Below are positions 1-45,175 of a stretch of 45,175 nucleotides of DNA, one piece after another (positions within the stretch are counted from its first letter, which is position 1; each line of letters begins with the position of its first letter). A model generated the notes under the pieces. That model searched no databases, was not told where the DNA came from, and saw only the letters and a program-made list of their open reading frames with translations. Both the position numbers and the translations under genes were made by a program. This DNA comes from Herbidospora galbida (GTDB lineage: Bacteria > Actinomycetota > Actinomycetes > Streptosporangiales > Streptosporangiaceae): positions 1 to 45,175 of the forward strand of contig NZ_SZQA01000049.1 in NCBI RefSeq assembly GCF_005233835.1. The letters run 5' to 3'.

Positions 1-237
1 CAGGGCGCGCAGCCGGTCGGCGGCCGGGCCGCCGTGGCGGACGCCGGTGGCCTGGACGACCGCGTCGAGGCCGTCGAAGGCCGCCGGGCCCAGGAGGGCG
101 CACCCGAGGGCGATCTCGGCCCAGCCCCGTACCGTCCAGGCGGCGGCCTCCGCCCCCGACGCCGGGACGTCCCTGGCCGCCACGGCCCGGCCGGCCGCCC
201 AGGCCCACATGGCCGACTCGTCGCGGGTCAGCGTCAT
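1..237 (-). CDS. Hypothetical protein, 3' part beyond window edge
   Basis: The frame is open from an ATG at 237-235 to base 1 (79 codons visible) with strong GC preference at third positions, so it is probably coding. Its ATG overlaps the stop of the dioxygenase upstream (ATGA, 237-234), which indicates translational coupling and a shared transcript. The protein begins MTLTRDESAMWAWAAG and is Ala- and Trp-rich, apparently helical. I see no signal peptide, no membrane segment and no motif that I recognise. Its function is unknown; the coupling suggests it works with the dioxygenase. Confidence 0.55.
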   Translation of the reverse strand, partial: MTLTRDESAMWAWAAGRAVAARDVPASGAEAAAWTVRGWAEIALGCALLGPAAFDGLDAVVQATGVRHGGPAADRLRAL

Positions 238-911
238 CGCGACCACAGCCGGACGCGCAGCATCAGCCGCCGGGGGTCGCCGAACGCGGTCCGGCCGTGC
301 AGGGTGCGGCGGTTGTCGACCAGCAGGACGTCGCCGGGCGTGAGGCGTACCTCCTCCGGATCGGCCCGCGCCAGCGCGTCGGTGAACGTTTCGGCGGCGG
401 CCCGCCCCTCCTCCGCCGGGACGAGGTTGTCGGGCCGCCAGCGCACGGTGTCGCCCGCGAGCACCGGCAGCGGTGGCGCGCCCCGCCCTCCGGTGAATAC
501 GGCCGGCGTGATCCACGACCACTGCGGGCGGCGCAGGGCGGCCTCGGCACGCGCCCCGTCCGGGCGGGCCCGCAGCGCGGCGAGGGCCCGGCTCGCGGGC
601 AGCAGCAGCGAGTGGCCGCCGTCGGCGGCCGGGCGGACCGCGAACAGGCAGACCAGGTCCTCGGGATCGGGGTGGTACTGCGCGTCGGTGTGCAGCGGAA
701 CCGGTCCGCCGCGCTGGGAGAACGTGCCGCCGAGTGGTCGCGGCCTGACCTCCCAGACGGGGTGGCCGCCGTCGCGGGCCGAGGGCCGGCCGAACCGGGC
801 GGCGAAACGGAGCGCCTGGGCGTGGGTGGGCACGTCCCAGCCGCCCCGCACGACCACCCATCCCCGCGTGGCCAGCCCGTCCTCCGCGTCGGTCGTTTCG
901 GTTGCCCGCAT
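234..911 (-). CDS. TauD/TfdA-family Fe(II)/2-oxoglutarate dioxygenase
   Basis: A 225-residue protein of the TauD/TfdA (clavaminate synthase-like) family, which uses Fe(II), oxygen and 2-oxoglutarate to hydroxylate or otherwise oxidise small molecules, often free or carrier-bound amino acids. The facial triad is visible: H74-T-D76 in PLHTDAQYH and a distal H205 in RTLHGRTAF. Arg214/215 or Arg219 follows, where family members bind 2-oxoglutarate. The ATG at 911 is supported by a GGAGG at 917-921. At 225 residues it is shorter than typical TauD (about 280). It heads a leftward operon with the partial gene and shares the 912-1107 intergenic region, with its palindrome, with the divergent regulator. 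The substrate cannot be told; a tailoring role in natural-product or siderophore biosynthesis is possible. Confidence 0.82.
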   Translation of the reverse strand: MRATETTDAEDGLATRGWVVVRGGWDVPTHAQALRFAARFGRPSARDGGHPVWEVRPRPLGGTFSQRGGPVPLHTDAQYHPDPEDLVCLFAVRPAADGGHSLLLPASRALAALRARPDGARAEAALRRPQWSWITPAVFTGGRGAPPLPVLAGDTVRWRPDNLVPAEEGRAAAETFTDALARADPEEVRLTPGDVLLVDNRRTLHGRTAFGDPRRLMLRVRLWSR

Positions 912-1034
912 TGGACGCCTCCTGGTCCGCCGGTGAGTGGTGCCTCCAGAGAAGCGGCATCCTGGGTGCGGTGGCCGGTCGCGAGGCGGGCGAGGTCAGG
1001 GCGTTTACGGGTTGACCCTTGCAAGAGTCAGCTC

Positions 1035-1067
1035 ATCTCACTAAGGTTCGCCCAACCTTAGTGAGAT
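1035..1067. promoter_or_regulatory. Perfect 33-bp palindrome with iron-box-like core
   Basis: The arms ATCTCACTAAGGTT and AACCTTAGTGAGAT are perfectly complementary (14 bp) around a CGCCC spacer. The core TAAGGTTCGCCCAACCTTA keeps the GGTT-N5-AACC spacing of the actinobacterial IdeR/DmdR iron box (TTAGGTTAGGCTAACCTAA) and matches it at 14 of 19 positions. A plausible -10 (TATATT, 1067-1072) abuts the right arm, so a bound repressor would block the rightward promoter. It could equally be the regulator's own TetR-type operator. Confidence 0.65.
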
Positions 1068-1107
1068 ATATTCGCAAGTAATGAGCTCATATAGGGGGAA
1101 CCAAGCG

Positions 1108-3189
1108 GTGCTAGCCCAGGAGCGAAGGCTTGCCGCGATCGCCGCGGCGTCCGCTGCCGCCTTCCGGCACAGCGACTACCACCAGGTGCGGGCCGAGGAC
1201 GTCGCCGAACGGGTCCGGCTGCCCCGGGGCGGCGAGAAGGACACCGGCCGGTCCGCCGTGTGGCTCTACAACGAGGTCCGCAGCCGCCGCGTCCTGGTCG
1301 CGCTCGCCGCCAAACACGCCTTCGACGAGTTCACCAGCGGCGAGAACGCCCCCGAGCCGGTCGCCTCGATGCTCGGCGCGGCCGAGTCGGTGGCCGCCGC
1401 GCTGCGCCGCATCGCCCGCTTCCACCAGGTCGAACGCTTCCTGCTCGCCCAGGTCAGACTGGGCATCGGCGACATCTCGACCTCCGAGAAGCGCCCCTCG
1501 GCCGCCCAGACCCCGCCCGTCTGGCTCACCGGCACCTACGGCTCGGCCGCCGCCGCGGGCTGGGAGGGACGGGTGACGGCGTACGCCGAATACCTCGCCC
1601 CCCGCCTCGACCAGGCCGCCCGCGCGGTCGCGGTCCCGCCGGAGAGCTGGGCGAAGACGAGCGCCGAGCGCCTGTCCGAGCTGGCCTTCCGCGCCATGTC
1701 CGACGACGCCGACGCCCCCGCCGACCGGCAGGCCGAGGGCCTGGCGGCCTACTGGCTGGCCCGCGACCTGATCCCGCTGACCGGCGAGTGGGCCGACCGC
1801 CTCCACGCCGCCGAGCGCACCGCCGAACTGGTCGAGAAGATCGGCCCCAACGGCCGCTCGCGCGCCAACGCGCTGCTCGTGGTCTTCCAGGTGCTCCTCG
1901 ACAGCAGCCCCCTGCTGGCCCGCGCCGCCGAGGTCGGCGCGGAGCTGATCCCCCTGCTGGCGGGTTCACCGGCCGACGGCGTGAGCCTGTGCGACGTGAC
2001 GTCGCGGCGCGGCCTGGCCCTGCTGCGCCTCGGCGACACCGCCGCCGCGCGGGGGTGCTTCGAGGAGTCGCGGCGGATCGCCGAGAAGCTGCCCGACTCG
2101 GCCGACCCGGCGTCACTGGTCGCCCGCGCCGAACACAACCTGGCCGAACTCCTCGTCGACGAGGGCCACGCCGAGAGAGGCCGCGCGATCCTCGCCGACG
2201 TGGCCGAACGCCGCAGCGCCGGAGTGCCCCAGACCGGCGCCGGCCCGGCCTGGCGCCGCCACACCCTGACCAGGCAGGCCCTGGCCAGGGCCACCACGAG
2301 GGCGGGCCGCGTCGTCGACGGCGTCAGCCTGGCCGAGGCCACCCTGACCGACCGGGAAGACCGCCTCGGCCAGGACAACGTGAACACCGCCTCGGCCCGC
2401 GTCACCCTCGCCGAGGCCCTGCTGGCCGCCGCCCATCCCGCCCAGGCCCGCCACCACCTGACCGAGGCGATGCGCCTGCGCTCCCTCTACCTCCCGGGCG
2501 AGGGCTACTGGCCCCAATACGACCTGGTCCGCCTGGCCGAGATCGAACTGCACGCGGGTTTCCCCGCCCAGACGGTCCGCCTGCTCGACGACGCGACCGT
2601 GACCACGACGTGGTTCGCCGAGCGCGTCTCCCCCCGCCTCCACGAGGAGGCCGTGCTGATCCGCTCCCTGGGCCTGACCGCCTCGGGCGAGGCGCTGACG
2701 GCCCTGTCCGACCTGGCCGAACTCCCGCAGACCAAGGCGGTCCTCCGCGCCCAGGCGACCGCCCGCCTGACCGTCGGCGACCCGGCCTCGGCCGCCCGCG
2801 TCCTCGACGCCCTGACCCCCGACGAGTCGGCCCCCGAACAGGCCGAGACCCTGCTCATCCGCGCCCGCGTGGCCGCCGCCCTCGGCCGCGAGGCGGCCGC
2901 CGAGGAGGCCTGCCAGTCCGTCCTGGCCCTTGCAGGTGACCAGATCGACGCCACTCACCCAACGGTGCTTGGCGCCCGCCTGGGCCTCGCCCTGCAACGC
3001 GTCCGCTCGGATCGGGCCGCCGAGGTGGGCGAACTGCTCGCTCCGCTGCTTGATCGCCGGGCCCTCGCACATGGGAAGCCGGCGCTGGGTGACGGGCATC
3101 CGCTGCTGGCAGAGGCCATGGCCCTGGCGGCGAGAGCGGGTTCCCCGCCGACGCGGACGCCGGAAGACCAGCTGTGGGAGAACTTCTAG
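1108..3189 (+). CDS. TetR-type HTH / TPR-repeat regulator
   Basis: An N-terminal TetR-like DNA-binding segment (about residues 5-75; YHQVRAEDVAERV followed by SAVWLYNEVRSRRVLVALAA, in the positions of TetR helices 2-4) is joined to about 450 residues of helical repeats resembling tetratricopeptides (for example LALLRLGDTAAARGCFEESRRIAEKL). TPRs usually mediate protein or peptide binding, so this is probably a regulator with a large sensing domain in place of the usual TetR ligand domain. I chose the GTG at 1108 because AGGGGGAA (1093-1100) lies 7 bases upstream. The in-frame ATG at 1081 has no ribosome site and lies just after the putative -10. The protein is 693 residues. The palindrome at 1035-1067 lies in its promoter, suggesting autoregulation or iron control. 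It ends 5 bases from a convergent gene fragment. Confidence 0.7.
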   Translation: MLAQERRLAAIAAASAAAFRHSDYHQVRAEDVAERVRLPRGGEKDTGRSAVWLYNEVRSRRVLVALAAKHAFDEFTSGENAPEPVASMLGAAESVAAALRRIARFHQVERFLLAQVRLGIGDISTSEKRPSAAQTPPVWLTGTYGSAAAAGWEGRVTAYAEYLAPRLDQAARAVAVPPESWAKTSAERLSELAFRAMSDDADAPADRQAEGLAAYWLARDLIPLTGEWADRLHAAERTAELVEKIGPNGRSRANALLVVFQVLLDSSPLLARAAEVGAELIPLLAGSPADGVSLCDVTSRRGLALLRLGDTAAARGCFEESRRIAEKLPDSADPASLVARAEHNLAELLVDEGHAERGRAILADVAERRSAGVPQTGAGPAWRRHTLTRQALARATTRAGRVVDGVSLAEATLTDREDRLGQDNVNTASARVTLAEALLAAAHPAQARHHLTEAMRLRSLYLPGEGYWPQYDLVRLAEIELHAGFPAQTVRLLDDATVTTTWFAERVSPRLHEEAVLIRSLGLTASGEALTALSDLAELPQTKAVLRAQATARLTVGDPASAARVLDALTPDESAPEQAETLLIRARVAAALGREAAAEEACQSVLALAGDQIDATHPTVLGARLGLALQRVRSDRAAEVGELLAPLLDRRALAHGKPALGDGHPLLAEAMALAARAGSPPTRTPEDQLWENF

Positions 3190-3194
3190 TTGAG

Positions 3195-3452
3195 TCAGCT
3201 CTTGGGGGCGGGGTTGACTTGAGTAAAGCCGGTGTGGACGACGGAGGCGTTTAACGAGCCGATGAGGTCGTTCGGAGCGGCGTACACGATCAAGATATTC
3301 GACTTCCCGCCCGACGCGAAGCCCTCTGGGTGTCTCTCGCCGAGAGACACCGAGTCTTGAAGCGTCGTCGGGGCGGCGGTCGCTGAGCCGATCGAATGGG
3401 TCGCGTCCATGGCGATGCGGGCCTCGAAGCAGCCCTCGGGGAAGGTCGACAC
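3195..3452 (-). CDS. Hypothetical protein or 3' gene remnant
   Basis: A short frame (85 codons from a GTG at 3452) with clear coding bias: most codons end in G or C and the composition is not Arg/Pro-skewed. The text includes FPEGCFEARIAMDATHSIG and SNILIVYAAPNDLIGS. No good ribosome-binding site precedes the GTG. The frame stays open only a little further upstream, to a TAG at 3494-3492, where the low-complexity stretch begins. It may be the surviving C-terminus of a larger protein whose 5' part was lost. I do not recognise the family. It converges on the TPR regulator with a 5-base gap. Confidence 0.4.
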   Translation of the reverse strand: MSTFPEGCFEARIAMDATHSIGSATAAPTTLQDSVSLGERHPEGFASGGKSNILIVYAAPNDLIGSLNASVVHTGFTQVNPAPKS

Positions 3453-3479
3453 GAGAGGTCTCCAGCGGGCGACAAGCCT

Positions 3480-3830
3480 CTCACGGCAGCACTACGGCCC
3501 TCGGACCCAGCCGGACGCGAACCGCCCAGGTCCGCGCCATGGCCCGTGCCCTGGCACGGCTGGTTCCCGCTCTGGTCTGCGCCGGGTCCACGTAGGTCCA
3601 CGCCCAGCTCCTGGCCCCGCTCTGCGCCTTGGCCCGTGCCCTGCTCCGGCCGGCTCCCCACCCTGGCCTGCGCCCAAGCCTGCGCCCTGCTCCGGCCGGG
3701 TCCCCGCGCTGGTCTGGCGCCGGGGTCCGCGCCCCGCTCCGCGCCGGTCCACGCGCTGGCTCGCCTCGCACCGTTCACCAGACACATCGTCCGGCCGCTC
3801 CAGCGGGACCGAACCGGTCCGGCGTCGGGG
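3480..3830. repeat. Low-complexity, imperfectly repeated GC-rich spacer
   Basis: This roughly 350-base stretch has no convincing gene. It is built of scrambled short direct repeats: GGCCCGTGCCCTG at about 3541 and 3629, GCCCTGCTCCGGCCGG at about 3638 and 3686, and two variants of GCTGGTCTGCGCCGGG near 3578 and 3712. Frames crossing it translate to monotonous Arg/Pro/Ala/Gly strings on both strands. It separates the orphan coding fragment from the FetB-like gene. Confidence 0.5.
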
Positions 3831-3890
3831 CCTGCCCCTCCCCGTTCAAGCCGCTTGATAGCAGGCGAAATACTGCGGGGCGTGGAATCC

Positions 3891-4616
3891 ATGTCCCTGA
3901 TCTCGCTGACACCGGCGCTGCCGATCGCACTGGTTCTGATGGTCGTGGGCGGCGCGGCCGTGGCGGCGCTGGGAGGGCTGGGGCACGGGTGGGCGGTGGT
4001 GCGGGCCTGTGCGCGGGCCGTGGTTCAGCTCGGGGTGGTGTCGCTGGTCATCGCCTGGGTCGTCGCGAACGGGTTCGCCGTCGCCGGGTTCATCCTCGCC
4101 ATGTACGTCTTCGCCACCCACACCGCCGCCCGGCGGATCGGCACCTACTGGGCGGCGCTGCCGATCGCGGCGGGCAGTGCGCCGATCCTCGCGATCCTCA
4201 CCGTCAGCGGCGTGGTCTCCCTCGAAGGGATCGTGATCATCCCGGTCGCGGGGATCGTCTTCGGCGGTTGCCTGATCGCCACCGGTCTGGCCGGGCGGCG
4301 GGCCGCCGACGAGCTGGCGACCCGCCACGGCGAGGTGGAGGCGGCCATGGCACTGGGCTTCACGCCCCGGGAGGCCCGGCTGGAGATCTGCCGGCCCGCC
4401 GCCGCCCAGGCCCTCGTGCCGGCCCTCGACCAGACCCGGACGGTCGGGCTGGTCACCCTCCCGGGCGCGTTCGTCGGCATGCTCCTCGGCGGGGCCGGGC
4501 CGGTCGAGGCGGGGATCGTGCAGCTGGTCGTCCTGGTGGCGCTGCTGTCCGCGGAGGCCTTCGCCGTCGTGCTGACCATCGAACTGGCCGCCAGAGGACG
4601 GCTGATCAGGCCGTAA
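3891..4616 (+). CDS. FetB/UPF0014-type ABC permease (putative iron export)
   Basis: A 241-residue polytopic membrane protein of the UPF0014 family (E. coli FetB, 259 residues), the membrane subunit of a proposed iron exporter. It has about six hydrophobic segments and the family's conserved C-terminal run DQTRTVGLVTLPGAFVGML near residues 180-200, preceded by EAAMALGFTPREA. The ATG at 3891 is used; an in-frame GTG at 3882 is also possible. In E. coli the partner ATPase is FetA, but no ATPase gene lies next to this copy, so it may be an orphan or use a distant ATPase. Iron export is inferred from the family only. Confidence 0.8.
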   Translation: MSLISLTPALPIALVLMVVGGAAVAALGGLGHGWAVVRACARAVVQLGVVSLVIAWVVANGFAVAGFILAMYVFATHTAARRIGTYWAALPIAAGSAPILAILTVSGVVSLEGIVIIPVAGIVFGGCLIATGLAGRRAADELATRHGEVEAAMALGFTPREARLEICRPAAAQALVPALDQTRTVGLVTLPGAFVGMLLGGAGPVEAGIVQLVVLVALLSAEAFAVVLTIELAARGRLIRP

Positions 4617-4626
4617 ATTTCTGCCC

Positions 4627-4653
4627 CATATCGTGATATGTCCCGAATTCGGG
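4627..4653. promoter_or_regulatory. Two adjacent palindromes before the small membrane protein
   Basis: CATATC-GT-GATATG (4627-4640) is followed one base later by the perfect 12-mer CCCGAATTCGGG (4642-4653). They sit 11 bases after the FetB-like stop and about 45 bases before the next start, so they could be an operator pair or part of a terminator. No T-tract follows. Confidence 0.35.
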
Positions 4654-4699
4654 ATCTTCGGAGCGGGCACGCCCAACCCGAACCGAAGGGGGTACGCAA

Positions 4700-5005
4700 G
4701 TGATCAAGAAGCTGCACCGTATGGGTCTCAAGTCCAGTCACATGTACACCGCCGCCATGGCGTCGGTCGGGCTGTCCTTCTGCACCTGGATGATCTCCAG
4801 GCAGATCGAGGACGCCGGTCTCGACCGGGCCGACCGCTGGGGGATCTTCATCGGCCAGTGGGCGCCCACGCTCATGGCCATGGGCGTGGCGCTCCGCGTC
4901 GAGGAGACCCACATGACCGACGACGACATGCGGAAGATGGACTCCGACATGGAGATGGGCTCCCGCACCTCGGGCGGCTCCCGGGTCCACGCGTCCGCCA
5001 GGTAG
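4700..5005 (+). CDS. Small two-helix membrane protein, unknown function
   Basis: A 101-residue protein starting at a GTG (4700) with GAAGGGGG (4683-4690) upstream. Two hydrophobic stretches are visible: about residues 15-33 (MYTAAMASVGLSFCTWMIS) and 47-65 (RWGIFIGQWAPTLMAMGVA). An acidic, Met-rich tail follows (THMTDDDMRKMDSDMEM), then a short basic end. The layout resembles small conserved actinobacterial membrane proteins of unknown function. It follows the FetB-like gene by 83 bases, with two palindromes between them, so joint expression is uncertain. Confidence 0.6.
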   Translation: MIKKLHRMGLKSSHMYTAAMASVGLSFCTWMISRQIEDAGLDRADRWGIFIGQWAPTLMAMGVALRVEETHMTDDDMRKMDSDMEMGSRTSGGSRVHASAR

Positions 5006-5171
5006 GAGACCACTGGGGCCGCCCCGGCACGCATCCGACCGGGGCGGCTTCAGACCCCTTCGACGTTGTCGACCACCCGACGCCGCACGCTCCCGGCGCT
5101 CCGAACCGTCCGGCTCCCGGAGCGACGCGGGTGCCGCGTCGGCGCCGCCAAGGTCAGCAGGCGACGACCGG

Positions 5172-5365
5172 TGCTTCAGACCTTCGACACCACATGCTTC
5201 AAGCCTCGACACCACACGCTTCAGGCCCATCGACACCAGACGCTTCAGGCCTCCGGACCTGGCGCTTCAGGCCTCCGGACCTGGCGCTTCAGGCCTCCGG
5301 ACCTGGCGCTTCAAGCCTCCGGACCTGGCGCTTCAAGCCTCCGGACCTGGCGCTTCAAGCCCTCG
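5172..5365. repeat. 22-bp tandem repeat array abutting the cyclase 3' end
   Basis: Repeats begin at 5243, 5265, 5287, 5309 and 5331 with an exact 22-bp period (unit CTTCARGCCTCCGGACCTGG plus CG). A last partial unit at 5353 contains the cyclase stop. Three more diverged units (22-24 bp, GCTTCARRCC...CGACACCA) lie at about 5173-5242. The outer units carry CGACACCA, like the gene's own terminal sequence, while the five inner ones carry CCGGACCTGG. There are no unique spacers. The 22-bp period is not a codon multiple and is close to two helical turns. The stretch 5006-5171 before it shows nothing recognisable. Confidence 0.85.
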
Positions 5366-6317
5366 ACACCAGGTAGGGCACCAGTTCTCCCACGCCCCGG
5401 ACCACCTGGAGGCTCTCCGCCCGCAGCCCGAACCTCGGATGGTCCTCCAGTTCCCCCGCTATCGCGGGGTCGGCCAGGACGCCGCCCGCCGGGGCCAGTG
5501 AGGTCAGCCGGGAGGCCAGGTTGACCGTGGTGCCGAAGACGTCGCCCATGCGGCCGATCACCGGGCCGATGGCCAGGCCCACCCGCAGCTGGGGCATCCC
5601 CTTGACGCGGGCGTGCGCGCCGATCAGGGAGAGGGCGATGTCGGCGGCGCGGGCGGCCGAGTCGCTCACCCACAGGACCGAGTCGCCCAGGGTCTTGATC
5701 ATGCGGCCGCCCGAGGAGGCCACGATGTCGGCCGAGCGGCTCTCGAAGCGTTCGACCAGGCGGGCCAGTTCCGTTTCCGAGATCTGGCGGCTCAGCCTGG
5801 TGAAGCCCACCAGGTCGGCGAAGCCGACGGCCAGGCGGGCCGAGGCGGTCTCCTGGTCGACGATGCGGCCGGCGGAGGCAGCGAGGTGGCGGCGCCAGGC
5901 GTACACGAGAAGGCGTTCCAGGTCGGGGACGACGCGGTCGGCGCGGCGCTGCCACGCGTGGCTGCGCTGGGACAGCGGGACCCCGGCCAGGTCGAGGCTC
6001 TCGGCGCCCAGTTCGGCCTGTGACTCCGCGAGGCGGGCTGAGGCCCGGCCGAGGGAGCGGGCCATCAGCATGATGTGCTCGTCGTCGTAGGTGCCGTCGG
6101 CGAGCAGGCCCATGAGGGTCTTCAGCGCCTCGACGTCGGCGTCGGTGAACTCGATCGCGTCGTCGGCGACGTTGGCGAAGCCCAGCGCACGCCAGAAGCG
6201 GCGGGCCCGGTGGAAGGGCACGCCGGCCAGTTCGGCGACCTGGTGACTGGTGTAGCGACGCTGCTGGCGGAGGAAGGCCTCCGTCAGCCCGTCGACTCGC
6301 GGGTCGTCAATCGTCAT
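5355..6317 (-). CDS. Class III adenylyl cyclase with N-terminal regulatory domain
   Basis: A 320-residue protein that should make cAMP from ATP. The N-terminal 150 residues (YTSHQVAELAGVPFHRARRF onward) resemble the autoinhibitory, pH-responsive domain of mycobacterial Rv1264-type cyclases. The catalytic domain begins at about residue 160. Metal-binding D168 (GFADLVGFT) and D212 (KTLGDSV), the adenine-specifying pair K208 and D259, and transition-state N266 and R270 (VNLASR) are all present, with Rv1264-like spacing. The K/D pair argues for ATP rather than GTP. The ATG at 6317 is the first start in line with the conserved N-terminus. No membrane segment is seen, so it is cytosolic. Its last codons form part of a tandem repeat array. 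Confidence 0.86.
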   Translation of the reverse strand: MTIDDPRVDGLTEAFLRQQRRYTSHQVAELAGVPFHRARRFWRALGFANVADDAIEFTDADVEALKTLMGLLADGTYDDEHIMLMARSLGRASARLAESQAELGAESLDLAGVPLSQRSHAWQRRADRVVPDLERLLVYAWRRHLAASAGRIVDQETASARLAVGFADLVGFTRLSRQISETELARLVERFESRSADIVASSGGRMIKTLGDSVLWVSDSAARAADIALSLIGAHARVKGMPQLRVGLAIGPVIGRMGDVFGTTVNLASRLTSLAPAGGVLADPAIAGELEDHPRFGLRAESLQVVRGVGELVPYLVSRA

Positions 6318-6423
6318 GCGGAAACCGTTCTGCGACCCATTCCGGAGAACGCACGATACCCGCGCTTTCAGTGGGGGAAAAGTCTTGCCACCAGCCACTT
6401 TATCCGGCTATTTCGGTAAATGT

Positions 6424-7215
6424 TCAGGGTTTGCGGGCCACGCCCCCGTACTGGTGGACCTCGCGGTCCCGGTAGTCGGTCAGCGTGTCGGGCCGCCACT
6501 GCGGCAGCGACACCACGCCGGGATCGAGCAGGTCGAGATCGTCGAAGAAGCGGGCCAGCGTCTCGGGAGTGCGCAGGACCAGCGGGGCGCCGCCCCGGCG
6601 TTGCCAGACGTCGGCGGCCTTCTGCATCCGCACGCTCGGCGTGCTGCTGGCGATGGCGACGTAGCTGCCCGGCGAGAGGGCGTCGACCAGGGCGTGCACC
6701 ACGTCGAACGCGAGGGTGTCGTCGGTGACGAACTCGATCACCCCCATCAGCATCAGCCCGACCGGCCGCGAGAAGTCGAGCGTCTCCGAGGCCGCCTCCA
6801 GCAGCGGGTCAGGAGAGCGCAGGTCGGCGTCGAGGTAGTCGGTGGCGCCCTCGGGCGTGCTCTCCAGGAGGGCACGGGCGTGGATCAGCACGGCGGGGTC
6901 GTTGTCGACGTACACGATCCTGGCGGCCGGGTTGATCTTCTGGGCCACCAGATGGGTGTTCCCGGAGCTCGGGATGCCGGTGCCGACGTCGAGGAACTGG
7001 TCGACGCCGAGCTCCCCCGCGAGCAAGGCGACGGCCCGGCCGATGAACTGGCGTTCGGACCGGGCGTTGATCGGCAGGTCGGGCATGACCGCCGTGATCT
7101 GGGTGGCCACCTCGCGGTCTGCCGCGAAGTTCTCGGTGCCGCCGAGCCAGTAGTCCCAGACCCGTGCCGGATGAGGTATCGAGATGTCGAGGCGCTGCCG
7201 TGGTGTACCGGCCAT
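6424..7215 (-). CDS. DUF574-family SAM-dependent methyltransferase
   Basis: A 263-residue protein of the actinobacterial S-adenosyl methyltransferase family Methyltransf_19 (DUF574). The N-terminus is diagnostic (PHPARVWDYWLGGTENFAADR), followed by the SAM-binding loop FLDVGTGIPSSGNTH (about residues 75-89) and the acidic strand end IVYVDNDPAV. The ATG at 7215 is supported by a GGAGGGAG just upstream. It reads in the same direction as the cyclase, 106 bases before it. Such genes are numerous in actinomycetes and their substrates are mostly unknown. It is not clearly linked to geosmin formation. Confidence 0.85.
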   Translation of the reverse strand: MAGTPRQRLDISIPHPARVWDYWLGGTENFAADREVATQITAVMPDLPINARSERQFIGRAVALLAGELGVDQFLDVGTGIPSSGNTHLVAQKINPAARIVYVDNDPAVLIHARALLESTPEGATDYLDADLRSPDPLLEAASETLDFSRPVGLMLMGVIEFVTDDTLAFDVVHALVDALSPGSYVAIASSTPSVRMQKAADVWQRRGGAPLVLRTPETLARFFDDLDLLDPGVVSLPQWRPDTLTDYRDREVHQYGGVARKP

Positions 7216-7319
7216 CTCCCTCCCTCCTCTCCAGCCAACATAGCTTTCCCGCCATCCCCGCACGGCGAAGCGGAGCCCGTGATCTGGTCACGAACCCCGC
7301 TCGCGGTGGGAAAATGCGG

Positions 7320-12323
<5,004 letters not shown>

Positions 12324-12327
<4 letters not shown>

Positions 12328-13664
12328 GCCGTCACCTCGACCAGGGACGCGACCTTCTGGGCGGCCAGCACGTGTTTGCACGGCCCTCGCGACCCCCGGT
12401 AGTCGATCCACCAGGGACAGGTGCAGGTGGGCGGCGAGCCGGGGGTGAGCCGGACGGTCCGTTCGTTCACCTGGGCCGCGCCGGGCCCGGTGAACCGGAC
12501 GGCCCCCTGCTCGACCAGGTCGAGCGCCGACTTCAGGCGGGGGTTCATGGCCAGGACCCGGCCGGCGTCGTAGGGCAGTTCGCGGTGGAAGTGGGCGGCC
12601 TCGGCGACGTCGTAGCCGACGCGGCCGCCGGTGCCCAGGCGGGTGAGGGCGGCGCCGACGCGGGCGCGGGTCAGGCCCGACTGCTCGGCGAGCAGGTCGG
12701 CGTCAAGCCGGGGCTCGAACCGCAGCAGCGCGCCCACCAGGTCGGCGTCGTCGGCCACGGTGTCGCCGCTCAGGTCGTCGAGGACGGCCCCCTCGCCGGA
12801 GAATCCTCGCCGGAGCTCGGGCGACAGGGTGAGCGTGAACCGCATGCCGGGCAGCTCCAGCTCCCACGCGGACGCCCTCGGCAGGGTGCCCTCGACGACG
12901 GGGCCGTAGACGCGCAGCCCGGTCGCGAACCGCAGCAGCGGCGCGAGCACGGCCAGCCGCTCGGGCCCGGCCAGGCAGACCGCGCCGGGCGCGGGCCGCG
13001 CGGTCAGCCGCAGGGACCGCCCGGCGGGCACCGCCCACAGCACGCCGCGCTTGGGCAGGTCGCGCACGAACTTCACGGCCTCGGCCCGGCCCAGCGAGGC
13101 GCGCAGGTCGAACCTGGAGGCGATCACCTGGACCTCGGCGAAGCCGCGTAACCAGCGCTCGGGCAGCGGCACCTTCTTCTCCACCACCGCGCCGTCGAGC
13201 GTGGTGGCGACCACCTCGTCGTCGCCCACGGCCAGGTGGAGGGGGTCGTTGCCGCCGACGCGGGCCAGCGCCTTGCGCAGCGGCACGTTGACGTCGACGT
13301 TGGTGGTGCCGACCTCGACCACGTCGCCGTCGAGGGCCTGCTGCAGCACGTCGAGCCGGGCGTAGACCCCTCCGCACGCGGAGAACGACTCGAACCGCAG
13401 CCGGTCGCCGTTGCAGGTCACCACCGGGTCGCGCATGAACGTCACGGCGCGCAGTTCGTAGTAGCGGGTCTTGGCGACGTCGGCCAGGCCGATCAGGGCG
13501 GCCGCGGCGGGGGCGGCGTTGGTCAGCACGCCGCTGAAGAAGTGGGGCCGGGCGACCAGGCCGGAAGGGGTGAACCCGCCGGAAGTGGACAGGCCCAGGA
13601 GGCCGGCGGCGAGGTCGAGTTCGGAGGCTCGCGAATAGGAGTACGCGATCTGCGCGTCAGACAT
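12324..13664 (-). CDS. SWIM zinc-finger protein
   Basis: A 446-residue protein with a C-terminal SWIM zinc finger, C414-T-C416...C429-K-H431 (CTCPWWIDYRGSRGPCKH), the CxCx(n)CxH pattern that binds zinc and usually contacts DNA or protein. The rest is beta-rich and lacks known catalytic motifs. The ATG at 13664 begins MSDAQIAYSYSRASELDLA, a sensible start; upstream in-frame sequence would run into the divergent promoter. It is the first gene of a two-gene operon with the DUF6493 protein (4-base overlap). In other actinomycetes SWIM genes sit in operons with MoxR ATPase and VWA genes; none of those is adjacent here. Confidence 0.8.
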
Positions 13665-13683
13665 GGGCGGGACTCTAACGGCG

Positions 13684-13713
13684 TCGACCGACATTCCAAG
13701 AACTCGCTATAAT
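13684..13713 (+). promoter_or_regulatory. Consensus promoter, probably giving a leaderless mRNA
   Basis: A perfect TATAAT (13708-13713) with TCGACC (13684-13689) 18 bases upstream as a fair -35. The ATG of the serine hydrolase is at 13721, only 7 bases after the -10, so transcription should start at or next to the A of the ATG. No Shine-Dalgarno sequence is present, which agrees with leaderless translation. Confidence 0.65.
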
Positions 13714-13720
13714 CGAACAC

Positions 13721-14836
13721 ATGAGCGATCTCCAGGGCGACGTACAGGCCGCGATCGACGAACTCGTCGAGAAGGGCGTCGAGCGCGGCGTCCAGGTGTC
13801 GGTCTACCTGGGCGGCGAGCCCGTGGTCGACGCCGTGGCGGGGGTGGCCGACCCGGCCACCGGGCGCGCCGTGACGCCGGAGACGCCGTTCTACAACTAC
13901 TCCGTCGGCAAGGGCGTCACTTCCACGGTGCTCCACGTGCTGGCCGAACGGGGGCTGATCGGCTACGACACGCCGATCGCCGAGGTGTGGCCCGAATTCG
14001 CCGCCCACGGCAAAGACCGGGCGACGGTCCGCATGGCTCTCAACCACACCGTGGGCGTGCCGGGCATCCCGCTCACCACGATCGAAGAAGACCTCTGCGA
14101 CTGGGACGCGATGTGCGCGGCCATCGCCGCCGCCGAGCCGTGGTGGGAGCCCGGCACCGAGATGGGCTACCACGCCTACAGCTTCGGCTACATCGTCGGC
14201 GAGATCGTCCGGCGGGTGACCGGCCGGAAGATCTCCGAGGTGCTGCTCGACGAGGTCGCCGGCCCGCTCGGCGTGGCCGGCGAGCTTTACTTCGGCATGC
14301 CCGCCGACCAGCACCACCGGCTGGCCGTCCTCGAAGACGCCCTGCCCGCCGAGCCGCCGCCGGGCCTGCCGACCGAGCTGCCCGACCTGCCGATGTTCAA
14401 GGCCGGTCCGATGGCGCTGTCGCCGACCGCCGCGCTCGGCAACCGGCCCGACATCCTGGCCGCCGACATCCCGGCCGGGGGCAAGATGACGGCCCGCGCG
14501 ATGGCCCGCCTCTACTCGGCGCTGATGACCGAGGTCGACGGCGTGCGGCTGATCTCCCCCGAACGCCTCCGGGAGATCTCCGCGATCTCCTTCGAGGGCG
14601 TCGACGCCGTCTTCGGCAACCCCGTGCGGTGGGGCCTCGGCTACGGCATCGGCCACCCGGGCGCCTTCTCCGATCCCGACCCGACCACGTTCGGCGTCTC
14701 GGGCGCGGGCGGCGGCACGGCCTACGCCGACACGAAAAACGGCATGGCCTTCGCCCTCACCAAGAACGTCCTGAGCGCCGACTTCACCACCGCCACCACG
14801 ATCAGCGACCTGGTCCGGCGAGAACTCGCCCGATGA
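13721..14836 (+). CDS. Beta-lactamase-fold serine hydrolase (esterase-like)
   Basis: A 371-residue protein of the class C beta-lactamase/EstB-like family: esterases, D-aminopeptidases and related penicillin-binding-fold enzymes. The nucleophile motif is S61-V-G-K64, the general-base tyrosine is probably Y150 in MGYHAYSFGY, and a Gly-rich third motif appears as GVSGAGGGTAY near residues 325-335. There is no signal peptide, so it is likely cytosolic and not a secreted beta-lactamase. Its promoter predicts a leaderless transcript. The next gene begins 54 bases downstream and may be cotranscribed. The substrate is unknown. Confidence 0.85.
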   Translation: MSDLQGDVQAAIDELVEKGVERGVQVSVYLGGEPVVDAVAGVADPATGRAVTPETPFYNYSVGKGVTSTVLHVLAERGLIGYDTPIAEVWPEFAAHGKDRATVRMALNHTVGVPGIPLTTIEEDLCDWDAMCAAIAAAEPWWEPGTEMGYHAYSFGYIVGEIVRRVTGRKISEVLLDEVAGPLGVAGELYFGMPADQHHRLAVLEDALPAEPPPGLPTELPDLPMFKAGPMALSPTAALGNRPDILAADIPAGGKMTARAMARLYSALMTEVDGVRLISPERLREISAISFEGVDAVFGNPVRWGLGYGIGHPGAFSDPDPTTFGVSGAGGGTAYADTKNGMAFALTKNVLSADFTTATTISDLVRRELAR

Positions 14837-14890
14837 CTGCGAGCCGCTCGCAGGTGGATTTGGGCGTCCAGGTTGGAGAGACTGCCCGTT

Positions 14891-15718
14891 ATGACATTTC
14901 TTCTGGCGATCAGCGACGTGCACGTCGGTTATCCCGAGAACAGGGAGATCGTCGAGCGCATCCGACCCCGGTCGGAGAGCGACTGGCTCCTGCTGCCCGG
15001 AGACGTGTCCGAGAAGGTCGCCGACTTCGAATGGGTGCTGGGCACCCTCGCGAGCCGCTTCGCCAAGGTCGTGTGGGCGCCCGGCAACCACGACCTGTGG
15101 ACCCACCCGAGCGAGACGCTCCAGCTCCGCGGCGTCGAGCGCTACGAACACCTCGTGAAGGTGGCCCGTGACCTGGGCGTCGTCACCCCCGAAGACCCCT
15201 ACCCGACCTGGGAGGGCCCCGACGGCCCGGTCACGGTGGCGCCCCTCATGGTCCTCTACGACTACACCTACCGGGTGCCCGGCGTCACGACCAAAGAGGC
15301 GGCGCTGAAGCTGGCCTACGACAAGGGCGTCGTCTGCACCGACGAGATGGTCCTGCACGCCGACCCCTACGACGGCATCGACGAGTGGTGCGCCGCCCGC
15401 GCCGAAGAGACCGAACGCCGCCTGGCCGACCGCCCCGGCGGGCTGCCGACCGTCCTGGTCAACCACTATCCGCTGGTCCGCGACCCCACGTTCGTGCTGC
15501 GTCACCCGGAGTTCGCGATCTGGTGCGGCACCGACCGCACCGCCGACTGGCACACCAGGTTCGGCGCGATCGCGATGGTCTACGGCCACCTGCACATCCC
15601 CCGCACGACCTGGCACGACGGGGTGCGGTTCGAGGAGGTGTCGCTGGGTTATCCGAGGGAGTGGAAGCCTCGGGCGACGGCGCCGGGCCGGCTGCGGCAG
15701 ATCCTTCCGGTCGGTTAG
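14891..15718 (+). CDS. Calcineurin-like metallophosphoesterase
   Basis: A 275-residue protein of the calcineurin-like phosphoesterase superfamily with the full set of dinuclear metal ligands: D9-V-H11 (ISDVHVG), G-D38 (LLPGDVSE), G-N66-H67-D (APGNHDLW), a His in VNHYPL and the terminal G-H-L-H in MVYGHLHIPRTTW. It probably hydrolyses a phosphodiester or phosphomonoester in the cytosol. The ATG at 14891 lies directly before the first metal strand, with GGAGAG about 10 bases upstream. In many actinomycetes such a gene sits beside a phosphopantetheinyl transferase, but none follows here. Confidence 0.86.
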   Translation: MTFLLAISDVHVGYPENREIVERIRPRSESDWLLLPGDVSEKVADFEWVLGTLASRFAKVVWAPGNHDLWTHPSETLQLRGVERYEHLVKVARDLGVVTPEDPYPTWEGPDGPVTVAPLMVLYDYTYRVPGVTTKEAALKLAYDKGVVCTDEMVLHADPYDGIDEWCAARAEETERRLADRPGGLPTVLVNHYPLVRDPTFVLRHPEFAIWCGTDRTADWHTRFGAIAMVYGHLHIPRTTWHDGVRFEEVSLGYPREWKPRATAPGRLRQILPVG

Positions 15719-15728
15719 GCCTCGGGAA

Positions 15729-15842
15729 GCATTCCGGAATGCCACCTTCTAGGCCGTCACGCTGCGCAACATAGAACGCAACAGGCCGGTCACGCGGTCA
15801 GTCAATCCCGTCGCCCCACCGCCACGTCGATGACGGATTGAC
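15729..15842. promoter_or_regulatory. Intergenic palindromes between phosphoesterase and GH13 genes
   Basis: GCATTCCGGAATGC (15729-15742) is a perfect palindrome just after the phosphoesterase stop. A second dyad, GTCAATCCCGTC (15801-15812) against GACGGATTGAC (ending 15842), is complementary apart from one extra C. One may be a terminator element and the other an operator for the downstream glycosidase. No gene is seen in 15719-15960. Confidence 0.3.
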
Positions 15843-15960
15843 ACCTCCAGGTCACACTTTGCGTTCGCCGGTTTGCGGGCTGTTGGGTTGGTCCATGACA
15901 AACGTGGACGCGATCGACCGGGCCGCGACGCCCGGCAGGCCGACGTTAGGGGAGGAATCC

Positions 15961-17670
15961 GTGCATCCGAGCCCGGTTACGTGGCGTGACCAGTTCCTGT
16001 ACTTCCTGCTCCCCGACCGGTTCAGCGACGGCCGCGAGGAGACCCGCCCGAAGTACGACCGCACCGACGCCCACCGCGCCCCCGACCCCGTCGCCTGGGC
16101 CGATTCGGGGTCGCGCTTCCAGGGCGGCACGATCAACGGCATCACCGGCAAACTGGGCTATCTTCGCGACCTCGGCGTCACCACCCTGTGGCTCGGGCCG
16201 GTGTGGAGGCAGCGCCCCGACCTGGAGACGTATCACGGTTACGGCATCCAGGACTTCATGGACGTCGACCCGAGGTTCGGCAGCCCCGACGACTTACGCG
16301 CCCTCGTCGCCAAGGCCCACGACATGGGCATGTACGTGCTCCTCGACGTCATCTACAACCACACCGGCGACAACTGGTTCTACGACGACGGCGGCTCCCC
16401 CGTCTCCCAGCTCCCCTACCGGTTCGCCCCGCCCTACCCGATGCACGGCTGGCGCTCGGCCCAGGGAGCCAGCGTCCCGCGCATCGCCGGCCGGGGCGAC
16501 GGCGTCTGGCCGGAGCCGTTCCAGAACCCCGAGTGGTACACCCGCGCCGGCAGCATCGGCCGCTGGGACCCCGAACCCTGGGAGGACCCGCTCCACCCCG
16601 ACGTCGAGTTCCGTCGGGGCGACTTCCAGACGCTGAAAGACCTGACCCTCACCCGCGACGACGTCCTGTCGGCGGTCGTCGAGGTCTACAAGCACTGGAT
16701 CGCGTTCACCGACTGCGACGGGTTCCGGATCGACACGGTGAAGCACGTGCCGTGGGAGGTGTCGAAGAACTTCTGCGGCGCGATCCGCGAATACGCCGAG
16801 TCGGTCGGGAAGGAGAACTTCCTGCTGCTCGGCGAGGTGACCGGCGGCGCCGCGATGGCCCGCGACTACCTCGACGTGTTCGGCCGCAACGTCGACGCGG
16901 TCCTCGACATCGGCCAGCCGGCGGCGCTGATCGCCGGGCTGGTCAAGGGGTTCGCCGACCCGCAGGCGTTCTTCGCGCAGTACCGCGGCCACGACATCCT
17001 CGGCGGCCACCGGGAGACCGGCCGCTACCACGTGACGATGTTCGACGACCACGACATGGTCGGCCGCGAGCGCCGCCGCTTCTCGGCGGGGAACGCCGGC
17101 CCCCACTCCGACACCCAGGTCGCCCATGCGGTCGGCGTGCAGCTCACCACGCTGGGCATCCCGTGCGTCTACTACGGCACCGAGCAGGCCTTCGACGGCG
17201 CGTCCCCGGCCGGGGGCGACGACCGCTACATCCGCGAGTCGATGTTCGGCGGGACGTTCGGGGCGTTCGGCACCCAGGGGTGTCATTTCTTCGACCCGGA
17301 GCATCCGGCGTACCGGAGAATCCAGGCTCTGGCGGCGGTGCGCAACCGCCCCGACGGCGTGGGCCTGGCGCTGAGACGGGGCCGCATGTACCTGCGCGAG
17401 ATCTCGACGGGCGGCTCGTTCCGGCTCCCGGCGACGGGCGAACTGACCGCGTGGTCTCGCATCCTGCACGACCGCGAGGTCCTGGTCGCCCTCAACCCGA
17501 CCCTCAACCCGATGACGGCCCTGGTCACCGTCCACCGCCCGTTCCACCCGGAGGGATCGGTCCTGTCGGTCCTCTACGGCGAGACGCCCCCGCCCTCGGT
17601 CGTCCACCACGACGGCCGAGCACTGGTGAGGATCAGCCTCCCACCAGCGGGCCTGGCCATCCTCGGCTGA
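15961..17670 (+). CDS. GH13 alpha-amylase-family glycosidase
   Basis: A 569-residue cytosolic enzyme of glycoside hydrolase family 13, acting on alpha-glucans or related oligosaccharides. The (beta/alpha)8 catalytic residues are the nucleophile D258 (GFRIDTVKH), acid/base E292 (LLGEVTG) and transition-state D365 (FDDHD). Region I is DVIYNH, and a C-terminal beta domain follows residue 470. I set the start at the GTG at 15961 because TTAGGGGAGGA lies directly upstream. In-frame ATGs at 15895 and 15838 have no such site and their extra residues look non-coding. There is no signal peptide. The exact specificity cannot be read from the sequence. Its last 60 bases recur as decayed copies downstream. 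Confidence 0.88.
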   Translation: MHPSPVTWRDQFLYFLLPDRFSDGREETRPKYDRTDAHRAPDPVAWADSGSRFQGGTINGITGKLGYLRDLGVTTLWLGPVWRQRPDLETYHGYGIQDFMDVDPRFGSPDDLRALVAKAHDMGMYVLLDVIYNHTGDNWFYDDGGSPVSQLPYRFAPPYPMHGWRSAQGASVPRIAGRGDGVWPEPFQNPEWYTRAGSIGRWDPEPWEDPLHPDVEFRRGDFQTLKDLTLTRDDVLSAVVEVYKHWIAFTDCDGFRIDTVKHVPWEVSKNFCGAIREYAESVGKENFLLLGEVTGGAAMARDYLDVFGRNVDAVLDIGQPAALIAGLVKGFADPQAFFAQYRGHDILGGHRETGRYHVTMFDDHDMVGRERRRFSAGNAGPHSDTQVAHAVGVQLTTLGIPCVYYGTEQAFDGASPAGGDDRYIRESMFGGTFGAFGTQGCHFFDPEHPAYRRIQALAAVRNRPDGVGLALRRGRMYLREISTGGSFRLPATGELTAWSRILHDREVLVALNPTLNPMTALVTVHRPFHPEGSVLSVLYGETPPPSVVHHDGRALVRISLPPAGLAILG

Positions 17671-17972
17671 GGGTGACCGATCGCCGGCCATAGGGAGACG
17701 ATCAGCCGTCGGCCGTGCACGGCGATAGCGGAGCTCTGGCCAGGACCGGCCTCCCGTCGGCCGGTTCAGGCGGCCACAAGCCGGACCGACCCCGACAAGA
17801 CGACCCAGACATCGGTGGTCCACCGCAACCGGCAAAGCACTAGTCGGGATCAGCCTCCCATCGGTCAGTTCAGGCCCACGGGGGCCAGACCGACGACCAG
17901 AGAAGACGACCCAGTCGTTGGCGTCCACCACAACGGCAAGCCCTGGTCGGGATCAGCCTCCCATCAGCCGAC
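17671..17972. repeat. Decayed tandem duplications of the GH13 gene's 3' end
   Basis: This 302-base gap holds no gene but contains three diverged copies, spaced about 105-110 bases apart, of the last 60 bases of the glycosidase gene (reference 17599-17660, core GGATCAGCCTCCCA). They lie at about 17708-17772, 17813-17877 and 17920-17980. The last two share most of their intervening sequence, including AAGACGACCCAG. Small indels break the frame. The last copy runs into the 3' end of the convergent GntR gene. Confidence 0.75.
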
Positions 17973-18668
17973 TCAGGCCCCTCCGAGCCGGGCCGAAGAG
18001 CTCGAGTCGAAAGCCGCCTGCAGTAAAGCCTCCGCGTCGTCCAGATACTTCGACAGATACTGCTCCGCCTCCGCCAAGCGCCCCTCCTCCAGCAACCCGG
18101 TCAGCAGCCGGTTCCGCGCCACGAACGGCGCGTGGAACGCGCCCGGGTTCTCCATCACGTGAAAGACCAGCCGCAGCTCCGCGAGGAGCTGCCCCATCAG
18201 CTCGTCAAGGCGCGAGCTCCCGTGCAGCGCGACCAGAGCCTGGTGAAAGCGCAGGTTGGCCGTCCCGACGTCGCGCCAGCGGTCGTCGGCCGCGGCCCGT
18301 TCGCCGTCTTCCACCGCCTCCCGGCAGGCGGCCATGTCTCCCCCGGCCGAGTTGCGCACGGCCGCGCATTCGATGACGCGACGCACCAGGTAGAGGTCTT
18401 TCACGTCGGACGCCGACAGCACCCGGACGAACACGCCCCGGTTGAGCTTGTGCACGAGCAGTCTCTCGTGGCCGAGCAGGCGGAAGGCCTCTCTCAGCGT
18501 GTTTCGGGAGATCTCCAGTTCGGCGCCGATGGCCTCTTCGGAGAGGCGTTCGCCGGGTTCGTAGACCGCCTGGGCGATGCGGTCGCGCAGGACGCCCGCC
18601 ACGAGTTCGGCGGTGCTGGTTCGCAGGAGATGGGGCCCGGTCGTCTGTTCACGCACGGTAACCAGCAA
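17973..18668 (-). CDS. GntR-family regulator with FCD ligand domain
   Basis: A 231-residue FadR-subfamily transcription factor. The N-terminal winged HTH spans about residues 15-80 (AIGAELEISRNTLREAFRLLGHERLL). The helical FCD domain includes R-F-H-Q (NLRFHQALVALHG) and later histidines that normally bind a metal and a carboxylate ligand. The frame opens at a TTG (18668); a GTG at 18656 is another candidate, and neither has a strong ribosome site. It is divergent from an MHS-type transporter gene. A perfect FadR-type operator lies in the shared 79-base spacer, so it probably represses that transporter and perhaps itself in response to an organic acid. Confidence 0.85.
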   Translation of the reverse strand: MLVTVREQTTGPHLLRTSTAELVAGVLRDRIAQAVYEPGERLSEEAIGAELEISRNTLREAFRLLGHERLLVHKLNRGVFVRVLSASDVKDLYLVRRVIECAAVRNSAGGDMAACREAVEDGERAAADDRWRDVGTANLRFHQALVALHGSSRLDELMGQLLAELRLVFHVMENPGAFHAPFVARNRLLTGLLEEGRLAEAEQYLSKYLDDAEALLQAAFDSSSSARLGGA

Positions 18669-18694
18669 AACATGAGAACAAACCCCTTGTCGAA

Positions 18695-18705
18695 TTGTTC
18701 AACGA
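18695..18705. promoter_or_regulatory. Putative FadR-type GntR operator
   Basis: TTGTTCAACGA fits the FadR-subfamily operator consensus TNGTNNNACNA at every fixed position and lies inside the near-palindrome ATTGTTCAACGAT. It is 27 bases upstream of the GntR start and 43 bases upstream of the transporter ATG, able to control both. Confidence 0.6.
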
Positions 18706-18747
18706 TTCTTATGTTGAAAATGGCCCACCTCCCCACGAAGGAGCGTC

Positions 18748-20007
18748 ATGGCAACCTCCCAGTCCCGCCGGGTGATCGTCGCAAGCCTGATCGGCACGTC
18801 CCTCGAGTGGTACGACTTCTTCCTCTACGGCACCGCCGCCACCCTCGTCTTCGGCAAGGTCTTCTTCCCGACGTTCGAGCCGCTCACCGGCACCCTGCTC
18901 GCCCTCACGACTTACGCGGTCGGCTTCGTCGCCCGTCCGCTGGGCGGCATCGTCTTCGGCCACTTCGGCGACCGGGTCGGCCGCCGGGGGGTGCTCGTCG
19001 CGACGCTCCTGTTGATGGGGATCGCGACGTTCCTCATCGGCCTGTTGCCGACCTACGCCGCCATCGGCGTGGCCGCGCCGGTCCTGCTCGTGACGCTGCG
19101 CTTCCTCCAAGGGCTCGGCCTCGGCGGTGAGTGGGGCGGCGCGGTGGTGATGACGATGGAGCACGGCGATCCCGCCCGGAAGGGGTTCAACGCGTCCTGG
19201 CCGCAGGTCGGGGTGCCGGCCGGGAACCTGCTGGCGGCCGGTGCGCTCGGGGTGCTGTCGGCGACCCTGCCCGAGCAGGCGTTCCTCGACTGGGGGTGGC
19301 GGATCCCGTTCCTGCTGTCGGGCGTGCTCGTGGGGGTGGGGCTCTGGATCCGGGTGCGGGTCGCCGAGTCTCCCCTGTACGCCGAGATGCCCGCCAAGGC
19401 CCGCATGCCCCTGATCGACGTGATCACCACGCATCCGCGCGCCCTGCTGTCGGCCATCGCCGCCCGCATCGGCGTCGACGTCGCGTTCTACACCTTCACC
19501 CTCTACATCCTCACGTACGTGACCGGCACGCTGAACCTCGACCGGCAGACGGGGCTGAACGCGGTGCTGATCGCGTCGGCGTGCCAGTTGTTCCTGATCC
19601 CGCTGTTCGGCGCGCTGTCCGACCGGGTCGGGCGCAAGCCCGTCTACCTGGCGGGGGCGGCGGGCGCGGCGGTGTGGGCGTTCGCGTTCTTCCCGCTGCT
19701 CGACACGGGGTCGTTCGCGCTCATCGTGTTCGCGACGGTGGTGGCGCTGGCCTGCCACGCGGCCATGTACGGGCCGCAGGCCGCGTTCATCGCCGAGTTG
19801 TTCAGCACCCGGCTCCGCTACAGCGGGGCGTCGATGGGCTACCAGCTGGCGGGCGTGCTGGGCGGGGCGCTGGCGCCGATCATCGCACTGGCCCTGCTCG
19901 ACCGGTTCGGCACCACTCTGGCCATCTCGCTCTACGTCCTGGTCGCACTGGGGATCACCGCCGCCGGCGTGGTCGCGGCGCCCGCGAAGGCCGAGGTGCG
20001 GGTGTGA
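18748..20007 (+). CDS. MHS-family MFS transporter (metabolite:H+ symporter)
   Basis: A 419-residue, 12-helix major facilitator of the metabolite:H+ symporter family (ShiA/ProP/KgtP type), which imports organic acids, osmolytes or aromatic acids with protons. Typical family text is visible: SLIGTSLEWYDFFLYGTAA at the first helix, the loop GHFGDRVGRRGVLV between helices 2 and 3, RFLQGLGLGGEWGG in helix 4, and a second GRK loop (SDRVGRKPVYL). The ATG at 18748 follows GAAGGAG at a good distance. It is paired divergently with the GntR regulator. The stop overlaps the next start (TGATG). The substrate is unknown. Confidence 0.9.
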   Translation: MATSQSRRVIVASLIGTSLEWYDFFLYGTAATLVFGKVFFPTFEPLTGTLLALTTYAVGFVARPLGGIVFGHFGDRVGRRGVLVATLLLMGIATFLIGLLPTYAAIGVAAPVLLVTLRFLQGLGLGGEWGGAVVMTMEHGDPARKGFNASWPQVGVPAGNLLAAGALGVLSATLPEQAFLDWGWRIPFLLSGVLVGVGLWIRVRVAESPLYAEMPAKARMPLIDVITTHPRALLSAIAARIGVDVAFYTFTLYILTYVTGTLNLDRQTGLNAVLIASACQLFLIPLFGALSDRVGRKPVYLAGAAGAAVWAFAFFPLLDTGSFALIVFATVVALACHAAMYGPQAAFIAELFSTRLRYSGASMGYQLAGVLGGALAPIIALALLDRFGTTLAISLYVLVALGITAAGVVAAPAKAEVRV

Positions 20008-20417
20008 TGCGGCGTCTCCTCATCGCCGGTTCGGCGCTGCTTCTGGCGGGGTGTGGCGGGCTGAGCGAGGCCGACACGAAGGCGTGCGGCGACGGCCGCA
20101 AGCTCGTCGCCTACGCCCTGAGCATCACCGACGTCGCCCCCGAAGAGCTGGTGGGCGTGATGACCGAGGCGACCGGCGACCGGTTCCGTGCCACCGCCGC
20201 CGAGGCCGCCGACGAGGGCGTGAAGAACGCGCTGACCGCCCTGGAGAAGACGATGGCGGGCTTCCGGCCCACGCAGGTGACCGTCACCGGCACGACCATC
20301 GGAGAGCAGTACCTAGCGAAGGTCGAGTCCGACCGGCAGCGGCAGGAGAACGTCGACAAACTCGAGGCGACGCTGCGAAAGCAGGGGAAGGCGCTCAACG
20401 AGGTGTGCGGGACATGA
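20007..20417 (+). CDS. Small lipoprotein, unknown function
   Basis: A 136-residue protein with a bacterial lipoprotein signal: basic start MRR, hydrophobic core and lipobox LLAGC with the acylated Cys at position 16. The mature part is helical and charged (ESDRQRQENVDKLEATLRKQ, coiled-coil-like) with two Cys residues (KACGDG; NEVCG) that could form a disulfide. The ATG overlaps the transporter stop, so translation is coupled. It lies 49 bases before the decayed substrate-binding/VWA gene. It may have served that protein or may simply be an exported helical protein. Confidence 0.7.
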   Translation: MRRLLIAGSALLLAGCGGLSEADTKACGDGRKLVAYALSITDVAPEELVGVMTEATGDRFRATAAEAADEGVKNALTALEKTMAGFRPTQVTVTGTTIGEQYLAKVESDRQRQENVDKLEATLRKQGKALNEVCGT

Positions 20418-20466
20418 GGCGGGCGACACGCGACCAAGACTCCGCACGCCACGAAGCAGACCGGAC

Positions 20467-21689
20467 ATGAGGCGACCGGCGGCGTTCGGGGTGGCCGTCG
20501 CGGTGTCGGCGGCGCTGGTCGCCGGACAGTGGTGGGTGAACCGTCCCGAGGGCTCGCCCGAGTGCCCGGACGGCCTCGCCGAGATCCGGGTCGCCGCCTC
20601 GCAGGACAAGGTCGAGCTGCTGCGGGAGGCGGCCGCCGGGTTCGGTACGCGGGACTGTGGCCGGGTCGTGGTCGACGAGGTCAACTCAGGGACCGGAATG
20701 GAGGCGCTCGCGCGTGGCTGGGACACCGACCTCGACGGTCCGCGTCCCGACGTGTGGGCGCCGACCGCGTCGGTGTGGCTCACTCTTCTGGAGCACCGCG
20801 CGAAGGACACGGGTGGCGTCGCTGCCACGGCGCCACCCGTGCCGATCGTCACCTCGCCGCTGACGATCGCGATGCCGCGTCCGACGGCCGAGGCGCTCGG
20901 CTGGCCGGAGCCGATCGGGCGGCGCGACCTGGCGGCGCTCGCCGGCGCGCACGGCCATCCGGAGTGGGGGACGTTCCGGCTCGGCACGACCAATCCGAAC
21001 CTCTCCACCTCGGGGCCTCGACGCGACCGTGGCCGTCTTCTTCGCGGCGACCGGGACGACGGGGGGATCTGACCTCGGGCGACGTACAGAAGAAGGAGAA
21101 CCGGGAGTTCGTGCGGGGCATCGAGCGCTCGATCGTCCACTACGGCGAGACCGCGATCGCGTTCCTGGAGAACATGCAGAAGGCCGACGACAGGGGCTCG
21201 GCCCTCGGCTGCATCTCCGCGGTGACGCTGGAGGAGATGTTCGTCACCGACTACCACCGGGGCGATCCGTCGGGCGACCCGGCGACGCTCGGCGACCACC
21301 TGCCGCCGCGCGTGCCCCTGGTCGCGACCAGTCCCGAGGAGGGCACGACGGTCTGACCACCCCTGCATCGAGCCGGCCTGGATGGACGAGCCGAAGCGGA
21401 AGGTCGCCGCGGCCTTCCTGGAGCGCCTGCTCAGCCCGCAGGTCGGGGAGCGGTTTCTGCTGTACGGCTACCGCGCCCACGACGGCGCCACGAGCCCGCT
21501 GCTCACAGACGCCGGACCGCTCCCCGCCGTCGGCGCACGTGCTCGACGAGGTCCTCAGGTCGCGGCGGGAGCTGCGAAAGCCGGACTTAACCGATCCGCC
21601 TGTTCACCATCGGCTACGGCGGCGGCGACCAGGAGGTGCGACGAGGCGCGCCTCAAGCGGGTCTTCACTCGGTGATCTCGAACTTCTGA
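20467..21689 (+). pseudogene. Decayed substrate-binding + VWA domain protein
   Basis: Three frames must be joined to read this gene. Frame 1 (ATG 20467) gives a signal-anchor start and a solute-binding domain up to TNPNLSTSG (about 21012). A one-base shift then gives LDATVAVFFAATGTTGGSDL (about 21017-21070), and a further shift gives TSGDVQKKENREFVRGIERS through PEEGTTV to a stop near 21356. Another shift continues as DEPKRKVAAAFLERLLSP and the linker DEVLRSRRELRKP. Most of the VWA domain, including the MIDAS DxSxS, is missing: the text jumps to LFTIGYGGG and the normal C-terminus VISNF just before the TGA at 21687-21689. So there are at least three frameshifts and an internal deletion. Confidence 0.75.
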
Positions 21690-21708
21690 ACTGGCCCGCG
21701 CCACAGGG

Positions 21709-21727
21709 TTAGTGTAGCCTTACCTAA
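21709..21727 (+). promoter_or_regulatory. IdeR/DmdR-type iron box
   Basis: TTAGTGTAGCCTTACCTAA matches the actinobacterial iron-box consensus TTAGGTTAGSCTAACCTAA at 16 of 19 positions. It lies 31 bases upstream of the GTG of the first ABC gene, where a metal-loaded DtxR-family repressor would block the promoter when iron is sufficient. Confidence 0.8.
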
Positions 21728-21757
21728 GTTTTACTGGGGCGAGGCGGAGGGTGACGG

Positions 21758-23413
21758 GTGAGGGCTGTCCTGTGGCGGGCGATCTCGGGGCAGCGCCGTG
21801 ACGTCGTCACCGGTGCCGTGCTGGGAGCCGCCCACCAGGCCGGTGAGGTCATGGTCCCGGTGCTGATCGGCGTGGTGATCGACCAGGCGGTGGCCGGGGG
21901 CGACCTGCCCGCGCTGGCCCGGTGGCTCGTCGTCCTGGCCGTCGTCTACGTCGCGCTGTCGTTCTCCTACCGCTTCGGCGCCCGCGCCGGTGAGCGCGCC
22001 GCCGAGCGGGCGGGCCACGCGCTGCGCATGGAACTCGTCGAACGGGTCCTCGACGCGCGCGGCGGCGCCGAGGAGGGCCGTCTGCCCGGCGCGCTGACCA
22101 ACACCGCGACCGAGGACGCCAAGCGCGTCGGCGCGGTCAACATGTCGGTGATGCTGGCCGTCTCCGCGCTGATGGGCATCGTGGTCGCGGCGGTCGTGCT
22201 GCTGCGCATCTCCGTTCCGCTCGGCCTGGTCGTGCTGGCCGGCACTCCCCTGCTGCTGTTCCTCGGCCACCTGCTGAGCAAGCCGCTGGAGAAGGCCAGC
22301 GAAGACCAGCAGGACCGCGCCGCGCACGCGTCCGGCGTCGCGGCCGACCTGATCAAGGGGCTGCGGGTGCTGAAGGGCATCGGCGCCGAGACGGCCGCCG
22401 TCGCCCGCTACCGGGTGACCAGCGGTGACTCCCTCGCCGCGACCCTGCGCGCGGCCCGCGCCGAGGCCCTGCAGACGGGCCTGGTCGTCGCGCTCACCGG
22501 CGTCTTCATCGCCGTCGTGGCGCTGGTCGGCGGCCGGCTGGCCGCCTCGGGTGCGATCACGCTCGGCGAGCTCGTCTCGGCGGTGGGTCTCGCGCTGTTC
22601 CTGATCGGCCCGCTGGAGGTCTTCGCCTGGGTGAACGCCCAGTTCGCGATGGGCCGGGCCTCGGCGGCCCGGATCGCGGAGGTGCTCGCCGCCCCGCACG
22701 CCATCGCCGCCGGCGCCTCGGAAGTCGCTGTTCCGATACGCGGCTCGCTCCGCCTCCGCGCCGTCTCCCACGACACCCTGAAGGGCGTCGACCTGGAGGT
22801 GGCTCCCGGTGAGGTGCTCGGAGTGGCGGCCGTCGACCCGGCCGACGCGGTCAGCCTGCTGAGCTGCCTGGGCCGGACCGCCGACCCGGCGTCCGGGACC
22901 GTGGAGCTCGACGGGGTGGCGCTGGCCGACCTCGACCCGGCCGCGCTACGCGACGTGTTACTCGTCGCCGAGCACGACGCCGACCTGTTCGAGGGCACGC
23001 TGCGCGAGAACGTCGGCGGCGCCCACCCCGAGGCGATGGCCGCGGCGGGCGCCGACGAGGTCGCCGACGAACTGCCCGACGGCATCGACGGCCACGTCAG
23101 CGAACGCGGCCAGTCGTTGTCGGGCGGTCAGCGGCAGCGGGTCGCCCTGGCCAGGGCGCTGGCGGCCGATCGCGCCGTCCTGGTCGTCCACGACCCCACC
23201 ACCGCGGTCGACGCGGTGACCGAGGCGCGCATCGCCTCCCGGTTGCGCGACGTCCGGCGCGACCGCACCACGATCCTCGTCACCACCTCCCCCGCGCTGC
23301 TCGCGGTGGCCGACCGGGTGGTGCTGCTCGACGGCGGCCGGATCACCGACGCCGCCCCGCACGCCGACCTGGTGTCCCGCAACTCCGTCTACCGGACGGC
23401 GGTGCTCGCGTGA
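21758..23413 (+). CDS. ABC half-transporter (exporter fold), degenerate ATP site; siderophore system
   Basis: A 551-residue fusion of an exporter-type membrane domain (about residues 1-310) and an ATPase domain, resembling IrtA/IrtB-like proteins that import ferric siderophores in mycobacteria. The ATPase is abnormal. The Walker A position reads GVAAVDPADAVS (355-366) with no GKS/T. The Walker B segment ends H-D479-P480 instead of D-E, so the catalytic Glu is gone. The signature LSGGQ (454-458) is intact. It can therefore complete the partner's ATP site but not hydrolyse ATP itself. The GTG at 21758 follows GGAGG. The stop overlaps the partner's GTG (GTGA). An iron box lies upstream. Confidence 0.88.
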   Translation: MRAVLWRAISGQRRDVVTGAVLGAAHQAGEVMVPVLIGVVIDQAVAGGDLPALARWLVVLAVVYVALSFSYRFGARAGERAAERAGHALRMELVERVLDARGGAEEGRLPGALTNTATEDAKRVGAVNMSVMLAVSALMGIVVAAVVLLRISVPLGLVVLAGTPLLLFLGHLLSKPLEKASEDQQDRAAHASGVAADLIKGLRVLKGIGAETAAVARYRVTSGDSLAATLRAARAEALQTGLVVALTGVFIAVVALVGGRLAASGAITLGELVSAVGLALFLIGPLEVFAWVNAQFAMGRASAARIAEVLAAPHAIAAGASEVAVPIRGSLRLRAVSHDTLKGVDLEVAPGEVLGVAAVDPADAVSLLSCLGRTADPASGTVELDGVALADLDPAALRDVLLVAEHDADLFEGTLRENVGGAHPEAMAAAGADEVADELPDGIDGHVSERGQSLSGGQRQRVALARALAADRAVLVVHDPTTAVDAVTEARIASRLRDVRRDRTTILVTTSPALLAVADRVVLLDGGRITDAAPHADLVSRNSVYRTAVLA

Positions 23414-25134
23414 GCCGCGAACTGCTCCCCGTCGCCACGGCGGCCCGCACCCGCGCGGTGCTGTTCGACCTGATCCGTCCCTATCGCGCGCTGGCCCTCG
23501 GCGGGTTCGCCGTGATGATCGTGGCCACCTCGATCGGGCTGCTCACCCAGCCGCTGCTCGGCGCCATCGTCGACCTGGTCGACGCCGGGGAGCCCGCCGC
23601 CGCGATCACGACGCCGGTGCTGGCGCTGGTCGCGGTCGCGGTCACCCAGGGCGGCGCGATGACCCTCGGGCTGGCGCTGGTGTCGCGGCTCGGCGAGACC
23701 GTGCTGGCCCGGCTGCGCGAGCGGTTCGTCGACCGGGCGATGCGGCTGCCGCTCGAACAGGTCGAGCGGGCCGGGTCGGGCGACCTGACCGCCCGCGTGA
23801 CCGGCGACGTCTCCCTGATCGCCGAGGCCGTCCGGGTCGCGCTGCCCGAGATGGCCCGCTCGGGCCTGGCGATCGTGCTCACCCTGGGCGCGCTGGCCAT
23901 CCTCGACTGGCGGTTCCTGCTGGCCGCGCTGATCTCGGTGCCGGTCCAGTGGCACACCGCGCGCTGGTACGTCCGCAACGCCGGTCCCCTCTACGCCCGC
24001 CAGCGGGTGGCCGGAGGCGCCCAGCAGCAGCAGCTCCTCGACACCATCGGCGGCGCGAAGACCGTGCGGGCGTTCCGGCTGGAGGCCGACCACACGGCCA
24101 AGGTCGCCGAACGCTCCAACACCGCCGTGGCGCTGACCCTCAAGGGCGTCAACCTGGTGCTGCGCTTCTACAGCCGCCTGCACGTCGCCGAGTACGCCGG
24201 CCTGGCCGCCGTGCTGGTCGCCGGGTTCTTCATGGTCCGGTCGGGCGCCGCCTCGATCGGCACGGCGACCGCCGCCGCCCTCTATTTCCACTCCCTGTTC
24301 GCCCCGGTGAACACCGCCCTGGTGCTGATCGACGACGCCCAGTCGGCGGGCGCCGCGCTGGCCCGCCTGGTCGGCGTCATCGACCAGCCCGAACCGGCCG
24401 CCCTCGACCGGCCGAAGGCCCCGCGGATCGAGGTCTCCGGGCTCGGCCACGCCTACGACGAGGGCCGGCCCGTGCTGCACGACGTCGACCTCACGATCCG
24501 CGAAGGCGAACGGGTCGCCCTGGTCGGCGCGAGCGGCGCCGGGAAGACGACCCTGGCGAGGCTGATCGCCGGCATCCACCGGCCGTCGAAGGGCACGATC
24601 GCCGTCCCCGGCGAGGTCGGCATGGTCACCCAGGACGTGCACGTCTTCGCCGGTCCGCTGGCCGACGACCTGCGGCTGGCCCGGCCCGACGCCACCGACG
24701 CCGACCTGCGCGAAGCGCTGACCAGGGTCGACGCGCTCACCTGGGCCGAGACCCTGCCCGACGGGCTGGCCACGGTCGTCGGCGAGGGCGGCCACCGCCT
24801 CACCGCGACCCAGATCCAGCAGCTCGCGCTGGCCCGGCTGATCCTGGCCGACCCGCCCGTGGCCGTGCTCGACGAGGCGACCGCCGAGGCGGGCAGCGCC
24901 GGGGCGCGGGTGCTGGAGAAGGCCATCGAGACCACCATCGAGGGCCGCACGGCCCTCATCGTCGCCCACCGCCTCACCCAGGCTGCGGCGACCGACCGCG
25001 TCGTCGTCATGGACGGCGGCCGCATCGTGGAGAGCGGCCCGCACGACGAGCTGCGCTCCTCCGGCGGCCGGTACGCCTCCCTCTGGGAGGCGTGGTCCGG
25101 AGTCCGCCCCACCAGTGAAAACCCCCTCGAATAA
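23410..25134 (+). CDS. ABC half-transporter (exporter fold), catalytic partner
   Basis: A 574-residue partner of the preceding half-transporter: membrane domain about residues 1-335, then an ATPase with intact Walker A GASGAGKT (373-380, Lys379) and Walker B ending D488-E489 (VLDEAT), but a ruined signature, LTATQ (464-468) in place of LSGGQ. In an ABC dimer each ATP site combines Walker A/B of one subunit with the signature of the other. This pair therefore has one complete site and one doubly degenerate site. The overlap with the first gene (GTGA) predicts stoichiometric synthesis. Co-transcription with a siderophore-binding lipoprotein suggests iron-siderophore import, though export cannot be excluded. 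Confidence 0.88.
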   Translation: MSRELLPVATAARTRAVLFDLIRPYRALALGGFAVMIVATSIGLLTQPLLGAIVDLVDAGEPAAAITTPVLALVAVAVTQGGAMTLGLALVSRLGETVLARLRERFVDRAMRLPLEQVERAGSGDLTARVTGDVSLIAEAVRVALPEMARSGLAIVLTLGALAILDWRFLLAALISVPVQWHTARWYVRNAGPLYARQRVAGGAQQQQLLDTIGGAKTVRAFRLEADHTAKVAERSNTAVALTLKGVNLVLRFYSRLHVAEYAGLAAVLVAGFFMVRSGAASIGTATAAALYFHSLFAPVNTALVLIDDAQSAGAALARLVGVIDQPEPAALDRPKAPRIEVSGLGHAYDEGRPVLHDVDLTIREGERVALVGASGAGKTTLARLIAGIHRPSKGTIAVPGEVGMVTQDVHVFAGPLADDLRLARPDATDADLREALTRVDALTWAETLPDGLATVVGEGGHRLTATQIQQLALARLILADPPVAVLDEATAEAGSAGARVLEKAIETTIEGRTALIVAHRLTQAAATDRVVVMDGGRIVESGPHDELRSSGGRYASLWEAWSGVRPTSENPLE

Positions 25135-25143
25135 GGAAATTCG

Positions 25144-26223
25144 ATGCTCGGCATTACGAGAGGCATCCGGTTCGCCGCGGTGCTCGCCTCCTCCCTCCTG
25201 CTCGGCACCGTCGCCGCCTGCGGGTCGTCGTCGGAGACGGCAACCCCCGCCGCGTCGGCCCCGGCCGCCCCTCCGGCCGGCACGACCGCCCCCGCCGCCG
25301 CCTTCCCGGTGACGATCGAGCACAAGTTCGGCGCCACGACCATCCCGGCCGCGCCGCAGCGCGTCTTCACCGTCGGCCTGACCGACCAGGACGCCGCCAT
25401 CGCGCTCGGCGTCGTCCCCGTCGGCACCACCAACTGGTTCGGCGGCTTCCCCGGCGCGATCGGCCCGTGGGCCACGCCGAAGCTGAACGGCGCCCCCGTC
25501 CCGACCCTGCTGGAGGACCCGGGCACCGGCCCGCAGGTCGAGAAGATCGCCGCGCTCAAGCCCGACCTGATCCTCGCCCTGTACGCCGGCCTGACCAAGG
25601 AGCAGTACGAGACCCTGTCGAAGTTCGCCCCGGTCGTCGCGCAGCCGGCGGCGTACAACGACTACGGCATCCCGTGGCAGGAGCAGACTCTGATCACCGG
25701 CAAGGCCCTCGGCAAGGAGACCGAGGCCAAGGCGCTGGTCGACGAGGTCGAGACCAAGTTCAAGACGATGGCCGCCGAGCACCCCGAGTTCGCCGGCAAG
25801 AAGGCCGTCGTGGCCACGCCCTATGAGGGCTTCTTCGTGTACGGCAGCCAGGACACCCGCTCCCGCAACCTCGTCTCGCTCGGCTTCAGCCTGCCCGCCG
25901 ACCTCGACTCGGTGATCGGCGACAAGTTCGGCGCCAGCATCTCCAAGGAGCGCAGCGACCTGCTCGACCAGGACCTCATCATCTGGACGGTCCCCGACAC
26001 GAAGAAGGACGTCGAGACGCTGCACAAGGACGCCGTCTACAAGGACATGAAGGTCGTCGCCGAGGGCCGCGAGGTCTTCGTCGGCGAGAGCACCAACTAC
26101 GGTGTGGCGTTCTCGTTCGTGACGGTGCTGTCGCTCCCGTACGTCCTCGACCGGCTGGTGCCGCAGCTGGCCCAGGCGATCGACGGCGACCCCGCGACCA
26201 AGGTGGAGCCCGCCGCCGACTGA
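25144..26223 (+). CDS. Iron-siderophore-binding lipoprotein
   Basis: A 359-residue periplasmic-binding protein of the FecB/FhuD type, anchored as a lipoprotein. The signal peptide ends in a lipobox with Cys26 (LGTVAACGSSS), followed by an Ala/Pro/Thr-rich linker to about residue 55. The binding fold has two lobes. Family features include PAAPQRVFTVGLTDQDAAIALGV at the start and EKIAALKPDLILALYAG for the first lobe, with a long bridging helix after FAPVVAQ. It lies 9 bases behind the second half-transporter, with AAGGAA before the ATG. No FecCD-type permease is adjacent, so the exporter-fold pair is its likely partner. The iron box upstream predicts induction by iron starvation. Confidence 0.92.
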   Translation: MLGITRGIRFAAVLASSLLLGTVAACGSSSETATPAASAPAAPPAGTTAPAAAFPVTIEHKFGATTIPAAPQRVFTVGLTDQDAAIALGVVPVGTTNWFGGFPGAIGPWATPKLNGAPVPTLLEDPGTGPQVEKIAALKPDLILALYAGLTKEQYETLSKFAPVVAQPAAYNDYGIPWQEQTLITGKALGKETEAKALVDEVETKFKTMAAEHPEFAGKKAVVATPYEGFFVYGSQDTRSRNLVSLGFSLPADLDSVIGDKFGASISKERSDLLDQDLIIWTVPDTKKDVETLHKDAVYKDMKVVAEGREVFVGESTNYGVAFSFVTVLSLPYVLDRLVPQLAQAIDGDPATKVEPAAD

Positions 26224-26233
26224 TCACCGGCAG

Positions 26234-26268
26234 GGCCGGGAGGGGTCCGCGTGGATCACCTCCCGGCC
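26234..26268. terminator. Bidirectional terminator between convergent operons
   Basis: A perfect 10-bp stem GGCCGGGAGG / CCTCCCGGCC with a 15-base loop lies just after the siderophore-binding gene stop. On the other strand it overlaps the last codons of the ureohydrolase gene (stop at 26258-26256). It probably serves both converging operons. Confidence 0.65.
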
Positions 26269-27242
26269 GGCAGCACGCTGATCAGCTCGTACAGGGCGTG
26301 CGCGGCGGCGATGCCGGTGAGCTCGGCGTGGTCGTAGGCGGGGCTGACCTCGACCAGGTCGGCTCCCACCACATGCAGGCCGTCGAGCCCGCGCAGAACC
26401 TCCAGCAGTTCGCGGCTGCTCATCCCGCCGGCCTCCGGCGTGCCGGTGCCCGGTGCGTATGCCGGGTCCAGGACGTCGATGTCGAGCGAGACGTAGACCG
26501 GCCGGTCGCGCAGCCGGTCGCGGACGCGCTCGATGATCTCGTCGAGCGATCGCCGGGCGAAGTCCCGGGCGTGCACCGCGGCGAAGCCGAGCCGCTTGCT
26601 CTCGTCGAGGTCCAGACGGGAGTACAGCGGGCCGCGCAGGCCCACGTGCATCGAGTGCGCGTGGTCGATCAGGCCCTCCTCGGCGGCCCGCCGGAAGGGG
26701 GTGCCGTGGGTGTACGGCGAGCCGAAATAGGTGTCCCAGGTGTCCAGGTGGGCGTCGAAGTGCAGGACGGCGACCGGCCCGTACCGCTCGTGGTGGACGC
26801 GCAGCAGCGGCAGGGCGATCGTGTGGTCGCCGCCGAGGGTGATCAGCTTGCGACCGGTGCCGGCGAGTTCGGCGGCGGCCCGCTGGATCGTCTCCAGCGC
26901 GCTGCCGATGTCGAAGGGGTTGACCCCGACGTCTCCGGCGTCGGCGACGAGCCGGGTGGCGAACGGCGCGGTGTCGAGGGCCGGGTTGTACGGGCGCAGC
27001 AGCCGGGACGACTGCCGGATGTGCCCGGGGCCGAACCGCGCCCCGGGCCGGTAGCTGACCCCGGTGTCGAAGGGGACGCCCCAGATGACGGTGTCCGCGC
27101 CGGGCTGGTCCTGCAGCCGGGGCAGCCGGGCGAAGGTGTTCTCCCCCGCGTAGCGCGGGACGATCGTCGCGTCGACGGGGCCGCCCGGCGCGGAGCGGGG
27201 CTGGTCGAGCGCCGAGACACCGGCTGAGATGTCGGGAATCAC
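26256..27242 (-). CDS. Agmatinase-family ureohydrolase
   Basis: A 328-residue enzyme of the arginase/agmatinase superfamily, which uses two Mn ions to hydrolyse a guanidino group to urea plus an amine. Metal ligands are H140 (GGDHT), D163-A-H165-L-D167 (FDAHLDTW), and D254 and D256 (SLDIDVLDP). The segment [10 protein letters not shown] matches agmatinases and guanidino-acid hydrolases better than arginases, so a decarboxylated or otherwise modified guanidino substrate is likely. The start is the GTG at 27242, overlapping the upstream stop (GTGA). It is the last gene of an eight-gene ABC importer/hydrolase operon. This suggests the imported compound, or a product of its hydrolysis, carries a guanidine or similar group. 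Confidence 0.9.
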
Positions 27243-28843
27243 GCGTGCCCGCCCAGCCGGTCGAGGACCGTGCGGGTGACGTGCTCGACGAACCAGTCGC
27301 GGTGGATCAGGCCGGCCACCCATTCGGAGGTGCCGGAGTTGAAGACGGTCCCCTCGCCCCGGGTGAAGGTGGCCATCATGGCCGAGCCGTAGGTGGGCCG
27401 TCTGGTGCCGTCGTCCCGCTCGACCCAGTGGGTGTCGCGGTACTCCTCGATCCCCGCCAGGCCGGGGTCGCCGAGCGGCACCGCGCCCGCGAAGTGGTCC
27501 TCCTCGTAGCGGACGGCGGGTCCCATCGCGATGATCTCCAGGTTGCCGGGGGCGCCGTCGGCGCCGGTGGCGAAGGGCAGTCCGTCCCGTACGACATGGG
27601 CGCAGCCGTCGACCTCGAAGGTGGCGATCCGGGCGGGGTGCCCGCCGAGGAGGTCGCCGTAGTAGAGGTCGGTGCCGGCCAGCGTCCAGTGCTCGGGCCG
27701 ATAGACCTGCAGGCCGCCGTGGCCGCGTGGCGCGGAGGCGCCGTAGCCGGCGTACACCCCGGCGAATCCGGTCAGGCCCATGGTGGCCGTGGCGGGGCGG
27801 CCGATGAGGGGGTGGTCCCAGTGCAGGGTGACCAGGTGCTGGTCGGGGGTGCCGAAGACCGGGTCGTCCTCGGGCACGTACTTGTGGCAGATCTGGGTGG
27901 TGCCCTCGATGCGCACCTGCCAGCAGAAGTTGGCGCCGAACCGGGCGACGTTGCCGCCGCGGTCCACCAGGGCGTCGATCGCGTCGCGCATCCGCCACGA
28001 CCAGTATTCGTCGTGGCCGACCAGGACCGCGCACTGGTAGCCGTCGAGGGCGGACGGGTCGCGGTCCAGGTCGTCCTGGGTGAGGTAGTCCAGGACGTAG
28101 CCCTGCTGCTCGGCCCAGACGGCGAAGGGCCGTTCGTAGGTGGCCCAGAACGCGTCGGCGTGGTGGCGGCCGTAGTCGCGCAGCCGCGCCCACTCGTACA
28201 CCGGATAGCGCGGTTCCCAGAACGGCGGAACATGCTCCTCGTACCGGTTGCGCGGGGCCCCCGGCGGCTTGCGCAGGAACCCGCGTGACAGCGGGCGGAG
28301 CATGGAGAGCCGGGGCGAGGCGACGTCCACGGCGGGGTCGTCGCCGAGGCCCCGGTAGGCGTTGGCGCCGCCCCAGTCGTTGTAGGACAACAGCGTGCTG
28401 GTGGTCAGGACGAGCGCGTAGGGGGTGCGCCGGCCGGGCTCGGCCGAGCGGACCACGAAGAAGTGCTCGTTCTCCACGACCTGGCCGCCCGCCTCGGCCC
28501 GGATGATGATCAGGTACATGGCCGACGGCCAGTCGCCGGGGATGGCGATGCGCGCGGTGACGGGCCACCCGCAGCCCTCTGCGTAGGCGTCGGCCGGGGT
28601 CTCCGGCGCGGTGCCCGGCAGGTCGGTCTGCCGGTGGACGACCTCGGGGTGCGCGCCGTCGCGGATCACGGTGAGGGAGTAACGGTCGGCCGTGGTGTAC
28701 GCGGACACCTCCACGGTCTCCCCCGGGCCATAGGAGAAGCGGTCGGTGTAACACCAGGCATCCAGCCCCTCCCCGGTCGGCCGCGGCGAGGGCCAGCCGG
28801 GCGGGGACCAGGCGGAGCGCGGGACGGGGTAGGCGCCGCTCAT
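27239..28843 (-). CDS. N,N-dimethylformamidase large-subunit-like hydrolase
   Basis: A 534-residue protein resembling the large subunit of N,N-dimethylformamidase, an unusual amidase with a mononuclear iron held by two Tyr and one Glu. Conserved-looking blocks include [14 protein letters not shown] (Y154), [16 protein letters not shown] (about 245-260) and VGHDEYWS (H277, E279), which probably hold the metal ligands. It is shorter than characterised large subunits (about 760) and no separate small subunit is visible. The ATG at 28843 overlaps the cupin stop (ATGA). There is no signal peptide. The in-operon importer and ureohydrolase suggest that it cleaves a C-N bond of a small imported amide or related compound. 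The assignment rests on family resemblance. Confidence 0.75.
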
Positions 28844-29205
28844 CGCGCACCTCCCGGGATCCCGACGAAGATCTTCTCGGTCGCTTCGAGGGTGTGCCAC
28901 CAGCCGTCGAACCCGGCCGGCACCAGGAAGGACTCCCCCGCCCCGAATTCGCGCCGGCCGCCCTCGGCGTCCTCGATCGCCACCCGTCCGCGCAGCAGGA
29001 CGCAGACCTCGTGGTAGGGCCAGCTCGGGATGCGCACCGAACCGGGGGCGCCCTCCCAGGCGCCGGCCAGCGCGCCGGGGACGTCGAGGCGGGCCCGGTG
29101 CTCGACCTCCCGCCAGCCCGGGGAGACCTCGGCGTAGTCGGTCGGCGGCGGGACCACGGTCACGCCGTCCCTCTTGGAGATCGTCTGGACGTCGAGAACT
29201 GTCAT
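28840..29205 (-). CDS. Cupin_3 (DUF861)-type small protein
   Basis: A 121-residue single-domain cupin of the Cupin_3/DUF861 type, related to ureidoglycine aminohydrolase and EutQ-like folds. Typical text is [24 protein letters not shown], then [34 protein letters not shown] and EKIFVG. The usual metal-binding His set is reduced: H65 or so in YHEVC and H104 or so in WWHTLE remain. It might be an enzyme or a binding/regulatory subunit. The start overlaps the upstream ATPase stop and its stop overlaps the next start (both ATGA), so it is tightly tied to the amidase-like protein. One possibility is that it acts as an accessory subunit for that enzyme. Confidence 0.75.
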
Positions 29206-29999
29206 AGGGGACGTGCCTCCTCGGCCGCGGACAGTGCCGGGCCGTCCATGCGCGGCGTGGCCGCGACCAGCGATCGGGTGTACTCGTGCCGCGGATGACG
29301 CAGCACGTCGTCGGGCAGGCCGCGTTCGACGATCTCGCCGCGGTGCATGACCGCGAGCTCGTCGGCGACGTAGCGCGTCACCGCCAGGTCGTGCGAGATG
29401 AAGAGCATGGTCAGGTCGAGCCGGGCGCCGAGGTCGCGCAGGGTGTTGAGCACGGCCGCCTGGACGGAGACGTCCAGGGCGGAGACCGCCTCGTCGGCGA
29501 TGAGCACCTCGGGTTCGACGGCGAGCGCGCGGGCGATGCCCACCCGCTGCCGTTGCCCGCCGGACAGGCCGCGCGGGCGGGCGTCCAGGACGGCCGCGCC
29601 CAGGCCGACCAGCTCCAGCAGTTCGACGGCGCGGTCGGTGGCGGCCCGCCGGTCGGCGACCTTGCGGTGCACCAGCAGCAGCTCGGTCAGGGTCCGCCGG
29701 ACGGTGTGCATCGGGTTCAGCGCCGAGCCGGGGTCCTGGAAGACCATCTGGATGCGGGTGGCGTCGGCCCGGCCGCGCGGTGTGGGCAGCACCGCGCCGC
29801 CGAGCCGGACGGTGCCCGAGGCGGGCGCGGCGAGCCCGGCGATGACCCGGGCCAGGCTGGACTTGCCGCAGCCCGACTGCCCGACCAGGCCGAGGGTACG
29901 GCCGCGCGGGATGTCCAGGCTGACGTGGTCCACGGCCGGGTGAGCGGACCGGTAGTCCACCACGACGTCGTCCACCTGGAGCAGCGGAGCGGCCCTCAT
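29202..29999 (-). CDS. Peptide/nickel-type ABC importer ATPase (DppF/OppF-like)
   Basis: A 265-residue ATPase of the oligopeptide/nickel importer family. Walker A is GQSGCGKSS, the Q-loop is MVFQDPGSALNP, the signature is LSGGQRQR, and Walker B ends ADEAVSALDV (family usually DEPVSALD). The switch His is in ISHDLAVTRYVAD. It lacks the long cysteine-bearing C-terminal extension of its partner. The ATG at 29999 overlaps the stop of the DppD-like gene (ATGA). It should pair with the DppD-like ATPase under the two permeases. Confidence 0.9.
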   Translation of the reverse strand: MRAAPLLQVDDVVVDYRSAHPAVDHVSLDIPRGRTLGLVGQSGCGKSSLARVIAGLAAPASGTVRLGGAVLPTPRGRADATRIQMVFQDPGSALNPMHTVRRTLTELLLVHRKVADRRAATDRAVELLELVGLGAAVLDARPRGLSGGQRQRVGIARALAVEPEVLIADEAVSALDVSVQAAVLNTLRDLGARLDLTMLFISHDLAVTRYVADELAVMHRGEIVERGLPDDVLRHPRHEYTRSLVAATPRMDGPALSAAEEARPL

Positions 30000-31021
30000 G
30001 CCGTCCCTCCCCCCAGTGGGCTGACCAGGGCCTTCCGGTCCAGCGGCGGCCCGCCGAGGTCCGCCACCCGCAGGCACGCGCTCCTCGACGGCGACCCGGG
30101 CACCTCGGCCAGGGTGTGCGCCAGTCCGGCGCAGGCGGGCAGGGCGTGCGCGCACCGGGGGGCGAACCGGCAGCCCTCCGGCCGGTCCGCCGCTCCGGGC
30201 TGGCCGCCGGGGATGGCCGCGAGCGGCCGGTCCCTTGGAGTGTCCGGTGTCGGCATGGAGCGCAGCAGGCCCGCGCTGTACGGATGGGTCGGCCGGGTGA
30301 AGACCTCGTCGACGGTCCCGGTCTCGACCACCTGGCCCGCGTACATCACCGCGACGCGGTCGCACAGCCGCCGGACGACCCCCAGGTCGTGGGTGACGAA
30401 CACGATCGACAGCCCGCGCTCGACGCGGATGCGATGCAGCAGCCGCAGGATCTGGTCCTGCACGGCGACGTCGAGAGCGGTCGTCGGCTCGTCGCACAGC
30501 AGCACCGACGGCTCGGTGGCCAGCGCCATCGCGATCATGACGCGCTGGCGGAGCCCGCCGGAGAGCTGGTGCGGCCACATCCGGGCCTGCGCCGCCGGGT
30601 CGGGCATGCCGACCTCGGCGAGCAGGTCCACCGCACGGCTCCGGGCGGTCCGCCGGCTCCAGCCGTGGCGGGCCCGCGGCCCGGCGGTGACCAGGTCGCC
30701 GATCCTCATGGTGGGGTTGAGCGCGGTCATCGGCTCCTGGAACACCATGCCGATGCCCCGGCCGCGCGCCTCGGCGAACCGGTAGGGCCGCAGCGCGCCG
30801 TCGCGCTCCAGCTCCAGGGTGCCGCCGGCCTGGCGGACGCCCTCGGGCAGCAGCCCGGTCACGGCGCGCAGGGTCAGGCTCTTGCCCGAACCCGACTCGC
30901 CGACCAGCCCGAACGCCTCGCCGTGGGCGACCTCGAAGCCGGCGTGGGACACCGGGCGCAGCGGAGCGTCGGCGGTGCCGGTCTCCAGGACGAGGTCGGT
31001 GATCCGCAGGACAGGGGTCAT
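29996..31021 (-). CDS. Peptide/nickel-type ABC importer ATPase (DppD/OppD-like)
   Basis: A 341-residue ATPase with Walker A GESGSGKSL, Q-loop MVFQEPMTALNP, signature LSGGLRQR, Walker B LLCDEPTTALDV and switch VTHDLGVV. The C-terminal extension carries the family's cysteine cluster (GCRFAPRCAHALPACAG), which in relatives can bind an iron-sulfur cluster. Start and stop both overlap neighbours (ATGA), so the whole importer is made as one block. It energises transport of the ligand of the binding lipoprotein encoded first in the operon. Confidence 0.91.
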   Translation of the reverse strand: MTPVLRITDLVLETGTADAPLRPVSHAGFEVAHGEAFGLVGESGSGKSLTLRAVTGLLPEGVRQAGGTLELERDGALRPYRFAEARGRGIGMVFQEPMTALNPTMRIGDLVTAGPRARHGWSRRTARSRAVDLLAEVGMPDPAAQARMWPHQLSGGLRQRVMIAMALATEPSVLLCDEPTTALDVAVQDQILRLLHRIRVERGLSIVFVTHDLGVVRRLCDRVAVMYAGQVVETGTVDEVFTRPTHPYSAGLLRSMPTPDTPRDRPLAAIPGGQPGAADRPEGCRFAPRCAHALPACAGLAHTLAEVPGSPSRSACLRVADLGGPPLDRKALVSPLGGGTA

Positions 31022-31857
31022 CGCTGCAGCCTCCGCTCCAGGCCGCCGGCGATGAGCCGGACGGCGACGCCGACGAGGATGATCGCCAGTCCGGGCATCA
31101 CCGACACCCACCACTGGTTGCGCAGGAAGGGCTGCCCCTCGGCGATCATCTGCCCCCACTCGATCCCCGGCGCCTGGATGCCCAGGCCGAGGTAGGACAG
31201 CGCCGCGAGATAGCTCAGCGCGAGCACGATGTCGGAGGCCGCGTAGACCACGGCCTGTGGCAGGGCGTTGGGCAGGACGTGCCGCAGCAGGACGCGAGTG
31301 TGCCCGAGCCCGGCGGCCTGGGCCGCCCGGACGTAGTCGAGCTCCCGCAGCCGCAGCACCACCCCGCGGACGAGCCGGGCGTAGGTCACCCAGGCGCCCA
31401 CCGCGGCCCCGACCAGGAACGATCCGGCGCCCGGCCCGAGCAGGAAGACCAGGACGATCAGCAGGATGTAGGACGGGAACGCCTGGATCAGGTCGGCCAG
31501 CCGCATGACCGCGGTGCCGATCCAGCCCCGGGCGTACCCGGCGAGCGCGCCGAGCACGATCCCGATCACGGCCGGCACGGCGGCCCCAAGCAGGGCCAGC
31601 GGCAGGTCGGTCCCCGCCGCGACGAGCACCCGGGCGAAGACGTCGCGGCCGAGCTGGTCGGTGCCGAACCAGTGCTCGGCGGTGGGCGGGCGGAACCGGG
31701 CGGTCAGGTCGGTGAGCGCCGGGTCGTGGCCGGTCAGCGCGCCGGCCGCGAAGCTCGCGGCCAGCAGGAGAGTCAGCAGCACCGCGCCGGTCACCAGGGC
31801 GGTGGCGCCGGAGCCGCGCCGGGCCCGGCGGCGGCCGAGCACCTGGACGAGGGCCAT
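31018..31857 (-). CDS. Peptide/nickel-type ABC permease (DppC-like)
   Basis: A 279-residue inner-membrane permease with an N-terminal anchor helix, then the DppC hallmark TAEHWFGTDQLGRDVFARVLVA and about five further helices. The cytoplasmic EAA-like coupling loop reads YVRAAQAAGLGHTRVLLRHVLPNAL. The ATG at 31857 shares one base with the stop of the DppB-like gene. It forms the channel with the DppB-like subunit. Confidence 0.91.
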   Translation of the reverse strand: MALVQVLGRRRARRGSGATALVTGAVLLTLLLAASFAAGALTGHDPALTDLTARFRPPTAEHWFGTDQLGRDVFARVLVAAGTDLPLALLGAAVPAVIGIVLGALAGYARGWIGTAVMRLADLIQAFPSYILLIVLVFLLGPGAGSFLVGAAVGAWVTYARLVRGVVLRLRELDYVRAAQAAGLGHTRVLLRHVLPNALPQAVVYAASDIVLALSYLAALSYLGLGIQAPGIEWGQMIAEGQPFLRNQWWVSVMPGLAIILVGVAVRLIAGGLERRLQR

Positions 31858-32804
31858 CACACCTCCACGCGAGGGTCGAGGAGGGCGACCAGGACGTCGC
31901 CGACCAGGTTGACCGCCACGACGGCCAGGGAGAACACGAGGGTCAGGCCCTGGATGACGTTGAAGTCGCGGTTCTGCGCGGCCTGGGTCAGGCTCAGCCC
32001 GAGCCCCGGCAGCCCGAAGGTCGACTCCACGACGACCGCGCCGGACAGCAGCAGCGTCGTGAGGGCGGCCAGCAGCGACACCGGCGGCACGGCCGCGTTG
32101 CGCAGCACGAACCGGCGGGTCAGCGTCCAGCCCCGCACGCCGGCGGCCTGGGCGGCGGCGTGGTACTCCGAACGCCGCGCCTCGACGATGCCGCTGCGCA
32201 GGCTGGCCATCAGGACCGGCGCGACCGAGACGCTGAGGGCCAGGGCCGGCAGCACCGCGGCGCGCAGCACCGTGGCGGGGGTGTCGCCCCAGCCGCCGAT
32301 CGGGAACGCTCCAGTGGGCAGCGCCACCCCGGCCAGCAGCACGATCCCCAGCCAGAAGGTCGGGACGCCGACGCCGAAGGCGGCCACCACGTTGATCAGC
32401 CGGTCGGCCAGGCCGTCGGGCCTGCGGGCGGCGAGCAGGGCCGTCGCGCCGGCGATGACGACGGTGAAGACGGTGCTGACGGCGAGCAGCACCAGCGTCA
32501 CCGGCGTGCCCGACGCGATCAGGGTGCTGACCTTGGTCGAGCCCGTCGCGGTGGTGCCGAGGTCGCCGGTCGCGACCCGGCCGAGGTAGTGGACGAACTG
32601 CAGCCACACCGGCTGATCGAGGCCCAGATGGACCCGGATCGCCTGGAGCGTCGCGGCGCTCGCCCGGGGCCCGGCCACCTGCAGGGCCGGGTCGCCGGGG
32701 ACCACCTTGAGCATGGCGAAGACGAGGAGGAGCAGCACCAGCGTCAGCGGGATCGCCTGCAGCAACCGCCTGCCGACGAACCAGAACCGTCCGCGGCCGG
32801 TCAT
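31857..32804 (-). CDS. Peptide/nickel-type ABC permease (DppB-like)
   Basis: A 315-residue permease with six predicted helices. The N-terminus is typical of DppB (RRLLQAIPLTLVLLLLVFAMLKVVPGDPA), followed by LGLDQPVWLQFVHYLGRVATGDLG. The coupling loop is EYHAAAQAAGVRGWTLTRRFVLRNA. The start lies 4 bases after the stop of the binding-protein gene, so it is cotranscribed and probably coupled. It forms a heterodimeric pore with the DppC-like protein. Confidence 0.92.
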   Translation of the reverse strand: MTGRGRFWFVGRRLLQAIPLTLVLLLLVFAMLKVVPGDPALQVAGPRASAATLQAIRVHLGLDQPVWLQFVHYLGRVATGDLGTTATGSTKVSTLIASGTPVTLVLLAVSTVFTVVIAGATALLAARRPDGLADRLINVVAAFGVGVPTFWLGIVLLAGVALPTGAFPIGGWGDTPATVLRAAVLPALALSVSVAPVLMASLRSGIVEARRSEYHAAAQAAGVRGWTLTRRFVLRNAAVPPVSLLAALTTLLLSGAVVVESTFGLPGLGLSLTQAAQNRDFNVIQGLTLVFSLAVVAVNLVGDVLVALLDPRVEV

Positions 32805-32808
32805 CGGA

Positions 32809-34359
32809 TCACGACCCGGTGCGGATCCGGACCGCGGCGGCGTCGTAGGACAGGAACGGCGTGGCGGTGAAGCCCTCGACGTAGTCCGCCACCGCGAACG
32901 CCGTCGACATGTTGACCAGGCCGATCACCGTCGACTGCGCCTGGGCGTCGTCCTGGATGGCCCGCACGGCGGCGTCCTTGACGGAGTCCTCGGTGGTGGT
33001 GGTGCCCTCGGTGAACTTCTCCTTCAGCAGCGCCGAGTCAGCGCCGGTCCAGGGCGACCAGGCGGCCAGGACGAAGCTGATCGGGTCGAACACCGTGGGC
33101 GAGATCGCCGACAGGTCGCTGATGAGCATGTCGTAGTCGCCGCTCTGGCCCTGGGAGTAGACCGTGGCGCTGTCGCTGGGCTTGAGCGTCACGTCGACGC
33201 CGATCTGGGCGAGCTGGTCGCGCAGCAGCTGGGCCATGGTGGTGAGCGTCGAGCTGGCGCCCTCGAAGCCGAGGGTGAGCGTGACCGGCTTCTGGTCGGC
33301 GCGCTTGGCCATCAGCGCCTTGGCGGCGGCCAGGTCGAAGGTGTACGGCGTGGTGGGCGGCACCGAGTTGGGCACGTTGGTCGGCAGCATGCCCGTGGCC
33401 GGGACCACGTAGCCCTGCTGGACGCTGGCCAGCGCCTGGCGGTCGATCGCGGCGGAGATGGCCTTGCGCAGGTTGACGTCGGCCAGGGCCGGCCGCTTGC
33501 TGTTGAGCATGAGGTCCCGGGCCTGGCTCGGCTTGGGGATACGCGCCTGCTCGGCGGGGAGCTGGTTGCCCTCGTCGGCGGTGAGGCCCTCGATCAGGTC
33601 GAGCTGGCCCCCTTGGAAGGCGAGCATCTGCTGGGCGGCGTCGGCCGAGGTCTTGGTGATCACCGTGTCGACGTGGGGCTCGCCCTTGGCGGCGCCGTAG
33701 TAGTGGGGGTTCTTCTTCAACGTGATCGTCTCGGACGGGCCGGGGTTCTGCCAGGAGACGAACGCGAACGGGCCGGCGCCGATCGGCTTGGTGAAGAACT
33801 CCTCGGGCTTCTTCCCGGCGTAGTCGTGGGGGTAGACCGTCGAGGTGCACCAGGTCAGCAGCGCCGGCAGGAACGTGTCGGGGCGGGTGAGGTGGACCAC
33901 GACGGTGTGCTCGTCGGGGGCCTCGGCGCTCTTGACCATGTCGTAGTAGGCGCCGCTGGTCTTGCCGTCGCGCCACTGCTCGAAGGAGAAGGCGACGTCC
34001 TTCCCGGTGACCGGGGAGCCGTCGCTGAAGCCGGCGTCCTCGCGCAGGTGGAAGGTGTAGGTGCGGGCGGAGGCGTCGTAGTCGTAGGACGCGGCGATGC
34101 CGGGCTGCACGCCCGAGCCGTCCGGCTTGTTGGTGAGCAGGTTGCCGTAGATCATCGGCATCGTCGAGATCGACCCCGCGCCGTAGCAGGAGTCTCCCGA
34201 CATGCCGTCGACGGCGACGGTACGGCCGATGACGAGGTCGTTGTCCGCCTTGACGGCTCCGGTGCCGGAGCCCCCGGCGGCGCCGCCGGTTCCCGAGCCG
34301 CAGCCGGCGACCAGCGCGGCGGCGGCCAGGGCGGCGGCCGGCTTGGTCCATGTGTTCAT
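32809..34359 (-). CDS. Peptide/nickel-type solute-binding lipoprotein (DppA-like, SBP_bac_5)
   Basis: A 516-residue extracellular solute-binding protein of family 5. The signal peptide ends in a lipobox with Cys20 (AAALVAGCGSG), followed by a Gly-rich linker. Family features include TFHLREDAGFSDGSPVTGKDVAFSFEQW (about residues 100-130), IGAGPFAFVSW and LRKAISAAIDRQALA. This family binds peptides, nickel complexes, opines or other small cationic or amide compounds, so the fold does not fix the ligand. The ATG at 34359 is chosen over one 12 bases upstream because it gives the compact basic signal start MNTWTK. It heads the eight-gene operon and diverges from a TetR gene. Confidence 0.92.
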   Translation of the reverse strand: MNTWTKPAAALAAAALVAGCGSGTGGAAGGSGTGAVKADNDLVIGRTVAVDGMSGDSCYGAGSISTMPMIYGNLLTNKPDGSGVQPGIAASYDYDASARTYTFHLREDAGFSDGSPVTGKDVAFSFEQWRDGKTSGAYYDMVKSAEAPDEHTVVVHLTRPDTFLPALLTWCTSTVYPHDYAGKKPEEFFTKPIGAGPFAFVSWQNPGPSETITLKKNPHYYGAAKGEPHVDTVITKTSADAAQQMLAFQGGQLDLIEGLTADEGNQLPAEQARIPKPSQARDLMLNSKRPALADVNLRKAISAAIDRQALASVQQGYVVPATGMLPTNVPNSVPPTTPYTFDLAAAKALMAKRADQKPVTLTLGFEGASSTLTTMAQLLRDQLAQIGVDVTLKPSDSATVYSQGQSGDYDMLISDLSAISPTVFDPISFVLAAWSPWTGADSALLKEKFTEGTTTTEDSVKDAAVRAIQDDAQAQSTVIGLVNMSTAFAVADYVEGFTATPFLSYDAAAVRIRTGS

Positions 34360-34422
34360 CGCAGCCTCCAAGACATGCGCGGCCTCGTACGGGGGAGACC
34401 CGGGCTGGCTTTCGGCGCAAAG

Positions 34423-34436
34423 CTATCGACCGATAG
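34423..34436. promoter_or_regulatory. Putative TetR operator
   Basis: CTATCG-AC-CGATAG is a perfect 6-2-6 palindrome, 64 bases upstream of the binding-protein start and 113 bases upstream of the TetR start, in the only intergenic region shared by the two divergent units. A weak -35-like TTGTGT lies just beyond it on the minus strand, so a bound repressor would cover that promoter. Confidence 0.5.
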
Positions 34437-34461
34437 GCTAGAGACACAACCCCTTCTGGTG

Positions 34462-34504
34462 TTAACCAAATATTAATTTCGGATTGCCCAAAAACCCTGG
34501 TTAA
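34462..34504. promoter_or_regulatory. Inverted repeat in the AT-rich part of the TetR/importer spacer
   Basis: TTAACCA (34462-34468) and TGGTTAA (34498-34504) are perfect inverted copies 29 bases apart. They flank an unusually AT-rich segment with a plausible rightward -10, TATTAA (34471-34476). They may be a second operator pair or bound the TetR promoter. Confidence 0.35.
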
Positions 34505-34537
34505 GCTACCTGACGCCACCCCCTCCGGAGGACCGCC

Positions 34538-34552
34538 ATGATGCTCACATGA
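34538..34552 (+). CDS. Four-codon leader cistron (MMLT) before the TetR gene
   Basis: GGAGGA (34527-34532) is followed 5 bases later by ATG ATG CTC ACA TGA, which encodes only MMLT. Its stop overlaps the TetR ATG (ATGA, 34549-34552). The Shine-Dalgarno is well placed for this cistron but 16 bases from the TetR start, so the regulator is probably translated by coupling or reinitiation. Confidence 0.5.
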   Translation: MMLT

Positions 34553-35211
34553 CCCGAGGCGGAGGAGTCACCAGAGACCGGATCCTCGTGGAGGCCTCGC
34601 GGCTGTTCGCCGAGCGCGGCTACCACGGCACGTCCACCCGCGACATCGCCGACAAGGTCGGGATGCGGCAGCCCTCGATCTACAGCCACTTCGCGACCAA
34701 GCACCTCATCCTGGCCGAGCTGCTCGACGCCGACCTGGTCCCCGCGCGGGCGCGCATCCGCGCCGCCCTGGACCTGGCCGGCCCGGTGGCCGCCCGGCTG
34801 CACGCCTATCTGCAGGTGGACGTCGCCGCGATCCTGTCGCTCCCCTACGACGTCCGCGGGCTGTACAACGACGACGTGCTGCGCGCCCCGGAGCTCGCCG
34901 AGCAGGCCGGGCGGCGGGCGGAGATCCACGACCTGACCCGCGAACTCATCGAGGCGGGCATCCACGGCGGCGAACTGGTCCCCTTCGACACCGGCTTCGT
35001 CCAGCACGCGATCACCGGCCTCCTGCTGGAGGTGGTGCGGGAGCGCGGCGCCGCCCCCTCCGGCGCGCCCGCCGCCCGCGCCCTTGACGTGGCCGACTTC
35101 GTCCTGCGCGCCGTCCTCGTCGAGGCCGGCACGCTGGACGACGTCCGTGCGAAGGCCGGCGCCCTCGTCCCCGACATCACCGCCATGGCCACCCCCCGCC
35201 CCGTGGCCTGA
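34549..35211 (+). CDS. TetR-family regulator
   Basis: A 220-residue TetR repressor. The HTH lies at residues 10-50 (ILVEASRLFAERGYHGTSTRDIADKVGMRQPSIYSHFATK), a close match to the family consensus. The C-terminal helical ligand domain contains YDVRGLYNDDVLRAPELAE and a dimerisation-type end. It diverges from the ABC importer/hydrolase operon, with a 6-2-6 palindrome between them, so local repression relieved by the imported compound or a metabolite is likely. It also lies next to the convergent NRPS-mbtH operon, which it might influence. The start is the ATG overlapping the leader cistron. Confidence 0.9.
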   Translation: MTRGGGVTRDRILVEASRLFAERGYHGTSTRDIADKVGMRQPSIYSHFATKHLILAELLDADLVPARARIRAALDLAGPVAARLHAYLQVDVAAILSLPYDVRGLYNDDVLRAPELAEQAGRRAEIHDLTRELIEAGIHGGELVPFDTGFVQHAITGLLLEVVRERGAAPSGAPAARALDVADFVLRAVLVEAGTLDDVRAKAGALVPDITAMATPRPVA

Positions 35212-35419
35212 TCACGAGTCCGAGCCACAGACGGGCGGCGACGGCGTGGCTCGGGGGCAGGCGGCCACGGATGCGCACCCGGCTTTTCAGGCAGGTCGTG
35301 CAGCGCGGCAAGGTGAACTCGACGTCCCCAGGCCCAGGATCCGGCGAGGCCTGCGGGCCCCGCCGATGAGTTCGCCGCCAGTGCCGAGGCCCTGGGTGAA
35401 CGGGTCGCGGACTTGAATC

Positions 35420-35447
35420 GAGGCCGGGCCCGCGAAGGCCCGGCCTT
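35420..35447 (-). terminator. Terminator downstream of mbtH
   Basis: AGGCCGGGCC / GGCCCGGCCT (10 bp, extendable by one G-T pair) around the loop CGCGAA lies 6 bases after the mbtH stop (35455-35453). It would end the leftward NRPS operon and could also stop rightward transcripts from the TetR gene. The rest of 35212-35419 shows no gene. Confidence 0.7.
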
Positions 35448-35452
35448 CTGCG

Positions 35453-35646
35453 TTATCGCAGGCTCTTGGGGCGCATGTCCGTCCACGTCGCCTCGATGTG
35501 GTCCAGGCAGGCCTGCCGTGCCGCCGGGCCGAAGCTCACCGTCCAGCCCGCGGGCACGTCGGCGAACTCGGGCCACAGGCTGTGCTGGCCCTCCTCGTTC
35601 ACCAGGACGGTGTACACCCCGTCGGGGTTCTCGAACGGGTTGCTGC

Positions 35647-35650
<4 letters not shown>
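35453..35650 (-). CDS. mbtH: MbtH-like NRPS accessory protein
   Basis: A 65-residue MbtH-family protein, which binds NRPS adenylation domains and is often needed for their folding and activity. It has the full signature: NPFENPDG, then S24-L-W26-P (GQHSLWPEF), VPAGW36, R-x-x-C48-L and W56-T-D-M-R-P near the end. The ATG at 35650 is chosen because it overlaps the NRPS stop (ATGA) and gives the normal family length. Upstream in-frame codons lie inside the NRPS. Translational coupling to the synthetase makes this its dedicated partner. Confidence 0.95.

Positions 35651-45175
<9,525 letters not shown>

Follow-up and report, generated by a model that had tools for sequence, protein, structure and literature searches.

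To our knowledge, very few dimethylformamidase (DMFase)-like proteins have a known substrate, and one scan gave at least 591 confirmed matches to proteins of this kind. In DmfA1A2 of Paracoccus (6lvb), Y399 and E521 are iron ligands and Y440 is a second iron Tyr, H519, N547, and E657 are essential, and the large subunit is inactive alone and needs the small subunit DmfA1 (PMC7686228). Ureohydrolases are the other point of comparison: according to published reports, Arg72 of the guanidinobutyrase GbuA can extend to the carboxylate of the substrate and Trp68 of Escherichia coli agmatinase holds the agmatine amine, with the limitation that Trp68 is reportedly not kept in other putative agmatinases and is not a strict criterion.

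Here, we analyzed a stretch of 45,175 nucleotides (the window) from Herbidospora galbida contig NZ_SZQA01000049.1, in which an eight-gene set on the minus strand (26256 to 34359) combines an importer with a cupin, a DMFase-like hydrolase, and a ureohydrolase. We tentatively read it as a TetR-controlled catabolic operon through which a guanidino-acyl amide would be imported and hydrolyzed twice to urea and an omega-amino acid, an explanation that we prefer while putting its chances slightly below even.

Results

The open reading frames and their Pfam matches are as follows, together with a divergent regulator gene that is absent from the original prediction and a palindrome in the gap between the regulator and SBP genes.

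32809..34359, minus strand, family-5 solute-binding lipoprotein (SBP) of the importer (SBP_bac_5, 1.4e-77)
31857..32804, minus strand, Opp/Nik-type permease 1 (BPD_transp_1)
31018..31857, minus strand, Opp/Nik-type permease 2 (BPD_transp_1)
29996..31021, minus strand, importer ATPase 1 (ABC_tran and oligo_HPY)
29202..29999, minus strand, importer ATPase 2 (ABC_tran, 7.7e-33; oligo_HPY match below the cut-off)
28840..29205, minus strand, small Cupin_3 protein (Cupin_3, 3e-12)
27239..28843, minus strand, predicted DMFase-like amide hydrolase (DMFA2_C, PF20254, 2.6e-62)
26256..27242, minus strand, ureohydrolase, predicted guanidino-acid hydrolase, guanidinobutyrase-like (Arginase, 2e-96; GTG start codon)
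34549..35211, plus strand, divergent TetR-family regulator (TetR_N)
34423..34436, no strand assigned, palindrome CTATCG-N2-CGATAG, candidate operator

This listing confirms the tight packing first noted, with a 4-base gap between the SBP gene and the first permease gene, a 1-base overlap of the two permease genes, and a 4-base overlap of each of the last five genes, from ATPase 1 to the ureohydrolase, with the gene before it. The family-5 SBP, two permeases, and two ATPases together make up a full Opp/Nik-type ABC importer set. No NCBIfam model matched the SBP above its cut-off, and its nearest solved chain is AgaA (6hlx, 3e-31), which we take to be the agropinic-acid binder and which is too distant to be used for naming a ligand.

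Nine genes, namely the eight and the divergent TetR gene, are found in the same order in three other genomes, among them Herbidospora cretacea (L018), with 87 to 98% amino acid identity per protein, so the eight-gene arrangement is not due to chance. TetR is retained in all four genomes (89 to 91% identical), and the candidate operator is perfect in three of them and carries one mismatch in G033. Sigma-70-type promoters and terminators were not found above chance level. Control by a guanidine riboswitch was considered and rejected, as none was found at the Rfam gathering thresholds in the window and seven related loci, where the only Rfam match is a tRNA in L019.

That importer and hydrolases form a stand-alone unit, as originally predicted, is in line with its being whole in four genomes, with no NRPS match nearby in the other three (19.9 kb each, reaching only 3.1 to 3.6 kb past TetR). 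The same comparison bears on the suggested role of the operon in processing or recycling what the adjoining NRPS makes; the NRPS gene (35647 to 45159) lies about 0.4 kb from the TetR gene in H. galbida. This adjacency was seen only in H. galbida, and the core module described below is found in genomes with other neighbors, which leaves recycling of the NRPS product a very improbable function.

A core made up of the DMFase-like hydrolase, the cupin, and the ureohydrolase recurs in other actinomycetes. In 21 more distant hydrolase loci, the ureohydrolase is found together with the hydrolase in 13 (at least five genera from three families, with eight of the 13 loci from one genus) and is missing from eight, while the cupin is present in 16. 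The ABC importer is not a fixed part of the module; an APC permease, counted from the locus rows at 17 of the 21, mostly replaces it. Separation of the hydrolases from the importer and from each other, named beforehand as evidence against a common system, was thus observed by half, in the swapped importer and in the loci lacking a ureohydrolase, yet the two hydrolases lie together wherever both occur. A CehA/McbA-like hydrolase is also encoded in 11 of the 21 loci, and elsewhere in the H. galbida genome there is only a weak relative of it (36%); one step of the pathway may be missing in this species.

Such variation would also be expected of a looser neighborhood, in which importer and hydrolases are co-transcribed under one regulator and serve different nitrogen compounds. 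The swapped importer and the loci lacking the ureohydrolase speak for it, as does the ureohydrolase tree, in which module and non-module copies are interleaved with modest support. However, the cupin, hydrolase, and ureohydrolase genes overlap by 4 bases here and the three families are co-located in several distant genera, so we consider this looser arrangement improbable. Neither the interleaving of ureohydrolase copies nor the hydrolase tree shows that hydrolase and ureohydrolase were paired only once. On the latter tree (20 labeled rows), the ureohydrolase label took three changes, and 128 of 500 label shuffles were as low; the hydrolase clade may have gained guanidino-acid hydrolase partners on several occasions.

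The predicted hydrolase (534 amino acids) was modeled from 52 sequences with a pLDDT of 90.9, superseding a first model from five sequences (pLDDT 49). The model has the DMFase fold (Foldseek, 1e-17 to DMFase chains; TM-score of 0.52 to 0.54 over the model). Y154, E279, H277, N305, and E410, counterparts of DMFase Y399, E521, H519, N547, and E657 in all three MAFFT modes, are invariant across 52 rows, and hhalign gave the same counterparts with Y399 shifted by one residue. Where the second iron Tyr falls varies with the alignment: its counterpart is the invariant Y163 in one MAFFT mode and L190 in the other two, and hhalign leaves the Y440 column unaligned. The hydrolase is presumably iron dependent. 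With Paracoccus DmfA1 as the query, tblastn found no homologue at an E value below 1 in the window or in any of 24 module loci and no match in the H. galbida genome. The controls, three other DMFase-like loci on plasmids, all gave matches. The original label of dimethylformamidase-like thus stands for fold and catalytic residues and falls short in two respects, the missing small subunit and a nearest solved relative that acts on N-acyl-beta-amino acids, N-acetyl-(R)-beta-phenylalanine acylase (8huy and 8i5a; 1e-19 by profile, and also best by fold with 3e-23 and a TM-score of 0.62 over the model).

Since this relative is an N-acylase, the substrate could carry its guanidino group in the amine portion. 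The hydrolase would then strip a formyl, acetyl, or larger acyl group from a compound with a guanidine on its amine part, and the ureohydrolase would act on the deacylated guanidino acid. Consistent with this, genes for class-III aminotransferases adjoin those of Rhizobiales relatives of the hydrolase, and BKACE and deacetylase-like genes are found nearby (neighbor families each named from one representative). On the other hand, none of the eight genes has a Pfam match that would point to the handling of acyl-CoA, formate, or an acyl acid, and the neighbors of the ureohydrolase relatives point to 4-guanidinobutyrate reached from an acid-side amide. On balance, we regard deacylation as unlikely but worth keeping in mind.

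Metal-dependent cupin enzymes have conserved metal-binding histidines. By this criterion the Cupin_3 protein does not belong among them, as its cupin-site histidines H65 and H104 differ from sequence to sequence in a set of 11, in which E66 and the motif WPY-x-E-x-C (11 of 11 rows) are invariant. Judged from its residues, the cupin probably has no conventional catalytic metal site, and its role may be to pair with the hydrolase or to stabilize it as a subunit.

GGDH, DAHxD, and DxD, the metal motifs of the ureohydrolase family, can be read in the last protein of the operon. Guanidinobutyrase, guanidinopropionase, and proclavaminate amidino hydrolase rank above agmatinases among its solved relatives. 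Its Arg83 aligns with GbuA Arg72 and with E. coli agmatinase Trp68, so that the agmatine-holding Trp is not found at the equivalent column; it sits in an RPYN stretch identical to that of guanidinobutyrase, and an Arg is retained at this column in every module copy compared. Because this position differs between agmatinase and guanidino-acid hydrolases, the enzyme is probably a guanidino-acid hydrolase and not an agmatinase, the family under which it was first listed.

Were it a true agmatinase, an imported acyl-agmatine would be cut to agmatine and then to putrescine and urea. Acyl-agmatines occur as plant amides, two NCBIfam agmatinase models score over their cut-offs (TIGR01230, 232.9 against 174.3), and an aminobutyraldehyde dehydrogenase gene adjoins the hydrolase-cupin-ureohydrolase triad in two Actinomadura loci. 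Arg83, the RPYN stretch, and the ranking of solved relatives all oppose such a route, which we hold to be quite improbable.

Elsewhere, the ureohydrolase subfamily adjoins a TPP enzyme (second-best NCBIfam match, 5-guanidino-2-oxopentanoate decarboxylase, below the cut-off) or, in Tsukamurella (locus L130), a C-N hydrolase and a flavin amine oxidase. These neighborhoods fit two routes to 4-guanidinobutyrate, one of which is the 2-ketoarginine route. The other is the monooxygenase route, described in PMC5082578.

Discussion

Our results lead us to favor a pathway in which the Opp-type ABC importer would take up a small amide with a guanidino group, 4-guanidinobutyramide or an N-substituted form being the simplest candidate. 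The DMFase-like hydrolase, whose active-site counterparts are in place, would cut the amide to free a guanidino acid, most likely 4-guanidinobutyrate and possibly 3-guanidinopropionate. Judging from one binding-site residue and the neighbors of its relatives, the ureohydrolase would convert this acid to urea and GABA or beta-alanine. Urease and GABA transaminase, both encoded elsewhere in the H. galbida genome with matches over the cut-off, could then consume the products. Sister clusters encode an aminobutyraldehyde dehydrogenase (L026, over the cut-off) and succinate-semialdehyde-dehydrogenase-like proteins (L020 and L117, below the cut-off; L098, as annotated). With eight of the 21 distant loci lacking a ureohydrolase, the substrate of the hydrolase need not be a guanidine.

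More speculatively, a metal-free cupin would replace DmfA1 beside a DMFase-type iron hydrolase without a small subunit that feeds a guanidino-acid hydrolase, an undescribed route by which soil actinomycetes would live on an unrecognized natural or man-made guanidino-acyl amide; taken as a whole, we rate this extended version as rather doubtful. The enzyme families are known, and in the open-licence literature we found no paper linking them and no description of their combination, in agreement with the original statement that no characterized pathway has this gene set. A conserved partner with a predictable substrate class, a guanidino acid, narrows the search for the substrate of the DMFase-like enzyme to a few compounds and would tie its family to guanidine nitrogen cycling.

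Compared with metformin hydrolase and the guanidinase GdmH, which likewise belong to the ureohydrolase family and obtain nitrogen from guanidines, the ureohydrolase described here is closer to GbuA (6e-81) than to "probable agmatinase 2" (4e-42), which we take to be GdmH, or to metformin hydrolase chains (7e-20 to 6e-18). We know of no DMFase-like partner of metformin hydrolase or GdmH. DmfA1A2 shares fold, family, and the invariant catalytic counterparts with the H. galbida hydrolase, but it is longer (762 against 534 amino acids), the two are 19% identical in the profile alignment, and the gene position of dmfA1 in the Paracoccus operon is occupied here by the cupin gene. The acylase, whose function is that given in the PDB title, has chains of 772 to 776 amino acids and about 15% identity. 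At the Tsukamurella locus, the same ureohydrolase subfamily is accompanied by the C-N hydrolase and flavin amine oxidase named above where H. galbida has the DMFase-like enzyme, and the 14 features shown for this locus include no ABC importer. The arginine monooxygenase route of azalomycin starter supply (PMC5082578) passes through an amide and then a guanidino acid, as does the pathway proposed here. GbuA and GpuA (3nio and 3nip) are the top-scoring solved relatives of the ureohydrolase, which keeps the Arg72 counterpart and an 11-residue loop as in GpuA; unlike these two enzymes, the predicted guanidino-acid hydrolase of H. galbida follows an importer and a DMFase-like hydrolase.

Organization and conservation of the unit

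The window is one entire contig (C61; 45,175 bases) of an 8.3-Mb genome. ORF calls bore out the coordinates, the 4-base gap and the overlaps of the eight-gene operon in the original prediction, as Pfam did all eight domain assignments. The features considered are as follows.

26256-34359, minus strand: eight-gene operon encoding a substrate-binding protein, two permeases, two ATPases, a Cupin_3 protein, a dimethylformamidase (DMFase)-like hydrolase (PF20254) and a ureohydrolase
34549-35211, plus strand: TetR-family gene, divergent from the operon's first gene
35647-45159, minus strand: NRPS gene with four condensation, three AMP-binding and three carrier stretches
21758-26223, plus strand: a Peripla_BP_2 protein and a pair of ABC exporter-type half-transporters, transcribed convergently to the operon
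6424-9674, minus strand: protein of 784 aa carrying two terpene synthase stretches, presumably geosmin-synthase-like, adjoining a Methyltransf_19 gene

The NRPS gene may be cut, because 16 bases separate its 5' end from the contig end, and the set at 21758-26223 looks siderophore-related and may belong with it. Between the TetR gene and the operon's first gene lies a palindrome (CTATCG-N2-CGATAG) that three of four genomes have intact and the fourth has with one mismatch; the ribosome-binding stretch ahead of the ATG at 34359 is well kept among the four genomes compared.

At E up to 1e-40, 5 of 100 relatives have a counterpart of the hydrolase, only 41% identical in one of them, and within the genus three of seven genomes have it (own genome counted in both). 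Three genomes (G003, G006 and G033) keep all nine genes, TetR gene included, in the same order and 87 to 98% identical; G033 is of another genus in the same family. The window's NRPS had no match in the 19.9 kb around the unit in each of these genomes, stretches that extend 3.1 to 3.6 kb beyond the TetR gene, while in the window the NRPS ends about 0.4 kb beyond it. Its recurrence in these genomes, with no NRPS match in those stretches, supports a stand-alone nine-gene unit.

The hydrolase and its cupin neighbor

The predicted structure of the hydrolase (52 sequences; mean pLDDT 90.9, pTM 0.93) had strong fold matches limited to N-acetyl-(R)-beta-phenylalanine acylase (3e-23) and Paracoccus DMFase (1e-17); TM-scores over the model were 0.52 to 0.62, and the next match was at 6e-5. 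According to PMC7686228, DMFase has iron ligands Y399, Y440 and E521 and essential residues H519, N547 and E657. When the window hydrolase was aligned with four DMFase-type large subunits from plasmid records in three MAFFT modes, Y154, E279, H277, N305 and E410 fell at Y399, E521, H519, N547 and E657, respectively, in all three, and Y440 was aligned to Y163 in the long-gap mode and to L190 in the other two. These five residues and Y163 are invariant across all 52 rows. Alignment with DMFase by hhalign (probability 99.9) shifted Y399 by one and left Y440 unaligned.

DMFase has a small subunit, DmfA1, whereas the unit has no DmfA1 match and carries a Cupin_3 gene before the hydrolase. A Paracoccus DmfA1 query matched nothing in the window, in 24 module loci or in the window's own genome, and recovered a partner gene in all three other DMFase-like plasmid loci used as controls. 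The cupin matches Pfam Cupin_3; histidines at the cupin site vary among 11 sequences and W62-P63-Y64, E66 and C68 are conserved, which makes a typical cupin metalloenzyme unlikely. Since its 4-base overlap with the hydrolase gene mirrors that of dmfA1 with the large-subunit gene in Paracoccus, the cupin is a candidate partner of the hydrolase, but it was not found in 5 of 21 distant loci (L019, L021 to L023 and L098).

DMFase-like genes also occur in other surroundings. On plasmid pcAMD1 of Aminobacter niigataensis MD1 (L142), a large-subunit gene follows a DmfA1-like gene and precedes a small hypothetical gene, with transposase genes nearby. In 25 of the best 80 loci (L018 to L097), mostly from Rhizobiales, a class-III aminotransferase cluster lies within 3.5 kb of the DMFase-like gene (for example, L077 11499-12914), and in many of these loci there are BKACE, GNAT and deacetylase-like genes as well, one representative having served to name each family; such neighborhoods indicate a different, widespread pathway. 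Directly before the DMFase-like gene in L036, L049, L060, L063, L071, L079, L082 and L099 is a gene for a protein of about 826 aa, whose two CoA-transferase III stretches were assigned from the L036 copy.

Predicted specificity of the ureohydrolase

NCBIfam names the ureohydrolase agmatinase, and solved structures ranked guanidinobutyrase (6e-81) ahead of guanidinopropionase (1.5e-74), proclavaminate amidino hydrolase (7e-71) and agmatinases (3e-62). With positions counted from the start residues of the pairwise alignments, its Arg83 aligns to Arg72 of guanidinobutyrase (GbuA) and to Trp68 of E. coli agmatinase. GbuA Arg72 caps the adjacent active site and could contact the substrate carboxylate, and a human enzyme annotated as agmatinase hydrolyzes guanidino acids and not agmatine, according to PMC9772407; Trp68 of the E. 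coli enzyme stabilizes the agmatine amine and is not conserved among other putative agmatinases, as stated in PMC8125230.

All module copies aligned have Arg83 together with the loop HFDAHLDTW(D/E)TYFGxx(Y/F)THGTPFRRA, as do three non-module relatives. The first of these adjoins a TPP enzyme with a best NCBIfam match to a hypothetical subfamily (342 bits) and a second to 5-guanidino-2-oxopentanoate decarboxylase (314 bits, below the cut-off of 500); the second adjoins a permease, a C-N hydrolase and a flavin amine oxidase, and the third has an aminobutyraldehyde dehydrogenase about 3 kb away. These surroundings fit 4-guanidinobutyrate metabolism. Tyr157 in the PYTHG loop of guanidinopropionase (GpuA) is reportedly a named specificity residue; because its equivalent is present in the window ureohydrolase, 3-guanidinopropionate is still a possible substrate. 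Two more ureohydrolases in the own genome are far less similar (39 and 31%). A Tsukamurella plasmid cluster (L130 1-12963) with a same-subfamily ureohydrolase, an amino acid permease, a C-N hydrolase and a flavin amine oxidase is perhaps an arginine monooxygenase route.

Distribution of the core genes

Hydrolase loci were drawn from a scan of named genomes (best 80 among the matches listed), a class-wide search (11 of 394 genomes at E up to 1e-100, own counted), a search inside one genus (8 of 15 genomes) and a plasmid search. The joint comparison covered 21 further loci whose hydrolase is about 50 to 59% identical, including L119, where it is in two pieces (59 and 67%); L018, being the same locus as L014, was not counted a second time, and class-search loci at 40 to 41% were left out. 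The ureohydrolase, at least 60% identical, occurs in 13 of the 21, the cupin in 16 and an APC permease in 17; in 11 there is a metallohydrolase about 840 aa long, assigned to the CehA/McbA type on the basis of L113 and L118. The counts lean on one genus, which contributes eight of the 13, while the remaining five come from Metallococcus, a Catenulispora MAG, two Actinomadura and one genome of another family. Opp-type ABC genes are present in L021 to L023, which have neither cupin nor ureohydrolase. Among the best 80 scan loci, 69 have a hydrolase below 50% identity, and three of these have a ureohydrolase match: it lies about 7 kb from the hydrolase in L027 and about 9 kb in L033, and in L067 the two are 1.4 kb apart on opposite strands (46%). 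By these gene counts, the importer is exchangeable, and hydrolase, cupin and ureohydrolase tend to move together within one clade. The whole gene set recurs in G003, G006 and G033, with no NRPS match in the stretches compared, and the importer is not constant in distant loci.

In the hydrolase tree (48 rows, L119 left out), every ureohydrolase-bearing row falls in one 24-row set with 100/98 support; over the 20 labelled rows the ureohydrolase label needs three changes, a figure at least as low in 128 of 500 shuffles, and its clustering is no stronger than shuffling often produces. Module and non-module copies are interleaved in the ureohydrolase tree with modest support, which fits, without proving, repeated hydrolase-ureohydrolase pairing. 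Two loci have damaged genes: in L119 (G202:C47) the hydrolase gene is interrupted (two frames, one in-frame TAG) and cupin and ureohydrolase are open, and in L067 (Rhizobium lusitanum), whose intact hydrolase is at 9842-11566, the stretch 6484-8653 has a piece of a second, broken DMFase-like gene followed after 0.8 kb by a ureohydrolase gene of distant similarity (28%).

Proposed function

The simplest reading of the operon is probably guanidino-acyl amide catabolism, in which the importer would take up a guanidino-acyl amide, the amide hydrolase would convert it to a guanidino acid and the guanidino-acid hydrolase would yield urea and an omega-amino acid. We favor the C4 case, in which 4-guanidinobutyrate would give GABA, because of dehydrogenases in sister clusters (aminobutyraldehyde dehydrogenase over the cut-off in L026, with an 89% identical copy in L029; succinate-semialdehyde-dehydrogenase-like genes in L020 and L117, below the cut-off, and in L098, as annotated) and because GABA transaminase and urease are present in the own genome.

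In a Novosphingobium cluster, a LysR gene and a small gene of hypothetical product are followed by UAAP1, UAAP2 and a urea-carboxylase gene, the UAAP proteins presumably being carboxyguanidine deiminases; these neighbors point to guanidine nitrogen only by proximity. Such deiminases have been reported among proteins annotated for urea metabolism, according to a title cited in PMC12186494.

Within the open-licence PMC literature, we found no paper joining dimethylformamidase with agmatinase and no mention of PF20254 or dimethylformamidase-like. Every part is from a known family; as a set, and in their likely role, the parts appear to be undescribed.

For azalomycin, an arginine monooxygenase forms 4-guanidinobutyramide, which a hydrolase, its family not stated in the excerpt of PMC5082578, converts to 4-guanidinobutyric acid. 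The sequence from amide to acid, as proposed for the operon, is known actinomycete chemistry.
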